Below are positions 1 to 58,689 of a stretch of 58,689 bases of DNA, piece by piece. The notes beneath the pieces are model-generated. The model worked only from the letters and a program-made list of their open reading frames with translations, did no database searches and was not told the DNA's origin. The DNA is from a virus: positions 1 through 58,689 of IMG/VR virus record IMGVR_UViG_3300008107_000212, one strand, 5' to 3'. A program made the translations under genes and the position numbers. Position 1 is the stretch's first letter. Each line of letters begins with the position of its first letter.

Positions 1-849
1 TGATGTGCCTGATGTGCCTGAAGTACCTGATGTACCTTTAGTACCTGATGTACCTGATTGTCCCGAAGTACCTGAAGTGCCTGATGAACCTGAAGTTGCT
101 GATGCACCTGACAGGCCATTTAAACCATCTGAACCTGAGGTACCTGATGTGCCTGAAGTACCTGAAGAACCTGAAGCACCTTTAGTACCAGATGTGCCTG
201 AGGTACCAGATGAACCTGCAGTACCAGATGAACCTGATGATCCGGAAATAGCTGATGCGCCTGATAAACCACTTAAACCATCGGAACCTGAGGTACCTGA
301 TGTGCCTGAAGTACCTGATGTACCTGATCGCCCTGAAGTACCTAATGTGCCTGATACACCTGATGTACCTGATTGTCCTGATGTTCCTGATGAACCTGAT
401 GAGCCTGAAGTTGCTGATGCACCTGATAAACCACTCAAACCATCGGAGCCTGAAGTACCTGATGTACCTGAGGTACCTGATGTACCGGAAGTACCTGATG
501 AACCTGATGAACCTGATGTACCCGAGGATCCTCCAGAAGTACCTGAAGAACCTGATACACCTGAAGTACCATACGTGCCTGAAGCTCCAGATGTACCTTG
601 AGTTCCACTAGTACCTGATGTGCCTGAACTACCTGATGTACCTGAGCTGCCTGATCCTCCTGATGATCCTCCACCTCTTGCTACTAATGATACAACACCA
701 TTATCATCTATAGTTAATACATAATCTTGCCATCCTTCTTGTACAATGGGAAGATTATATTTGTTAAAGCCTAGTGACTGGTCAAAAAATCCACGACCTT
801 TATCAGATGGATCTAATCTATTGTTACCACTTATTCTATTTTCAGCCAT
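1..849 (-). CDS. Collagen-like fibre/virion protein (3' end beyond window)
   Basis: The frame is open for all 283 codons from ATG at 849 to the left edge, so the C-terminus is missing. About 58 ordinary residues are followed by Gly-X-Y triplets, mostly G-T-S and G-S-S, to the edge. An 11-residue interruption (DGLSGLSGASA type) recurs at 153- and 162-bp spacing, giving a higher-order repeat. Collagen-like triplets in phages form trimeric fibre shafts, and this gene follows the neck genes, so a tail- or head-fibre role is likely. The opposite strand shows a long V-P-D/E reading that is only its shadow. An ATATTTATAA motif lies 24 nt upstream of the start. Confidence 0.85.
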   Translation of the reverse strand, partial: MAENRISGNNRLDPSDKGRGFFDQSLGFNKYNLPIVQEGWQDYVLTIDDNGVVSLVARGGGSSGGSGSSGTSGSSGTSGTSGTQGTSGASGTYGTSGVSGSSGTSGGSSGTSGSSGSSGTSGTSGTSGTSGTSGSDGLSGLSGASATSGSSGSSGTSGQSGTSGVSGTLGTSGRSGTSGTSGTSGTSGSDGLSGLSGASAISGSSGSSGTAGSSGTSGTSGTKGASGSSGTSGTSGTSGSDGLNGLSGASATSGSSGTSGTSGQSGTSGTKGTSGTSGTSGTS

Positions 850-873
850 TAAACTTCAGGTTCAGGTTATCCC

Positions 874-883
874 TTATAAATAT
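874..883 (-). promoter_or_regulatory. ATATTTATAA motif before the collagen-like gene
   Basis: Coding-strand ATATTTATAA, 24 nt before the ATG at 849, in the short gap after the gp15-like gene. One of about 16 copies at gene starts; candidate late promoter. Confidence 0.5.
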
Positions 884-913
884 TGGAAAAACACATAACT
901 ATTGAAAAAATTT

Positions 914-1759
914 TTAAGGGAATATATTAGTAGTAACTTCTTCTGAAATGTTTACCTGAGTTTTGTTTGAAAATTTGTTTAGAGCTGTAGTATCTTTTTG
1001 AATAGTATTTGGGATTATATATCCGTTAATTTTTAAAGTAAAGGTACTTCTAACAATTCTTTCATTGTCTGTAGCTAATTGGGTTTGGAAAGCAAAAGAG
1101 TCTATCATTGCTTTAAATTGGAATCTTTGAGGATTACCCCAGTAAGCATCAGAAGCATATTGGATTGCTTCAACTATTTTATTTTGTTGTTCAATATAAT
1201 ATGTAAATATTGCACAACTATACGTCAATGTAACATAGTCAGGAGCAACTACGGCGTAGTATTGTTTTTGAGGTTTACGATTGTTTAATACAGCAAATTG
1301 GTCGTAAGCGTTACGATTATCGTATGGTTTGGTTAATATTTGATAATTGTTAGGGTTATTAGCGTCTAATTTATTTGTAATAGATCTGTTTTTATCCAAG
1401 GATTCTCTTTTAAACATGATTAAAGGGGCCATAAGCTTACCTTTTTCATCTCTATAATATCCATCTTTTTGGAATGATTTCCATTTTTCAGGTGAACCAT
1501 ATATTACAGGAACAGGTAATCTTTCTCCGTTTTGTATTACAAAAGGTTTTATAACATTATCAAAATAATAAAATATAGCTTCATCTATATCTTGAATGCC
1601 TATAGAAAATGGTTTTACATCGTCTCCTTTCCAAGAAACCTGCGTTGCTCTGTTATTAATTTGAGCAGCATTATTTGGGTTTCCCATCTGCACATCAGTA
1701 GCGATGTGTTGAGATTTACTAATCTCTCTTTGGGTTTTAGGGGTAGGTTTTCTAGCCAT
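914..1759 (-). CDS. Tail sheath stabiliser/neck protein, gp15-like
   Basis: 281 aa. The stretch VPVIYGSPEKWKSFQ followed by a 'YYRDEKGKLMAP' type segment and an MFKRES motif resembles gp15-type tail completion proteins of T4-like phages, which cap the tail and bind the head neck. It directly follows gp14-like and gp13-like genes with 2-nt gaps, matching the T4 13-14-15 order. No membrane segments or enzyme motifs are visible. The function rests on remembered family similarity plus synteny rather than on a diagnostic catalytic motif. Confidence 0.6.
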   Translation of the reverse strand: MARKPTPKTQREISKSQHIATDVQMGNPNNAAQINNRATQVSWKGDDVKPFSIGIQDIDEAIFYYFDNVIKPFVIQNGERLPVPVIYGSPEKWKSFQKDGYYRDEKGKLMAPLIMFKRESLDKNRSITNKLDANNPNNYQILTKPYDNRNAYDQFAVLNNRKPQKQYYAVVAPDYVTLTYSCAIFTYYIEQQNKIVEAIQYASDAYWGNPQRFQFKAMIDSFAFQTQLATDNERIVRSTFTLKINGYIIPNTIQKDTTALNKFSNKTQVNISEEVTTNIFP

Positions 1760-1761
1760 TT

Positions 1762-2283
1762 TTATAAACGTTGAGGTATAATACCAAGACGATCAGCAGG
1801 AACATAATGGCATTTACATATTACTGAGGTGTTGTAACCAAATTGATCTAATCCAGGATTTAATGGGTTGTTTCCATTTGAATCAGTGTATGGATATTGT
1901 GGATCTTTACCTACGAAAAATTGAGTAGCATTTGTCCCGTCTACTTCCCAATATCCGTTTTGATACATTATTACATCTCCTATTTCAGGGACTATACTTG
2001 CATCAACTAAATCATCTCGTAAAAATTTAAATGTTACTTGCCAATCAAAATCAACACCAAAATCACTTTCGGGGTAGTTAAAGTCTGATGGTTCTATAAG
2101 AGCAAATAGTATAACAGGGTCTAGAAAGTTTCTAGCTTCTGCTGCTTCACCATATATGTTTACTTTAGTTTGTGCTAATTCGTATTGATAATATACTATT
2201 TGTTGAGATATAATATTACCCATCAACTCGCGGTTGATATATCTAAACATTGAAATATCTCTAGCTTGTCCGAAAAGTGCCAT
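1762..2283 (-). CDS. Neck protein, gp14-like
   Basis: 173 aa. It contains a KVNIYGEA segment and a later 'GDVIMYQNGYWEVDG' segment. The latter resembles the GDLIYF...FEI element of T4 gp14, which forms part of the neck joining head to tail. It sits between the gp13-like and gp15-like genes with gaps of 2 nt on each side, so the three are co-transcribed. It is shorter than T4 gp14 (about 256 aa), so the match is to a core fold. Moderate confidence, mainly from synteny. Confidence 0.55.
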   Translation of the reverse strand: MALFGQARDISMFRYINRELMGNIISQQIVYYQYELAQTKVNIYGEAAEARNFLDPVILFALIEPSDFNYPESDFGVDFDWQVTFKFLRDDLVDASIVPEIGDVIMYQNGYWEVDGTNATQFFVGKDPQYPYTDSNGNNPLNPGLDQFGYNTSVICKCHYVPADRLGIIPQRL

Positions 2284-2285
2284 TA

Positions 2286-3446
2286 TTAACCGATATAAAT
2301 TGTCATTGGAGATTGGTTCAATTCTTGTTGACGAGCAGTTGATTCTGCTGCTCTTCTTTCAAGTAAAGATTGGCGAGAAGTAGAATCGAAATATTCTCTT
2401 AATTTTGTTATTAATGCTTCTTTTGTTGAAGTTGCTGATGATAATAGATCGGATTGATTTAATGTAACTTCAGCGCCTGGAATTGGTATTTGAGTATATT
2501 TTCCTCTAACATATCCTAGCATTTCTTTTGCTAAAGCTAAGGTATATTCGAATATCCAAGATCTGCCTACAGAATTAATTTGAGAATATATTGGATTATC
2601 GTAAGGTGCTTTGGCTAAATTATTTATTTTAGTTCCAGTATCAGCACCAAAAGCAGAGTTAATTCTATCATCATCTTTTATATAATAGAACCACATATTA
2701 GCTCCATCATCTCCAGTTCCAGGAATAGGGAATACTTTAAGTTGATTATTAACTAATTCAAATGTATAATTTGAAAATCCAACCTGGTTGTTCATTTCAA
2801 TAGATTGGATTGTTTGGAGGCCAAAACTTAAAGGCATCATAAGGTAGCCTGTATATGTTCCGTATCCGTATCCTAATCCTACAGATCCTATAGCAGGAAC
2901 TCCACCTAAACCAGCAAATCCTCCCATGTAAGGAGAATATAATTGTGATACAGCAGGTAAAGGTTGATAAAGTACAGATTTAATTTCTATTCCACCTGTA
3001 ATATTTTGCTCTATGGCCCATCTTTTTAGATCGTATGTTTGAACACTTGCTGTTAATGGGATAGAACCACTATACCAGGTTACATTTCCTCCTACTCCTG
3101 CTTCTTCTCCGTATTGTTCAGATAGTCTAACAATACCCGCCATAGTAGGGGTTACAACTTTTTGGTTCACATTGGATGAAGTTGATGCTCCTTCTAATGT
3201 TAAATAGTTATCTCTTAATTGGTAAGCGTATAATTCGTTTCCATATACTGTAATAGCTTCTTCAAAAGCAGTATAAAAGTTTGTGGCTTGTAATTCAACA
3301 TTTTCAATAGGATATCCCAAACGTAAAGCACAAAATCTTGCTACTTTATCAGCATCTTGCTGAAATTGAAGATCATAATCGTAAAATCCAAAAGGGGTTT
3401 CCCCAGGAAAGAAGGAACTAGATCCAGGCCATATTGGTATATTCAT
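2286..3446 (-). CDS. Neck protein, gp13-like
   Basis: 386 aa. The N-terminal half has a DADKVARFCALRLGYP segment, then a YDLKRW...GIEIKSVLYQ region. The middle is Gly/Tyr-rich (GGFAGLGGVPAIG...GLGYGYGTY), probably a flexible insertion. The C-terminal third has the 'SWIFEYTLALAKEMLGYVRG' type helix common in gp13-like neck proteins of marine T4-like phages. In T4, gp13 binds the portal and completes the head for tail joining. It is the first of the three contiguous neck genes. Confidence 0.6.
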   Translation of the reverse strand: MNIPIWPGSSSFFPGETPFGFYDYDLQFQQDADKVARFCALRLGYPIENVELQATNFYTAFEEAITVYGNELYAYQLRDNYLTLEGASTSSNVNQKVVTPTMAGIVRLSEQYGEEAGVGGNVTWYSGSIPLTASVQTYDLKRWAIEQNITGGIEIKSVLYQPLPAVSQLYSPYMGGFAGLGGVPAIGSVGLGYGYGTYTGYLMMPLSFGLQTIQSIEMNNQVGFSNYTFELVNNQLKVFPIPGTGDDGANMWFYYIKDDDRINSAFGADTGTKINNLAKAPYDNPIYSQINSVGRSWIFEYTLALAKEMLGYVRGKYTQIPIPGAEVTLNQSDLLSSATSTKEALITKLREYFDSTSRQSLLERRAAESTARQQELNQSPMTIYIG

Positions 3447-3459
3447 GTTTTATTTTTAA

Positions 3460-3882
3460 TTATGTTGTAGCTATAAAATATTCTATATTAGCTGCTCCTC
3501 CTGAAGGTTCTGCTTTTATAGAAACTATATCATCAAAAGTTAAACTAGTAGTACTACCCGTCATTTCGCTTGTAGATAACATATAAGAACTACCAGCACT
3601 AACTAAATAACTCATAGCCTCTGTAGAAGAAGATACAATTAATTTAATTGGAAGAGCAGTAGATTGATTTGTAATTCTAGCATATTTTAAGCTACTAGTA
3701 ACAAAAGTTCCAGCACCATTATTATTAGATAATGAAAATATAGTAGTGACAGATCCTGAGGGGAGTTGGAATATTCTATTATCTATATAAGATATATTAG
3801 AAATAGTTTGAATTGTGTTAACACTTCTATCTACATCCCCTAAAGTAATTTTTTCAAGTAAATTGATGTATAAATCTGCCAT
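3460..3882 (-). CDS. Small virion protein, unknown
   Basis: 140 aa, Ser/Thr-rich and predicted beta-rich, with no enzyme motif. It begins MADLYINLLEKITLG. It is the first gene after a strong intrinsic terminator (3904-3928) and an ATATTTATAA motif 8 nt from its start, so it probably heads a transcript that continues through the neck genes. The composition resembles phage decoration or head-fibre proteins, but I do not recognise a family. Confidence 0.65.
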   Translation of the reverse strand: MADLYINLLEKITLGDVDRSVNTIQTISNISYIDNRIFQLPSGSVTTIFSLSNNNGAGTFVTSSLKYARITNQSTALPIKLIVSSSTEAMSYLVSAGSSYMLSTSEMTGSTTSLTFDDIVSIKAEPSGGAANIEYFIATT

Positions 3883-3890
3883 AGTTTTTG

Positions 3891-3900
3891 TTATAAATAT
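3891..3900 (-). promoter_or_regulatory. ATATTTATAA motif after terminator
   Basis: Coding-strand ATATTTATAA, 8 nt upstream of the start at 3882 and directly downstream of the T-tract of the terminator at 3904-3928. The terminator-then-motif order is what a promoter opening a new transcript should look like. Confidence 0.6.
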
Positions 3901-3903
3901 GAC

Positions 3904-3928
3904 AAAAAAAGCCTCAATTTGAGGCTTT
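3904..3928 (-). terminator. Intrinsic terminator
   Basis: On the minus strand, an AAAGCCTC/GAGGCTTT hairpin with a 5-nt loop is followed by seven T. It ends the transcript of the 138-aa gene whose stop is at 3942. Confidence 0.85.
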
Positions 3929-3941
3929 AATATGATTTTTA

Positions 3942-4358
3942 TTACTCTTCTAAATTTGGTTCAGGATTAGGAGCTGGGGGTGGTTCAGAAGTGGAGGTTG
4001 GTTCAGGAGTAGGTTCAAATTCAGGTTCATCTCCTTCTCTTGGTATCTCTATAATCTCAAATGTAGTTGTTGGGTTAGATGCTTGTAAAATATTCATTAC
4101 CTGTTCTGTTATATACAACAAGTATTTATTTACTACACCATTACCATCATTATTAGGTTGAGATGGTATATTAGCAACATAAAACGGCAAACAAGCAATA
4201 TATAAAGCACCATCAATATATGCTTGTTTAGAGGGATACATAAAACAATCTACAGGAGTATCTGTACCATTTAATGGTAAATGTAATACTAAACGAAAAT
4301 AAGGATTTGAATATGTTCCGTAGTTGTATTCGAGGGGAGAAGTTGCTTGTATTGCCAT
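3942..4358 (-). CDS. Virion protein with Pro/Glu-rich tail, unknown
   Basis: 138 aa. The first 105 residues look like a compact domain; the last 30 are a low-complexity Pro-Glu-Thr tail (EPEFEPTPEPTSTSEPPPAP). The ATATTTATAA motif ends only 2 nt before the ATG. A strong terminator follows the stop. It lies between PhoH and the neck genes. Family not recognised. Confidence 0.65.
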   Translation of the reverse strand: MAIQATSPLEYNYGTYSNPYFRLVLHLPLNGTDTPVDCFMYPSKQAYIDGALYIACLPFYVANIPSQPNNDGNGVVNKYLLYITEQVMNILQASNPTTTFEIIEIPREGDEPEFEPTPEPTSTSEPPPAPNPEPNLEE

Positions 4359-4360
4359 AC

Positions 4361-4370
4361 TTATAAATAT
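4361..4370 (-). promoter_or_regulatory. ATATTTATAA motif 2 nt before ATG
   Basis: The motif ends 2 nt before the start codon at 4358. If it were a -10 element, the transcript would begin at or inside the start codon. Confidence 0.45.
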
Positions 4371-4380
4371 ATTAAATTAA

Positions 4381-5103
4381 TTACTTTTTCGATCCTGAGT
4401 TTGATAGGGTTATACCATTTTCATATGCATCCTCATAGTATGAGATTAAATCTTCTACTATTGGGTTTCTGTGGTTGGTTTTTAATGAAATTGCAGCTAA
4501 ATTTTTAATTTTTTTAGCAGCAGTGTATAAAAATCTAAATCCAGAATCGCGTTTGTTTTTTAAGTCTACTTGATTATCGTCACCACAAATTATCATTTTA
4601 GAACGTAAACCTAAACGTGTTACAATCATTTCCATTTGTTCGTGTGTAACGTTTTGTGCTTCGTCTACTATAACAATTGAATCTAGAAATGTTCTACCTC
4701 GCATAAAGCTAACAGGTACTATCTCAATGTCGCCTTCTTGTATGTGTTTTTCTATTTTTACTCGGTCATATAATGCGTACATATTTTGGTATATGGGTTG
4801 TACCCAAGGGTCCATTTTTTCGCGTAAATCACCAGGTAAAAAACCAATTTCTTCTTTGGATACTGTGGGGCGTGTTATAATTATTTTTTCAACTTCCTTC
4901 ATGAATAGCTTTTCTAATGCTATTTGACACGCTAAAAGTGTTTTACCGGAACCCGCAGAACCTGCTAATAACGTAACTGTATTTTCTAATATTTTAGATT
5001 TTGCTTCTTTCTGTTCTTGATTTAGTTCTACTTTAAATTTTATGGGGTTTTTAGGTTTACGTTTTTCTTGGAATATTTCATCTTCGTGATGGTTGGAGTT
5101 CAT
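4381..5103 (-). CDS. phoH: PhoH-like P-loop ATPase
   Basis: 240 aa, the usual length of phage PhoH. Walker A GSAGSGKT is at about residues 48-55 and Walker B IVIVDEAQ at about 143-150, followed by the family's RLG...KMIICGDDNQVDL segment. PhoH proteins are cytoplasmic ATPases related to the helicase domain of RNA-modifying enzymes; their role in phages is unsettled. The first 25 residues are Lys-rich. It sits between capsid and neck genes, so it is expressed with late genes. Confidence 0.93.
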   Translation of the reverse strand: MNSNHHEDEIFQEKRKPKNPIKFKVELNQEQKEAKSKILENTVTLLAGSAGSGKTLLACQIALEKLFMKEVEKIIITRPTVSKEEIGFLPGDLREKMDPWVQPIYQNMYALYDRVKIEKHIQEGDIEIVPVSFMRGRTFLDSIVIVDEAQNVTHEQMEMIVTRLGLRSKMIICGDDNQVDLKNKRDSGFRFLYTAAKKIKNLAAISLKTNHRNPIVEDLISYYEDAYENGITLSNSGSKK

Positions 5104-5133
5104 AAAGGAAGTTTAGGTTGAACATAAATTAAA

Positions 5134-5772
5134 TTAGTAAATTTTATTCAATACAAATATGTCTGTGTATATTGAATTTAATGCACTATCTGAGCTAAAT
5201 TGGGCAGTGACATCTAAAGTATTACTAATTGTAGTATCAAAAGTAGTACTATTAACTGTATTAAAGGCGAATCCTTGTGGGGCGCCGTTAGATTGCTTTG
5301 TAGTATGAAATACTCCAAGAGATACAATGGATGCAACACCTGCTGCTCCTAAAGCTCTAACTGTAAAATTAATAGAAAATTGCCAAACATCATTTATGGC
5401 TGTTGACATGGTTTGGGTTCCACTATCTGCTAGAATTACAGAACCTGCTTTAACTCTAATTCGTATAGTATCATTATTTTTGGATGAAAGTAGACCACCA
5501 AAATCTGCTCTAAAACTATCACCTATTTGAAATCCATTTGCGGGGACACTTAATGTACCTATCCCCCCATTTATTAAAGATAATTCTGCAGTAGTACCTG
5601 TTATTGGGGTGCTATCATCGGTTTGTGCAAATAACCCATAAGTATTTCCTTGGGCATATATAATTCCATCAAGGGTAGTTTGTTTAGTGATACCATCTTG
5701 TACGATAGCGAATAATTCTGGTCCTGTTAAGGTACCAGCTGGGGGTAATTGGGATATTGGTAAATTTGGCAT
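5134..5772 (-). CDS. Virion/fibre-associated protein
   Basis: 212 aa. The N-terminus (MPNLPISQLPPAGTLTG) is the short Pro-rich opening seen in many phage fibre-attached proteins, followed by 'PELFAIVQDG'. The remainder is Ser/Thr/Gly-rich and beta-type, consistent with a trimeric appendage. There are no catalytic motifs. It lies between PhoH and a short gene that follows the capsid terminator. Structural role is inferred. Confidence 0.6.
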   Translation of the reverse strand: MPNLPISQLPPAGTLTGPELFAIVQDGITKQTTLDGIIYAQGNTYGLFAQTDDSTPITGTTAELSLINGGIGTLSVPANGFQIGDSFRADFGGLLSSKNNDTIRIRVKAGSVILADSGTQTMSTAINDVWQFSINFTVRALGAAGVASIVSLGVFHTTKQSNGAPQGFAFNTVNSTTFDTTISNTLDVTAQFSSDSALNSIYTDIFVLNKIY

Positions 5773-5776
5773 AATT

Positions 5777-6067
5777 TTAAATTAAAGCGGTTACATATAT
5801 GGCTGAGCCATCTTCTTGGAGTATTAAATAATAATCAGTCTCATCTTTATTATTAATAAAAGATTCTTCTTGGGCTAAAAATCCAATATTTTGAATGCTG
5901 GGTAAAAGTTGTCCTTTATTTTGGTAAGTTATCCAATTTAATCTAGCAACAGATAACTCTTCAAGATATTGATTATAATGTTGCATCTGCTCATGGAGTG
6001 GTAATTTAACAACATGAGGAAATTTTGCAAATTGTGACCAAGGTATTTCGTTAAAAATATCAATCAT
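5777..6067 (-). CDS. Unknown protein after the capsid gene
   Basis: 96 aa from ATG at 6067 (MIDIFNEIPWSQF). A longer reading from 6118 would start inside the capsid-gene terminator hairpin, so I reject it; ATG at 6079 is also possible. No signal peptide, membrane segment or known motif. Similar short genes next to capsid genes often encode virion or chaperone proteins, but nothing here proves it. Confidence 0.6.
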   Translation of the reverse strand: MIDIFNEIPWSQFAKFPHVVKLPLHEQMQHYNQYLEELSVARLNWITYQNKGQLLPSIQNIGFLAQEESFINNKDETDYYLILQEDGSAIYVTALI

Positions 6068-6082
6068 ATACCTATACATATG

Positions 6083-6112
6083 AAAAAAAGCCCCGCTATT
6101 CGCGGGGCTCTT
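6083..6112 (-). terminator. Intrinsic terminator after major capsid gene
   Basis: On the minus strand, an AGCCCCGC/GCGGGGCT hairpin with a 5-nt loop is followed by seven T. It lies 27 nt after the capsid stop codon; being G+C-rich in an A+T-rich genome it should be strong. Confidence 0.9.
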
Positions 6113-6138
6113 TCTCACATTAAAGTTTTACTTTAAGA

Positions 6139-7878
6139 TTAGATAGTAGTTAAACCACTAACATAGATCTTAGCGTAGAACTCAGGACGCAACATCTTCT
6201 TAGCGTAGCGAGTCAATAGACCTTTTCTTGGAGTAAAGGTATCAGGATCGTACACAAGAGGAGTCATGATTAATGGGATATAAGGAGCAAATACAGCACC
6301 TGTTTCTAGGAACTGAGATCCTTTGTAACCCATCAACATCAAGTTTTCAGTCATATATGGATTCTTATAAACCTTATAACGGCCATTTAATGAACCCATT
6401 TTCTGAACACCAAACGCATATTCCATTTGATCAGCTTCGCCATTGTTTGTAGAAGCAAATCCAGGAATTGATTCAAGGACAGTTGCTACAGTTGGAGAAG
6501 TAACGATGAAATTAGCACCACCTCTCAAGGTTAACTGGTGGATTCTGTTACTAAGTTTTTGTACTTTAGTACCAAGAGTTTGGAACCACTGACCTTGGGT
6601 GTTGTAGAAGGCATTAGCAGTAGCTGCGGAAGCTAAAGTAGTACCATTGTACACAACGTTGTTAATAGCTGACCAGTATTCAGTACCAGCGGCTGCATCT
6701 TCAATTAACATATCAAGAATTTCGAGGTCAATTTCCATAGAAATGTACTCGCTCATGATGTTTGTCAATTCAGCTTCAGCATCGATGTTCTGATAAGCAG
6801 CTAAGTCTTGTGCAAATTCAGGTGTCCATACAGCTTTCAATTTCTTGGTTTTAGCTGTGATAGGCTGAGATTGCATTCTAACGTTAATCTCTGGGATAAC
6901 GATAGAGGCTGAATTTAAACTGTTAGGTACAGATACGTCGGTTCTATCTGCTTCAAAATCACCTCTTTGATCGTTACCAGTTAAGGTTTCGTTATTCAAG
7001 TTGGTAGCTTTGTTGTAGAATACTGTAAGAGCATTAGCTCCAGCAGTAATATTAGCAAAGTTAGCAGCACCTGTAAAGAAGAATGAGATACTATTACCAG
7101 TATAGTTGTAAGTAGTAAACTGCTGTAATAAGCTAGCGGATGTAAAGTTTGAACCACTAACCATTACGAATGCTCTAACACCATCTTCATCAAATACGTT
7201 GCTAATAGTAGTAGAAGCAGTAGCTACAGTAAATTTGTAGATTTGACCCGCGGCTACAGAAGCAGAATAGGCAGAATCAAAATTCAATTCACTCCAAGAT
7301 GCAGATACCACACTACCTGTACCAGCTCCTAATGTAGGAGGAACGTTATTTACAGAAGCAGATACCCATACTGAGGAAGAGAATTGGTTAGTAGAATATG
7401 CAAATCTACCAGCACCATATAAACCACCATCAGTTGCAGTAGTTTGGAATGGGAATTGACCTGATGAGTTTCTTTGACCATATAAAGATTGACCGGCAGT
7501 AAATGGATTCTTTGTATTTCCATATTGGAAATCTAAGAAGAACACAAGACCTGAAGGCATGTTCATAGGTTGAACAGAAACGAATTCTTTAGCTACGATA
7601 GTACCGAATACTTTTCTTACTAAAGGAAGAGCAATACCAGCCCAGTTTTCACCTGTTGTTCCTACAGTGTAACCTGAGTTAGAGGTGATTTGGTTAGATT
7701 CAATTACCAATTGCTTGGCTTGGTTTTCTAACAATAAGGACATATTGTTTCTATTGATCTCATCTAGACCTTCTAGGAGACCTGTTTTTGACCATTTACC
7801 GGCCAATTTTGCAGCGTCGCTTTGTAAATTTTTCCACGCGCCAGCTGCGGATTCTAATAATTGCTGTACTTGTGACAT
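6139..7878 (-). CDS. Major capsid protein, gp23-like
   Basis: 579 aa. The N-terminal 60 residues form a helical pro-region with (L/I)xE sites, ending LVIE at residue 60; cleavage there would match T4 gp23, cut after Glu65 by the prohead protease. The mature N-terminus then has SGYTVGTTGENWAGIALPLVR-type sequence. A Ser/Thr-rich insertion of about 180 residues (roughly 155-330) is probably a surface domain. The C-terminal half has the ELTNIMSEYISMEIDLEILD segment typical of gp23. It follows protease and scaffold, as in T4, and is closed by a strong terminator. Confidence 0.92.
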   Translation of the reverse strand: MSQVQQLLESAAGAWKNLQSDAAKLAGKWSKTGLLEGLDEINRNNMSLLLENQAKQLVIESNQITSNSGYTVGTTGENWAGIALPLVRKVFGTIVAKEFVSVQPMNMPSGLVFFLDFQYGNTKNPFTAGQSLYGQRNSSGQFPFQTTATDGGLYGAGRFAYSTNQFSSSVWVSASVNNVPPTLGAGTGSVVSASWSELNFDSAYSASVAAGQIYKFTVATASTTISNVFDEDGVRAFVMVSGSNFTSASLLQQFTTYNYTGNSISFFFTGAANFANITAGANALTVFYNKATNLNNETLTGNDQRGDFEADRTDVSVPNSLNSASIVIPEINVRMQSQPITAKTKKLKAVWTPEFAQDLAAYQNIDAEAELTNIMSEYISMEIDLEILDMLIEDAAAGTEYWSAINNVVYNGTTLASAATANAFYNTQGQWFQTLGTKVQKLSNRIHQLTLRGGANFIVTSPTVATVLESIPGFASTNNGEADQMEYAFGVQKMGSLNGRYKVYKNPYMTENLMLMGYKGSQFLETGAVFAPYIPLIMTPLVYDPDTFTPRKGLLTRYAKKMLRPEFYAKIYVSGLTTI

Positions 7879-7900
7879 GTTTTTTAAGGGTTTTTATTGT

Positions 7901-8938
7901 TTATTTAATACCTGCTAATTTCTGCCATCTTGCAAACTGGTTGTTTACTTCGATGATAGGTTGTTTTGGGGCAGGACCCCCAATTGCTTTAGAAGCACTA
8001 CCTAACATTGATTCGTTGATTGAGGTTTTCTTTTCTTTTAGACCTTCAAGCAATGTTTCATATACAAGTTGAGCTTCTTTTTTGCTAGTTGCTTTATCAA
8101 AAGCAGTTAGCACTTTTACTTTTTGTGATTCGGTTAAACTCTTAGCTTTGAAGATTTTGTTAGTGTAAAGAAGTTTAGCGTTAAGTAAGTTAACTTCGTT
8201 TAAAGTTGATTGCATAGCTTCGATGGCATCGTATGCTTCTTTAAGTTTCTTTTCAGCTTCTTCTTTTTCCATTTTAGCTTTTGCTGCTTTTCTTTTAGCT
8301 TCTTCAAGTCCATAATTTTCATATGTCTTTTCAGCTGCTGTATCAGCCATTAATTCTTCAAGATCAACTTCATCCATCATTTCTTCTTTACCTTCTTCTT
8401 CTTCACCTTCTTCGCCTTCCATGCCTTCACCAGCTTCTAATTCACCGGCTTCAACCATATCAGCGATTACGCTTTCGATGAAATTTTTAAGGTCTTCAGC
8501 AGACATGTCTTCGATGTTGATTTCTTCTTCATCCGTTTCTTCCTCTTCAGCTACGTTTCCTTTAGCAGTAGGACCTTTAGGATCATTAAGTAAATCTTCA
8601 GCTTCGTTCATTTCTTCTTTACCTTCTTCCATACCATCGAGTTCTCTAAGGAGAGCTTCTAGGTCAAGTTCTTCGTCCATTTCTTCTTTAGCTTCATCCA
8701 TTTTAGTTTCAGCTTCGTCCATTTCGTAAGACTCTTCCATTTCCTCTCCGTACCCTTCTTCCATCTCTTCTTTAGCTTCATCCATTTCATCCATCTCAGA
8801 TAGCTTCATAGCTAACTTTTCTCTCAAAAATGGTCCAAAGCTTTCTTCAAGAGCGGCTTTTGCATTTGCTATTGCTGTTTCCTTGACAGCTTTAGCATCG
8901 GCGATTGCTTCTTTAAGCAAATCTCTGTTGCTGTTCAT
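7901..8938 (-). CDS. Prohead core scaffold protein, gp22-like
   Basis: 345 aa from ATG at 8938, which has a GAGGA-like site 9 nt upstream; a TTG 15 nt earlier is less likely. The N-terminal helix is followed by an extremely Glu/Asp-rich stretch (about residues 50-210), then a Lys/Glu coiled coil and a C-terminal helix ending FARWQKLAGIK. Highly charged, helical and placed between protease and capsid genes, this fits T4 gp22, the internal scaffold removed by proteolysis. The last 11 residues match the KLAG motif found at the ends of other proteins in this window. Confidence 0.85.
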   Translation of the reverse strand: MNSNRDLLKEAIADAKAVKETAIANAKAALEESFGPFLREKLAMKLSEMDEMDEAKEEMEEGYGEEMEESYEMDEAETKMDEAKEEMDEELDLEALLRELDGMEEGKEEMNEAEDLLNDPKGPTAKGNVAEEEETDEEEINIEDMSAEDLKNFIESVIADMVEAGELEAGEGMEGEEGEEEEGKEEMMDEVDLEELMADTAAEKTYENYGLEEAKRKAAKAKMEKEEAEKKLKEAYDAIEAMQSTLNEVNLLNAKLLYTNKIFKAKSLTESQKVKVLTAFDKATSKKEAQLVYETLLEGLKEKKTSINESMLGSASKAIGGPAPKQPIIEVNNQFARWQKLAGIK

Positions 8939-8953
8939 TTTGTTTGTCCTCAA

Positions 8954-9080
8954 ATTTTTTAGGGGAAATACGCTTATTCCTTGAAGCGTAATAAAATTAT
9001 ATTAATATCGATGCTATATATGTAGATAGCATATTACATCGATACATATATCGAAATTTATAAAAATCGCAAAAATTTAC
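8954..9080 (-). promoter_or_regulatory. A+T-rich leader before scaffold and capsid genes
   Basis: A non-coding gap between a terminator and the scaffold gene. It contains ATCGAT-centred inverted repeats (around 9008-9055) and no ORF of note. It lacks the ATATTTATAA motif seen elsewhere, so a distinct promoter for the most abundant late proteins is plausible but unproven. Confidence 0.4.
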
Positions 9081-9112
9081 AAAAAGAAACCCTCCTTTTT
9101 AGGGGAGGGTTG
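9081..9112 (-). terminator. Intrinsic terminator after prohead protease
   Basis: On the minus strand, an AACCCTCC/GGAGGGTT hairpin is followed by a T-rich tract. It separates the portal-protease transcript from scaffold and capsid. Confidence 0.85.
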
Positions 9113-9138
9113 GTCTAACGGAGCTACCGATAGAGGGG

Positions 9139-9741
9139 TTAAAATAGTGGGCAAGTTCCGTTAGCGCAAAGTATTTCTGTTAATAAAATATTTGCTTTTG
9201 CATACGGATTGGTGTTGTTTTCTTTACCTTCTTTAATTAGGTGCATATATGAGCCTGGGTTTGATGGGGTAGATACAAAATCCCAACAAAGTAATTCAAA
9301 ATCGTCTTGTACTTCTAATGTTTCGCCTATTTCTTTTAGCGAGCCCATTCCGCGGGATGATACCCCAACCATTACTCCGTTATCAATTAATGCTTTTAGG
9401 ATATTACCGGAAGTAGTTGGAAGTATTTCTATTTTACCTAGTACTTTATCACCATTCCACCAAATTTCTCTAATGATGTGAGATACATTTTTTAGGTTTA
9501 TGATTGAAGATTCAGGGTGGTCAAGTTCTCCTGTTGCTCTATTTTCTTTAACAACTTGTTGGTATTTATCAATTTCGCGTTCCCATAAATCTTTAGAGTA
9601 GTATCTGCCGTTTCCGTTTTTTACTTCGGCTGTAGCTAATATACCTTCAACCATCGGATTACCTGATGGGGCTCTCATACCTTCTGTTAGTTGAACAGGA
9701 GATACGTTGAATGGGATGGTTTCTATGAGTACCTGTCTCAT
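9139..9741 (-). CDS. Prohead core protease, gp21-like
   Basis: 200 aa, close to the T4 gp21 length of 212. The family signature is clear: the catalytic His is in GELDHPE (about residue 75) and the catalytic Ser in VGVSSRGMG (about 128-129), preceded by the IREIWWNGDKVLGKIEIL segment. This serine protease sits in the prohead core and cuts scaffold, capsid and internal proteins after (L/I)xE. Its own N-terminus has VQLTE followed by Gly at residue 20, a possible self-cleavage site. It starts 1 nt after an unknown gene and ends at a terminator. Confidence 0.93.
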   Translation of the reverse strand: MRQVLIETIPFNVSPVQLTEGMRAPSGNPMVEGILATAEVKNGNGRYYSKDLWEREIDKYQQVVKENRATGELDHPESSIINLKNVSHIIREIWWNGDKVLGKIEILPTTSGNILKALIDNGVMVGVSSRGMGSLKEIGETLEVQDDFELLCWDFVSTPSNPGSYMHLIKEGKENNTNPYAKANILLTEILCANGTCPLF

Positions 9742-9742
9742 A

Positions 9743-10594
9743 TTATATTTCTACTCCGTTTTGGTATGAAAAGGCAGTTGTGTCTGAATCGTACCAATCT
9801 GATACTTCATATGAACCATCTTCTCGTTGGTTAACGTGTTGTACTACTCCTTCTCTTGATATTGCTTTAGCTAACTTTATAGCTTGTGCTAAAGATTCTT
9901 CGTTTGCCATGCCCCTTAAATCAGCTTGGGTTTCATAGTCATAAGACTCATTTTTTAATTCTTCTCTAATGATAGCACTGATGATAGAGCGGAGTTTATT
10001 TTCTTTTAAATTGCCATACCCACTTGATTTGTATTTGCCGGTTGGTGCTTTAGGTTCTTTAGATGTTTCTAAACCAATTCCTTTAACACCAAACATTCCG
10101 TTTTTAGCATAGTAATTAATATCTTGAGCCATATTTTTAGCTACAATTTTTTTCAATTCGTCTACAGTTTTATCAGCGTTTTTAGGATCATCCATTTCAG
10201 CTAAATACCCCATTAAAAATGATTGGCCATAAACATTGTCTATATTTTTAGGATCGCTATTATCAAAATTGCTTTCTAAATCTTTAGCTACATCTTTATC
10301 TATTTTTTCAAATGTATTTTGATCACCATATTCTTTCTTATCTTTAACACCCACAGCTTCTTTTATGTTTGTGTTAAAAATTTTAAACCAATCTGGTTTG
10401 TTTGGGTTTTGGGTTGCAATACCACCTACTGCTTCTGTTAGGATATTTTTACCCTTTAATATTTTAACAGTATCTTTAAAGGTACTGTTTACAGTAAGAA
10501 GTTCAGGGAATAAATGGCGAGCTTGTTTTAGGAAATGATCTTTATTTCCTTTACCCTCTGTAATTTCGATATATTGATTTTGTAATGTTTTCAT
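9743..10594 (-). CDS. Putative internal head protein, unknown
   Basis: 283 aa, charged and mostly helical. The N-terminus MKTLQNQYIEITEG and internal ILTEAVGG contain protease-type (I/L)xE sites; an internal amphipathic segment LRSIISAIIREEL (about residue 200) resembles the targeting helices found elsewhere. It sits directly upstream of the protease. A head-core or cargo role is inferred; no known domain is recognised. The ATATTTATAA motif ends 2 nt before its ATG. Confidence 0.6.
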   Translation of the reverse strand: MKTLQNQYIEITEGKGNKDHFLKQARHLFPELLTVNSTFKDTVKILKGKNILTEAVGGIATQNPNKPDWFKIFNTNIKEAVGVKDKKEYGDQNTFEKIDKDVAKDLESNFDNSDPKNIDNVYGQSFLMGYLAEMDDPKNADKTVDELKKIVAKNMAQDINYYAKNGMFGVKGIGLETSKEPKAPTGKYKSSGYGNLKENKLRSIISAIIREELKNESYDYETQADLRGMANEESLAQAIKLAKAISREGVVQHVNQREDGSYEVSDWYDSDTTAFSYQNGVEI

Positions 10595-10596
10595 GA

Positions 10597-10606
10597 TTAT
10601 AAATAT
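10597..10606 (-). promoter_or_regulatory. ATATTTATAA motif 2 nt before ATG
   Basis: Same motif, overlapping the stop codon of the previous gene and ending 2 nt before the start at 10594. Confidence 0.45.
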
Positions 10607-10887
10607 TATGTGTATAAAATTACAGGTGCACTTAATGCTCCTAAACTACAAGAAGTTATAAATAAATTAATTGTTTCTCCTGCGGGAAGAGTAAATGAAG
10701 GACCTGTTCCTTCTATAACAATTCCGCTACCATCTAATCCCGCTCCATATTTAAATGCTGCAATTAAAGAACCAGTAGGGGAATTAATTGAGCCGGTTCC
10801 TAAGCTTTGAATACCAGCAAACGAACCAGTAGCGGATTGTCCTGCTGTTAATATTACTCCTCCAAAATTTACGGGTATATTTGCCAT
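10606..10887 (-). CDS. Small virion protein, unknown
   Basis: 93 aa, rich in Gly, Ser and Thr, predicted beta-sheet, without membrane or catalytic motifs. It starts 1 nt before the preceding gene ends, indicating translational coupling. Its composition resembles small head-decoration proteins, and it lies between the portal and protease genes. Function not recognised. Confidence 0.6.
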   Translation of the reverse strand: MANIPVNFGGVILTAGQSATGSFAGIQSLGTGSINSPTGSLIAAFKYGAGLDGSGIVIEGTGPSFTLPAGETINLFITSCSLGALSAPVILYT

Positions 10888-10888
10888 G

Positions 10889-11479
10889 TTATTGTTGTTT
10901 TGTATTGTCGTCGGGGGTGAATGAATTAATAATGTCGTCTAATAACTCGTTTGTTGAATCTGTTGAATAAACAACAGCATATGATTTAGGATTATTTTTA
11001 TAATAATCTAAAGTTTTATTTCTTGCTTGTTGTAGTAATGGGATCAATTGATTTAACTTTTTTTCTAAAATATTAAATCCTTCTAAACGTTGGGCTAAAA
11101 ATTTTCTTCTTTCAGGATCGGATACGTTCAAAGCATTTAAATAATCTTCTACTTCTATAGTTTCCCACAATTGTTTAACTTCAATACCTTTAGCTGCTTT
11201 ATTTAAAGCAGGTTGGTTTACTAGTTTATATTTAAATGTTTTTACATAGGTATTGTCTGTTACTCCTTCAGAACCAGCTTTGGGACCAGGACCCATATTG
11301 GCTCCAGGACCTTCTTTAACCGGTTTATATCCTACTTGAGTGTATGCTCCATAATTTCCTTTTGTAGATTTTTTAAAAGCTCTAGGAGTTGCAGTATTTT
11401 CACCTGTAGTTCCGGATGTAAAACCAGAAGTACTAGATATAGTGTTTGTTTCTTTTAATTTATATTTATACTTTCCCAT
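10889..11479 (-). CDS. Unknown head-module protein
   Basis: 196 aa. The N-terminal 70 residues are Gly/Lys/Thr-rich and probably disordered. They include SGFTSGTTGEN, which closely resembles SGYTVGTTGEN just after the predicted cleavage site of the capsid protein. The C-terminal part is a helical coiled coil (LEGFNILEKKLNQLIPLLQQA) with an Asp-rich end. It overlaps the upstream gene by 14 nt. The shared tag suggests contact with the same head partner, but this is inference. Confidence 0.6.
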   Translation of the reverse strand: MGKYKYKLKETNTISSTSGFTSGTTGENTATPRAFKKSTKGNYGAYTQVGYKPVKEGPGANMGPGPKAGSEGVTDNTYVKTFKYKLVNQPALNKAAKGIEVKQLWETIEVEDYLNALNVSDPERRKFLAQRLEGFNILEKKLNQLIPLLQQARNKTLDYYKNNPKSYAVVYSTDSTNELLDDIINSFTPDDNTKQQ

Positions 11480-12326
11480 GAATATTTTTAATTTCGTTTA
11501 AAAGTTCATAGTATTGTAATAAATTAATTAAATTATCGTCATTAACTTTATGTGATTTAGATAATGGGGTCAATAATTTAATTACTTCGTCTAATTTAAT
11601 TTGAACCGCTTTATCTGCAATTTTAGGGGATAAAGTGGTTAATTTTGTTTTAAGTTCTTCAATTTTAGTGTTATAAAAATCTCTTAGTTTTGGGGTTGAA
11701 TCTACAGAATTAACAAATTCTTTTAATATTATTTTTTGATCCTCATTCAATGATGAATATTTTTCATTAAATTTTTCTAAAAGAACTCTATATGCTAAAA
11801 TACGAAGATCTTTATCGTATGATTGAAACTCTACAAGAACATCATCTTTAATTTTTTGTTTATCAATAGACTTAGACGTTAACGATTCTAGAATATTGAT
11901 TTTATTTTCAATAAGTTGATCTGGATTGTTTATATTAGTATTATATAGTTCTAGCAAAGTATAGAGAGAAGCGTGTACTTTGTAATTGGGTAATTTGGTT
12001 TTAAAGAAATCCTCAATGTTGTAATGAGTGGAAATTTCTTTGATCAGATTATATTTTTGTCTTTTGATTGCTCCTCGGTTTAAACCCTTAGAAGTTTCTA
12101 CAATAGAATTAATAACTATTTCAGCCTTGCCTTCTGTTAAGTTCCTATGCTTAGATAGGGTTTCATATAATTTATATTCTTTCCCTAGTTCGCTTTTAAC
12201 AAAATATTTTTTTAAAATATTGATTGCCTTCGATTCTTTTCCAGATAATGTATCTGAGGTGATTTGTCGAACTAAAAGTTCAAATAAAATCCCCGTATTT
12301 TTTATCTTTGAGTGTCTTATGTTCAT
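11466..12326 (-). CDS. Unknown helical protein next to the portal gene
   Basis: 286 aa, Lys/Glu/Leu/Ile-rich and almost entirely helical, starting MNIRHSKIKNTGILFELLVR. T4-like phages from aquatic samples often carry a comparable helical protein between portal and protease; I do not know its function. An ATATTTATAA motif is 16 nt upstream, after the portal stop. It may be a prohead-core component. Confidence 0.6.
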   Translation of the reverse strand: MNIRHSKIKNTGILFELLVRQITSDTLSGKESKAINILKKYFVKSELGKEYKLYETLSKHRNLTEGKAEIVINSIVETSKGLNRGAIKRQKYNLIKEISTHYNIEDFFKTKLPNYKVHASLYTLLELYNTNINNPDQLIENKINILESLTSKSIDKQKIKDDVLVEFQSYDKDLRILAYRVLLEKFNEKYSSLNEDQKIILKEFVNSVDSTPKLRDFYNTKIEELKTKLTTLSPKIADKAVQIKLDEVIKLLTPLSKSHKVNDDNLINLLQYYELLNEIKNIHGKV

Positions 12327-12342
12327 TAGCCTAGGCTTTTTG

Positions 12343-12352
12343 TTATAAATAT
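12343..12352 (-). promoter_or_regulatory. ATATTTATAA motif
   Basis: Located between the portal stop and the 286-aa gene, 16 nt before its ATG at 12326. Confidence 0.5.
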
Positions 12353-12362
12353 ATCAGAATAT

Positions 12363-14252
12363 TTATTCCATTATATTATTTTCGTCTAAAAATGAAATTT
12401 CTTCATCTTTTTTGACTAAACTTGGAGATTTTACTAAACTTTCTATTAAACTTTTATTTTTAAGATATACTTGTTTTGCTTCTAGTGCTAATGGTGATCC
12501 ACCTTTATATTGAGGGCGGATACTATCAGATTCATTATCGTCAAATTTTGCACCTCTGTTACCTAATCTGTCTTTTCCAAACGGGCTTTCTTGAGAATTT
12601 CTATCTGTAGATTTTTCTTCAGGACGACCTAATGGTACTTTTTCATCATATCCATCAGGTACTGAATTGTCCTCGTATCTGCTTCTACCATATAATGAGG
12701 CTAAATCGTGGGGAGTTCCATATGATTTTCCTGTTATTTTAGGGTCATTTCCTTCTTCAAATATTTGTGTATTTCTAAAGGCGCGTTTTTGGTCTTCAAT
12801 AATTAAATCTCTATATTCTTCATATTGGTCTTCACTCAAGTGGAATATATTATCATAAATCCAGTCAGTAGGTAGTAACTTAGTTTCCATAATCTTTTGG
12901 GCTAAGTCTACTTTTTGGGTTAATAATGCTATTTTTTCTTGATCATAGATAATGGATGGTGTTGTTAAATCTAATTCAAAATTTGTTAATTCATCACCGC
13001 TATATCCTTGGGCATATAAATGCACTAATGCTATTTTATATAATTCAGATAGTATAATACGTTGGATTCTATCAATTGTACGAGCGAATCTAATATCTTC
13101 GGCAGCTAATGTTGCTTTACCTGTCAAATCTTTTTCGTATCCCATAAATGCTTTAGGCACTTTAAGGGCAGCAAATAATTTATCTCTTAAATATGTTACG
13201 TCTGTAATACCATCAAATTGTAAACCTTGAGCCGTGTCAATTTTAGTTACAGTGTCATTACCTCTTACAGGGATATAAAAATCCTCTAGTAAGTTTTGCA
13301 TATTGTATTTTAGATTGTATTGACCGGTTTCGTGATCAATCAGCGGGGTACGTTTTAATGTTGAAATAGTTTTTTGCATGAAGTTTTCTACTTCAGCAGG
13401 AGGAATAGAACCAACGTTAATATAAAATATTCTTCTATCGGGGCTGCGAGATATTCTATTGATTAACATTGCGTCTTCCATTAGAATATATTGCTTAAAT
13501 AGCCTACGGGCAGGCTCTAAATATGAACGACCATAAGGAAGATAGTTAACATCTGTTATTAATCTAAAATGGGCCATTTCATAGTTATCAAAGTAGATAG
13601 CATTTTGATCTTTTTCAAATGTATTAGGTACACCATAATATCCTGATCCACCTGAATAGAATCCTTCAGGAGAATATTTGAATCTTACAGCATTTGGGTG
13701 TTCGGGATCGTAATTTTCTTGTCTTTGAATATGATAAGCTGTATAAGGAATAACATTATATACTCCAAATTTTTCTGCTATTTCAAGTTTTAAGAAAAAA
13801 TCGCCGTATTTATTCATTTGGCGAATCCAAGACCATAAATTAAACTCAATATTTAATACATCATAAAATAAATTATACAATATTTTTTGAATGTCTTCGT
13901 TTGAACTTCTGATTTGGAGTACTTCTCCCATATCGTTTTTTAAAGTACATTCATCAGATATAATATCTAAAGCAGAAGAAATAATAGCATCGTAATCCAT
14001 AGTATCATAATCTGAGTAGATCATGGTACGAAGATATTGGTAGTTTATATTTAATTGTTGTCCAAATAAAGAGGTAGAGGATGGAGAATATAAACGATTA
14101 TATCTATCCATTATAGAATTTGTTGCTACATCTCCTGTTGTTTGGATAGAGTCAACATCAATTACTTTTAATTGGTTTCCTCCTTGGTTGCGAATAATGA
14201 CGTCTGTTGAAAATAGACGTTTTAATCGGGTGAATAAGCTAGTATCTGCCAT
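12363..14252 (-). CDS. Portal vertex protein, gp20-like
   Basis: 629 aa. The conserved gp20 core is clear: DYDAIISSALDIISDECTL near residue 90, then the WSWIRQMNKYGDFFLKLEIAEKFG segment, RSPDRRIFYINVGSIPP with the ENFMQ helix, and VTYLRDKLFAALKVPKAFMGYE with TGKATLAAEDIRFA. Twelve copies form the ring at one head vertex where the terminase docks and the neck attaches. The last 120 residues are polar and probably disordered. The gene follows the terminase with an 18-nt gap containing the ATATTTATAA motif. Confidence 0.95.
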   Translation of the reverse strand: MADTSLFTRLKRLFSTDVIIRNQGGNQLKVIDVDSIQTTGDVATNSIMDRYNRLYSPSSTSLFGQQLNINYQYLRTMIYSDYDTMDYDAIISSALDIISDECTLKNDMGEVLQIRSSNEDIQKILYNLFYDVLNIEFNLWSWIRQMNKYGDFFLKLEIAEKFGVYNVIPYTAYHIQRQENYDPEHPNAVRFKYSPEGFYSGGSGYYGVPNTFEKDQNAIYFDNYEMAHFRLITDVNYLPYGRSYLEPARRLFKQYILMEDAMLINRISRSPDRRIFYINVGSIPPAEVENFMQKTISTLKRTPLIDHETGQYNLKYNMQNLLEDFYIPVRGNDTVTKIDTAQGLQFDGITDVTYLRDKLFAALKVPKAFMGYEKDLTGKATLAAEDIRFARTIDRIQRIILSELYKIALVHLYAQGYSGDELTNFELDLTTPSIIYDQEKIALLTQKVDLAQKIMETKLLPTDWIYDNIFHLSEDQYEEYRDLIIEDQKRAFRNTQIFEEGNDPKITGKSYGTPHDLASLYGRSRYEDNSVPDGYDEKVPLGRPEEKSTDRNSQESPFGKDRLGNRGAKFDDNESDSIRPQYKGGSPLALEAKQVYLKNKSLIESLVKSPSLVKKDEEISFLDENNIME

Positions 14253-14261
14253 TGTTTTTTA

Positions 14262-14271
14262 TTATAAATAT
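14262..14271 (-). promoter_or_regulatory. ATATTTATAA motif before portal
   Basis: Between terminase stop and portal start, 9 nt from the ATG at 14252. Confidence 0.5.
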
Positions 14272-15842
14272 TATAGGAGCCAGTTAATGCTCTCTTGTCC
14301 GTATTTTGTATCCATTAAATATGGATTTGCTACTCTATTTGAGTTATATGCTCCAGCTGCTGTATTTTTTGTAATACTTCCAAGAGCGGCTCGGGTCATA
14401 TCTAAACTTTGTTGTTGGAATTTCAATGAAGTATCACGTAAATACATTCCTATAGCAAATGACATTACTAAGTCATCGTTATACCCGGGTTGTGCTTCAG
14501 GTCTACCATTTTTCCAAACAAATACTCTCATTTCTTCAAGTAAACGTTTAGATTGTATTGTGACACTTTTATCTCCAATATATTCTCGCATTTTGTTTAC
14601 TACAAGAGGACGAGTTCTTAACGACATAGTAAAACCAGGGGTCATACTTGAGTCTCCTTCGTAAACTTTTAAATATGATTCTGCAGTAAGTTGATCAGAT
14701 TTAGGAGAATGATATAGATTTCTATAGCCTCTTTCTAAAATAGCATCTAAAGTAGCCCAACCAATTGTAGCATTTTCTACAACTAATAAGGCATTATTAT
14801 ATTCTGTGGCAATAGCAACTAACATATAGCCAAATTCTTTTGGGGTCATTTGACCTCTATATTCTGCTATTTGAGAATTTGTAGCAATATCAATCACGTG
14901 AAATGCAGAAAAATCTTTACCATCTCCTCTAGCTACGTCTGCCATAACCATATATTCTCTAGAGTAATCAGCAGATTCCCATATCCATAAGTTTTGATCT
15001 GCTCCCCTACGTTCCATTGGATCTTTAAGAGTAGTAGATTTAATAAAATCTATCCATTCACTATAAAATACTACATCACCTGAGGTGTTAAAATCGCAAT
15101 CACATTCCTGAGCAGCCAATCTAGGGTCACCTAATAATTCATCTTGTCGTTTTCTCCATGATTCGTCTCGTTCAGGATGCACATACCAGGGCAATTTGAT
15201 CGGTAAAAAATCATTATCTGCGTTTTCTGCTCTAACCCATGTTTGATGGAACCAGTTACCTGTTCCGTATGGTGTAGATAATACAATAGCTCCACCACCT
15301 GTTGCTAAGGTTTGTTGTGCTGAGGCCCATATCTCACCAATATTTTCAATGAATGCTGCTTCGTCAATTAATAGCAAAGATACTGCTTCTGATCTACCGG
15401 CATCGCTAGCGGCTGATGTTGCTTTAATAATTGATCCGTTACTTAAGCGCAATGAAAGTTTATTATTTTCGTCTGCTGCTACTTTTAACCATGAAGGTAA
15501 ATTATCATACATGAATTTAACTTTGGTTACCATGTTTCGAGCAGTTTCTTGTTTCGTGGCAATACAAAGTACGTTTTTATCTTTATGAAAAGTCATTAAC
15601 CATAAAGAATATCCGGCGGCTAATGTTGATATACCTAGCTGTCTTGATTTAAGTACGATAGAATATGGGTTGTCTTTCCAAAGTTTTAATACTTTATCTT
15701 GGAAAGGAAATAAATTAAATAATACTCTACCCCTTTGAGGATGTTGAATATTACAATACTTACGCATAAAATGGCCAGGATCAGTGGCACATTTTATGTA
15801 TTCTTGTCTAAGTACTTCTTTTATATTTTGTTGTTCACTCAT
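14271..15842 (-). CDS. Terminase large subunit, gp17-like
   Basis: 523 aa. An N-terminal packaging ATPase is followed by a C-terminal RNase H-fold nuclease. The Walker A variant KSRQLGIST is at about residues 65-73, Walker B LLLIDEAA at about 156-163, then an LSTPYGTGN coupling motif. The nuclease centre begins MADVARGDGKD (acidic residues about 302 and 310). It pumps DNA into the head through the portal and cuts it to length. T4 gp17 is 610 aa, so this one is shorter. It overlaps the upstream gene by 4 nt. No small terminase subunit is recognised nearby. Confidence 0.95.
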   Translation of the reverse strand: MSEQQNIKEVLRQEYIKCATDPGHFMRKYCNIQHPQRGRVLFNLFPFQDKVLKLWKDNPYSIVLKSRQLGISTLAAGYSLWLMTFHKDKNVLCIATKQETARNMVTKVKFMYDNLPSWLKVAADENNKLSLRLSNGSIIKATSAASDAGRSEAVSLLLIDEAAFIENIGEIWASAQQTLATGGGAIVLSTPYGTGNWFHQTWVRAENADNDFLPIKLPWYVHPERDESWRKRQDELLGDPRLAAQECDCDFNTSGDVVFYSEWIDFIKSTTLKDPMERRGADQNLWIWESADYSREYMVMADVARGDGKDFSAFHVIDIATNSQIAEYRGQMTPKEFGYMLVAIATEYNNALLVVENATIGWATLDAILERGYRNLYHSPKSDQLTAESYLKVYEGDSSMTPGFTMSLRTRPLVVNKMREYIGDKSVTIQSKRLLEEMRVFVWKNGRPEAQPGYNDDLVMSFAIGMYLRDTSLKFQQQSLDMTRAALGSITKNTAAGAYNSNRVANPYLMDTKYGQESINWLL

Positions 15843-16417
15843 TTACCTAGTTTCCAAAGCAATTTGAACGAGCCTTGTGGGGTTAAATCTTGATTTATCC
15901 CTACACCCACACCAATTGCTTTACGTTTTTTGGTTCTATATATAATTTCACCACCAATATAACCAAGTTGCCTTGGACTTCCAACCACTCCTACACCAGC
16001 ATACCATTCTCTATTATTGAGATAGATAGTTTTTTCAATTGTGATTTCAGGTATTTCCAAATTTGATTGAACCTTACGAGCGATAATGTAATTTTTTGTT
16101 ATAGTGTCACTTATTACTATGTTACCAAACGTATCAACTTGAACTGTATCTTGATAAGCGTATTTGGAATAATAGTCTTTTAATATTTCACTAGTGTCTA
16201 TTGATCTGTAGAATGAATCTGTTTCAAATTCAGGTACAGTGTCCACTCTGGTTCTCCATTTGGGAACATATACTGGGGTTTCAACTTTAACTGGGATTTT
16301 TTTAATTGTTGTTTTAATCTCTATTCGTTCCTCTTGGGTTTTATCAAGGGTGAGTAGATAAATTATAATACCAACTAATACAGCTATTATTGAATAATGT
16401 AATATTTTAATCTTCAT
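15839..16417 (-). CDS. Membrane-anchored protein, unknown
   Basis: 192 aa. One N-terminal hydrophobic helix (YSIIAVLVGIIIYLLTL, residues 8-24) is followed by a polar periplasm-type domain and a Gly-rich beta-like C-terminus. This layout suits an inner-membrane anchored envelope protein. A spanin or lysis-helper role is possible, but there is no diagnostic motif. It overlaps the terminase start by 4 nt and the upstream gene end by 11 nt, so it is expressed with the packaging genes. Confidence 0.6.
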   Translation of the reverse strand: MKIKILHYSIIAVLVGIIIYLLTLDKTQEERIEIKTTIKKIPVKVETPVYVPKWRTRVDTVPEFETDSFYRSIDTSEILKDYYSKYAYQDTVQVDTFGNIVISDTITKNYIIARKVQSNLEIPEITIEKTIYLNNREWYAGVGVVGSPRQLGYIGGEIIYRTKKRKAIGVGVGINQDLTPQGSFKLLWKLGK

Positions 16418-16793
16418 CTTCTAGTTTGCTGAACTTAGTCTTAAGCTGGTTTTTGCGTTGAGTAAGTTCTTTCATTTTGGCTAAAAGCGTTTCTTCTTCT
16501 TTGGTTCTTTCTGTAGGTTTTTTAGCAACTATAGCTTTAATTTTACCGACATTGGCTTTAAGTTCCTTAGCAATTTTAGTAAATTCGGTTTGAGCTTTAG
16601 CTAAAGATTTTTCTTTTCTAATTTCAGCTTCTGTAGGTTCTTCTTCGGATTCAGATACGGGTTTAGCTTTAGGGTCAAAAGTAACACCTATTCCTTGATC
16701 AGCAAGTTTTTTAACAGTATCCTCATCACTTGTAACTGTTAATTCAGCTAAAATAATTTCTTTAATATATTGCTTTAATTCGGATTTTTTCAT
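16407..16793 (-). CDS. Small helical protein with targeting-type N-terminus
   Basis: 128 aa. It begins MKKSELKQYIKEIILAEL, an amphipathic helix of the type found in many genes here and reminiscent of T4 capsid-targeting sequences, with a candidate LAE cleavage site at about residue 17. The rest is Lys/Glu-rich and helical (coiled coil over about residues 60-125). A motif copy sits 11 nt upstream. Probably an internal head protein; function unknown. Confidence 0.6.
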   Translation of the reverse strand: MKKSELKQYIKEIILAELTVTSDEDTVKKLADQGIGVTFDPKAKPVSESEEEPTEAEIRKEKSLAKAQTEFTKIAKELKANVGKIKAIVAKKPTERTKEEETLLAKMKELTQRKNQLKTKFSKLEDED

Positions 16794-16804
16794 ATCAGTT
16801 TTTC

Positions 16805-16814
16805 TTATAAATAT
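16805..16814 (-). promoter_or_regulatory. ATATTTATAA motif
   Basis: 11 nt before the ATG at 16793, overlapping the stop of the kinase gene. Confidence 0.5.
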
Positions 16815-17344
16815 TACGGAAATATGGTAGATATCACCTTTTCAACTCGTTCCTCAACAGAACCCGATAATTCAATTAAATTTTTAATTCTATGATTGTA
16901 AATCCATAACGTTTTACAAATAGCTTGATCTATTTTATCTCTATACTCTGCATTTGTTTCTCTAACCCCATTATCCTCAATAGCAACTCCTACAGGACTA
17001 ATATAGAAAATATAATCGTATTCTTCAATTAGAAACTTAGCAGTATTCTCAAATGTTTCCTTTTCATATATACTCATAGATTCAGAACATTGACTAAATG
17101 CTATAACATCAATAACAGTTCTGTCTGTAATAATGTTTTCGCACAATAGTTCAGCTGAACGTTCAGCTAAAAATACAAGTTGTCCTTTAAATGTTGAATC
17201 TGTATTTAATGGAATACCTAAACTATTTAGATATTTTGAACGTTCAGTTCTGGATTCATAATCTTTGAATAATTTATGCTGTTTTAGAGCATTGACTAAT
17301 GTAGTTTTCCCACACGACATTGTTCCGCAAAAACCTATTTTCAT
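16814..17344 (-). CDS. P-loop nucleotide/nucleoside kinase-like protein
   Basis: 176 aa. Walker A GTMSCGKTT lies at residues 7-15 (MKIGFCGTMSCGKTTL). IITDRTVIDVIAFSQ gives the DRTxxD segment typical of the NadR/deoxynucleoside kinase-like AAA_28 group. RETNAEYRDKID is probably the lid. It probably phosphorylates a small nucleotide or cofactor in the cytoplasm; the substrate cannot be read. It follows a terminator at 17372-17399. Confidence 0.75.
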   Translation of the reverse strand: MKIGFCGTMSCGKTTLVNALKQHKLFKDYESRTERSKYLNSLGIPLNTDSTFKGQLVFLAERSAELLCENIITDRTVIDVIAFSQCSESMSIYEKETFENTAKFLIEEYDYIFYISPVGVAIEDNGVRETNAEYRDKIDQAICKTLWIYNHRIKNLIELSGSVEERVEKVISTIFP

Positions 17345-17371
17345 ATAACAATATTTTTATTAATTAAATAT

Positions 17372-17399
17372 AAAAAAGAAAGCTTGGTTTCCCAAGCTT
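17372..17399 (-). terminator. Intrinsic terminator
   Basis: On the minus strand, an AAGCTTGG/CCAAGCTT hairpin with a 4-nt loop is followed by TTCTTTTTTA. It lies just after the stop of the 80-aa gene at 17404. Confidence 0.85.
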
Positions 17400-17403
17400 A
17401 ACT

Positions 17404-17646
17404 TTAATATCTACTTGTTCCTGTAACGCTAGGTTTTTTGTACCACGGAAGTCCTTCTCTATCCTTGCGTGCTTCCTTCCATTGTTCTTCTGTTTTAGAA
17501 ATACCATAAAGATAGTATTCGCGTTTACGCATGTTACCTTCGGGTATTAAAGCCGGGCCATCCCAATTGTGAAGCTTGCCTTCCCATATGTATGCTATTG
17601 TGCCGTCGGCTTTAGTAAGTTTTTTGGTGAGTTCCCATTTTTCCAT
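17404..17646 (-). CDS. Small MORN-like phage protein
   Basis: 80 aa. The segment GKLHNWDGPALIPEGNMR followed by EYYLYGISKTEEQWKEARK resembles the 'GKxHRxDGPA' repeat-type proteins common in T4-like genomes, where the motif is followed by a Tyr-rich strand. Function unknown. It is preceded by the FAD dehydrogenase with a 12-nt gap and ends at a terminator, so both share a transcript. Confidence 0.65.
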   Translation of the reverse strand: MEKWELTKKLTKADGTIAYIWEGKLHNWDGPALIPEGNMRKREYYLYGISKTEEQWKEARKDREGLPWYKKPSVTGTSRY

Positions 17647-17658
17647 AGTGTTATTTTT

Positions 17659-19029
17659 TTAAATTAAGCTTTCCGCTACATAAATACCATGAGCACCTGA
17701 AACTGTTATACCACGAGCTGATAAAGCATCACCTACAAAGTGCACATTTGGGTATTTAGTTAGTGACAAATCGTTGTAATTTACAAGAGGCTCTGGACTC
17801 AAATATTTTACCTCAGGAATGTATATCCCCCAATCATCTTCTAGTGTTGGAAATACTTTTTTCATATCGTCAATAAAATCTGTAATATAGCTAAAATAGC
17901 CTTGAAATATTTCTTCTACTTTGCTTAATTCGGTTAATCTTATAACGCGAACAGGCTCGTTTTCAGAAGTAAACGATGGTTGTCTAAAACCAGGACTATA
18001 ATATAAACCAGCTTTATATAAAAGATTTTCTTTTGTGGGGGAATAAGATGCCGGAATATTAACAGATAAGTTACATTGATTAACAACATTGCGGGACCAT
18101 TCAAATGGATCTTCAATACCATTAATTTCCATCAAAATACCAAAATTGGTCATGTCATTTTTATATCTCGGATCTTTTTTAGCGTGGCCGTTGTAACTAT
18201 AGTCGCCGTATGTTTCTTCTACGGCAACATACGCTGCATTATTGTTTGTACAAAAAGAGCGAAGTGAAACGCCTTTATCTTCAAATTTTCTATAAAGTTT
18301 GAAATCATATGATATATCGATTAGTTTTTGGAAATGGTGTTGTGGTGCTTCAAATCGAACTCCAATTTGTACTGATTTAGGTTCATCTGGAAGTTTATAG
18401 TCTTGGGCTAATTGTTGAGCAAAGTCTATACCACTCTTTCCTACTGCAAATATAAGTTCATCTCCTGTAGTCATATAGTGAGTTTTTTCTCCACCTCCTT
18501 CGGATGTAAACCCTTCAAGCAAAATATAACCATGAGGATTATCAAAATCAATAGTAGTTACTTTAGTTTCCCATTTAAAATATACACCTTTAGATACTAG
18601 ATAATCGTACCAATTTTTAGCAATTTCAGATAAATAATCTGTACCTATATGCCATACAGGAAACAAACGTAAACCAAAATAGGGCTTAATAAAATCGGGT
18701 TCTTCAACAGGATTTGAACATTGTACTTCTTCGGGTTTGGGATGAAAACGTTTAAAATTGGTAATGACTTGATCCATTAATTCCATTGCTTTTTCTTCAC
18801 CGCAATATTTTGATAATTGGCCTCCAATTGCTGTGTGGTATGTAAGTTTACCATCGCTCCAACCCCCTGCACCTAGCATACCTTCCATTACCTCTTCAGC
18901 TTTGCGATTGTATGGATCTTTCCCCATATCAATAATTGTAATCAATTCTCCGGGGTATCCATTGTCTACTAATTTGGTAGCAGCGTTAATACCTGCTACA
19001 CCTGCTCCTACAATTACTATTTTTTTCAT
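17659..19029 (-). CDS. FAD-dependent dehydrogenase/oxidoreductase
   Basis: 456 aa. The N-terminal dinucleotide-binding motif GAGVAG (residues 8-13) is in a beta-alpha-beta fold. LGAGGWSDGKL at about residues 52-62 matches the (G)xGxFSDGKL signature of the uncharacterised FAD-dependent dehydrogenases of COG2509. ELIFAVGKSG is a mid-protein flavin-contact strand, and the C-terminal VHFVGDALSARGITVSG is the FAD-binding GD box. It appears full length and intact. The substrate is unknown. Such a redox enzyme is unusual among virion genes; it may be an auxiliary metabolic gene. It has a terminator just upstream. Confidence 0.85.
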   Translation of the reverse strand: MKKIVIVGAGVAGINAATKLVDNGYPGELITIIDMGKDPYNRKAEEVMEGMLGAGGWSDGKLTYHTAIGGQLSKYCGEEKAMELMDQVITNFKRFHPKPEEVQCSNPVEEPDFIKPYFGLRLFPVWHIGTDYLSEIAKNWYDYLVSKGVYFKWETKVTTIDFDNPHGYILLEGFTSEGGGEKTHYMTTGDELIFAVGKSGIDFAQQLAQDYKLPDEPKSVQIGVRFEAPQHHFQKLIDISYDFKLYRKFEDKGVSLRSFCTNNNAAYVAVEETYGDYSYNGHAKKDPRYKNDMTNFGILMEINGIEDPFEWSRNVVNQCNLSVNIPASYSPTKENLLYKAGLYYSPGFRQPSFTSENEPVRVIRLTELSKVEEIFQGYFSYITDFIDDMKKVFPTLEDDWGIYIPEVKYLSPEPLVNYNDLSLTKYPNVHFVGDALSARGITVSGAHGIYVAESLI

Positions 19030-19059
19030 ATTTCAAATTGTTAACTATTAAATATACAT

Positions 19060-19095
19060 AAAAAAAGTGGCGTCTCCAAGTTTGGATGACGCCAC
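19060..19095 (-). terminator. Intrinsic terminator
   Basis: On the minus strand, a long GTGGCGTC/GACGCCAC hairpin with an inner TCCAA/TTGGA extension is followed by seven T. It closes the transcript of the 673-aa gene. Confidence 0.9.
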
Positions 19096-19146
19096 AGCTG
19101 TCAATTTTTTTGTTAAGCGACCGGCTATGAATCGGTCTGTATTATT

Positions 19147-21168
19147 TTAAAGACCAGGTGGTCCTGCATATGGATTTGCAGAGGGCCAATTGTAATTTAC
19201 AGGCCAATCGTACTCATCAGCACCTGGATGGTTGGCAGGTTTAGTTCTAAAAGATACTACACCCCCCATAGGATATTGACCATTTGCGTCAGTAGCACTA
19301 TTTGGATCTTGTAATTGAAACTGCAAACTATTTGGATCATTAGCTCCACCACCAGCAGTTGCAGCAGCATTATTAGCTCTTACTACTATCATTCCTCCTC
19401 CTTTACTAAAAGCAGCAGAACCAGTTGGACCAGTTTGGGTACTTTTTAGTTTTAATGATGTTAATGATCCTCCTAATAATTCTGCTGTTATACCTACATA
19501 AGCTGCCATTCTTTCAGAACCATTACTAGATGCTGTCCACGGTGTGCCTGCTGTTACATATCCACTACCTCCTAAAGAAGCCGCCCAAGTAGGATTAGTA
19601 CTAGCAGAAATCCATTCAGCTTGAGTACAGAATGGTAAGCCATCAATTCCTTGTACTTGCCATGCATTTCTCCATAAATCTAAAGCAGATTTAAAATAAT
19701 AAACTCGATGTGTAAAATTCATTACGGCAAAAGAAGAAGCATCAGTAGGTATTTGCCAGCTAGCAGGGGCATTAGGAACAAGTATATTGTCAGAACCACT
19801 TAAATATGGAGTAATTACATAGTAAGCTCCTGTATTATTAGTTTGTGGATAGTCACTTGTTCCGGGATTAAAAGCACTACCGTCGGATGATGAATTCCAA
19901 TATATATGATGGTAATGTTGTCTTCCGGGGCCGAATGGTTGTTCTATTGTGGTTGTTATTTGGGAGCATGATATTGCAAGTGGGGGCCCGGTTGATGTAT
20001 TTTGTAATTCAAAAATTATTCCTTGTCTATATGCTGATTGCCATGTTGAAAGATTTACTTGGGAATCTAAGGATCCACTTCTCGGGGTTATACTTGCTGA
20101 TATAATTACTGTACCTGGGGCGCCAGAATCAGGAACACTTCCAAAAGATGATGTTAAAAGAGTAGGGGCAGCTCCTTCCTCAGTTTTATAGATATTTAAC
20201 TGAAGATGAGTATTTGGGCCTGGGTTTCCTGATGATCTACAGCTAGTAAAAGACATTGTTATAAAAACGGGCATTTCTCCACAAATATAATTTGCTATAG
20301 GGAAAACAGGGCCTCTAAAGAAGTTATATGAACCTGTACCCGCAGTTCCTCTAGTAGTTTGAAAATAACTAGAAGTAAGAGGATTAAATTGTCCAGCGTA
20401 TTGTCCGTTTGGAGTGTTACCAAAAATACTTGTGGAATCTAATCTTAAAGTATCTAGAGTCGGAGTGTTAAATCTTAAAGTTTGTTTTGTATTACCACCT
20501 GCTAATCTAAAAAAGCCATCAGTTATCAAACTAGAAGCCAATTGGGCTGAGGCTGAATATTCATATCCTCCATTTATAACAGGAATAAGTCTAGATCCTG
20601 TATATCTTGGGACTGTACTTCCGTCTGCTTGGTTTACTAAAAATGGGCCTAAAAAAGTTCCATCAGGTGCTGTTCGACCAGTAAAAATATTATATGCTAA
20701 ATTTTTAGATCCGGATAAGAAATTTTTAGCATTTGTAGACCAAGTAACAGGATCATTACCTGTTGAACCACTACCATAATAAGCCCAAAATAATTGATTA
20801 TGTCTAGATCCGGTTTGGTTTATTAATAATGTACCGGCAGGAACAGTAGGACCATATATAAATCCTGCTTTATAACCAGAAACAGTATAATCATATGGTG
20901 TAAAGTTAATATTGGCATTAGATTCAGAACCATATACAACTGTTCCAAATGCTATTGGCCTATTCCATCCGGTAAGTGAGGAACCTGCTACTCCTTCATT
21001 GCTTGAATTTAATTTACCTGAAGCACTTAAAGAAAAAAGGCCACCAGGGTTATTAAAAGTATATTCGGCGCGTGCCCCTCCTGCATATCCACTTGCACTA
21101 TGAAAAACCTCGTTTAATTCATGGCGAGGTCCTATGATAATCATATTTGTTGTTGAAGTAAATGCCAT
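19147..21168 (-). CDS. Large virion protein, probably fibre or tail appendage
   Basis: 673 aa, very rich in Gly, Ser, Thr and Asn, beta-type, without enzyme motifs, signal peptide or membrane segment. The N-terminus is MAFTSTTNMIIIGPRHELNE. The composition is like that of receptor-binding or head-fibre proteins. It begins 3 nt after a small cupin-like gene and ends at a strong terminator. Assignment as structural is by composition and location only. Confidence 0.6.
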   Translation of the reverse strand: MAFTSTTNMIIIGPRHELNEVFHSASGYAGGARAEYTFNNPGGLFSLSASGKLNSSNEGVAGSSLTGWNRPIAFGTVVYGSESNANINFTPYDYTVSGYKAGFIYGPTVPAGTLLINQTGSRHNQLFWAYYGSGSTGNDPVTWSTNAKNFLSGSKNLAYNIFTGRTAPDGTFLGPFLVNQADGSTVPRYTGSRLIPVINGGYEYSASAQLASSLITDGFFRLAGGNTKQTLRFNTPTLDTLRLDSTSIFGNTPNGQYAGQFNPLTSSYFQTTRGTAGTGSYNFFRGPVFPIANYICGEMPVFITMSFTSCRSSGNPGPNTHLQLNIYKTEEGAAPTLLTSSFGSVPDSGAPGTVIISASITPRSGSLDSQVNLSTWQSAYRQGIIFELQNTSTGPPLAISCSQITTTIEQPFGPGRQHYHHIYWNSSSDGSAFNPGTSDYPQTNNTGAYYVITPYLSGSDNILVPNAPASWQIPTDASSFAVMNFTHRVYYFKSALDLWRNAWQVQGIDGLPFCTQAEWISASTNPTWAASLGGSGYVTAGTPWTASSNGSERMAAYVGITAELLGGSLTSLKLKSTQTGPTGSAAFSKGGGMIVVRANNAAATAGGGANDPNSLQFQLQDPNSATDANGQYPMGGVVSFRTKPANHPGADEYDWPVNYNWPSANPYAGPPGL

Positions 21169-21171
21169 ATC

Positions 21172-21435
21172 TTATACTTTATATATTTTTAATTTAAGTG
21201 TTCCTGTTCCTTTTATAACACGATGATATTCGTGCCTGGGTATAAATATATGGGAGTTTAGGGAAGTCGGCAACTGATTATCAAGTTGTAGTTTCCAATC
21301 TGTTTTGCCTATGATTTCTACTATGCGGCTTTCATCGTCTCGATGCCATAGTAGTTCTATAGGGTCTATATTTTCGTCAAATTCACGAATAATATAGCTG
21401 TCTGTGATTTCTATATCTTTATACGGCTTTGTCAT
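21172..21435 (-). CDS. Small cupin-like protein
   Basis: 87 aa from ATG at 21435, overlapping the upstream gene by 17 nt; a start at 21465 would overlap far more. LLWHRDDESRIVEIIG and HIFIPRHEYHRVIKG, separated by about 25 residues, give the two His-containing halves of a minimal cupin barrel (H-x-D...E and H). A metal-binding role is likely; the substrate is unknown. Similar short cupin-like genes are found in T4-like phages of aquatic bacteria. Confidence 0.65.
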   Translation of the reverse strand: MTKPYKDIEITDSYIIREFDENIDPIELLWHRDDESRIVEIIGKTDWKLQLDNQLPTSLNSHIFIPRHEYHRVIKGTGTLKLKIYKV

Positions 21436-21844
21436 CTGTAATTGGACCTCCAACAACCCAAGCATCGCAAGTTCGAGCTGCTGCGCATTTGAATTTTAAA
21501 AATCTACAATATCCTAACTTACCCGCTTCAATTACATCGAACGGATCTTCTGTGCCTTCATCGTCGCCTATTCCTTTAGCAATACAATCTAATGTTTTAG
21601 TTGTAATATCGAATGCGGCACAATTGCCGCAACGAGAAGTTTTAGCTTCTTCTATAGAATCAAGCTTCCACATATCAACTTTAGCTTGCCAAAATTTTTC
21701 GTTGGGTTCATTTGGATTTAAAGGACCATACCCATATTCGTTTATGGCTTCTTGCCTATTTTGCAAGTTCAACTCTATGTTTTGGGTTGGGGCTGGGCAT
21801 TGGTTTAGCTCAGCTTCGCTTAGTATGTTGATTAGTTTAATCAT
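21419..21844 (-). CDS. Cys-rich protein with targeting-type N-terminus
   Basis: 141 aa. The N-terminus MIKLINILSEAE contains an ILSE/A candidate cleavage site and closely resembles the start of the two LRR genes. The mature part has seven Cys, including RCGNCAAF, a Cys in LDCIAKG and a C-terminal GYCRFLKFKCAAARTC cluster, which suggests metal or iron-sulfur binding. It overlaps both neighbours slightly. I infer a head-internal, metal-binding protein; the function is not recognised. Confidence 0.6.
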   Translation of the reverse strand: MIKLINILSEAELNQCPAPTQNIELNLQNRQEAINEYGYGPLNPNEPNEKFWQAKVDMWKLDSIEEAKTSRCGNCAAFDITTKTLDCIAKGIGDDEGTEDPFDVIEAGKLGYCRFLKFKCAAARTCDAWVVGGPITDDKAV

Positions 21845-22626
21845 TTTAAATATATGTCTCCTTTTACTTTTATATTAGGGTATTTTGCTTTAAGTTGTTC
21901 TTCAGTAGTGTATTTTTTAGATAATGGTGTATTACTTAAATTTAAATTACCTCCAACTTTAAGATCATTTGGGAGTGATTGGATTGGTGTATTATGTAAA
22001 ATTAAATGACGCCCAACTTTAAGATTATCAGGTAATGATTTAATTAGTGTATTAGGTAAAGATAAACTACCTCTAACTTTAAGATCATTTGGGAGTGATT
22101 TGATTGGTGTATCATCTAACCATAAACCATCTCCAACTTCAAGACCATTTGGAAGTGATTGGATTTGTAAATCACTTAAAAATAAATCACCTCTAACTTT
22201 AAGATTATCGGGAAGGGATTGGATTGGGGTATTATCTAAATGTAAATCACCTCTAACTATAAGACCATCGGGCAGTGATTGTATTTGTGAACTATTTAAC
22301 CATAAATCACCTCCAACTATAAGACCATTTGGGAGGGATTGGATTTGGGTATCATCTAAATGTAAATCGCCTTTAATCTTAAGATTATCGGGTAGTGATT
22401 GGATTTGTGATTCATTTAAGTATAAATGACCCCCAACTACTTTAAGATTATCGGGTAGTGATTGGATTGGTGCACCCACTAAATCTAAATCACCTTGCGA
22501 GCCATTCTTAATATACTGTTGGATTTTCTTTTGGATAATTATTTGATAGTTCTTTTGACGTTCTTCGGGGGAGCGTCTTGGGACTAGGATTTGGGTTTCC
22601 TTGAGTATGTTGAGTAGTTTTATCAT
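21841..22626 (-). CDS. Leucine-rich-repeat protein A
   Basis: 261 aa. A targeting-type start, MIKLLNILKETQIL with an ILKE site, is followed by a helical spacer (to about residue 48). About ten 20-residue repeats of pattern (D/H)LxLxxTxIQSLPxxLxVxG follow; each repeat is exactly 60 bp, so the DNA is a tandem repeat. The protein ends LKAKYPNIKVKGDIYLK. LRR-type solenoids usually bind other proteins. It is a paralogue of the 196-aa gene at 23390-23980, with a near-identical 5' end. Confidence 0.8.
   Translation of the reverse strand: MIKLLNILKETQILVPRRSPEERQKNYQIIIQKKIQQYIKNGSQGDLDLVGAPIQSLPDNLKVVGGHLYLNESQIQSLPDNLKIKGDLHLDDTQIQSLPNGLIVGGDLWLNSSQIQSLPDGLIVRGDLHLDNTPIQSLPDNLKVRGDLFLSDLQIQSLPNGLEVGDGLWLDDTPIKSLPNDLKVRGSLSLPNTLIKSLPDNLKVGRHLILHNTPIQSLPNDLKVGGNLNLSNTPLSKKYTTEEQLKAKYPNIKVKGDIYLK
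21960..22500 (-). repeat. 60-bp tandem repeats encoding LRR units
   Basis: About nine units in register with 60-nt spacing, each containing variants of coding-strand CAATCNCTNCC...AATCTTAAAGT. Individual copies differ at scattered positions, consistent with duplication followed by drift. Confidence 0.8.
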
Positions 22627-23372
22627 GATATTTCTATAATATTGGTGAAAGTATCAATATCTTTTTTAGATATTTGTTTGTCTAAACCATCGTACCCATC
22701 AATTTGTCCTCCTGGTAAAACCGCCAATGCAGTTACTATTAAACTTTTCCAGCGTTTAGGGAATGCTTTTTTTAATTTATTTATCATTTCCTCAGATTTT
22801 ACTTTTATATAGTAAAATGTAACCCCACGACTATAGTAATAATCATTAAAATGGTCTGGGGCTTTATATGTTGAGCACCACGCTGAGTCTTTTTTTCCGT
22901 CACCACAGTCTCTAAATGCAAATTGGGATAAACCTAGTTTACGAGAAGCTTCGTGGGTGTGGGGGGTCATTATAAGTAAATCTGAATTGTCTATGATTGT
23001 TTCATAATCCGATTCTAGATCTTTAACAGATACAGCATCACCTGATTTGTTTATAGCATCAACTTCTTTTTTTAGGTCTTCAAAAGATTTGAATTGGTTG
23101 ATATCTTTAGTTTTGGCTTTACCTTTAGTTAAGAATGTATTGTATTCTTCAATTGTGTTTCTTAAATCGTCAATGTCAGTGACTGTTTTAGCTGCCCATT
23201 GTTTTGCCATCCACCCTACATACTTGCGGGTTGGGGTGGGATCTATTTCTATAAGTTGCTTTAATTCATCTTCAGATAATTTCCCTTGCCCAACATAGGT
23301 TTTGGCTTGGCTTACATTTTCTACAATGTATTTCTTGTTTTCTGTAAGTAGTTTACTGTGGGTAAATTTCAT
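22623..23372 (-). CDS. Unknown protein between two LRR genes
   Basis: 249 aa. The N-terminal two thirds are Lys/Glu-rich helices; early LLTENKKYIVEN contains an LTE/N site. The C-terminal domain has DSAWCSTYKA...FNDYYYSRGVTFYYIKV, a W-C-(S/T) plus Y-x-x-G-x-x-(F/Y)-Y-(Y/V)-I pattern that I recall from many large-phage proteins of unknown role. It overlaps the downstream LRR gene by 4 nt and carries an ATATTTATAA motif 17 nt upstream. Function unknown. Confidence 0.65.
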   Translation of the reverse strand: MKFTHSKLLTENKKYIVENVSQAKTYVGQGKLSEDELKQLIEIDPTPTRKYVGWMAKQWAAKTVTDIDDLRNTIEEYNTFLTKGKAKTKDINQFKSFEDLKKEVDAINKSGDAVSVKDLESDYETIIDNSDLLIMTPHTHEASRKLGLSQFAFRDCGDGKKDSAWCSTYKAPDHFNDYYYSRGVTFYYIKVKSEEMINKLKKAFPKRWKSLIVTALAVLPGGQIDGYDGLDKQISKKDIDTFTNIIEIS

Positions 23373-23389
23373 TTTATTAATATTTTTAG

Positions 23390-23399
23390 TTATAAATAT
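23390..23399 (-). promoter_or_regulatory. ATATTTATAA motif
   Basis: 17 nt before the ATG at 23372; it overlaps the stop codon of LRR protein B. Confidence 0.5.
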
Positions 23400-23980
23400 A
23401 TGTCTCCTTTTACACCAGGCACCATTGCTTTAATTTCTTCTTCAGTATATTTTTTAGATAGTGGGGTATTTTTTAACCATAAATTACCCTCAACTTCAAG
23501 ACCATTTGGGAGTGATTGGATTGGGGTATTATTTAAATCTAAACTACCTTTAACTTTAAGATCATTTGGAAGTTCTTTGATATTTGTTCCTCTTAAATCT
23601 AAATAATTTCCAACTTCAAGACCATCGGGAAGTGATTGAATTGGTGTGCTGGATAAAATTAAATTACCTCCAACTTCAAGACCATTTGGAAGTGATTGGA
23701 TTTGTGAATTATATAAATGTAAATCACCTCTAACTATAAGACCATCGGGCAGTGATTGTATTTGTGAACTATTTAACCATAAATCACCTCCAACTTCAAG
23801 ATCATTTGGAAGTGATTGGATTGGTGTATCGTCTAAATTTAAATCACCTTGTGAACCATCCTTAATATATTGTTGGATTTTTTTTTGAAGAGCTATTTGA
23901 TAGTTCTTTTGGCGTTCTTCGGGGGAGCGCCTTGGGACTAGAATTTGGGTTTCCTTTAGTATGTTGAGTAGTTTGATCAT
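23390..23980 (-). CDS. Leucine-rich-repeat protein B
   Basis: 196 aa, a shorter paralogue of the 261-aa LRR protein: the same start MIKLLNILKETQIL, the same spacer, then about seven 20-residue repeats and the same GDIYL ending. The first 80 bp of the two genes differ at only a few positions. The repeat number differs by about three, so unequal recombination or slippage has probably occurred. Its start overlaps the ParB-like gene stop by 4 nt. Confidence 0.8.
   Translation of the reverse strand: MIKLLNILKETQILVPRRSPEERQKNYQIALQKKIQQYIKDGSQGDLNLDDTPIQSLPNDLEVGGDLWLNSSQIQSLPDGLIVRGDLHLYNSQIQSLPNGLEVGGNLILSSTPIQSLPDGLEVGNYLDLRGTNIKELPNDLKVKGSLDLNNTPIQSLPNGLEVEGNLWLKNTPLSKKYTEEEIKAMVPGVKGDIYL
23470..23870 (-). 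repeat. 60-bp tandem repeats encoding LRR units
   Basis: About seven 60-nt units homologous to those at 21960-22500. The two blocks flank the 249-aa gene as direct repeats and could recombine to delete it. Confidence 0.8.
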
Positions 23981-24741
23981 TTTGTTTTACCCCATTTTTT
24001 ACCTTTACCCGGATCTTTACATTTAGATGGTGTTGGGCGACATGAAGGATATTTTGAACGTATTTCGCCTTTTTGTCTCCCACATGGCTTGTATCCTGTT
24101 ATTTTTCCGTCTTTGCGGATTGGTGAATTACAATCAACCCAACCTCCTGTTTTACCCGGTGCTCCTTTACGTTTGAACCAGGTGCGGAGTGTTTCTTTTT
24201 GTTTTTCGGTTAAAATTTCACTTGTTAAATCAACAATCCATATCAATGGATCAATTCCTTTATCTACTAATCCTGCTAGTCTAGTGTTACCAGCAACTAA
24301 ATCATAATTGTTCTCATCAAATTTTACAGCAATTGGAAGTTCAATGGTGCCTGTTTCAAATGCTTGTTGGAAACGTTTTTTTTTGTTTGCCTCTAAAGTA
24401 TTAAAATTTAAATCAACATTACCCAACATGTCTTCAATTTGTGAGTAATTTATAGTACGTCCCTTTTTAGCTAAGTCAATCCAACCTTCTTTGCCCATTT
24501 GTTTAAATTCTGGGTAGCGGATAGCTTCATTCCATTCGAATTCAAAATTGGGTTTTTTGTATTGTATTTTAGATTCTTCTTCTTTAATGCCTTTCCATAT
24601 TTTACCCTTACGGCATCTAACTACAGCTCCTGATTTGTAAGCTGATGGCTTATCGAATTTGCGGTCTGCAATGCGTAAGCATCTGTCGCGTTTCGATTTT
24701 TCCTCTTGGAGGATTTGTTTGAGGATGGAGATGAGGTTCAT
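23977..24741 (-). CDS. ParB/sulfiredoxin-like domain protein
   Basis: 254 aa from ATG at 24741; the upstream GTG at 24756 is less likely. The N-terminus MNLISILKQILQEE is a targeting-type helix. The middle holds the ParB-like nucleotide-binding strand ELPIAVKF...YDLVAGNTRLAGL (GNTR box, about residues 165-185). The C-terminal 60 residues are Cys/Gly/Lys-rich (GGWVDCNSP...KPCGRQKGE...YPSCRPTPSKC), a basic tail frequent in phage head-associated proteins. DNA binding or nucleotide hydrolysis inside the capsid is possible. It overlaps the LRR gene start. Confidence 0.7.
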   Translation of the reverse strand: MNLISILKQILQEEKSKRDRCLRIADRKFDKPSAYKSGAVVRCRKGKIWKGIKEEESKIQYKKPNFEFEWNEAIRYPEFKQMGKEGWIDLAKKGRTINYSQIEDMLGNVDLNFNTLEANKKKRFQQAFETGTIELPIAVKFDENNYDLVAGNTRLAGLVDKGIDPLIWIVDLTSEILTEKQKETLRTWFKRKGAPGKTGGWVDCNSPIRKDGKITGYKPCGRQKGEIRSKYPSCRPTPSKCKDPGKGKKWGKTK

Positions 24742-24742
24742 A

Positions 24743-25645
24743 TTACCAAAAACCACTAAAATTTGATTTTAAACCAAGTAATTTAGCATATCTTGGAAGT
24801 CTACATGACCAATATGAAGCTTTAGTTCTATCTTTTTTATTAGCACAATCGTGTCTTTTAGCAAATGCACGACGGGCTTCTGGATTATTGATTTTAGCTG
24901 ATAGGCCTGTAGTGTCTCCAAAAGATACTTTTTTGATACCACCACCAGGTTTTCTTACATAAACATAAAATTTTTTAGATCCACCACGTTTTGGTTTTCC
25001 AATTGGAGGTGTTTTCTTTTTATCTTCTTCAATTGGTTTTTCATATCTAAGTTTATTATATAACTGATTTGATAAAATATAATTTGCAGCAAAATCTTTT
25101 AATTCTTTAAAACTTCCAAAATTACGTCCACCAGGATCTATGTCATAACCGTTCCAAGTTAGTTTATAATTTGCTATTATTTTTCCATCTGGATTAGTGC
25201 GCTCTTTTGTTTTAGTGTAAAGAATATTGTCATTACCTGTATAAGTGTCAGGTAATTCTTCCTCAATTTCTTCCATTATAAAATCTAATGGAACCTTTTT
25301 ACCTTCATACATCCCAAATTCACCCAATTGGGTTTCAGTTAGTATTTCAAGATCGTCTTGGTTTTTGATATCTATAATACCGCGAGAATATAATGCTCTT
25401 GCCTCGGACCATAAATCAAAATAGTTTTGTGAACCAGCACGATACACATGTTCAGTAAGCGGTTTGTTATTGTCTATATGGTATTTAAGTCCCTCAGACA
25501 ATATTTCGCGCGGTGCGATTGATTCGTTGAGTATAGGCGCTAATATACGTTTATCTTCACAAGTATTACAACCACAAGAACATGATTTTTTCTTTAAGTT
25601 GTATCCTTGGAGAGATTCTTTGATGAGGTTGCGGAGTGTATTCAT
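24743..25645 (-). CDS. Putative internal virion protein with Cys-rich N-terminus
   Basis: 300 aa. MNTLRNLIKESLQGYN is a targeting-type start, followed by KKKSCSCGCNTCEDKR, a compact four-Cys cluster. Several (I/L)xE sites follow (ILNE/S, ILSE/G). The C-terminal 75 residues match a widespread phage virion domain: KKFYVYVRKPGGGIKKVSFGD, then PEARRAFAKRHDCANK and ASYWSCRLPRYAKLLG. It probably processes to a basic, DNA-associated head protein. The ATATTTATAA motif ends 2 nt before the ATG. Confidence 0.7.
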   Translation of the reverse strand: MNTLRNLIKESLQGYNLKKKSCSCGCNTCEDKRILAPILNESIAPREILSEGLKYHIDNNKPLTEHVYRAGSQNYFDLWSEARALYSRGIIDIKNQDDLEILTETQLGEFGMYEGKKVPLDFIMEEIEEELPDTYTGNDNILYTKTKERTNPDGKIIANYKLTWNGYDIDPGGRNFGSFKELKDFAANYILSNQLYNKLRYEKPIEEDKKKTPPIGKPKRGGSKKFYVYVRKPGGGIKKVSFGDTTGLSAKINNPEARRAFAKRHDCANKKDRTKASYWSCRLPRYAKLLGLKSNFSGFW

Positions 25646-25647
25646 AA

Positions 25648-25657
25648 TTATAAATAT
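25648..25657 (-). promoter_or_regulatory. ATATTTATAA motif 2 nt before ATG
   Basis: Ends 2 nt before the start at 25645 and overlaps the stop of the start-less frame at 25657. Confidence 0.45.
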
Positions 25658-26073
25658 TATTGGAGAGGTTGAATTTTCTGTACTTCTAAAGTGCCTTGAA
25701 CATTTCCATTATTTCTAGCATTTATTGCAACTGAATATGGTTTTCCTCCTTTTTCGATTTTAAAATTAATTTTTAGTCCTCCAAAAGTAGAGCTATCTGA
25801 TATTTCTATAGGGTCATAGTCCCCATCTACATTATAAAGTACAATGCTTTTTCCTCTTTCAAATTTATCTACATTTCCGGGTTCTCCTGTTTTTTGACCA
25901 GTTATTTTAAAAAATGTTGGATTAATACCAGTAAGAGATAGAGCAAATCCAGCTAATGCTACTATAGCATCATCTACTTCAGATGATGGAAATTGTCTAA
26001 ATAAAAATTCTATAGATTTTAAGGCAGCATATTTTCCTCTTAAGAAGGATATATCATCTTTTAATTGGGTAAA
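25657..26073 (-). CDS. Start-less continuation of the 351-aa gene in the -1 frame
   Basis: An open frame of about 138 codons from just inside the 351-aa gene to TAA at 25657. It contains no in-frame ATG, GTG or TTG, and a stop lies immediately upstream at 26074. The encoded sequence looks real: DDISFLRGKYAALKSIEFL, then SSEVDDAIVALAGFALSLTG and a beta-rich end. Adding one C to the CCC at about 26068-26070 fuses it smoothly to the 351-aa frame (NLP-QLKDD). It is either the C-terminal domain of that protein made by -1 frameshifting, a frameshift mutation, or a one-base sequence error. Confidence 0.75.
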   Translation of the reverse strand, partial: FTQLKDDISFLRGKYAALKSIEFLFRQFPSSEVDDAIVALAGFALSLTGINPTFFKITGQKTGEPGNVDKFERGKSIVLYNVDGDYDPIEISDSSTFGGLKINFKIEKGGKPYSVAINARNNGNVQGTLEVQKIQPLQ

Positions 26074-27116
26074 TTAGTAATACCTTTTTTATATTGGTCT
26101 GCTTGGAAATTAATTTCTTCGTCTGTTAAATTATAATCTTCTTTTACTTTTGTATATTTATTTAATAAGGCTTTAGCTTTACCCCCTTGAGCTTGTTCTT
26201 GTTTTAAAGAAATAGCAACCAAAGGTTTACTATCTTCTCCCCATCTATCATTAAAATAATCATTTAATATCTCAATATTATCCAAAGACTCAATCCCAGT
26301 TACTTCATCTAATTGAACATATACGTCCCCAGGACACCATTTATCCGCGGGCAGACCAGTTAATTGGGTTGCTTTATTTCTTATAGTATTAAATAGACCA
26401 GTACGAATTAATTTTTGACCAGGATATACTTCTTTAATCGCTAAAGCAGAGGATAAAGGTTGATTAATAAAATTAATATTAGCTGCATTATCTTTTCCTT
26501 TAATAGCAGTAAAAAAAGCAGCTACTTTTTGGGAAGCAGAAGACGATTCTCCAGGTATTCCTTTATTAGCTATTTTAATAAGTTTTTCTATTCTAGAATT
26601 AAAATTTTTCTTATCAAAAGGAGAATCTATATTAGAATAATAAAATAAAGATACTAATGCTTCTTTTACATCTGTATCTCCTGATGATTCTTTGGCTGTT
26701 CCTTTGATGATAATTTTTAGAGGTTTACCTTTAAAATCAATTTGGGCACTTCCGAGACTAGAACCAGTAGGTAATTTTTTAAAATTAGAGATATCTCCTT
26801 TTTTATTAGATAATTGTTGGATTAAATCATATATTTCTAATCGTTGTTGATTTGATTGAGCCCCTACATTAGGAACATTAGAAAAAGTTAATTCAATTGT
26901 ACTTTTCCCTTCACTAGATATATCCCCGTATTCACTAAATTTTCCTGATTTGTTTAAAGTATTTATCAAATCTTGATTTTCTATAATTACACTTTCTTGG
27001 GTAATTTTGCTTATTAAATCCTCCAACAACAAAATATCCTGCTCATTATTCATGTCAGGATATCCTTTTGGAAATTTATAAGCAAATTTCTTAAAAAATA
27101 TATCAAATGGATCCAT
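26061..27116 (-). CDS. Unknown protein, possibly nuclease-like, truncated by frameshift
   Basis: 351 aa. The start MDPFDIFFKKFAYKFPKG is followed by a helical part with ILLLEDLISKITQE (candidate targeting/cleavage region). The middle has DTDVKEALVSLFYYSN; the C-terminal third has DKWCPGDVYVQLD, and after about 35 residues PLVAISLKQEQ. That D-V-Y-V ... S-L-K layout resembles a PD-(D/E)XK nuclease core, but I would not rely on it. The frame ends at 26061, while the -1 frame stays open for 136 more codons. It overlaps the upstream gene by 1 nt. Confidence 0.65.
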   Translation of the reverse strand: MDPFDIFFKKFAYKFPKGYPDMNNEQDILLLEDLISKITQESVIIENQDLINTLNKSGKFSEYGDISSEGKSTIELTFSNVPNVGAQSNQQRLEIYDLIQQLSNKKGDISNFKKLPTGSSLGSAQIDFKGKPLKIIIKGTAKESSGDTDVKEALVSLFYYSNIDSPFDKKNFNSRIEKLIKIANKGIPGESSSASQKVAAFFTAIKGKDNAANINFINQPLSSALAIKEVYPGQKLIRTGLFNTIRNKATQLTGLPADKWCPGDVYVQLDEVTGIESLDNIEILNDYFNDRWGEDSKPLVAISLKQEQAQGGKAKALLNKYTKVKEDYNLTDEEINFQADQYKKGITNLPN

Positions 27117-27604
27117 TATGCTTCTTCTTCGGGTGGGGTTTTGGTAGCTGGTTCTTCAGCTGCTGGTGGTTCTTCTCCTGTTTCAGCGGCTGGGGTTGCT
27201 TCTTCGGTTGATTTAGCCGGCCCATAATATAACAATCTCGAAATTGCTTCTGCTGCTGATTCTTCTTCGTTTAAGTTTAGTAAATAATATTTTTTACCTT
27301 CCACTTGGGCTATCCAACTTCTTTCTGTAAAGATAAGATAAAATGTTTCATCATTTTGTAATATAATTCTGAAAGTTGTAGGGCGCGGAGCAACCCATTC
27401 AATGTCTGAAAGGAATATTTCGTATTGGGATGTAAGTAAATCTTTTATTACTTTTTGTAGATCGGGGAATTTTGCTAGAACAGGGAATTTAACAGGACCT
27501 AGAGAAATAGGAGATGGCGCGTCCAAATCTACCGGGGCAGATTTAGGCTTATATACTTGTTGTACAACAGCGCGAATTTTATCTCTTAGTTCTGCTTTGG
27601 TCAT
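27116..27604 (-). CDS. Small protein with targeting-type N-terminus
   Basis: 162 aa. MTKAELRDKIRAVVQQVY is an amphipathic N-terminal helix. A compact central domain (about 45-125) with DIEWVAPRPTTFRIIL and YLIFTERSWIAQVEGKKYYLL follows, then a Pro/Glu/Ala-rich disordered tail. It overlaps the upstream gene by 26 nt. I recognise the type from T4-like phages of aquatic habitats but know no function. Confidence 0.6.
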   Translation of the reverse strand: MTKAELRDKIRAVVQQVYKPKSAPVDLDAPSPISLGPVKFPVLAKFPDLQKVIKDLLTSQYEIFLSDIEWVAPRPTTFRIILQNDETFYLIFTERSWIAQVEGKKYYLLNLNEEESAAEAISRLLYYGPAKSTEEATPAAETGEEPPAAEEPATKTPPEEEA

Positions 27605-28757
27605 TTTTTATTCGATTAAATACTCTTTCTAGTAAAGTTTCTTCTAAACCTTGTTCACGACGAAATTGGTTTTCATCTTTTTCTATTTCATCTCTAGTTA
27701 CTTTGTCCATAAATGCTTTTTGGAACTGAGGGAAGCTATCTGCAGGTTCTCCATATAATTCAATAGTTCCATCTTCTATATTAATGTAGATATCAGCGGT
27801 TTGGTAACCCATGTCTAATATTAATGTATCATAATTTTTACCAATAGCAGTTCCACCAGTAATTCTAGCACCTACTTTTTCAGCCCAACCAGCAACTTTA
27901 TTAACTAAAGAAGATATACCTTTTCTTTCGGCAAATTCTTTAATGTTTGAAGGAACATATGCTTCTGATAATTCTGTTTCATCAATTTCTTCAGCAGCAC
28001 CTACAATAGCGTCGTAATCGTCCATTGTTAATGTACCTCTTTCTTTACCTAAAGTATTTGCTTTTTCGGTAACGTCATGTAAATCCATGTCTTGAGAAGC
28101 ATCTTCTCTTGAATATTCTAACATACGAAGGAATAAAGGAATATCCATTGTAATGGTATCAACGGCATCTTCTGATTTGGCTTCATTAACGGGACGTTCA
28201 AAATGAGCATTACTAAAGAAATCCCAAATCCATTCAGCCATTTCCATTGTAAATCTATCTTCACCAATCATATCAATTAATTGGTTAACTTTAGCTACAG
28301 CTTTAGGATAACGTTTTAACTTTATATTAATCATTTGTTTACCAGATGTAAAACCATTTGATTCATTCATTGATGTTTTTACAACACCTTTAAGATTAGC
28401 TAAATCAACAATATTATTAAATTTATCATAAAATTCATCTGATTTATTAACTGGTTTGTAAATTACTTTAAATGGTCTTACTTTGTCAGTTTTTGACATT
28501 TCGTATTTAACATCTAAAGCATCTAATTGCTTTTTGATATCATTTATTTTGGCTTTAGCTTCTTCTAAAGGTTTAGAAAAAAATTCTTTGATTTGTATTT
28601 TATATCCTTTAGGATCATCTTTTGTAAAAAAATATGTTACTTTCTTACCCGGATTTTCTTTTTTAATTCTTTTTAATTCAAATTCTAATTCAGCCATATC
28701 TACAGCTTCATTTATTGATTTGGAGAAAAATTCTTTAATTTTTTGTAGATCTTCCAT
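27579..28757 (-). CDS. Putative internal head protein with repeated KEFFSK boxes
   Basis: 392 aa, acidic and mostly helical. Two N-terminal boxes, KIKEFFSKSINEA and QIKEFFSKPLEEA, repeat about 50 residues apart and each ends in a protease-type (I/L)xE/A site. More such sites follow (VNEA, LSEA), and the C-terminus has ETLLERVFNRI. Multiple cleavage sites suggest extensive processing in the prohead. No enzyme motif is seen. It is part of the tightly packed 35.2-21.2 kb block. Confidence 0.6.
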   Translation of the reverse strand: MEDLQKIKEFFSKSINEAVDMAELEFELKRIKKENPGKKVTYFFTKDDPKGYKIQIKEFFSKPLEEAKAKINDIKKQLDALDVKYEMSKTDKVRPFKVIYKPVNKSDEFYDKFNNIVDLANLKGVVKTSMNESNGFTSGKQMINIKLKRYPKAVAKVNQLIDMIGEDRFTMEMAEWIWDFFSNAHFERPVNEAKSEDAVDTITMDIPLFLRMLEYSREDASQDMDLHDVTEKANTLGKERGTLTMDDYDAIVGAAEEIDETELSEAYVPSNIKEFAERKGISSLVNKVAGWAEKVGARITGGTAIGKNYDTLILDMGYQTADIYINIEDGTIELYGEPADSFPQFQKAFMDKVTRDEIEKDENQFRREQGLEETLLERVFNRIKNDQSRTKR

Positions 28758-28759
28758 TT

Positions 28760-29482
28760 TTATTTAGATAGTTTAGCTGCTATTGCCATTTGGCGTTTCT
28801 TTTCTTTAGATTTTCCTTTAAATTGAGGTGCTTTGCTTTTAGAAAAATCATCTATATATGTTTTCATAGAAGATTTAGCAGTAAGTTTTTCTAATACTTT
28901 GGCTTTGATTTCTTCTATATTTGAAATTTCATTATCAATTGCTCCTGTATTTTGAGCAACACCCACCATAGCATCAATTTCTGGTTCTTTAAGTTCAAAT
29001 TCAAGATAATGTTTTGCGCTGCTGATCATAGAGGCAGCATTAGTGATTTTGGATTGCCACCAAGCCGGGAAATCAACTTCGCCTTGACCTTCAAATTGAT
29101 CTACCATTTGATAAAGTTCCATAGCATATTTTCCAATTTTATATAAATCGGCTTTAAGCATGTGGGGTTCGTTATCTTCGTGGCCTAAGTCAAGATCTTC
29201 GTCTAACTCAACCCCTCTACCTTTTAAAATATCGGCTTGGGTTACTTTGCCATCTCCAGTTAGATCCGGGAATGATTTTTTCTTTTCGTTCATTAAGGCA
29301 GCCTTAACTGCTTCTTTAAGTTTGTCTGTATTTTCCATATCTTGTACTTTTTTAGCTTCTTTTCTAGCTTTGCCGTATATTATGGCATCTGGGTTTTTGT
29401 ATTTTTTAATGAGTTTAGAGACATTCCCTAGCATACCTTGCTTAACTTTATCAAAAGTTTCTTGGTATCCTTCGTTGATCAT
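28760..29482 (-). CDS. Unknown helical protein
   Basis: 240 aa, Lys/Glu-rich. It includes KKSFPDLTGDGKVTQADILKG, an EF-hand/dockerin-like calcium loop (D-x-T-x-D-G-x-V-T-x-x-D, about residues 75-87), which is widespread in T4-like virion genes. The C-terminus SKEKKRQMAIAAKLSK is basic. A calcium-binding internal head protein is plausible. It lies 2 nt after the upstream gene and 2 nt before the next. Confidence 0.6.
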   Translation of the reverse strand: MINEGYQETFDKVKQGMLGNVSKLIKKYKNPDAIIYGKARKEAKKVQDMENTDKLKEAVKAALMNEKKKSFPDLTGDGKVTQADILKGRGVELDEDLDLGHEDNEPHMLKADLYKIGKYAMELYQMVDQFEGQGEVDFPAWWQSKITNAASMISSAKHYLEFELKEPEIDAMVGVAQNTGAIDNEISNIEEIKAKVLEKLTAKSSMKTYIDDFSKSKAPQFKGKSKEKKRQMAIAAKLSK

Positions 29483-29483
29483 T

Positions 29484-30173
29484 TTATTTGATTAAACCTG
29501 CTATTCTTTGTAAGCGGCGAAGTTCATAGTTTTCCATTAATGGCTCACTACCATCATCTAAAGTTGTAATTTTATCTACAATAAAGTTGTAAACATCATC
29601 TTCGTCAAATCCTTCGTCTCTAAGAGTTTTAATAATATTTCGAGTAGATGAAATAAGAGTTTTAACATCGTTGCGGTTAACTAAATTATCCATTTCTTCA
29701 GGGCCATAGGTGCTTATTTCTTTTTGAAGTCTCTTTTTTTCAACTTCTTCACCTTTCTTTACTCCTGCTCCGTAAATATTTTCTTCGCCTTTTTTACCTA
29801 AACGTTTAGCATCTTTAGCTCTAGCATAATCTGTATCACCTTCTTTAACAACGTGTTGACGAGTAAAATATGTAATTGTATTGTCGATTTGGTTTTCGAG
29901 TTTTTCGTCACCCATTTCTTTAGCTTTATTTTTTAGGTCTTCAAGAGTATTTAAATATTCTTGATCTGCATCTGATAAAGCAGGGTCTTCTGGGGATGGA
30001 GCATCTGTTGCTGGTTCTTCAATTGTGTCAGTTTCATCAGCTGTAATTTCTATGTCCTCTTCTTCATCTTTCTTTTTTTCGGATAGAAAATCATATTCTG
30101 AAGTAGTATCATCAATAGATAATTCTTGAATAATATTTTTACGGATTAACTCTTTAAGTTCGGATATTTTCAT
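29484..30173 (-). CDS. Internal head protein with targeting motifs at both ends
   Basis: 229 aa from ATG at 30173; a start at 30221 would lie upstream of the motif copy. MKISELKELIRKNIIQEL is a targeting-type helix with an IQE site. The middle is acidic and disordered (EEDIEITADETDTIEEPATD). The C-terminus ELRRLQRIAGLIK matches the end of the scaffold protein (ARWQKLAGIK). Carrying both signals, it is a good candidate for a scaffold-interacting core protein. Confidence 0.65.
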   Translation of the reverse strand: MKISELKELIRKNIIQELSIDDTTSEYDFLSEKKKDEEEDIEITADETDTIEEPATDAPSPEDPALSDADQEYLNTLEDLKNKAKEMGDEKLENQIDNTITYFTRQHVVKEGDTDYARAKDAKRLGKKGEENIYGAGVKKGEEVEKKRLQKEISTYGPEEMDNLVNRNDVKTLISSTRNIIKTLRDEGFDEDDVYNFIVDKITTLDDGSEPLMENYELRRLQRIAGLIK

Positions 30174-30196
30174 TATATGTTTGTTTAGAGTGTTGT

Positions 30197-30206
30197 TTAT
30201 AAATAT
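30197..30206 (-). promoter_or_regulatory. ATATTTATAA motif
   Basis: 23 nt before the ATG at 30173, in the short gap after the 184-aa gene. Confidence 0.5.
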
Positions 30207-30222
30207 GTCAAGATCAATCAAA

Positions 30223-30777
30223 TCATCGCTTTAGTGACTGAAGATATTTAAGAGCTTCGTCTTTATGTTCTATAAGTTTTGATTTAGCAGATCCAACCCA
30301 TTTTTCTACATCACCGGCTTCGGTAACATAGGTTTCATTTGTATTTATTAATTCGTCAACCCATATTTCAAAATCTTTTATCATATTGTCAACGTTATCG
30401 TTTACGTGCTGTTTATCTTGTTCTTCCCATAATCCTTGGCGTTTTAATTCATCTTCATATTTTAGTTGACAATCAAAACAATGATTAAATTGAATATAAA
30501 ATAATTTATCGTATTTGTGTTTCATTAAGCTCTTACAGGAAGGGCAAAATAATGGTAAAATAATTTTTTCCTTTGCTTTGTCTAATTTAGTAATATTTTG
30601 TTTTACTCCGTTTTTAATGGTCCATTTGCGACCATCTTCTTCCCAAATATCACCTTCATTGTGAAACTCTTGTACTTTTGTATAACCGACACTTTGCGTG
30701 GTTTTATCTCCGTATTTTTTAGTTACAAGATTACGGAGACGTTGTACATCACGCTCTTTGAATTGCTTCTTTAACAT
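30223..30777 (-). CDS. Zinc-ribbon-like protein, unknown
   Basis: 184 aa. A Cys4 zinc ribbon is visible, LFCPSCKSLM then NHCFDCQLKYE (CxxC-18-CxxC, about residues 78-103), preceded by a WTIKNGVKQNITKLD strand region. The C-terminal half is helical and acidic. Zinc ribbons of this type bind DNA, RNA or protein; the role here is unknown. It overlaps the preceding gene by 29 nt. Confidence 0.65.
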   Translation of the reverse strand: MLKKQFKERDVQRLRNLVTKKYGDKTTQSVGYTKVQEFHNEGDIWEEDGRKWTIKNGVKQNITKLDKAKEKIILPLFCPSCKSLMKHKYDKLFYIQFNHCFDCQLKYEDELKRQGLWEEQDKQHVNDNVDNMIKDFEIWVDELINTNETYVTEAGDVEKWVGSAKSKLIEHKDEALKYLQSLKR

Positions 30778-31156
30778 ATTTTCTTATTGTTTCTTCTAAT
30801 TTAGATTCTTTCATATTGCCCCCTACTTTATTAAATTTAGAGGATTTACCAATAAATTGATTTATTTTATCTTTTAGAGGTTTTTTGTTTTCGCCTGTGA
30901 TTACTATTTTAATGGTATTATCACCTGGGATTAGAGTAATGAGTGCTTCTTTACCTTTACCAATAGGGGAAGTATCTTCAATATTAAGTAGGTGGATTAG
31001 TTTTTGGATTTTCTCACCAGCATTGTTTAAAAATGTTCTATCTTCAGTTGTAGATTTTACTTTATATCCTTTATATTTTATAAAATCATCTGTAAGACTA
31101 GTTTTAAAGTCATTAATATTACCTTCTATATCTATTATAATTCTGTCTACTTTCAT
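30749..31156 (-). CDS. Small protein with C-terminal targeting-type helix
   Basis: 135 aa. An alpha/beta domain starts MKVDRIIIDIEGNINDF; the last 22 residues, MKESKLEETIRKYVKEAI, form the same kind of amphipathic helix that other genes carry at their N-terminus. That placement at the C-terminus parallels the scaffold protein. It overlaps the fusion gene by 4 nt and the zinc-ribbon gene by 29 nt. Function unknown. Confidence 0.6.
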   Translation of the reverse strand: MKVDRIIIDIEGNINDFKTSLTDDFIKYKGYKVKSTTEDRTFLNNAGEKIQKLIHLLNIEDTSPIGKGKEALITLIPGDNTIKIVITGENKKPLKDKINQFIGKSSKFNKVGGNMKESKLEETIRKYVKEAIQRA

Positions 31157-33111
31157 AGTCCTAGTTTTTTAAGTTGTTCAATTGTTTCGTCTGCTGAGGT
31201 GTGTAATATACCTATACCCCCTTTGGCTCTCCATTGTTCTATATTTGAGGGTCTATCGTCTATTAAAATAGCATTTGGATTAGCAAATTCTTGCTTTTGT
31301 TCTGCTGAACGTAATATAAGTTTTGTGCCTGGGATATTATTCCTAACCCACAAGCGTTTACCTAAACGAGATGATTCTTCCATAGAGGGAGCTGATAATA
31401 GTGAGGGATTATAGGGTTTAATATAATTCCAAAGTTGTTTACCATCTAACATCCAGGGAATACCAACCCAGTATCCAACACCTTTTTCACTAATTAGTTT
31501 CCAAAATGCTTTTTTTCCAAATTTACTTTCATATTTTCCCGGAGGCATACCATTTGAAAATTCCATAAAACGTTTATCAAAATCACACAATACCCCATCC
31601 ATATCACAATATATCTTATATCCCCCGGTTCCCTTATCCTCCTTCTCTTCTCTCATCTTTTCATCATTCTCTTGAACCCCGTATCCCGAATATAATGGTT
31701 GAGAATCAGGTTGCCAAGTTTTTTTTGAAAGAGAATCCGTCCAATTTCGAAACATTATATTTCCCTTTTCGTATGCTTCTCTTTCGATTTCGTCCAAATG
31801 AGAATCTTCGGTTGTATTTTGGGTTCTAATATTTCCTAATGTACCCTTCATATTTTGTTCGTGATGTACCATTTCATGGCAAAACGAACGTAAAATATCT
31901 TTAGGGTGACGATCTAAAGTATATAATACAATAGTTTTAGATTGTGGGTCATAGTATGCTGTTGTCCCTAGGATATTTTGGGCATTATCCGTATCATCGT
32001 CTATAAATTGAACTTTAGGTAATGGTTGGATTTCCATACCTTGATTTATCATAAATTTAGATATTTCAAGAAGGAGTGGTTTATATCCTGAGCCGTATGG
32101 AGAAGATTTGCCTAAATGGTTTGGTGCTATATTTTCTTTTTGTGTGCGTAGGCGTTCTGTTTTTTCTTTAGATGCTTCTTTTCTCTGTTCGGCGTATTCT
32201 AAAGCATTTTTTAAACGCGATTTAACCTCAGGATCTTTAGCTCTTTCGTATGCTGCTCTAACACGTTGGTGTATTAGATTGATTATTTGGGATTGACGAG
32301 CGTGTGATTTGGATTTAAAAGATTCTTTAGATAAAGTATCTATAATATCCTGTTTAGTAGAAAATTTAACTTTCACAGTGTCACTTGGGTCTTCGTCTGT
32401 GTATAATCTACGGCCTGAACCTTTTGGTTTTTTGCCTGTTCCTTTTTTAGGATCAGCTTCAGATATACCACCAGGTGTATCTAGTTTTTCGCCGGTTTCA
32501 GTATTTGTATCGTATCCGCAAGTTCCCTCTTTTACTGCTCCTTTTTTTAACAAGTCGTATACTTGCTGTTTTTCCTCTTCGGATAGCTTATCAGGAAGAA
32601 ACTGCTTAAAATCCTCTAAAGTTTTTTCTGGGTTGAGAAGCACTTTACGAGCTGCTGTTCCACTAATCCCAGTATCAGGAGATTTAATAACTTTTATTCT
32701 TACATTTGGGTATTTTTCTTCAATGTTTTTAGTGCGACTTGCGGTATCAGCTACATCGCTTTCTTTGCCTTCTCTTTCTCCTAAAAAGAAATATACAATT
32801 TGGTCGGGATTATCTCTACCATAGCGTATGATATCGCCTATAGGAGAAGGGGAAGGTTGAATATCAACTTTACTATCCAAAAGATCTTTATATTGATCCC
32901 AAACCGCTAAAGATTGTTCTTGGGTAATACCATCTCTAACTCCACTTCCAACATAAATTATAAGTTTATCTAATTCGGGATGTTCTTTTAAAATTTGTTC
33001 TACAACCTCAAAATGTCCTTTAGTAGGTGGTTTAAAACCTCCTCCAAACAAGCCTATGACTTGTTTATCTTCAAGAAGTTCCCCTATTAAATGTTTAGTA
33101 AGTTGGTTCAC
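31153..33111 (-). CDS. Nucleotidyltransferase - metalloprotease - HAD phosphatase fusion
   Basis: 652 aa with three enzyme-like parts. Residues 1-165: cytidylyltransferase-like fold with GLFGGGFKPPTKGH (TxGH, about 20-33) and GISGTAARKVL (ISxTxxR, 149-159), as in NMN/pantetheine-phosphate adenylyltransferases. Residues about 340-460: a zincin core with HEMVH at 413-417 and a downstream Glu helix EIEREAYEKG. Residues about 498-652: HAD fold starting YCDMDGVLCDF and ending with an ILIDDRPSN box, like 5'(3')-deoxyribonucleotidases. The N-terminus MNQLTKHLIGELLE is targeting-like. I infer a packaged or late nucleotide-metabolism enzyme; the protease part is unexplained. Confidence 0.8.
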   Translation of the reverse strand: MNQLTKHLIGELLEDKQVIGLFGGGFKPPTKGHFEVVEQILKEHPELDKLIIYVGSGVRDGITQEQSLAVWDQYKDLLDSKVDIQPSPSPIGDIIRYGRDNPDQIVYFFLGEREGKESDVADTASRTKNIEEKYPNVRIKVIKSPDTGISGTAARKVLLNPEKTLEDFKQFLPDKLSEEEKQQVYDLLKKGAVKEGTCGYDTNTETGEKLDTPGGISEADPKKGTGKKPKGSGRRLYTDEDPSDTVKVKFSTKQDIIDTLSKESFKSKSHARQSQIINLIHQRVRAAYERAKDPEVKSRLKNALEYAEQRKEASKEKTERLRTQKENIAPNHLGKSSPYGSGYKPLLLEISKFMINQGMEIQPLPKVQFIDDDTDNAQNILGTTAYYDPQSKTIVLYTLDRHPKDILRSFCHEMVHHEQNMKGTLGNIRTQNTTEDSHLDEIEREAYEKGNIMFRNWTDSLSKKTWQPDSQPLYSGYGVQENDEKMREEKEDKGTGGYKIYCDMDGVLCDFDKRFMEFSNGMPPGKYESKFGKKAFWKLISEKGVGYWVGIPWMLDGKQLWNYIKPYNPSLLSAPSMEESSRLGKRLWVRNNIPGTKLILRSAEQKQEFANPNAILIDDRPSNIEQWRAKGGIGILHTSADETIEQLKKLGL

Positions 33112-33113
33112 TA

Positions 33114-33470
33114 TTACTTAAGTTTTTCGATTTTTTCTCTGGCTGCTTTTTTCTTGTCGTCAATACCTTTTTTAGCTTCTCTAAATTCTTTCATAGCATC
33201 TTCCATTTCTTTAAGTTGCATGTCGTATTCTTTTAAAGATTCTGTAGCATGGCGATTAGCTTCGGACTTATTTCTATATACTCCTTTTGTTTCGTCTCTT
33301 TTGATCTCATCAAATACAGTAGCTTCATATACCATATCTTCTTTGGTCATTTTTCCTTTAGGTTTCCTAACTACAAAGAATTTACCTACTTCGTCTATAG
33401 GAGTATATTCTTCTTGTTGTATTGCTTCTAGCTCTTCCTTAATTAATTGGCGTAATTGGTTTAGTTTCAT
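33114..33470 (-). CDS. Small helical protein with targeting-type N-terminus
   Basis: 118 aa. MKLNQLRQLIKEELEAIQQEE is one of the clearest targeting-type helices here. A short beta segment (VGKFFVVRKPKGKMTKED) and a long Lys/Glu coiled coil from about residue 70 follow. It lies 2 nt before the fusion gene and overlaps the kinase gene by 4 nt. Probably an internal head protein; no further function is visible. Confidence 0.65.
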   Translation of the reverse strand: MKLNQLRQLIKEELEAIQQEEYTPIDEVGKFFVVRKPKGKMTKEDMVYEATVFDEIKRDETKGVYRNKSEANRHATESLKEYDMQLKEMEDAMKEFREAKKGIDDKKKAAREKIEKLK

Positions 33471-34228
33471 AATAAAAATTGGTTTATTTTAGTTTTAGCT
33501 GTAGATAAATTATCAAACTGAGGTAGTGTATCTACCATTTGTTGTATGTCTTGATTTAGTTTTGCTGCTTCAGCATCTGATTTAGCTTGTTCTTCTGGTG
33601 TTTTTGGTTTGCCCTTAGCAGTAGAAGTATCAAAAAATCTTGCCTTAATATCTTTAGGGTCAAATTGTGTTTCAGCGTCTAATGGATCATTATTTATTAA
33701 AATAAATCTATCTTCCCCAAACATATCTCTGTATGTATCTATATTTGAGTTTACATCTCTCCAAGTGCGTAATACAATACCTGGAAGTAAACTGCGTTGT
33801 CGAGCTTGATTGCGTTCTAGAGATGTTATAGGGGAAACATATAGCATTAACATCATTGTATCGTATCCTAAAGCTTCAAGTTGTTCTTTTTTCTTACGAA
33901 TAGGACCAGATGATCCTGCTGTTCCGTCTATTATAATATTATTAAGACTTTTAAGCAATTCTTGATATCTTTCGTCTGTAACTTTTCTAGCAGATGCCAT
34001 TAATTTAGCAGCTTGAGAAAGTTGATCAGGTGTAAAATTTTTTATATCCATCCCTAAACCTGTATCTTTTAACATTTGTTCGTATGTGTCGTCAATGTTT
34101 AGAACAGGTATATCTGAAGGTAATAGTTGTTTTGCTATTGTAGATTTCCCTGAGCCAGCCGGGCCTGCTAAAAATATAGCTTTAGGTTTTTCAATGGCTT
34201 CTCTCAAAAGGGATATCAGTCTGATCAT
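33467..34228 (-). CDS. P-loop kinase, zeta-toxin-like
   Basis: 253 aa from ATG at 34228; a start at 34273 lies inside a terminator hairpin. MIRLISLLREAIEKP carries a LLRE/A cleavage-type site; Walker A AGPAGSGKST follows at about residues 21-30. LNIDDTYEQML, NIIIDGTAG and RNQARQRSL fit the zeta-toxin/polynucleotide-kinase-like group (acidic base after strand 2, arginine lid). It probably phosphorylates a nucleotide or sugar-nucleotide substrate, which cannot be determined. A motif copy and terminator precede it. Confidence 0.75.
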   Translation of the reverse strand: MIRLISLLREAIEKPKAIFLAGPAGSGKSTIAKQLLPSDIPVLNIDDTYEQMLKDTGLGMDIKNFTPDQLSQAAKLMASARKVTDERYQELLKSLNNIIIDGTAGSSGPIRKKKEQLEALGYDTMMLMLYVSPITSLERNQARQRSLLPGIVLRTWRDVNSNIDTYRDMFGEDRFILINNDPLDAETQFDPKDIKARFFDTSTAKGKPKTPEEQAKSDAEAAKLNQDIQQMVDTLPQFDNLSTAKTKINQFLL

Positions 34229-34239
34229 AGCAGATTTTG

Positions 34240-34249
34240 TTATAAATAT
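34240..34249 (-). promoter_or_regulatory. ATATTTATAA motif after terminator
   Basis: Located between the T-tract of the terminator at 34252-34278 and the kinase start at 34228 (11 nt). The second clear terminator-motif-gene unit. Confidence 0.6.
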
Positions 34250-34251
34250 AT

Positions 34252-34278
34252 AAAAAAAGGCTTGGATACCCAAGCCTT
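34252..34278 (-). terminator. Intrinsic terminator
   Basis: On the minus strand, an AAGGCTTGG/CCAAGCCTT hairpin is followed by TTTTTTTA. It closes the transcript of the 96-aa gene. Confidence 0.9.
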
Positions 34279-34305
34279 CTGAATTATTATATGTATTTTT
34301 TTAAA

Positions 34306-34596
34306 TTATTCGGTATCTTCTACTTTCTTACCTTCACTTAATGCATCATCTAAAGCAATTGTAAGATTGCGAATCATTTGAGATAATTTGGTTTTATCTT
34401 CTTTAGATAATTTTTTAAGATCTTTTAAATTCGATTTTAAATCGGCAACAAATTCATCGCGAAGTGTTTCGATTTTGGATTTATATTTGTTGAATAGATC
34501 TTCTTTGACTTCAAACATTTGCTCATTTTCGTTTAATTGAAAACCAGCAAGCTTTTGCATGCGTTGAAATTCTTCGGATAGGATTTGTTTGTTCAT
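34306..34596 (-). CDS. Small internal head protein with KLAG-type N-terminus
   Basis: 96 aa. MNKQILSEEFQRMQKLAG at the start nearly repeats that of the next gene upstream (MKKQILSEEFRRMQKLAG), and a QLNE site follows at about residue 23. The rest is a charged helical domain. The shared start is also similar in DNA sequence over about 40 bp, suggesting a mobile 5' cassette. Size and layout resemble T4 internal proteins. Confidence 0.65.
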   Translation of the reverse strand: MNKQILSEEFQRMQKLAGFQLNENEQMFEVKEDLFNKYKSKIETLRDEFVADLKSNLKDLKKLSKEDKTKLSQMIRNLTIALDDALSEGKKVEDTE

Positions 34597-34639
34597 GTTG
34601 TTTTTTTACTATGGATGACTAAGTAATTATATTTGTATA

Positions 34640-35167
34640 TTATTTTTGCTTTAACTTATCATAAACCATTTTACCTAAAGATAATAAGATAGCTCCTGCT
34701 ATACCCCCAGCTACCATTGCCCCCATATGTGATGGACTGTGTCCCATCAATTCCATGTGGGGTGTTATAATATCTCCAAGACTAGCTATATATTTAGCTA
34801 TAATTCCTCCCCCAATCATCCCCGCCCAAAATGTTCCTCCATAATTAATTTCTTCAGTTAATGTTTCTGCTTTTTTAGCAAAGGCTAAGGCTATCTTATT
34901 AACATCTTGAGAATTAAGATCAACCTCCCCTTCATTTAATGAAATGCCAGCTGCTGAGAGTATTTTGCTTAATTCTTCAACAGCTTTTGGGTCATTAACT
35001 ATTTTATTAGCTAGATTATTCAATTTAGAATCTGATTCAAATTGATCTGTGTTTTGAGAAATAGTCTTAGCAACTTGCTCAGGAGAAAGATTTTCTTGAT
35101 TCTCATTAATAATCCCAGCTAATTTTTGCATTCTACGAAATTCTTCGGATAAAATTTGTTTTTTCAT
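34640..35167 (-). CDS. KLAG-type N-terminus plus C-terminal membrane segments
   Basis: 175 aa. It begins MKKQILSEEFRRMQKLAG and then GIINE, a cleavage-type site at about residue 22. A helical middle is followed by two Gly-rich hydrophobic segments (about 110-130, FWAGMIGGGIIAKYIASLG; about 148-166, MVAGGIAGAILLSLGKMVY) and a basic end. A head-targeting signal on a membrane-active protein suggests a product ejected with DNA into the host envelope; a holin is an alternative. Overlaps the exonuclease gene by 4 nt. Confidence 0.65.
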   Translation of the reverse strand: MKKQILSEEFRRMQKLAGIINENQENLSPEQVAKTISQNTDQFESDSKLNNLANKIVNDPKAVEELSKILSAAGISLNEGEVDLNSQDVNKIALAFAKKAETLTEEINYGGTFWAGMIGGGIIAKYIASLGDIITPHMELMGHSPSHMGAMVAGGIAGAILLSLGKMVYDKLKQK

Positions 35168-35928
35168 GTTGTTCTTTTTATAATAGTTTTAAATTGTTCA
35201 AATTGTGGTTCCGCATTTGGGTTCTCCAAATCAAACAATTGTTTTACCATCATAAATATATGAAGATTCTCACTCTGCGATCTTTCTGATGTGACTATTT
35301 CCCATCCTTTTCCTTGCATTTTTTCTTTGTTAGCTTTGCGTTTTGATGACTTTAACCACAGTATCCCATAGTTTTCTATAGTTTTACCAAAACATTCTTC
35401 GTAACATTTACCATAAACTGCGGTTTGTAGTTCGTAGGTGGTTTGCATATGGTTTGATGTTTTAACGTCTAATAACCATAATTTACCATCTATTTCACAA
35501 ATCAAATCGCATGTTCCTGCTACTTTAAGTTCATCTGAAAATAAATGGACTTCGGTTTCGATAAGTTTAGGATTATATGTTTCCCAAAACTCTGTAAATC
35601 GTAAAAACATTTGCCAAATATCAGGAGCATACATTGGATCTCCATTTTTGGATAGATAATGGAGTTCTTCTCCGTTTAGATATTTTTCAACTAAATTGTG
35701 TACTTGAGTGCCTTCTTCGGATGCTTTTTTAACTATATATTCTGAAGCGTATCCTACTTGTTTAAGCCAATTCTCAAAATATTTACCCTTTGGGTAATAT
35801 TGTAACACATAAGTAATAGATGGATAATATTCTCCGTTACGTCTGTAGTAACGGGAATCGGGCATTGTAATTTGCTTATGATCATCGGATACTTCTAGTA
35901 TCCTATCATACGAGTGTTTTAGTATCAT
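35164..35928 (-). CDS. PD-(D/E)XK family exonuclease
   Basis: 254 aa. The nuclease core is visible: ETEVHLFSDELKVAGTCDLI provides the Glu and Asp, and LWLLDVKTSNHMQTTYELQTAVY the D-x-K and the following Gln helix typical of RecB/Cas4-like nucleases (Asp about 142, D-V-K about 153-155). The N-terminus SRYYRRNGEYYPSITYVL is an S-x-T entry motif of the same group. It probably trims DNA ends in recombination or repair. It overlaps the primase by 4 nt. Confidence 0.8.
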   Translation of the reverse strand: MILKHSYDRILEVSDDHKQITMPDSRYYRRNGEYYPSITYVLQYYPKGKYFENWLKQVGYASEYIVKKASEEGTQVHNLVEKYLNGEELHYLSKNGDPMYAPDIWQMFLRFTEFWETYNPKLIETEVHLFSDELKVAGTCDLICEIDGKLWLLDVKTSNHMQTTYELQTAVYGKCYEECFGKTIENYGILWLKSSKRKANKEKMQGKGWEIVTSERSQSENLHIFMMVKQLFDLENPNAEPQFEQFKTIIKRTT

Positions 35929-36857
35929 ATTAATTGGAGTTTTTTCTCTAAAAGATCAGAGAATGTTAAAGGATAAGTTTCCTGAATAAGATGGGTAAAA
36001 TTTTTAAATCCCATGTCTGCAGGATCTTTGTCTTGTAAATCTACAAGATATACTTCTTTTCCTTCTTTTATCAAGTTTTCGCAAAAGTTTAATGCTTGTT
36101 TTTGTGCATCTTTGTCTAACGCTATATATATTTTTTCTACAGCTGATGTAACAAGTTTTTTCATTAAACTAGATTGTATTGTTTTACCAAGTAATGGTAT
36201 TGCGTTTCGTTTAATTGCTAGAGCATCAAACGGGCCTTCACATAATATAACAGGCACATTCCAGTTTATAAATATTTCAAATGGTATTATGTTGCGAGAT
36301 GTAGATGGGTTTTTATATTTTACAGTACTGGATTGATTAAATGTTCTAGCAGTAAAATAATTCAAATTGCCGTTTGCATCGTAGGATGGGATAATAATGT
36401 GATTAGCGTATCTTCCCTTTTCGCAATATCCCATATTGTACTTAACAATATCGTCTTTTGTAATACCTCTAGATTTGAGGTAAGCTAAAGCATGTCTTCC
36501 TATAATGTCGTGTTGTGTGATATCAAGTAGCGATTTAAATTCTTTTGGTAGCTCTACTTTTTCTTCTTGTTTAGGGGCATCTATAGCAAAATATGTTTTA
36601 ACTATAGATTTAAGTTCTACAAGTTTTTCTCCTGGTACACCAATGAGCTTAAACATTTGGTGTATTTTTTTGCCTTTCTTATCGCAAACCCAACAATGCC
36701 AACTTTCATAGCTCTTTGATTCTTCATCAAAATTTATTTCAAGTTTTGGTTTGATGTGTTTACAAAAAGGACAAGTATAAGCAGCATTGCCCCTAGCAGT
36801 AAGCTTTCCAGTACCAAGTACAGAGTTTACTAGTGCAACTAGAGTTTGATTTACCAT
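35925..36857 (-). CDS. DNA primase, gp61-like
   Basis: 310 aa. The N-terminal zinc-binding domain has CPFC at residues 29-32 and CWVC at 55-58. The TOPRIM catalytic region follows: VILCEGPFDALAIK (Glu about 207), IYIALDKDAQ (D-x-D about 250) and the DKDPADMG end. It synthesises RNA primers for lagging-strand synthesis, normally with a gp41-type helicase that is not in this window. It is shorter than T4 gp61 (342 aa) but has all key motifs. Confidence 0.9.
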   Translation of the reverse strand: MVNQTLVALVNSVLGTGKLTARGNAAYTCPFCKHIKPKLEINFDEESKSYESWHCWVCDKKGKKIHQMFKLIGVPGEKLVELKSIVKTYFAIDAPKQEEKVELPKEFKSLLDITQHDIIGRHALAYLKSRGITKDDIVKYNMGYCEKGRYANHIIIPSYDANGNLNYFTARTFNQSSTVKYKNPSTSRNIIPFEIFINWNVPVILCEGPFDALAIKRNAIPLLGKTIQSSLMKKLVTSAVEKIYIALDKDAQKQALNFCENLIKEGKEVYLVDLQDKDPADMGFKNFTHLIQETYPLTFSDLLEKKLQLI

Positions 36858-36878
36858 AGCGGGGAATATATAAAATCC

Positions 36879-37325
36879 CTACTTGGAATCAAAGTCTTTC
36901 CTGTAAAATTTGCCTAAAACGTTATCGTTGAAATATTCTGAGGGATTTTCCAATACCCCATGTTTAAATAGATATTTACACTCATAATATGTTAGCAGTT
37001 TTTTGCTGTAAACCAACTCTAGTATTTCACGTTTGAATTCTTGCTGTTTACCTTCCTTTAACATTTCTAAAATAGGTTTAGCAGAGCCGTAATATGTTTT
37101 CCAATCGCTTTCCTTTTGGATTGTTTGGTGGGTTGGTTTACGACCGGCACCTTGGTGTTCGGCTAATTCCTTGCGTGTTAACTTGCGTTTTACGTTGTGA
37201 TACAGTACCTTCTTACCAATGTACGATATCCCGCTGGGTATATGAGTAGTTATGTATATAAACCCGTATATGTTGGAGGGAAAATCGTCTAATTTTTCTA
37301 TAACTTTATTATTGTATAACCACAT
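36879..37325 (-). CDS. GIY-YIG endonuclease
   Basis: 148 aa. GFIYITTHIPSGISYIGKK at about residues 27-45 holds the paired (G/Y)IY and YIG motifs, with the Lys-rich and DWKTYYGS segments that follow in phage members and a C-terminal Glu-rich helix. Such single-domain enzymes in T4-like phages are often homing nucleases of the Seg type. It sits at the border between tail and primase genes, where homing enzymes often lodge. No intron is visible around it. Confidence 0.8.
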   Translation of the reverse strand: MWLYNNKVIEKLDDFPSNIYGFIYITTHIPSGISYIGKKVLYHNVKRKLTRKELAEHQGAGRKPTHQTIQKESDWKTYYGSAKPILEMLKEGKQQEFKREILELVYSKKLLTYYECKYLFKHGVLENPSEYFNDNVLGKFYRKDFDSK

Positions 37326-38279
37326 TTATCTATCCATGTTTACTAGTATTGTTATGTCTGTTGTTGCTGAGGTAGGAAGCGGTTGAGCAAGTTTACCTAC
37401 AGCTAATAGATTTTGATCTTCATCATATAAACCTACTGTTGATACATATGGGGCAAAATATGAACCAGTTACATTATCAGTAGGAATACCTCCATTTGGT
37501 TGATAGAAATAACTTCCACTATATGAAAGTATAGAACCACTTACCTCAGCAGACGGATTTAAAGTAGCATTAAACTCGTTTGATCTAATAGTACATTTAT
37601 ATTGTGTTTCGTATATTGTAAGTGAAGATGAGAATGAGCAAGTAACAGCAGATGAAGTTACAAAATTAAGTATGTCTGCTGATGATCCGCTTGTTATAAT
37701 TGCTAATCCTTGATAATAAAATATATTCCCGTATATTGTTGAGCCTGATATTAGATTACCTTCTCCATCGTCTGTGATAGTAAAGCTACTTGATTTCCAT
37801 ATAAATGAGTTTGGTTGGATATAATTTCCAAACAAACGAGAAGGAATAGATATTACTCCGATAGTAGAGTCGGATGCTGTAGGAAAATATTTAGCAAATG
37901 TTAAATCTGTTTGTTTATAATTAAAATATCTACCTGTTGAAGATGGTGATCCTACTAAAACATTTCCTGCGTCATCATTTCCGGGTACTATAAACCCAAC
38001 ATTGGCTGGATCTCCATAACTTGAACTTAAATAATTTGAATAGAATAATTCCTTAATTGAATTATATATTAAGCGCTGGTATTGGGTTGATCCTGATACT
38101 TGTCCTGTTTTTGGATCAGTAGTTGGATTAAATAAAGAGCTTGTATTAAGCCCTAAAAATCTATCTATAGAAACAACAGATGCAGTTAATTCAGATGCCC
38201 CTTGAAAAGTAAACGATTTGTTTACTTCAAAAGGAGTAATGATTATATCAGACGTTAAAAATTGTTTGTAGGCGCCCAT
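37326..38279 (-). CDS. Virion protein, paralogue B
   Basis: 317 aa, Ser/Thr-rich and beta-type. The C-terminal domain (YKCTIRSNEFNATLNPS..., then YVSTVGLYDEDQNLLAVGKL and AQPLP) is homologous to the end of the neighbouring 346-aa protein, whereas the N-terminal halves differ. The pair therefore looks like a duplication with divergent tips. Probably tail or baseplate components. It is followed directly by the endonuclease gene with no gap. Confidence 0.65.
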   Translation of the reverse strand: MGAYKQFLTSDIIITPFEVNKSFTFQGASELTASVVSIDRFLGLNTSSLFNPTTDPKTGQVSGSTQYQRLIYNSIKELFYSNYLSSSYGDPANVGFIVPGNDDAGNVLVGSPSSTGRYFNYKQTDLTFAKYFPTASDSTIGVISIPSRLFGNYIQPNSFIWKSSSFTITDDGEGNLISGSTIYGNIFYYQGLAIITSGSSADILNFVTSSAVTCSFSSSLTIYETQYKCTIRSNEFNATLNPSAEVSGSILSYSGSYFYQPNGGIPTDNVTGSYFAPYVSTVGLYDEDQNLLAVGKLAQPLPTSATTDITILVNMDR

Positions 38280-38284
38280 TCATT

Positions 38285-39325
38285 TTAGAAATCTAGCTTA
38301 ACGCGGACTAAGGCTTCTGATGTAAAATCTTTAGGTAATGGTCTAGATAGTTTAGCCACTGCTAATAATTCATTAACATCATTATATAAACCCACTGTTG
38401 TGATATATGTTTGTGGATTATTTATGAATTGATTGTATAATACCTCACCTGTAGATCCTGAAATAAACGATGGGTTTTCAGAGTAATTAAATTCTGAGCT
38501 TCTTGCTCTTATAAAAATAAAATCTGAGGTTATTGTCTCTTGAGAGTTAATCTGGAAATTAGCAGAAGCACTTATTGCCTGATATAAAGAGGTCATTGGG
38601 GATACATTAGGTACACCTGATCCGGAAGCAGAACCACTATATACAAATCCAATACCACCACTTGATGTTGGGGCAGATAATGCTTTAGGGTTTAATAATA
38701 TAGTTCCGATATCTGGGAGTAACCATCCATATGATCCTGAATCTGTTGTGTATCCATTAGCTTGGCGACTAGTATTTGCTGTTCCTCCTGATCCTGAAAT
38801 TAACTGAAATACTCTACCTGCTTCTGTAAATGTTACTGCTGAAACATAAGCACTATTATCGGTCAATGTAATTGAACCAGAAGCTGCTATTGGACCTTTA
38901 ATTTGTAATGTTAACGAGCCTAAAAGAAGAGCATTTTTGTACCTTGCTCTTTCAAATGATATTGCGTAAAATTCAGATGATGTAATTGCACCAAAAGTAA
39001 AGTTTGCGTTTTCATCTCCTAATACTAAATCTTGGTATTGTCCAAAAATAGTAGCTGTTGGAGATAAACCATTTATAGCACTATTATATACTAAACTACC
39101 ACTACCAAGAGCATTACCATAGGTTATATCAAATTGTACAGCAGCATTAGTTAAAGTTGAAGCTGTTTGATAAACACTTAAATAATAATCACCTGAAGAG
39201 CCTGCCTCTTGTTGTGACGATGTAAAAAATGTTGTTAATTGTGCTGCTTGGGTTGACCATAAAGTAGCAGATATAGCGTCTGAGCTTACTACAAAATCTG
39301 AAGGGTCTAGTCTATTAAAGGCCAT
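38285..39325 (-). CDS. Virion protein, paralogue A
   Basis: 346 aa. It starts MAFNRLDPSDFVVSSDAIS and ends with IRARSSEFNYSENPS..., YITTVGLYNDVNELLAVAKL and SRPLP, the same closing domain as paralogue B. This closing segment is common in tail proteins of large marine and freshwater T4-like phages. No catalytic motifs. It is separated from its paralogue by 5 nt and from the 215-aa gene by 10 nt. Precise role unknown. Confidence 0.65.
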   Translation of the reverse strand: MAFNRLDPSDFVVSSDAISATLWSTQAAQLTTFFTSSQQEAGSSGDYYLSVYQTASTLTNAAVQFDITYGNALGSGSLVYNSAINGLSPTATIFGQYQDLVLGDENANFTFGAITSSEFYAISFERARYKNALLLGSLTLQIKGPIAASGSITLTDNSAYVSAVTFTEAGRVFQLISGSGGTANTSRQANGYTTDSGSYGWLLPDIGTILLNPKALSAPTSSGGIGFVYSGSASGSGVPNVSPMTSLYQAISASANFQINSQETITSDFIFIRARSSEFNYSENPSFISGSTGEVLYNQFINNPQTYITTVGLYNDVNELLAVAKLSRPLPKDFTSEALVRVKLDF

Positions 39326-39335
39326 ATTTTATATT

Positions 39336-39983
39336 TTAGGATATTTTTGTTACTGTTACTGGGATGGTTATACGGGCTCCACTATCTCTACCTTCTACAG
39401 TTAAGGTAGCGGTTAATTGTGTGTTTGAACCAAATAATGTATTAACTGTAGTTGCTCTTATATTAATTGTAGTTCCAACAACAGTTTTAGATACTGAGGT
39501 TCCTAAAGTTGTAGTTTGGTTAAGAGCTTGAGCTTGTGGAGTATTAATACCTACACCTTCAAATGTGCTAAATAATCTAACATCGGAAATAGTAGCTGTA
39601 TAACCGCTAGTTTCAAATGTATTACCACCTAAATAGTTTAGTGTTTCTGGAGTAATGGCAAGTGATGCTCCTTGTTTAATTACAATAGCTGTGTAACCTA
39701 AATCAAGAATAGGTAATCTTGCTGTTCCTCTAGGTAAGGTAACTAATTTATATTTCATCATTTGAGTTTCCTGAGGGAAAGCTTCAAGTAAAGGCATGTT
39801 TTCAATTGCTTGACCATAATAAGCAGATCCTGAAGGATTAGTAGGATTATATAATGTATAATCTATCTCATCATCTGCCAAAGCAAATTGTGTTATGTTA
39901 AAATTTCCTTGTGCTAGTAATTGACGGCCCTTATTTGTTAAAATGGCGTCTACAGTTACTACTGAGTTGTCTAGGTATCCCAT
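39336..39983 (-). CDS. Tail/baseplate virion protein, unknown
   Basis: 215 aa. MGYLDNSVVTVDAILTNKGRQLLAQG at the start is a helix-strand opening that I have seen in T4-like baseplate-associated proteins; the rest is beta-rich (about residues 120-215 form an Ig-like repeat pattern, TVEGRDSGARITIPVTV). It is the first gene after a motif copy at 40002-40011. Structural by context. Confidence 0.65.
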   Translation of the reverse strand: MGYLDNSVVTVDAILTNKGRQLLAQGNFNITQFALADDEIDYTLYNPTNPSGSAYYGQAIENMPLLEAFPQETQMMKYKLVTLPRGTARLPILDLGYTAIVIKQGASLAITPETLNYLGGNTFETSGYTATISDVRLFSTFEGVGINTPQAQALNQTTTLGTSVSKTVVGTTINIRATTVNTLFGSNTQLTATLTVEGRDSGARITIPVTVTKIS

Positions 39984-40001
39984 TTGTTTATATTGTTTTT
40001 A

Positions 40002-40011
40002 TTATAAATAT
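40002..40011 (-). promoter_or_regulatory. ATATTTATAA motif
   Basis: 18 nt before the ATG at 39983, between two virion genes. Confidence 0.5.
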
Positions 40012-40025
40012 GTATATTTTTAATT

Positions 40026-42581
40026 TTATGATTGTGCTCTAAGTAAAGATACAATCTTTTCTTTAGTTTCATTTGCTTTTTCTCCTAAAAATTCAGGTAT
40101 CAATATACCATCACTAGTTTGGCCTGCAGGTTTACTTATGTCTAATATTATATTTCCTGGATCTGGTATGTATCTTCTTATAAGGAAATAATTTAAATTT
40201 GTGCCATTAGGTATATTATTGTCTAGATTAAGCTGCAATTGACCAGCAGCAGATTGTGTCACATTGGTAATAGCAAATGATAAGTTTTCTAATCCTTGAA
40301 ACCTTATTTCATCGTTAGGTTGAAGATTAAAAGGTATAGTAATAGGATCAAATCCGCTATTGTTGATGTTTTGTTGCTGGAGTCCAATAAATTGATTTAG
40401 CCCCCCCGCAGATGTAGATCCAGTATTAGCTAATAAAATATTGGGAGAAGAGCCGGTAAGCCAAAATAAAGTGCAACTAGTAGAAGTTTGATTAAAAGAA
40501 GATGCAGGGTATTGAGATACTTTAAATTCTGCACTTACTCTTAATGTTCTTCCAACTGGAATAGTACCAGGAGGAACAGAAGTAGAACCGGCCTGGGATC
40601 CAAGAGTTAATCTGTATAAAGAACTTGTAGTAGCATTTCTTTCGGTATATGAAAATGTCCAAAGAGAAGAATTAAGAGTATCTTCTGGGGGCCCAGTATA
40701 TCTTATTTGTTTATAAGCAATATTATTCCAACTGCTCCCACCATTTGTAGATTTTTGCAAAAAATAATTAATTATACTTCCATTAAGAACCTGACTACCT
40801 AAGTATATATCAAAATATAACACATATCCTGAAGAAGAAAGACTACCTAGAGATCCTGTTGGTTGATACCAATATTGTACAGGGGATGATCCTGTAGAAA
40901 AACTAGCAGAATTACCTATATTTATAGGTCTAAATGGGATAATTAGCTCATTATTTAAAGAAGATGAGAGTATACTTGGTCCTGGTATTATAACACCACC
41001 ATCATCTCCTGTTCCTATGTTTGTAATAAAATTTGCATTTTGGGTTGAATTTCCAGATGTAGTGTTACCCGGGCCTACTGCAAGTATTGAGTAGTTGTTT
41101 ATACCGGTAGATATAATTTGCCCATCAGGTTGAGTAAAATTTATAGACCCTGTAAAACCAAATCCTATAACATTGCCGTTACTATCATAACTAGCTGTTT
41201 GAGTATATATTATAGGTTTAATTTTTTGACCAGCTTTAAATATTGGTACAGTATTATTTACTGAATCTAAATTAACCCCAAATGAGTCTGGGTTTGATAG
41301 GACTAGAGTAGCATTATTGTTTCCGAAAGCTTGTTGTATATTTCCTAAATTGATTCCATTTTCATCAAATAAAGGTGGTACTTCATTTCCGTTTTCATCA
41401 ATAATATATTTAATGCTAACGTTTGTTTTCCCCTCAAAATTATTACCCCATTCAGGAGAAGTTCCTGCTAGCCAATTAAATCTTACAAAATATGATTTTG
41501 GATTAGATACGTTGGGTGTTTTACTAGGAGCAATATCTGTACTAGACCATTGATTAAGTTTAGCCGACCGAAGTTGTTGCCCATTATATCTTGAACTTGC
41601 CCACCAATCTGAAGAGTAATATGAATCCTGTATAATAGCAGGGGAAGCAGAACTTGATAGTATTGCTTGTTGGTTTATAGGTAAAATTTGACTATCTGTA
41701 AAATCAACATCTAGATAAAATGAATTGGGTCTGTTTATTACAGCGTTATTCATTAATACATCGTAATCTGAGTTAATGAATGGGGTTGTAATATATGGTT
41801 CTAGGATGGTTTGGGCGCCTATACCTGCTTGGGGGGTAATAGATTGGGTAATTTTTAAATCTATATTAGTGCCGTTCCATGAAGGAGCAGGAACTATAGA
41901 TAATCCATTTAAATTTGATAATACTAAAACATAACTTCTATTCTCTGTAGGAGTAAATGATCCTGTTAATGTTATAGTTCCTGTGGTCCCTACAGCTACT
42001 GGAGATAATGCTGACCCAGTTTGTACTTGCAATACAATATTTGGGACAACTTGTGAAGCATAATTTAATGAAGTTAATCCTACTCCTAAATCAGTAACAT
42101 CTACTAAGGATAAATGAGGTATAGATCCAGCATTTAACGCATCGGCATTAATATTAAAATTTACTGAGGATGTTATTATTATAGGTATATTAGGAGTATT
42201 TTGAAAAGTAATATATCCTGATGAATTATCAAAGTAGCCTAGATTATCTATATTTTCGGTATATGTATTTACTATTTTTGAGGTAGGAGAAGATATATTA
42301 CTGATAGAGGCTGCTCTGCTAGCACTTACTTGATAATTCAATATCTGATTATTAGTGCTAGATGTTACATTAGTAGTAACTATCTGATATAAGAAATACG
42401 GACCATTCAAAGATGAACTTGGATATTCTGTTATAGTAGCTACAGGGTAATCTATAATACCTTTATCAACAGTTCTAATTCTAATGTTATCTAATTCACG
42501 CAATGATTGATAATTATCATTGCCAAAAGCATCGTAACGTGCTATTTTTATGTATTTAACTCCTTGGGTAAAAAAAGCCAT
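40026..42581 (-). CDS. Large tail/baseplate virion protein
   Basis: 851 aa, Ser/Asn/Thr-rich, beta-structured, with no enzyme motifs. The N-terminus MAFFTQGVKYIKIARYDAFG is conserved-looking; the C-terminus has IPEFLGEKANETKEKIVSLLRAQ, a short helix perhaps for assembly. The size and place after the 1215-aa wedge-like gene suggest a baseplate periphery or long-fibre component. The function is not recognised. Confidence 0.65.
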   Translation of the reverse strand: MAFFTQGVKYIKIARYDAFGNDNYQSLRELDNIRIRTVDKGIIDYPVATITEYPSSSLNGPYFLYQIVTTNVTSSTNNQILNYQVSASRAASISNISSPTSKIVNTYTENIDNLGYFDNSSGYITFQNTPNIPIIITSSVNFNINADALNAGSIPHLSLVDVTDLGVGLTSLNYASQVVPNIVLQVQTGSALSPVAVGTTGTITLTGSFTPTENRSYVLVLSNLNGLSIVPAPSWNGTNIDLKITQSITPQAGIGAQTILEPYITTPFINSDYDVLMNNAVINRPNSFYLDVDFTDSQILPINQQAILSSSASPAIIQDSYYSSDWWASSRYNGQQLRSAKLNQWSSTDIAPSKTPNVSNPKSYFVRFNWLAGTSPEWGNNFEGKTNVSIKYIIDENGNEVPPLFDENGINLGNIQQAFGNNNATLVLSNPDSFGVNLDSVNNTVPIFKAGQKIKPIIYTQTASYDSNGNVIGFGFTGSINFTQPDGQIISTGINNYSILAVGPGNTTSGNSTQNANFITNIGTGDDGGVIIPGPSILSSSLNNELIIPFRPINIGNSASFSTGSSPVQYWYQPTGSLGSLSSSGYVLYFDIYLGSQVLNGSIINYFLQKSTNGGSSWNNIAYKQIRYTGPPEDTLNSSLWTFSYTERNATTSSLYRLTLGSQAGSTSVPPGTIPVGRTLRVSAEFKVSQYPASSFNQTSTSCTLFWLTGSSPNILLANTGSTSAGGLNQFIGLQQQNINNSGFDPITIPFNLQPNDEIRFQGLENLSFAITNVTQSAAGQLQLNLDNNIPNGTNLNYFLIRRYIPDPGNIILDISKPAGQTSDGILIPEFLGEKANETKEKIVSLLRAQS

Positions 42582-42591
42582 TTTTTATGTT

Positions 42592-45500
42592 TTATATATT
42601 TGATGGAGCTGATGGGGTTGAAGGGAATGTAGCTGTTCCATCGTATAATAAATATATTTCCCCATTGTTTGGTGAAGTATTTATATTTAAGAAATTACCA
42701 GCGGGAACCAAAGTATCGTCGTAGTACGACGCTGTATATGCTAATATTGTAGTATTGACGTTTAAAAACGGATTATCTCCATTTAAGTCTCCGTTTGTTA
42801 CTACAAGATTTGAACCACTTAATTCTCCATTAAAAAATTCTGTTTGAGAAGATTGTGTAAAGACAACTGGACCTACTATAGATGGTGTTGTGCCGGACCA
42901 AACCTGAGTTACAGATGCCGTATAATTTCCTGGTAGTATTACGGATGAAGTTTGTCCATTTAAGTTTGGAAACACACCAGCGTTACTTCCTGTAACTTCG
43001 TACATTCTGATACCGGCACCCGAAACTACAAGATTTTGGAAAGTAAATGGAGTATCCCACGCTATATTTCCGCTTCCACTTCCATAATATGCTATTGGGG
43101 TATTTGGAGTAGCTTGGGGAACAGGGTATTTGTTTCTTTCAAGCAAGTGTTGTTTAACTACTATTCCTGAGGCTAGACTTGCTCGAGCAGGAGTCCAATC
43201 TTGCAACATTTTAAACAAAGAATTATCTATAAATTTGATAAGTCTTATATAATCGTTTATATCGTAATTATGAGTATATTTTTCAAAATAAGCATTTCGC
43301 AAAGCATCTAGTGGAGGGTATGTTTCTGCCGATGAAGATACTAATCTAGGATCACCAATATATTCTCCAATATTGATAAATCCAATTTGTGAACTAATAT
43401 CATCGTCTATTTCGTTTTGTGGCGAAAATGTTACCTCAACATAGTTTACATCTCTTGTATAGCTTTGACTAATTGCATAATCTTGTTGTATAGATCTAAC
43501 ATTAGATAAAGTTGTATTATCGGGGATGTTTGCTAAACTACTGCTATATGGGAGGGAAAGGCTTTGTTGCTTAATTTTATCAGCTACAGGATTTTTTATA
43601 CCAACAGGAGGTTGATCAAAGAACACAGATTGTGTATTTGATACGAATACTGGAGTAGTGTTAAATGTAAAATTACTATCGCTTGTAAATGATGAAGTAG
43701 CAACCCAGGACCCTGTTATTTTAGGGTGTATTGAGGTTGAACCAGTATATAGTTCTCCACCTAAAGATGCTCTAAAAGCAAGTTGATTTGGTCCTTGGTT
43801 TGTCCCATTTCCTTCAATGGAATTAGGATTCATTACATAATCATCAAATACACTTTCGCTTATAATAGTACTATAATATCTGATTTCTTGGAATGAGCCC
43901 GAAAAATTAGTATAGTTTGATATGCTAGCAGAGCCAAAATATGAAATCACCCCAAGATCCAATAAATCATTCCAAGCTTGAGTATTCCCTGTGCTTGAAC
44001 TAGAAGCTTGGAATCCTATTTGGTTTCCATCGTAACCATTATATATTGAATTTTTAGAATATAAAGTAAAATTTGAACCATCTTTAGTTACCATTACTGA
44101 CCACCAGTCTCCGTCAAAAAATGGTAAATATACACTAGCAGAAGTTGTTAAAAAGAGCGTTCTTGGTATAAAATCTAATTTAGCGTATTGATAATATGGA
44201 TCTACAGTTGATCCTGAATATGAAGCACTAGTATACCCTGATCCAGTATATGTTAAAATAATAGTAGCAACCCCGCTAGATCCGGAAATTGTCCATAAAC
44301 TTTGGGATATTGGGATATTAGATGTAGGTAATCCGTTGGTTTTGAATCTAAATGCTATAGTTGAGGGGACACCATTAGGTGACCCCCAATTTGAATTTAG
44401 CTTCCAAGAAGAAGAAATAAAATTATTTCCATTCTGTGTATAAGCATAATTGTATTGATCATACCAATAATCCCAATCGTTTGAATTGTCTTTATCTTTG
44501 CCTCCATATTCATTTATTCTTAGAATAGTATCGGGAATACCATATAGTGTTATGATTGCTCTTAGGCCCTCTATAGTACCTTTTTTCTTTAAAAGATAAG
44601 GCAAATTGTGATATATTCTTTTATATATTGATTTATTTACATCATCAACAGGTTGTAAAGAACCAGTAGCAGAAGCAGTAATATATGTTGTAATATATTC
44701 AAATCCTGTTGGGGCAGGTAAAGAAGGTGTTGTATAAGGTAAATTATATAAACTGCCTGAAGGGGTAATACCAATTAAAGCAGCATATAAATCGTCTGTT
44801 GAAAAATTATTTTGGTATATTTTAATACCTAAATCGCGTAATATATCTGCTACTAAATCTTTAGATACACCATAATTTAATCGATTATCTGCATTGTATT
44901 TTTCGGTAACTCCCTGTAAATAGGAAAATACGTTATCAAAATGTTGACCTATCATTTCAACAAACAACTCGTATTGTGCGTTGCTTGGATCGTCTCTTAG
45001 ATAAGAAGGAATAGCATTTACTAAAGCATTATTGTTTTCGCTATCATACAATTCTGCTACAGCAGATTGAGATACAAACCAAGTATAACCAACCCCAGGA
45101 TTAGCTGTAGAAGCATTTGTGTATGGAGGTGTACTATTTGTTTTAGGCCAAGCTGTTGACCCTGATTCATAGTATAGATAATATTCGTAACCATCAAAAT
45201 TGGTTATAATTTCATTTATTTTTGCTTGGTATATTACATTACTAGAAGAAACATAGTAGTTTGTAGCAGTATTAACTGATAAACTAGCACTATAAGTATA
45301 TTGCTCTATTAAGGCTAGCTTATAATAAAAATTTTCTAGGCGAGTTTGAGCAGAAGAGAAATGAATAAAATTATCGTAGCTAGAATAGTCTACATTTAAT
45401 TCAACATTACTTTCTGCTAATAAACTATTTAATTGGTATCTTAAACTTCCTGATCCTGTAGCGGATGTTGTAGCTGTTAGAGAAGAAAGACTAGCATATT

Positions 45501-46239
45501 GTGTAGAATTATTAATTTGATCTGATATGGATAAATTATAATTTGGTCCTTTTAAAGGAATATTATCATCTTCAATATTAAATACAGGAGTAATACTAAT
45601 ATTGTAAGCTACAGATTCTGCTATTTGTTCAACTACCCAACATTCGCTCTTTATATCAAATTGTGGAGGAAGTGCTTCGTATAGTTTTATTAGAACTGTA
45701 GGATCGTCAGGGTTAGAATTATCTAATAATACATTATTTGCTATTACTAACTGATTGTTTCCAAAATCTAAATAAAAGTCTAGATAGCCACCTTGTGTGT
45801 TTTGAATATCTTGAGAAAAGATAATTGCGCTAGCAGATACTTCAACATTAGGTATAGCTGTGGTATTAAGTCTTACTTCAGTTCTATCCGCACTGATTTG
45901 GTCAATATAGTATCTATTTAATGCGGTTGATGCTAGGCGATGTCTTAAAAAATTGTATGCTGTATTATATTGTCCTTCTGTAAAACCAAAAGCTCTCAAA
46001 TCAGCTTCCGGGTCTATAGTAACTTGATTATCTAAAAGAGTAAAATTAGGATAACCAGTAACATTTTCTACTAAAATATTTCTATTTAAATCGTATATAA
46101 AATATTCTAAATAATCTGTTTCTGGGTTAAATTGAGTTGGAATGTCGTTTGATGTAATCAAAGAAGTATCCTCAGGAGAGTATGTTTGCAACTCAAATGT
46201 AATAGGATCAATATTTTGTATGTTAACTATTTCTGTCAT
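42592..46239 (-). CDS. Baseplate wedge/fibre protein with LamG-like domain
   Basis: 1215 aa, the largest gene here. The N-terminal third contains long helical and beta regions; about residues 545-575 have LPYLLKKKGTIEGLRAIIT then GIPDTILRINEYG, a segment typical of tail-associated proteins in T4-like and P2-like systems. Residues about 610-820 look like a concanavalin/LamG sandwich (SSWKLNSNWGS..., FFDGDWWSVMVTKDGSNF), which may bind glycans. The remainder is structural. By position it may stand in for T4 gp7. It overlaps the upstream gene by 4 nt. Confidence 0.7.
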   Translation of the reverse strand: MTEIVNIQNIDPITFELQTYSPEDTSLITSNDIPTQFNPETDYLEYFIYDLNRNILVENVTGYPNFTLLDNQVTIDPEADLRAFGFTEGQYNTAYNFLRHRLASTALNRYYIDQISADRTEVRLNTTAIPNVEVSASAIIFSQDIQNTQGGYLDFYLDFGNNQLVIANNVLLDNSNPDDPTVLIKLYEALPPQFDIKSECWVVEQIAESVAYNISITPVFNIEDDNIPLKGPNYNLSISDQINNSTQYASLSSLTATTSATGSGSLRYQLNSLLAESNVELNVDYSSYDNFIHFSSAQTRLENFYYKLALIEQYTYSASLSVNTATNYYVSSSNVIYQAKINEIITNFDGYEYYLYYESGSTAWPKTNSTPPYTNASTANPGVGYTWFVSQSAVAELYDSENNNALVNAIPSYLRDDPSNAQYELFVEMIGQHFDNVFSYLQGVTEKYNADNRLNYGVSKDLVADILRDLGIKIYQNNFSTDDLYAALIGITPSGSLYNLPYTTPSLPAPTGFEYITTYITASATGSLQPVDDVNKSIYKRIYHNLPYLLKKKGTIEGLRAIITLYGIPDTILRINEYGGKDKDNSNDWDYWYDQYNYAYTQNGNNFISSSWKLNSNWGSPNGVPSTIAFRFKTNGLPTSNIPISQSLWTISGSSGVATIILTYTGSGYTSASYSGSTVDPYYQYAKLDFIPRTLFLTTSASVYLPFFDGDWWSVMVTKDGSNFTLYSKNSIYNGYDGNQIGFQASSSSTGNTQAWNDLLDLGVISYFGSASISNYTNFSGSFQEIRYYSTIISESVFDDYVMNPNSIEGNGTNQGPNQLAFRASLGGELYTGSTSIHPKITGSWVATSSFTSDSNFTFNTTPVFVSNTQSVFFDQPPVGIKNPVADKIKQQSLSLPYSSSLANIPDNTTLSNVRSIQQDYAISQSYTRDVNYVEVTFSPQNEIDDDISSQIGFINIGEYIGDPRLVSSSAETYPPLDALRNAYFEKYTHNYDINDYIRLIKFIDNSLFKMLQDWTPARASLASGIVVKQHLLERNKYPVPQATPNTPIAYYGSGSGNIAWDTPFTFQNLVVSGAGIRMYEVTGSNAGVFPNLNGQTSSVILPGNYTASVTQVWSGTTPSIVGPVVFTQSSQTEFFNGELSGSNLVVTNGDLNGDNPFLNVNTTILAYTASYYDDTLVPAGNFLNINTSPNNGEIYLLYDGTATFPSTPSAPSNI

Positions 46240-46595
46240 TGTGTATTGGTTGTATTTCGAGATATTTGAAATAGTTGCTGTTGAAGATCTAAATTTTCTT
46301 GTCTTACTTGAGTTATTTCTTCAAGTAGAGCATTTATTGTGTCGTCTGTTCTGATTTCTCCAATATATTCTCCACTGGTCTTTATTAGATATTCGTGTGA
46401 GTTTGTTTGGCCAAATTTTGGAATTTCAAAAAATAAATTTTGATATTGAGCAAAAAATTCATTTATTTGAGAAGGTACACTAATAGATGCTGTAACAGGG
46501 GCAGAGATTAACTGAGTAAATTGCGTATCAATTACTTTAGTGTATTGATTTTTATTATATACTACTTTACTTAAATCTATAATTTCTTTTGCCAT
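46236..46595 (-). CDS. Small baseplate-module protein
   Basis: 119 aa. A beta-type first half (VYNKNQYTKVIDTQFTQL) and a C-terminal coiled coil (INALLEEITQVRQENLDLQQ, residues about 88-107). It starts 1 nt before the 375-aa gene ends and overlaps the 1215-aa gene by 4 nt. Translation is therefore coupled to both baseplate proteins, and an assembly or linker role is likely. Family not recognised. Confidence 0.65.
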   Translation of the reverse strand: MAKEIIDLSKVVYNKNQYTKVIDTQFTQLISAPVTASISVPSQINEFFAQYQNLFFEIPKFGQTNSHEYLIKTSGEYIGEIRTDDTINALLEEITQVRQENLDLQQQLFQISRNTTNTQ

Positions 46596-47722
46596 TATGG
46601 GTTAACAACTTTAAAGCTATAATTATCATCAAATACTATTGTTGATCCTTGAATTGTAGTTTGAATTAAAACAGTATAATACCTTTCAGGTTCTAATCCG
46701 TTCATATATAATTTAAAATAGCTTCCTGATGCATCACAACTTAATTTAGTATATGTTGTGTCGAAATCTATAACCATTTCGTTAGTATCCAAGTCTTTTA
46801 TAGCATAATATGATTCTGCTGGTAAAGCATAGTTAGTCATATAAATAGAAGATGTTTGCCATACCTTTGGAGGATATGTTGGTCTTGCATTTACACGAAA
46901 AATATTAACACTTTGATCATAAAACACCCCAGGATTTTGGGCTAATAAAATAGTAGCAGGATTAGTAGTTAACACTGTTAAACTACCTGTATTATATACT
47001 GAATCATCCCATTTAAATTCTAAGCAGGGAGGATATATAGTATGGGTATCTCTAGAAAAATATTTTAAAGTTACTTGTTCATTAATACTGTTTACAAATT
47101 CTTGAGATTCTGTTTGTCTAACTATAAATCCATAATTTGCCCAAGCGCTTCCCGTCCATTTTTCTACTATAGATTTAACATTAAAGCTTAAGTCTAAGTC
47201 TGAATAATATGAAAATATTTTTGTAGCTTGAGAACCAGTCCACCATACCCCACCTCCTGCAGAATTAGGATTGGTAGTTAAATTATATGAACCAGTTTGT
47301 CCTGCAGAAAACCCTGTAGTAGTCCAAGCATTGCTTCCTGAGTAGGATCTCCAAATCCACGATACACCATTTTGAGTTTCAGGATTATTTAAGTAACGTC
47401 CTGTACCCATATTCCATGGCTGAGCAACAGCGTTAGCTGCTACTGCTGTGGTACCAGATAACCCAGTATCATCAGCTACAAAAAGCTTAAGATCAGCTGT
47501 CCAACTTGCTGTTCCTATTAAAGAAGCACTTACATATGTAATTTCATCAGAATCAAATTGAACTAAAAAACGGGAAGCTTGGGGATATTCTCCATTTGTT
47601 TCTGTAACTCCTGTTTTAAAATTAGTAGATGCTTCTAGGATTTCGTCTATTCCTGTATTCATAGCAGGATAAGCCGAATATAATGTAGCGTCTTGAGAAG
47701 GGAATATTTTATATACTGCCAT
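46595..47722 (-). CDS. Baseplate-module virion protein
   Basis: 375 aa. It opens MAVYKIFPSQDATLYSAYP, with a NTGIDEILEAS segment, and has a DNRLRE-like arrangement (long beta domain with WTADLKLFV, KYFSRDTHTIYPP) in the first 230 residues. The C-terminal third is a fibronectin-like strand region. It lies directly after the gp6-like gene, where T4 has gp7/gp8, so it may be a wedge protein. No direct motif match to gp8. Confidence 0.6.
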   Translation of the reverse strand: MAVYKIFPSQDATLYSAYPAMNTGIDEILEASTNFKTGVTETNGEYPQASRFLVQFDSDEITYVSASLIGTASWTADLKLFVADDTGLSGTTAVAANAVAQPWNMGTGRYLNNPETQNGVSWIWRSYSGSNAWTTTGFSAGQTGSYNLTTNPNSAGGGVWWTGSQATKIFSYYSDLDLSFNVKSIVEKWTGSAWANYGFIVRQTESQEFVNSINEQVTLKYFSRDTHTIYPPCLEFKWDDSVYNTGSLTVLTTNPATILLAQNPGVFYDQSVNIFRVNARPTYPPKVWQTSSIYMTNYALPAESYYAIKDLDTNEMVIDFDTTYTKLSCDASGSYFKLYMNGLEPERYYTVLIQTTIQGSTIVFDDNYSFKVVNP

Positions 47723-47731
47723 TTTATGTTA

Positions 47732-49591
47732 TTATAAAGGTACTACTCTGCCTTGAATATCTGTATTTGGATATTTTACTTCAAATATCATAGGGTCAAG
47801 TGAAGGATATACTACATTGCCGTTTGTTGCTCCTGTAGTATCGTATGAGTATTGACTATATCCTAAACTTGTACCTACTTTATTTATTATTGCTATGTTT
47901 TTAACTGTTTGTACTCCTTCAATTCTATCTAATAAGATATAAATATCTCTAAGGATTATAGGTTGATTAATTTGCCATTTATCTATTGCAAAATAATCTT
48001 GTAATGCTATTATACATTGAGTTAATACTTCATTTGAATTGTAATTAGGTAATACTATAATATCAAAATTTACTCCAATATTAACAATAAAAGCATCTTT
48101 TATAGTAATAGAATCATTTATCATTCTATACAAAGACAAATATGTTTGTATATTTTGTTTTAGCGCAGGAGAAGTAGTAGTTAATTTTTTATTAAAATCA
48201 TAAGATAAAACATATAAATCTAATATCCCTAAAGCTTCTCCTGATGATACAGATTGTGCTTTTGTAGGTTCAATGTATGCTTTTGATACAACACCATATT
48301 TAGCGGGCATAGATAATGTTCTTACTAAATAATCATCTTGTGTTACATTACGAAGTTGTGTTGCAAAATTTGCTGAAGCATTTTGACGAATTTCTTCTAT
48401 TGTATCTCCATCTCCCCCACCATCAGCAGCAGCTGGATTATTTACAACTAATGAACCTCTAACAGTATTAGCTGTGTTTACATCTAAATTATTATTTAAA
48501 AATTGTATATTTCCGGATAGGCTAGTTAAATTATTTGCAGGAATATTTGCTTCTACTCCTCCACCTGTTAAATATCTAACAGTTAATGTTGTTTGAGAAG
48601 GAGCAATGCCGTATGTTTTTGTAAATAAGAAGTTTGAGGGGGAATAAGCTGCTGTAAGTTTATCCTTTTCAAATGGTAATCCTATACCCACATTATCTGG
48701 GTTTGGGGTTATTTCTTCATCTGTATCTGTTGCGCTTCCAGCGCCAAATTGTATTTGTAATGATCCTGTATCTATAACTCTTGTAACAAATCTTCTTTGG
48801 ACTTGCTCTAGCTTTAAAAGATAAGGAGCATCCCCAGAATACTGAGATAGATTAGGGTCATTTATATTAGTATTTTTAATACTATTAAATATAGTTTCTT
48901 GGGCTAAATAATCAACTTCATACCATTCATTACTATCTGTATCAAATATATCTAAAACTCCTATAATTCTGTTTGCATTTATTGTAACAGTAGAAAATTG
49001 TTGAGGGGCTCCAAAGGAAAATTGAGTAGTATTTATAGTTCCTGATGTAGCTTTTCTAGTCTTTTTTAAAAGATAAAAAGTAGGATTATTAGAATTATCA
49101 ACACTATATATAACAGCTTCTGTAGGATCTCCTGAGCTGGATACTGAAAAATCTACAGGATCTTCTATGATAAAAAATGTGCTAGAAAATACAGGGGATG
49201 AAATTGTTGAATTTCCTCCAATAAATAAAGAATAATTATAATCTGGAATATAAGTTGATCCTGATAATACAGCAGGAACCTGTTGATAAAAATCAATATT
49301 TGTTGTAGCAACTTGGGTTACATTTGGTTTGTAACCAAACATATATGCTAATTCATATAAATTATTTGGTTGACGAGCATATTGTAAAAATGTTTCCTGA
49401 ATTTGATTATCAAGATAAAAAGATAAAACATCACCTACATAAGCTGCCATTTCCATAAACATCATACCAGGCGAGGCTGGTGTGAAATCGTTATATGTTG
49501 TTGGGAAATAGGTTTTGGCATAGTCTATTAGACTAGCTCTAAATTCACCAAAATCTCGGTTTATATATTGTATGTTTTTTCTTTGTGCCAT
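47732..49591 (-). CDS. Baseplate wedge protein, gp6-like
   Basis: 619 aa, near T4 gp6 (660 aa). The N-terminal region INRDFGEFRASLIDYAKTYFP then MMFMEMAAYVGDVLSFYLDNQ and ELAYMFGYKPN is the hallmark of gp6/baseplate-J proteins; the second half has the NATQLRNVTQDDYLVRTLSMP-type linker and GVQTVKNIAIIN. Gp6 dimers clamp the wedges into the baseplate ring that triggers contraction. It shares 1 nt with the gp25-like gene, forming the conserved 25-6 pair. Confidence 0.9.
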   Translation of the reverse strand: MAQRKNIQYINRDFGEFRASLIDYAKTYFPTTYNDFTPASPGMMFMEMAAYVGDVLSFYLDNQIQETFLQYARQPNNLYELAYMFGYKPNVTQVATTNIDFYQQVPAVLSGSTYIPDYNYSLFIGGNSTISSPVFSSTFFIIEDPVDFSVSSSGDPTEAVIYSVDNSNNPTFYLLKKTRKATSGTINTTQFSFGAPQQFSTVTINANRIIGVLDIFDTDSNEWYEVDYLAQETIFNSIKNTNINDPNLSQYSGDAPYLLKLEQVQRRFVTRVIDTGSLQIQFGAGSATDTDEEITPNPDNVGIGLPFEKDKLTAAYSPSNFLFTKTYGIAPSQTTLTVRYLTGGGVEANIPANNLTSLSGNIQFLNNNLDVNTANTVRGSLVVNNPAAADGGGDGDTIEEIRQNASANFATQLRNVTQDDYLVRTLSMPAKYGVVSKAYIEPTKAQSVSSGEALGILDLYVLSYDFNKKLTTTSPALKQNIQTYLSLYRMINDSITIKDAFIVNIGVNFDIIVLPNYNSNEVLTQCIIALQDYFAIDKWQINQPIILRDIYILLDRIEGVQTVKNIAIINKVGTSLGYSQYSYDTTGATNGNVVYPSLDPMIFEVKYPNTDIQGRVVPL

Positions 49592-49998
49592 TATGTGAAT
49601 GTTATTGATATTTCGTCATTTATACCCGTATCTACAACGTTATACGTTAATATAACATTGGCTTCATATGTATCCGGGTTTCCGGTTACTTCTAGATTTT
49701 GAACGAGTACATTTGGGAAAAACGCAGTTAATTGTGCTTGAATATCTTGTTTTAAAAAATCTAGATTTCCGTTTGTAATTTGTTCAAAAATAAAAGCTCT
49801 TAAATTGGCACCGAAATTTGGGTTTAAATATCTTTCGGTTTTATTTGTTAAAAAATAATTTATTAGATTATTCCTAACAGCATCTTTTGTAGTATATGTT
49901 GTTTTAAAAACAGCAGGAGCATTAAAAGGAATAGCCACTCCAACCCCAGTTCCGGGTTTGGTATCTATAGGGAATATTCTTTTTGCTCCGAATGCCAT
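49591..49998 (-). CDS. Baseplate wedge protein, gp25-like
   Basis: 135 aa, matching T4 gp25 (132 aa). Core motifs: IPFNAPAVFKTTYTTKDAVRNNLINYFLTNKTERYLNPNFG-type region (residues about 23-65), with the E-R-x-x-x-x-x-F-G turn of the GPW/gp25 family, then FIFEQITN. It joins wedge to tail sheath. It is adjacent to the gp6-like gene. Confidence 0.92.
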   Translation of the reverse strand: MAFGAKRIFPIDTKPGTGVGVAIPFNAPAVFKTTYTTKDAVRNNLINYFLTNKTERYLNPNFGANLRAFIFEQITNGNLDFLKQDIQAQLTAFFPNVLVQNLEVTGNPDTYEANVILTYNVVDTGINDEISITFT

Positions 49999-50342
49999 TA
50001 TTTATTCATTAAGTTCATTATTTGATCTAAACCAACACTCCCATCGGGCAATGCTCCGTTTACTGTGTCTGTAGATTTGGGCTGAAATTGGCCGGCATAT
50101 GCTGAGGTAGCTACTGCTCCCTGTTGCATTTCTCCTAAAATCCCAGAGAACATATTTCTGCGTTCTTGGGCAGTCAATTGTTTTGGTTTTTCGATGTGGG
50201 GTTGGGCATATGTATCTCTAATAGATTCATTTACGATTGTCTTTGGAGAACGGACTGCTTCGAGAAGAATATCCTTAAGTTCTTCTTGAATTGCTTCTCT
50301 TACAGCTTCTTTAATGATTTTTTTAAAGTCTTGGGTTTTCAT
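49998..50342 (-). CDS. Small protein with targeting-type N-terminus
   Basis: 114 aa. MKTQDFKKIIKEAVREAIQE is a strongly amphipathic helix like the T4 capsid-targeting sequence (MKTYQEFIAEA of IPIII); DILLEAVRS gives an LLE/A site near residue 28. The rest (ERRNMFSGILGEMQQG, then a Gly/Asp-rich end) is short. It is unusual because it lies in the baseplate operon. The motif ends 2 nt before its ATG. Confidence 0.6.
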   Translation of the reverse strand: MKTQDFKKIIKEAVREAIQEELKDILLEAVRSPKTIVNESIRDTYAQPHIEKPKQLTAQERRNMFSGILGEMQQGAVATSAYAGQFQPKSTDTVNGALPDGSVGLDQIMNLMNK

Positions 50343-50344
50343 GA

Positions 50345-50354
50345 TTATAAATAT
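50345..50354 (-). promoter_or_regulatory. ATATTTATAA motif 2 nt before ATG
   Basis: Ends 2 nt before the start at 50342. Confidence 0.45.
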
Positions 50355-50358
50355 TAAA

Positions 50359-51219
50359 TTAGTAAGCTTTTAAATTATCTCTGTCAATAATAAGTTTAAG
50401 TTCGTTAATTAGTATTTCGGGATTTGTGGTAAAGGATAATTCTGTTTGAATTAAAGATATACCGCTTTGATTTATACCTATTGCTCTTCTACGGGTAACA
50501 GTAGGACTAAAAGGTATTTCTTCTATTCTAATTACAAATCCATTATATAATTCTTGATTTATAGTTGTTTCTGCTTGATTTTGTTGTTGTGATATTTGAA
50601 CTAGCCCTTCATTTGTAGATATAAGGGTAGAATTAGGCGCACATCGTTTTAAAATAGAATCTATAGAATTTAAAGTAGTAATCGTTTGTGCGATAAAAAC
50701 AGCAGCTATAGATATTGCTGGGGCAGATAAATCTAGGGCTGCTTTTATTTTTTGCAATTTTGGATTTCCCAAATCATCGTATTTCAGTTTGTCTAAAATT
50801 TCATTCAGATTTAAAACAAGACTAGCAAATGGAGATCCTGTTGCTGGAGTAGCAGCTGCTGCTATTGCAGCTGGTTTTGCAGCGCGTATGCCTGCTGCTA
50901 TGGTTAATAGTGTGTTTAAAGTATTATTTGTTATTCCTACTGTTCTGATAGCAATGTCTAAAGATAAGCCTATCCTGTTTAGCTGGTCTACAATGTTGTT
51001 TCTAAGAGTAATTAATGGGTCTAATTGGTTTGGGGGTAAACAAATATTACTAGCTACAGAATTAAGTTTATTTAGAATCTTCTCAGTTAACTGCGGCTCA
51101 ATTTGATCTTTAATTTGAATACCCTTATCTAGAATGAGTGTGCTAAGGAGCTCTAACCCTTGCTGTTTCAAATCTCTAGGGGTTACGTTTTGAAGAATCT
51201 CAGGAGATATAGTAGCCAT
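50359..51219 (-). CDS. Baseplate hub-module protein, unknown
   Basis: 286 aa. A helical first half (LKQQGLELLSTLILDKG and LRNNIVDQLNRIGLSLDIAIR) is followed by an Ala-rich hydrophobic stretch (AGIRAAKPAAIAAAATPATG, residues about 108-127) and a beta-like end with FVIRIEEIPFSPTVTRRRAIG. It shares 1 nt with the spike gene upstream. Hub or tape-related roles are possible; I do not recognise the family. Confidence 0.6.
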   Translation of the reverse strand: MATISPEILQNVTPRDLKQQGLELLSTLILDKGIQIKDQIEPQLTEKILNKLNSVASNICLPPNQLDPLITLRNNIVDQLNRIGLSLDIAIRTVGITNNTLNTLLTIAAGIRAAKPAAIAAAATPATGSPFASLVLNLNEILDKLKYDDLGNPKLQKIKAALDLSAPAISIAAVFIAQTITTLNSIDSILKRCAPNSTLISTNEGLVQISQQQNQAETTINQELYNGFVIRIEEIPFSPTVTRRRAIGINQSGISLIQTELSFTTNPEILINELKLIIDRDNLKAY

Positions 51220-52436
51220 TATATAATCTTATTTATTTGGGATTTAGTTAATTCTAGCTTAGCTGAGATTTTAGGTAATTCCGAATTTACTAACCCAGCT
51301 GCGGCTGATGTTTGAGGAACAGCTTGTAGGGCAATGGTTAATAATTGTATTTGGGCTATTAGATTTTGTAATTCTGTTACTAGAGCATTCCCTTTTAATA
51401 TAGGCTCTGTAGCTTCTTTTGACCCCAATTTTATCACATTAGATTTAACAATATATTCATTAGTATCAATATTTACACTACTAACAGCATTTAGATTAAT
51501 AGACTTTTTAGAAGTTAACAATAAATGGTCTTGAGTAGTATTAAATACTAATCGGCCTGAATTTATTAATATTTGTTTTCCGGAATATTCTTCTGGGGTT
51601 GTGGGGGGTGAAGTATAGCTTTCATATTTTGTGCTGGAGGCTTGTAATGGGATTTTTTGGGTTGAGGTTAAATAAAGAGAAGAACTATCTTTATTTATGT
51701 CTTCTACTGTGGGTAGCCACCCTTCAGGACGATTATCTCCTTGCCCATTTCTTAAAATAGTTATAGGATTCCCATTTGATCCTGTAGTTGACCAATTATT
51801 GGGTCTTTCTTTTACAGTTGATCCAAAACGAATACTATTCCCCCACCTTCCTTCCATTATTACATCTCCTTCAAAAGGTAAAAGAGGATGAATGTTAGGC
51901 TCCTCTTTAAAAGTATCCCCTAAAAATATATTAGTAGATTGATCAGTAACTTTTCTTACGGCTCCTCCTAAACTTTGAGTATAATCTACTCGTTGTGAAG
52001 AGGGTAGATTAAGAGGATCAGCAGGATATCCATTGTGATGAGGATGATTCCATAAAGCAACTGGGGTTATGTAGTATATAGTTTGATTGTCTGCAATGCT
52101 ACCAATATCATTACTTGGTAGTATAATTAAATAGACAATTTCATTTATTAAAGGATAATTTTTTAGATTAGGGTATAATGGTTTAGCAGTATTTTTAATA
52201 TTAAATGTTGGAGGATTTGTTAGATTTCTATCATAGAAAATAGTTCCTAGACCATTCCATTCTCCTACTTCTTTAAATAGATACTCATTAGTGTCATCTA
52301 AAATAATATCTACTACTCTGGCAGAAATAATAAGATTATTTAAAGTATAATCTCTTTCTTCATTTCTCCCATTGTTGATTGAGTTTTGAGAACCATTATT
52401 ATTTCCATCATAAAGAACATCAAAACGGCTGCTCAT
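51219..52436 (-). CDS. Baseplate central spike/hub protein, gp5-like
   Basis: 405 aa. An OB-fold-type region ends in IHPLLPFEGDVIMEGRWG then NSIRFGSTV (about residues 185-210), the signature of gp5-type hub/spike proteins in T4-like phages. C-terminal strands (ILINSGRLVFNTTQDHLLL, SKKSINLNAVSSVNIDT) suit a beta-helical spike. No lysozyme domain is visible between them, unlike T4 gp5 (575 aa). A spike of this kind punctures the outer membrane. It overlaps the upstream gene by 1 nt. Confidence 0.8.
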   Translation of the reverse strand: MSSRFDVLYDGNNNGSQNSINNGRNEERDYTLNNLIISARVVDIILDDTNEYLFKEVGEWNGLGTIFYDRNLTNPPTFNIKNTAKPLYPNLKNYPLINEIVYLIILPSNDIGSIADNQTIYYITPVALWNHPHHNGYPADPLNLPSSQRVDYTQSLGGAVRKVTDQSTNIFLGDTFKEEPNIHPLLPFEGDVIMEGRWGNSIRFGSTVKERPNNWSTTGSNGNPITILRNGQGDNRPEGWLPTVEDINKDSSSLYLTSTQKIPLQASSTKYESYTSPPTTPEEYSGKQILINSGRLVFNTTQDHLLLTSKKSINLNAVSSVNIDTNEYIVKSNVIKLGSKEATEPILKGNALVTELQNLIAQIQLLTIALQAVPQTSAAAGLVNSELPKISAKLELTKSQINKII

Positions 52437-52768
52437 TATTCTTCTTTTATATTATTAATAGCGGCTAGCAATTGCTCTTTCTCAGCATCTGATATTGTTA
52501 ATGGGTCACCTGATGCTTGGCTAGCTATAGCTCGTTGGGCTAATGCTGCCATTTTAACAAGTAAATCGTCGTTTTTAACTCCTATTTCCATATATTCTTT
52601 AATTAAAGGAACTATAAGAGTAGCATCGCCTATCTCGTTTATTAATGGTTTTAATTCCGAGATAAGTGTAGATATTTGTTTATCTTTTTTCTTTTGGTTT
52701 TCGTATATTTCTTCTAGTAAACTAGAAAAAGATTTTTTACCGAATACGATTTTATCAAATTGGCTCAT
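52436..52768 (-). CDS. Conserved small protein of T4-like phages, unknown
   Basis: 110 aa, helical. MSQFDKIVFGKKSFSSLLEEIYENQ and ELKPLINEIGDATLIVPLI, with EYMEIGVKNDDLLVKMA, form a pattern that I have seen next to baseplate genes in other T4-like genomes, without a known role. A motif copy lies 9 nt upstream. It may be a baseplate assembly factor. Confidence 0.6.
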   Translation of the reverse strand: MSQFDKIVFGKKSFSSLLEEIYENQKKKDKQISTLISELKPLINEIGDATLIVPLIKEYMEIGVKNDDLLVKMAALAQRAIASQASGDPLTISDAEKEQLLAAINNIKEE

Positions 52769-52777
52769 ATCATTTTA

Positions 52778-52787
52778 TTATAAATAT
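52778..52787 (-). promoter_or_regulatory. ATATTTATAA motif
   Basis: 9 nt before the ATG at 52768, after the sigma factor gene. It would head the baseplate transcript. Confidence 0.5.
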
Positions 52788-52794
52788 AGTTATA

Positions 52795-53469
52795 TCAAAC
52801 TTTCATATAACCATTTTCTTCATAAAATAAATAATGAGATTTGTATAATTTATATAGGTGATTGGCTACTTTAGTGATCTTAGGTGTTTTAACATCTATC
52901 TGCTCACGAATATAAATATAAAGTGCCTTCTTATTGAAAATGGTTAAATGGTCTCTTTTGCGAAATAATTCTAATATAGCATCAGCTACCCGAGCATCTG
53001 CTTCTTTTGGAAATAATTTAAATATATTTTTAGTACAGAAATCTACATACATATCCATAAAATCTGAAATTTTATCGTTTGTATAGTTTTCTTCTAGTTC
53101 GTATGAGTGTTCTTCATCTTCATATATTTCTTCTACAGGAACAGTATCTAATCGTTTTTTATAATTTTTCTGGTTGGATAATATCAAATAGCGTTTTGCT
53201 ATTGTTCCAAAATAAGAATATGCTTTGGCTCCTTTAGAAGGATCGAATAAATGTATTTTAGAAAGAAGAAATGTTATTACTTCGTGTTGCAAGTCTTCAA
53301 TATTTTCAACCTCGGTATAGTAAAACTTAAATGTATGAACTATATTTTCGGTTAATTTGAAGAAAGGATAATGTATCTTTCTTTCATATATTTTGCTTTT
53401 GATAATAGGATCGTGCTCGTTATTGTATTTAACGATAGCATCTTCCGTATCTTGAGTAAAATATACCAT
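52795..53469 (-). CDS. Late sigma factor, gp55-like
   Basis: 224 aa (T4 gp55 is 185 aa). Sigma region 2 is recognisable: VENIEDLQHEVITFLLSKIH then FDPSKGAKAYSYFGTIAKRYLI (residues about 52-95), the core-binding and -10 recognition helices. The C-terminal KVANHLYKLYKSHYLFYEENGYMKV may hold the sliding-clamp contact, which T4 gp55 also has at its C-terminus. It would direct host RNA polymerase to late promoters, so it is the likely reader of the motif described here. It overlaps the upstream gene by 1 nt. Confidence 0.85.
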   Translation of the reverse strand: MVYFTQDTEDAIVKYNNEHDPIIKSKIYERKIHYPFFKLTENIVHTFKFYYTEVENIEDLQHEVITFLLSKIHLFDPSKGAKAYSYFGTIAKRYLILSNQKNYKKRLDTVPVEEIYEDEEHSYELEENYTNDKISDFMDMYVDFCTKNIFKLFPKEADARVADAILELFRKRDHLTIFNKKALYIYIREQIDVKTPKITKVANHLYKLYKSHYLFYEENGYMKV

Positions 53470-53744
53470 TATAGATTTTTTATATTAAAAGAATTAAGAA
53501 TAGTTTGAATACTCTTAACACTCTCAAAGAAAAAACCAATTTCATCATCCGCTTTAAATGAACCTCGATGGTCTATTTCTTTTAATTTCCTATCTGATTC
53601 ATCTATAATTTTAGAAACTTTATTTAGATAAACCATATATCCTGTAAGGATGTCTTCTTGCTTTTCGTTTTTGCGTAGAAGGTTAAAGGTCGTGTATCCT
53701 AGGACCACGACCATTAACGCTAAAATTATTGTTAAAATTATCAT
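53469..53744 (-). CDS. Small membrane protein, unknown
   Basis: 91 aa. One N-terminal transmembrane helix (IILTIILALMVVVLGYTTF, residues 2-20) precedes a cytoplasmic-type coiled coil. It shares 1 nt with the sigma gene and 4 nt with the HD gene. Such single-pass proteins could act in lysis control or membrane attachment; no family is recognised. Confidence 0.65.
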   Translation of the reverse strand: MIILTIILALMVVVLGYTTFNLLRKNEKQEDILTGYMVYLNKVSKIIDESDRKLKEIDHRGSFKADDEIGFFFESVKSIQTILNSFNIKNL

Positions 53745-54532
53745 ATACTGTCTAATAGATTTTTTAAACCTTCACTTTTAAGTGTACTTAATGCTTTTTG
53801 TTGTTTGTTTATAGCAGGTTTAGTGTTGGACTTAGTGCTAGTATCTAATGTAAAATTCTTTTTAGGGGACTCCACGGAATTTTTAAATTTTGGCAACCAT
53901 TCTCTTTCAAACTCAATTCTTGCTGCCATTAAATCTGCTTGATGCAATACAAATGGAAGACAAGTACGTGGTTTTTGTTCAGGTATATACGTCATAAGAT
54001 ATTTTTTATTACCTTCATCGTATAAACCATCGTGAGTTTGAATAGCTAACATTTCATTAAACGAATATTGAACACCATGAGATTGAAGCAAATACAAACC
54101 GCGATCAGGAACCGAAGCAAATGCTACTTTGTTGTTAAACATATAATCTTCGCCTAGTTTATCTCTGCGCCATTGGTCTGTTTGGGGGACATAGGATTCG
54201 TTTGTTTCGTCTCCCATTTTACCTAAATCGTGATTAATAGCAGAAAATACAAGTTCTTCAACTGTATATGTGGTTAAATCTGCTCCCATTTCACCCCACA
54301 AATTGTTGAGTTTAAGAGCACAATCTACAACACGATTGACGTGTTCAATATAACCTCCTGGAAATGCGTTGTGATATTCTTTTTTATGAGCGGCTGGCAT
54401 TAGGATTAAACGATCTTTATATTGCTCGTAAAATTCTAGTAGTTTCTCTTTACGGGGAGAAGATACCCATGTATTGATGTGTTGGATAAAATAATCCCAA
54501 TTTTCTTGAATTTGTTCTGCGGTAAGTTTCAT
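53741..54532 (-). CDS. HD-domain phosphohydrolase
   Basis: 263 aa. The HD superfamily metal site is visible: H64 in YIEHVNRVV, H101-D102 in AINHDLGK, and later LQSHGVQYSF and FVLHQADLMAARIEFE, giving the terminal His and Asp. Phage HD proteins of this length commonly hydrolyse nucleotides or signalling nucleotides; the substrate is not visible. The C-terminal 55 residues are a Lys-rich disordered tail. Overlaps the membrane gene by 4 nt. Confidence 0.85.
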   Translation of the reverse strand: MKLTAEQIQENWDYFIQHINTWVSSPRKEKLLEFYEQYKDRLILMPAAHKKEYHNAFPGGYIEHVNRVVDCALKLNNLWGEMGADLTTYTVEELVFSAINHDLGKMGDETNESYVPQTDQWRRDKLGEDYMFNNKVAFASVPDRGLYLLQSHGVQYSFNEMLAIQTHDGLYDEGNKKYLMTYIPEQKPRTCLPFVLHQADLMAARIEFEREWLPKFKNSVESPKKNFTLDTSTKSNTKPAINKQQKALSTLKSEGLKNLLDSI

Positions 54533-54548
54533 AACTATTTATTTTAAT

Positions 54549-54737
54549 TTAAAATTCATACGACTCCATAGGCTCTTGTTGAACAAAAGCTTTAGCATCT
54601 TGGATAACCTCTTGTGTGTCTTTAAGAATAGCTTCAAATTCTTCTCTAGAACCTGCTCGTTGGAGTACTAAAAATAGTTTAGAGATATTACCCTCTGCTT
54701 TTTCTAGTCTTCGCATTATGATGTTTCGATTTTTCAT
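54549..54737 (-). CDS. Small coiled-coil protein, unknown
   Basis: 62 aa from ATG at 54737 (MKNRNIIMRRLEKAEGN); an upstream start at 54776 would include the motif region and is less likely. Almost all helix, Glu/Lys/Arg-rich, ending SYEF. No homology recognised. A motif copy lies 21 nt upstream. Confidence 0.6.
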   Translation of the reverse strand: MKNRNIIMRRLEKAEGNISKLFLVLQRAGSREEFEAILKDTQEVIQDAKAFVQQEPMESYEF

Positions 54738-54758
54738 AGTAATAGTTTTATGGCGGGA

Positions 54759-54768
54759 ATATAAATAT
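54759..54768 (-). promoter_or_regulatory. ATATTTATAT variant motif
   Basis: One-base variant of the common motif, 21 nt before the ATG at 54737. Confidence 0.45.
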
Positions 54769-54788
54769 AGTATCAAGTAAAACCAAGT

Positions 54789-55199
54789 TTACTTTATTTT
54801 TTCTGCAAAAATTTTCTTAATTTTTAATATATAAGCACATTTTTCATATTCCTCTATATTTTCAAAATATGAGATAGCAGAATCTAACGATACCATTAGC
54901 TGAGGGGTATAATTATTTTCTACTGCTTGGATGTGGGCGGCATTAGATAAATCTATTTTTTCTATATAAGAAAAAGCTCTATTGTACACAATCATATCTC
55001 CTAAACTTTTAACATCGTCTTGATCAATTCCTTGATCTGATTTTAAAAGAAAAGTAAGATTTTTTATAAAGAAATTTTTATGATTGAGAATTAATTTTTT
55101 GAACATACCTAACAAATAAGTAGGATGTTCGGAAAAATCAATTGCTACAATATTGTCGTCCTCGCTAGTAAACGAACCGAAAATTTTATTTATGTCCAT
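54789..55199 (-). CDS. Unknown small protein
   Basis: 136 aa. MDINKIFGSFTSEDDNIVAI is followed by helices with HKNFFIKNLTFLLKSDQG and a C-terminal AYILKIKKIFAEKIK. It is predicted globular and cytoplasmic. It is the first protein gene after the tRNA array in transcription order, with a variant motif 5 nt from the start. No family recognised. Confidence 0.6.
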   Translation of the reverse strand: MDINKIFGSFTSEDDNIVAIDFSEHPTYLLGMFKKLILNHKNFFIKNLTFLLKSDQGIDQDDVKSLGDMIVYNRAFSYIEKIDLSNAAHIQAVENNYTPQLMVSLDSAISYFENIEEYEKCAYILKIKKIFAEKIK

Positions 55200-55204
55200 C
55201 TTGC

Positions 55205-55214
55205 ATATAAATAT
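55205..55214 (-). promoter_or_regulatory. ATATTTATAT variant motif
   Basis: 5 nt before the ATG at 55199, between the tRNA array and the protein-coding genes. Confidence 0.45.
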
Positions 55215-55233
55215 ATGTTAAAGAAAAGCCTTG

Positions 55234-55307
55234 TAGGGGAAGCGGGACTCGAACCCACAACCTCGTGCTCCCAAAGCACGTAATCTAACCAATTGATATA
55301 TTCCCCT
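55234..55307 (-). tRNA. tRNA-Pro(TGG)
   Basis: Full cloverleaf: 7-bp acceptor AGGGGAA/TTCCCCT, anticodon loop TTTGGGA, TTCGAGT T-loop. Last tRNA of the array. Confidence 0.9.
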
Positions 55308-55522
55308 ATGTTTCCCCACCCTGAGATTTGGGGTGAGTAGTCATTCTGGTTTTTTCCTATTGATAAAACCTACAGGGCATCCCCTATTAAAACAGTCACA
55401 CTACGAAGGAGGAGCTGTGATTGGCGCCTTTAGCCCTAAGAAACGGCATTTACGATGTCCGAATTCACCGAGCCCATTGTTTAAGTCTTGAACTAAAGAC
55501 TCTGAGCATCTCTTACTCATTG
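55308..55522 (-). other. Stem-loop-rich region inside tRNA array
   Basis: 215 nt without a tRNA. Minus-strand hairpins: AGTCTT/AAGACT, TCACA/TGTGA, AGGG/CCCT, GGTTTT/AAAACC and CACCC/GGGTG. It also holds a 39-codon ORF (ATG 55520, TAG 55401; MSKRCSESLVQDLNNG...) whose codons include several hairpin strands. I cannot decide between a structured RNA and a tiny gene; I favour RNA. Confidence 0.4.
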
Positions 55523-55596
55523 CGGTTCGTATGGGAATCGAACCCATGACCTTCGCAGTGACAGTGCGATATTGTACCCAACTCTACTAACGAACC
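55523..55596 (-). tRNA. tRNA-Asp(GTC)
   Basis: Acceptor GGTTCGT/ACGAACC, anticodon loop CTGTCAC, G73 as usual for Asp. Confidence 0.92.
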
Positions 55597-55600
55597 ATTG

Positions 55601-55673
55601 AGCGATAAACAGGACTCGAACCTGCAACCTCCGACTTGGAAGGACGATGCTCTACCAATTGAGCTATTATCGC
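55601..55673 (-). tRNA. tRNA-Gly(TCC)
   Basis: Acceptor GCGATAA/TTATCGC, loop CTTCCAA, U73. One T-T mismatch in the anticodon stem. Confidence 0.88.
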
Positions 55674-55679
55674 AAATTG

Positions 55680-55752
55680 AGCGGCAAACTGGATTCGAAC
55701 CAGCGACCCTAACCTTGGCAAGGTTATGCTCTACCAACTGAGCTACTGCCGC
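55680..55752 (-). tRNA. tRNA-Gly(GCC)
   Basis: Acceptor GCGGCAG paired with TTGCCGC, loop TTGCCAA, anticodon stem TAACC/GGTTA. Confidence 0.93.
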
Positions 55753-55757
55753 AACTG

Positions 55758-55830
55758 AGCTTCTTATCGGATTCGAACCAATGACCATCCGCTTACAGGG
55801 CGGCAGCTCTACCAACTGAGCTAAAGAAGC
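55758..55830 (-). tRNA. tRNA-Thr(TGT), with C33
   Basis: Acceptor GCTTCTT/AAGAAGC and good D and T arms. Best anticodon stem GCCGC/GCGGA leaves loop CCTGTAA: anticodon TGT with A37, but C instead of the near-invariant U33. Confidence 0.8.
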
Positions 55831-55836
55831 ATTTTG

Positions 55837-55910
55837 TGGACCGTACCGGAGTCGAACCGATGACCTTCTGAATGCAAATCAGACGTTCTAGCCAACTGAA
55901 CTAACAGCCC
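55837..55910 (-). tRNA. tRNA-Ala(TGC)
   Basis: Acceptor GGGCTGT/ACGGTCC with two G-T pairs, loop TTTGCAT, stem TCTGA/TCAGA. Confidence 0.92.
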
Positions 55911-55915
55911 TTTTG

Positions 55916-55989
55916 TAGCGGAGGCGGGACTCGAACCCGCGATCTCCAGGTTATGAGCCTGGCGAGATACCATCTTCTACTACTCCGCG
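55916..55989 (-). tRNA. tRNA-fMet(CAT), initiator-like
   Basis: Loop CTCATAA. Position 1 C faces U72, an unpaired end typical of bacterial initiators, above GCGGAG/CTCCGC. The anticodon stem CCAGG/CCTGG lacks the full three-G:C run, and the D stem is weak. Confidence 0.8.
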
Positions 55990-55996
55990 ATATGTT

Positions 55997-56425
55997 TTAA
56001 TTTTTAAAAATATTTTTACCTTCAGGATTGAAATACATAAATTGATGTGTTTCTATATCTGATTGCCATTTATATTGAACAACAAGCCCATTATTATTCT
56101 TGTAACTATTGTCACCTAAATTGTGGTGGGTTTCTATTATTCTTGTTAACATTTCCCTTGCTATACCATCAGATTTAGTTGCTTGAGTACACATAATGTT
56201 TTCAGTTCCACCCCACTTAAAAAAGTACATAGTCATTAAATCAAAGTTGGGATCGACTGTATATATAACCCAATACTCCGATTGATTTAATCTTTCCCAA
56301 TTTATTGTACCAAATTCAAGACGATTTCGTTCTTTGATTTCAGTAACAGTAAATCCAACCATTGGTTTTTGTGCAAACGCAGTTGAACTGAGTAACACAA
56401 ATAGGATAATAAGTAGTTTTTTCAT
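55997..56425 (-). CDS. Secreted small protein in tRNA array
   Basis: 142 aa. Clear signal peptide MKKLLIILFVLLSSTAFAQ with cleavage after AFA or AFAQ. The mature part (about 122 aa) is soluble, with NWERLNQSEYWVIYTVDPN and a single Cys. It is exported by the host Sec system, so it acts in the periplasm or outside. The signal-peptide style fits Bacteroidota. No family recognised. It is flanked by tRNA genes with only 7 and 15 nt gaps. Confidence 0.75.
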   Translation of the reverse strand: MKKLLIILFVLLSSTAFAQKPMVGFTVTEIKERNRLEFGTINWERLNQSEYWVIYTVDPNFDLMTMYFFKWGGTENIMCTQATKSDGIAREMLTRIIETHHNLGDNSYKNNNGLVVQYKWQSDIETHQFMYFNPEGKNIFKN

Positions 56426-56440
56426 AGTTTTTGTTTTTTG

Positions 56441-56515
56441 TACTCCGTACGGGACTCGAACCCGTAAGCTTTCCCGTGAAAGGGGAATGTCCTAAACCAA
56501 TTAGACGAACGGAGC
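56441..56515 (-). tRNA. tRNA-Glu(TTC)
   Basis: Acceptor GCTCCGT/ACGGAGT, loop CTTTCAC, stem TTCCC/GGGAA. Confidence 0.92.
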
Positions 56516-56525
56516 ATATTAATTG

Positions 56526-56597
56526 CGTCCTGAGTAGGGGTCGAACCTACGGCCTAGCGGTTAACAGCCGCTTGCTCTACCACTGAGCTATCAAGAC
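56526..56597 (-). tRNA. tRNA-Asn(GTT)
   Basis: Acceptor GTCTTGA/TCAGGAC, loop CTGTTAA, G73, stem AGCGG/CCGCT. Confidence 0.92.
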
Positions 56598-56603
56598 AAA
56601 TGG

Positions 56604-56686
56604 TACCGAAGGCGAGACTCGAACTCGCAATGCTATACAGCGCTGGTTTCTAAGACCAGTGTGACTACCAATTCCACCACTTCGGC
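56604..56686 (-). tRNA. tRNA-Leu(TAG)
   Basis: Class II with long variable arm; loop CTTAGAA, stem CTGGT/ACCAG. The sequence continues A-CCA, so the 3' CCA may be encoded here. Confidence 0.92.
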
Positions 56687-56727
56687 ATAAATATACAAAA
56701 TAAATTTTATTTTGCCAAATTTATTTG

Positions 56728-56814
56728 CGGAAGATATTGGATTTGAACCAATGAACCAGTTACCCGATTAACACCTTAGCAGGGTGCCGCTTTAGACCAC
56801 TCAGCCAATCTTCC
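56728..56814 (-). tRNA. tRNA-Ser(GCT)
   Basis: Class II, acceptor GGAAGAT/ATCTTCC, loop CTGCTAA, long variable arm, G73. Confidence 0.92.
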
Positions 56815-56819
56815 TTTGG

Positions 56820-56893
56820 GGCGACCGATGGGAATCGAACCCACCCGCACTAGAACCACAATCTAGCGCTCTACCAACTGAGCTACAGCCGCC
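56820..56893 (-). tRNA. tRNA-His(GTG)
   Basis: Loop TTGTGGT, stem CTAGA/TCTAG. The extra 5' G(-1) paired with C73 that marks His tRNAs is present. Confidence 0.93.
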
Positions 56894-56895
56894 AT

Positions 56896-57345
56896 TTAAC
56901 GGCAGTGATAATCTGCCGCTTTTGTAGCAATTTGAATATCAGGTTTGACATTCACTTTGTATCCCAACGATAGGGCCCAACCACGAGTTGCTCCTATAAG
57001 TTTGTGGCTAGGTGCAATTTCGTCTTGGTTATAGTCCATATCAATTTCAACATTTATGTTGATTTGTTGGGTAAACCATTCTGCCACTTCCAATGTACGA
57101 ACACATTCATTAAATAATCTTGTGAACATATCGCGCACTAGTGGAACTTTTTCTTTTGTATAGATATAGTGAACACCTCTGATACCAAAACGATATGCTA
57201 TTACAGTTACATATGATGTTTCTAATCCTATATTTTGAGAATCAGTACCAATATGAACTTTTAGATTAGGATACCTTTTCATTATCTCTAAGGTATGTTC
57301 AACAACATCTACCACTCTGTTGTCTACTGATTTGAACCTTTTCAT
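56896..57345 (-). CDS. YkuK-like (DUF458) RNase H-fold protein
   Basis: 149 aa. LKVHIGTDSQNIGLETSYVTVIAYRFG is the diagnostic N-terminal strand with GTDS, and HYIYTKEKVP plus a late DMDYNQDE / NVKPDIQIATKAADYHCR end complete the YkuK-family RNase H-like fold. The biochemical role of YkuK is not known; RNA or tRNA processing is possible because the gene sits inside a tRNA array. It is bounded by tRNA-His and tRNA-Met. Confidence 0.85.
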   Translation of the reverse strand: MKRFKSVDNRVVDVVEHTLEIMKRYPNLKVHIGTDSQNIGLETSYVTVIAYRFGIRGVHYIYTKEKVPLVRDMFTRLFNECVRTLEVAEWFTQQININVEIDMDYNQDEIAPSHKLIGATRGWALSLGYKVNVKPDIQIATKAADYHCR

Positions 57346-57360
57346 TTTATTAAATTTTAG

Positions 57361-57434
57361 TAGCGAAAAGCAGAATCGAACTGCTAACCTCAGGGATATG
57401 AATCCTGCGCTCTAACCAATTGAGCTATTTCGCC
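57361..57434 (-). tRNA. tRNA-Met(CAT) or tRNA-Ile(CAT)
   Basis: Loop TTCATAT, acceptor GGCGAAA/TTTCGCT with paired ends, so not the initiator. Whether C34 is lysidine-modified (Ile) cannot be read from sequence. Confidence 0.85.
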
Positions 57435-57440
57435 GGGTTG

Positions 57441-57511
57441 CATAGGTGTGAGGATTCGAACCTCAAACTGCGATTTTGGAGACCGTAATGATACCATTTC
57501 ACCACACCTAC
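57441..57511 (-). tRNA. tRNA-Trp(CCA)
   Basis: Acceptor GTAGGTG/CACCTAT, loop CTCCAAA, G73 as expected for Trp. Confidence 0.9.
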
Positions 57512-57521
57512 ATTATTTTAG

Positions 57522-57592
57522 AGGTACTGATTGGAATTGAACCAATATAAGAGCTTTTGCAGAGCTCCACCTTACCAGTCGGACACAGTACC
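57522..57592 (-). tRNA. tRNA-Cys(GCA)
   Basis: Acceptor GGTACTG/CAGTACC, loop CTGCAAA, stem GAGCT/AGCTC, U73. D arm is irregular. Confidence 0.88.
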
Positions 57593-57598
57593 AAATTG

Positions 57599-57670
57599 TA
57601 GCTCCTAAACGATTCGAACGTTTAACACTTCGTCCGTAGCGAAGCAGTTTATCCATTAGCCTAAGGAGCC
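57599..57670 (-). tRNA. tRNA-Arg(ACG)
   Basis: Acceptor GGCTCCT/AGGAGCT, stem CTTCG/CGAAG, loop CTACGGA. Confidence 0.92.
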
Positions 57671-57675
57671 TTGTG

Positions 57676-57749
57676 TTGGAATAGCCGGATTCGAACCAGC
57701 GACCTTTTGAATATCAGTCAAATGCTCTAACCAACTGAGCTATATTCCA
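57676..57749 (-). tRNA. tRNA-Ile(GAT)
   Basis: Acceptor TGGAATA/TATTCCA, stem TTTGA/TCAAA, loop CTGATAT. Confidence 0.93.
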
Positions 57750-57754
57750 ATGTG

Positions 57755-57836
57755 TGCCTGCAGAAGGACTCGAACCTCCGAACTCAAACGAGAACTAATT
57801 TACAGTCAGTTGCAATTGCCGCTATGCGATACAGGC
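57755..57836 (-). tRNA. tRNA-Tyr(GTA)
   Basis: Class II, acceptor GCCTGTA/TGCAGGC, loop CTGTAAA, long variable arm. Confidence 0.92.
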
Positions 57837-57845
57837 GTATTTGTG

Positions 57846-57919
57846 TGGTGAATGGTTGGATTCGAACCAACGACGCGAGGCTCTTCAGGCCTCCGCTCTA
57901 CCAACTGAGCTACATCACC
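57846..57919 (-). tRNA. tRNA-Phe(GAA), bulged acceptor
   Basis: Loop CTGAAGA, stem GAGGC/GCCTC. The 3' acceptor strand CATTCACC has one extra T relative to the 5' GGTGATG, giving a single-base bulge. Confidence 0.85.
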
Positions 57920-58061
57920 AAATGAACACAATGTTGGAGTACCCATCTCGCTCCAATCTTAACTGCTTATTCGTAGTTTTACGAGGCCTCGGCAGAGGGT
58001 GCTAACTCCATATAGAGACCTGCGCTGGTCTTTGTTCCATATTTCTGTTCATTGTGTTTTG
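57920..58061 (-). ncRNA. Unassigned structured element in tRNA array
   Basis: 142 nt closed by AACACAATG/CATTGTGTT. Inside on the minus strand: GACC/GGTC, TCGTA/TACGA and TTGGAG/CTCCAA hairpins and a GAGGCCTC palindrome. No tRNA T-loop, no long ORF (only a 17-codon frame). The regular pairing suggests an RNA product or spacer. Confidence 0.45.
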
Positions 58062-58157
58062 TAGTCAGGACAGGAATCGAACCTGTGAGTATAGGATTAG
58101 CGCTTAGCCTATACACATCTTATTTCTAGAGTGCGTCTACCATTCCGCCACCTGACT
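58062..58157 (-). tRNA. Aberrant class-II tRNA-like unit 1
   Basis: Acceptor AGTCAGG/CCTGACT, Leu-type D arm and T arm ACAGG/CCTGT are intact. The anticodon arm does not form a 5-bp stem (only TCT/AGA), and the variable arm is a long GTATAGG/CCTATAC hairpin. Anticodon unresolved. Confidence 0.55.
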
Positions 58158-58274
58158 ATGTGCGTGTCTTTCCACGCTGTCACCAATTTTGATAGGCTCA
58201 TCGGATAGGTTCATCGGACAGTCTCAAAGACCTTTGATGACTACCTAACCAGCACTTGAGATTGGAACTCCTGG
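58158..58274 (-). ncRNA. Unassigned structured element with 13-nt repeat
   Basis: 117 nt with an imperfect tandem CCGATGA(A/G)CCTAT, a GCGTG/CACGC hairpin, CAAAG/CTTTG, CTGTC/GACAG and outer CCAAT/ATTGG pairings. No ORF or tRNA. Confidence 0.4.
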
Positions 58275-58378
58275 AGGTCAGGACAGGATTCGAACCTGTA
58301 CAATGTATGGTATTCGTTACCTTATATTTCCATACTCCCTAAACTAAGGGTGCGTATATCCAATATCGCCACCTGACT
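58275..58378 (-). tRNA. Aberrant class-II tRNA-like unit 2
   Basis: Acceptor AGTCAGG/CCTGACC (A1-C72 mismatch), D arm GCG/CGC, T arm ACAGG/CCTGT. Anticodon hairpin CCCT/AGGG leaves 6 nt in the loop; long variable hairpin GTATGG/CCATAC. Closely related to unit 1. Anticodon unresolved; TAG is one reading. Confidence 0.55.
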
Positions 58379-58384
58379 ATATTG

Positions 58385-58488
58385 TCCACTCTGTTGGGTT
58401 CGAACCAACTTACTCGCTCTGTGTTCGGATACTGCAGTACCAGGCGACACAGAGGTCAGTGTGTTTTACCACATAACACTAAGAGTGA
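58385..58488 (-). tRNA. Aberrant class-II tRNA-like unit 3
   Basis: Acceptor TCACTCT/AGAGTGG, D stem GTGT/ACAC, T arm GTTGG/CCAAC. The rest is dominated by an 8-bp CTCTGTGT/ACACAGAG hairpin with an inner near-palindrome. No standard anticodon arm; anticodon unresolved. Confidence 0.5.
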
Positions 58489-58489
58489 G

Positions 58490-58564
58490 TACACCTTGCT
58501 AGATTCGAACTAGCGACCCTTTGCTTGTAAAACAAATGCTCTGAACCTGCTGAGCTAAAGGTGT
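58490..58564 (-). tRNA. tRNA-Val(TAC)
   Basis: Acceptor ACACCTT/AAGGTGT, loop TTTACAA, stem TTTGT/GCAAA. Confidence 0.92.
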
Positions 58565-58569
58565 AAATG

Positions 58570-58643
58570 TGACCCCATCGGGACTCGAACCCGAAACCTT
58601 CGCATTAAAAGTGCGAAGCTCTAACCAATTGAGCTACGAGGTC
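58570..58643 (-). tRNA. tRNA-Lys(TTT)
   Basis: Acceptor GACCTCG/TGGGGTC, stem TCGCA/TGCGA, loop CTTTTAA. Confidence 0.93.
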
Positions 58644-58648
58644 TTTTG

Positions 58649-58689
58649 TACTCCCGACAGGACTTGAACCTGTAACCTCGATGGTATAA
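58649..58689 (-). tRNA. Partial tRNA at right edge, perhaps Ile(TAT)
   Basis: Only the 3' half is present: acceptor strand CGGGAGT, T arm ACAGG/CCTGT and 3' anticodon stem CATCG. With the usual 5-nt variable loop the anticodon is TAT, which would read AUA. Confidence 0.6.

What the first reader, a model, noticed from the sequence alone, without database searches (positions are those of the whole stretch)
58062..58488. Three tRNA-like units with intact ends but no standard anticodon arm
Acceptor, D and T arms are conserved, yet the anticodon arm is short or unpaired and the variable arm is a long hairpin. Units 1 and 2 are close relatives. They could be decaying tRNAs, tRNAs with inserted sequence that is spliced, or RNAs that mimic tRNA for another purpose (e.g. 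decoys for tRNA-cutting defence nucleases).
Basis: partly seen in the sequence, partly recalled or inferred. Interest (0 to 1): 0.7.

Follow-up and report, generated by a model that had tools for sequence, protein, structure and literature searches.

The report
tRNA-shelled variable RNA cassettes in phages
The three odd tRNA-like units are real; two of them belong to a large family of phage RNAs that keep the outer shell of a tRNA but carry one of hundreds of different folded RNA inserts in place of the codon-reading part, and these units move between phages, which points to an undescribed kind of small RNA in viruses of bacteria.

Summary
Confirmed, and much larger than reported. U1 (58063-58157) and U2 (58276-58378), minus strand, have tRNA acceptor stem, D arm and T arm but no standard anticodon arm; U3 (58386-58488) is a second family. 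Viral relatives hold 717 distinct U1/U2-type units (up to 14 per genome) whose inserts ("payloads") fall into 440 sequence clusters inside a near-constant shell (AGTCAGG...CCTGACT, T stem ACAGG). Payloads are conserved RNAs: 98 compensatory base pairs against 6 in slid controls. Identical payloads sit in unrelated flanks and in shells with other acceptor and T stems, and are replaced at a constant locus. The payload stem docks 2 nt before the T stem (40 vs 5.2 expected). Anticodon arms, intron-type stems and rRNA mimicry are not above chance. Units keep tRNA-processing signals (A73, C74) and lie sense-strand between small genes; intact isotypes exist beside them. Best explanation: small RNAs in a tRNA shell, cut from phage transcripts by host tRNA maturation; the payload carries the function (decoy or regulator: inferred, target unknown). 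Decay is excluded for U1 and U3. U3's self-complementary loop suggests dimers. No description was found in the papers searched.

The parts
58063..58157 (-). U1, Family A unit (tRNA shell with insert)
   Evidence: 100% identical in L004
58087..58131 (-). U1 payload (insert between D arm and T arm)
   Evidence: homologous inserts in L389, L401, L475
58276..58378 (-). U2, Family A unit; first acceptor pair mismatched, T at 73
   Evidence: insert is a singleton
58300..58351 (-). U2 payload
   Evidence: direct reading and fold
58386..58488 (-). U3, Family B unit (another tRNA shell, one conserved payload)
58417..58454 (-). U3 payload arm, 8-bp stem with inner hairpin; six pairs covary
58430..58439 (-). 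U3 apical self-complementary 10-mer (possible dimer contact)
58158..58275 (-). Family C element between U2 and U1: variable domain, closing stem, UGACA and hairpin with GGAAAGAC loop
   Evidence: 76 unique hits, 64 next to Family A units
57920..58061 (-). X, conserved structured RNA between U1 and tRNA-Phe (neighbour, not part of the family)
   Evidence: 85-100% identity in relatives; closing stem changes on both sides
58489..58564 (-). tRNA-Val, constant flank of the variable site
57847..57919 (-). tRNA-Phe, constant flank of the variable site

Best explanation
Family A units (U1, U2) are small RNAs housed in a tRNA shell. They are co-transcribed with neighbouring tRNAs or genes and cut out by the host's tRNA-maturation enzymes acting on the acceptor/T half; the tRNA shape gives defined, protected ends without a promoter or terminator of their own. 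The codon-reading part is replaced by an interchangeable, independently folding RNA payload that docks where a class II variable arm joins the T stem. The payload is the functional part and acts in trans, most likely by binding a host or phage protein or RNA (decoy, inhibitor or regulator). Units spread as cassettes between phages and between intercistronic sites, probably by recombination at their near-identical ends, so each phage carries its own set. U3 is a related shelled RNA with one conserved payload that may act as a homodimer. Shown: shell, payload conservation and structure, mobility, position. Inferred: processing, stability, recombination route, action in trans. Unknown: the targets.
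For: 717 distinct units, 440 payload clusters, one shell; up to 14 per genome, 0 for the reversed control pattern. A73 93%, C74 98%, T at -1 80%, as in ordinary tRNAs of the same loci. 98 compensatory pairs vs 6.2 slid in 119 payload groups. Payload stem ends 2 nt before the T stem: 40 vs 5.2 +- 1.4. Unpaired payload columns nearly as conserved as paired ones (14% vs 11% variable). Identical payloads in unrelated flanks and in shells with different acceptor and T stems. Contents of the Val-Phe site exchanged while flanks stay. Sense-strand placement between genes: stop 0-15 nt upstream 28% vs 4% on the opposite strand; ATG 8-40 nt downstream 31% vs 3%. U3: 12 of 36 pairs changed on both sides, 0 of 500 shuffles reach its covariation score.
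Against: No expression data; neither excision nor CCA addition is shown. No payload target or protein partner is known. Most units were found through the 3' motif, so shell invariance in the large set is partly by construction. 313 of 440 clusters are singletons, so conservation is shown for a minority of payloads, and U2's is a singleton. Payload structures were predicted from the same alignments that were then scored. Units also sit beside terminase and virion-like genes, so an early anti-host role is not indicated by position.
Confidence: 0.6

Rival explanations
1. Processing punctuation: units are cleavage signals like plant mitochondrial t-elements, cut by tRNA enzymes to separate the mRNAs of an operon; the insert is filler that must only fold by itself.
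For: Tight placement between genes with peaks 5-9 nt after a stop and 16 nt before an ATG; kept processing signals.
Against: Payloads are conserved, covary, change less than the D region and persist when the shell changes. Many units sit in tRNA arrays, where separation is already provided.
Confidence: 0.15
2. Selfish cassettes: units spread by recombination or homing at their identical ends, and the diversity of inserts reflects spread rather than benefit to the phage.
For: Mobility between phages and sites; cassette-like shell; high turnover.
Against: RNA structure of inserts is under selection, which spread as DNA does not need; units encode no protein; inserts move between different shells.
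Confidence: 0.12
3. Top-half decoys: the acceptor/T half binds a host factor that reads tRNA tops (a tRNA-cutting or tRNA-modifying enzyme, a synthetase), and the diverse lower half evades that factor or a second one.
For: Strong conservation of the top half, also in the set not chosen by motif; Leu-like D arm and A73.
Against: Payload conservation and payloads in shells with other acceptor and T stems argue that the top-half sequence is not the point. No anticodon loop is presented.
Confidence: 0.08
4. Decaying or intron-bearing tRNAs.
For: The commonest D arm GGCGGAATTGGTAGACGC and A73 resemble class II tRNA-Leu (general knowledge), so descent from a tRNA is likely.
Against: Anticodon-arm signal at chance (4.3% vs 3.3%); intron-type stem not enriched (13 vs 20.2); intact Leu-TAA and Leu-TAG in the same phages; covarying inserts.
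Confidence: 0.03

Closest known systems
Laboratory tRNA scaffold for recombinant RNA expression (in use in PMC3753655)
   Same: A structured RNA is placed in the lower part of a tRNA so that host enzymes process it and its ends are protected (design recalled from general knowledge).
   Different: Artificial. Here it is natural, with hundreds of payloads, docked next to the T stem, and mobile.
Plant mitochondrial t-elements (PMC4368725, PMC11658184)
   Same: tRNA-like RNAs without a decoding role, next to mRNAs, with tRNA-type processing signals.
   Different: Payload conserved and exchanged here; large family in phages; t-elements are processing signals and are not known as payload carriers (general knowledge).
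tmRNA and YrlA (bacterial Y RNA)
   Same: A tRNA-like module in which the anticodon arm is replaced by other RNA (general knowledge).
   Different: One conserved function each; no Rfam match of the units to either at gathering score; no tag reading frame was examined.
Theta ribozymes of gut phages (PMC10879173)
   Same: Structured RNAs lying by tRNA genes of phages of Bacteroidota.
   Different: Self-cleaving elements proposed for tRNA 3' trailers, not tRNA-shelled; no ribozyme match above gathering score at the units. The Family C element is closer in position but was not tested for cleavage.
Phage tRNAs that counter tRNA-cutting defences (e.g. PARIS, discussed in PMC11455837)
   Same: Phage-encoded tRNA-like genes in arrays.
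   Different: Those are working tRNAs with anticodons; these units have none.

Membership tests
Elongator tRNA | Acceptor stem, T arm, A/N73 and 3' processing signal | tested here: met
Elongator tRNA | 5-bp, 7-nt anticodon stem-loop | tested here: not met
   Not above shuffles across units; absent in U1, U2, U3
Elongator tRNA | Score above Rfam RF00005 gathering threshold | tested here: inconclusive
   U1-U3 below it; many relatives score 30-49 bits because the model tolerates inserts
Intron-containing tRNA | Canonical anticodon stem once the insert is removed | tested here: not met
   13 of 351 vs 20.2 +- 3.6 in shuffles
t-element (mRNA processing signal) | tRNA-like acceptor/T half placed between genes, on the sense strand | tested here: met
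t-element (mRNA processing signal) | Cleavage that makes mRNA ends | not testable with these tools
   Needs RNA ends from infected cells
tmRNA | Match to a tmRNA covariance model or ARAGORN tmRNA call | tested here: not met
   No call in the window or relatives; no gathering-score Rfam match
YrlA (Y RNA-like) | Match to RF02553 at gathering score | tested here: not met
   Only sub-threshold matches, and on ordinary tRNA pairs in the window
Theta or other self-cleaving ribozyme | Match to a ribozyme family at gathering score | tested here: not met
Theta or other self-cleaving ribozyme | Self-cleavage | not testable with these tools
   Needs an in vitro assay

The most novel reading that the evidence does not exclude
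Bacteroidota phages carry an exchangeable library of tRNA-shelled effector RNAs (hundreds of payload folds, up to a dozen or more per genome) that act on host factors or defences: an RNA counterpart of the protein anti-defence repertoire, with the tRNA shell as a universal processing and delivery cassette.
Probability: 0.35. Interest if true: 0.95.

Novelty: categorically new. Interest (0 to 1): 0.85.

Why it matters
It would be a natural tRNA-scaffold system: many unrelated, conserved RNA folds carried in one shell and traded between phages. It would add hundreds of structured RNA families, suggest that RNA as well as protein makes up part of the accessory arsenal of phages, and mean that failed or 'undetermined' tRNA calls in phage genomes can hide a functional class. 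The shell alone gives a search key for finding it elsewhere, and the payloads make the question of what these RNAs bind directly testable.

Tried and rejected
Sequence errors: excluded for U1 and U3 by identical or covarying copies. Rescue of a missing isotype: the isotypes are present in relatives. Hidden anticodon arm and anticodon-loop intron: at or below chance. rRNA mimicry: hits to E. coli 16S/23S/5S not above shuffles. A motif shared by all payloads: only remnants of the D arm are enriched. Known Rfam families: only tRNA at gathering score. Host origin: the 5' scaffold was found in 1 of 150 genomes of one host order, the bin with the phage-like contig; one payload had only a 23-nt match in 1 of 150 genomes; 6 contigs with the 3' motif among about 85,000 species genomes. 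Named phages: no record covers most of the shell among 50,697. Payload matches outside called units turned out, where read, mostly to lie in variant shells missed by my finder. Literature: ten searches found no description; preprints and most subscription papers are not in that library. Mechanical errors without bearing.

Full report
OBSERVATION. The window is a 58,689-base virus record with T4-type baseplate genes; its baseplate wedge protein is 48.5% identical to that of Flavobacterium phage immuto. A tRNA array lies at 55233-58689 on the minus strand, with 21 ordinary tRNAs. ARAGORN and Rfam skip 57920-58488. There, reading the minus strand from tRNA-Val to tRNA-Phe, lie U3, U2, a 118-nt stretch, U1 and a 142-nt stretch X. 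U1 and U2 have the shell AGTCAGG...CCTGACT (U2 ends in C) with T stem ACAGG; U3 has TCACTCT...AGAGTGG with T stem GTTGG. None has a standard anticodon arm.

RELATIVES. A scan with the 149-aa protein encoded inside the array gave 37 loci. They contain many more units with the same ends and unrelated middles. A generic search for tRNA top halves that ARAGORN does not call, which did not use the motif, found in these loci almost only two kinds: the AGTCAGG shell and the U3 shell. In all, 960 units were collected, 717 distinct; their inserts form 440 sequence clusters, 313 of them singletons. Because most units were found through the 3' motif, the invariance of that motif in this set is partly by construction. 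Whole records carry up to 14 copies, with none for the reversed control pattern; 13 units examined in one genome hold 11 different payload clusters.

THE SHELL. Units have T at -1 in 80%, A73 in 93% and C74 in 98%; ordinary tRNAs of the same loci have C74 in 100%. The acceptor stem forms in the minimum-energy fold of 182 of 185 units. These are features that tRNA-maturation enzymes use (general knowledge); that units are cut out and given CCA is therefore inferred, not shown.

THE PAYLOAD. An anticodon stem-loop at the expected place is no commoner than in shuffles, and the stem expected of an anticodon-loop intron is not enriched (13 vs 20.2 +- 3.6). Instead a 7-bp stem ends exactly 2 nt before the T stem in 40 of 351 payloads, against 5.2 +- 1.4 in shuffles, about where a class II variable arm joins. 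U1 follows this rule. Payloads are somewhat more structured than shuffles (mean z -0.72). In 119 groups of homologous payloads, 98 pairs show compensatory change against 6.2 in slid controls. The structures were predicted from the same alignments, so the share of paired cells is inflated. Unpaired columns are nearly as conserved as paired ones (14% vs 11% variable), and payloads change less than the D region (0.037 vs 0.081 per site, in pairs chosen for payload similarity). The payload is therefore unlikely to be filler.

MOBILITY. Near-identical payloads lie in unrelated flanks in different phages, for example L009_1827 and L097_184, L086 and L146, L128 and L140, L092 and L173. Conversely the site between tRNA-Val and tRNA-Phe keeps its flanks while its content changes: U3, U2, Family C and U1 in the window; U3 and U1 in L004; U3 and another unit in L003, L005 and L007; U3 and a third unit in L018; only X in L009 and L165. 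The same payloads also occur in shells with other acceptor and T stems: the L007_4294 payload in GGTCAGG/CCTGGCC with T stem GTGAG, the L094 payload in a shell ending ACCGACT, the L051_588 payload in TGTAAGG/CCTTACA. What persists is the payload and the tRNA fold rather than the shell sequence.

POSITION. Units often sit between co-directional genes: a stop codon 0-15 nt upstream in 28% and an ATG 8-40 nt downstream in 31%, against 4% and 3% on the opposite strand and 10% and 13% for ordinary tRNAs. Distances peak at 5-9 nt and at 16 nt. Neighbours include small unknown genes, but also terminase-like and other large genes. Reading of gene products here is by inspection.

U3. Nine orthologues give 12 of 36 pairs with change on both sides and 99.7% of cells paired; the covariation score is 0.387 against 0.178 shuffled and at most 0.159 slid. 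The apical 10 nt (58430-58439) are self-complementary, counting G-U, in all five variants, and the two central pairs covary although they cannot form within one hairpin. This suggests loop-loop dimers; it is an inference.

OTHER SHELLS. The pattern for T stem GAGGG with acceptor end ACCGATT (Family D) gives a third tRNA-like family without a normal anticodon arm, in 26 viral stretches and in cultivated Flavobacterium phage immuto, where it is annotated as tRNA-Cys. Five of 24 predicted pairs show change on both sides.

EXPLANATION. The simplest account of a constant tRNA fold, conserved but unrelated payloads, cassette exchange and placement in operons is a tRNA-shelled small RNA: the shell supplies excision and end protection from any transcript, the payload supplies function. 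That payloads act in trans as decoys, inhibitors or regulators is inferred from their diversity and exchange; no target is known. Punctuation of mRNAs, selfish spread and top-half decoys remain possible and are listed as rivals.

COMPARISON. It works like the laboratory tRNA scaffold (PMC3753655), shares position with t-elements (PMC4368725, PMC11658184) and has conceptual cousins in tmRNA and YrlA, but does not pass their family tests where these could be run. Ten literature searches found no description; the library excludes preprints and most subscription papers, so novelty is judged against that library and general knowledge.

Noticed in passing
window 58158-58275 (-); also L009, L072, L352, L516: Family C: a variable domain with a closing stem, then UGACA and a hairpin with a GGAAAGAC loop, usually ending 23-26 nt after the UGACA start at the next unit. 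76 unique hits, 64 adjacent to Family A units; may be a processing or self-cleaving element or a second payload shell.
   Followed up: partly
window 57920-58061 (-): X: a 142-nt conserved structured RNA between U1 and tRNA-Phe; its long closing stem changes on both sides in L009 and L165. No Rfam match.
   Followed up: partly
L527 20247-20329 (Flavobacterium phage immuto, MW353176); L123, L531-L554: Family D: conserved tRNA-like RNA with acceptor AATCGGT/ACCGATT and no normal anticodon arm, annotated as tRNA-Cys in a cultivated phage.
   Followed up: partly
window 58430-58439: Self-complementary loop of U3, kept through covarying central pairs that cannot form in one molecule; the U1 payload hairpin carries a similar palindrome AGCGCT (AACGTT in L389).
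   Followed up: partly
L007 5149-5279, L171, L260, L303: Some units carry an extra hairpin inserted in the D loop, so a second insertion point exists in the shell.
   Followed up: no
L115 4958-5029; L056 2846-2915; L081 13032-13101: A few normal-looking tRNAs (Ile-TAT, Lys-TTT) wear the same AGTCAGG acceptor stem, possibly chimeras or the source of the shell.
   Followed up: no
L057, L115, L121, L126, L147, L156: A conserved gene (METTILANGKPVGKFGSGSMKGID...) is preceded at 31 nt by units with several different payloads.
   Followed up: no
L041, L049, L079, L182, L204, L237: One payload family carries CACCTCCCC, resembling the anti-Shine-Dalgarno end of 16S rRNA; payloads as a whole show no rRNA similarity above chance.
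   Followed up: no
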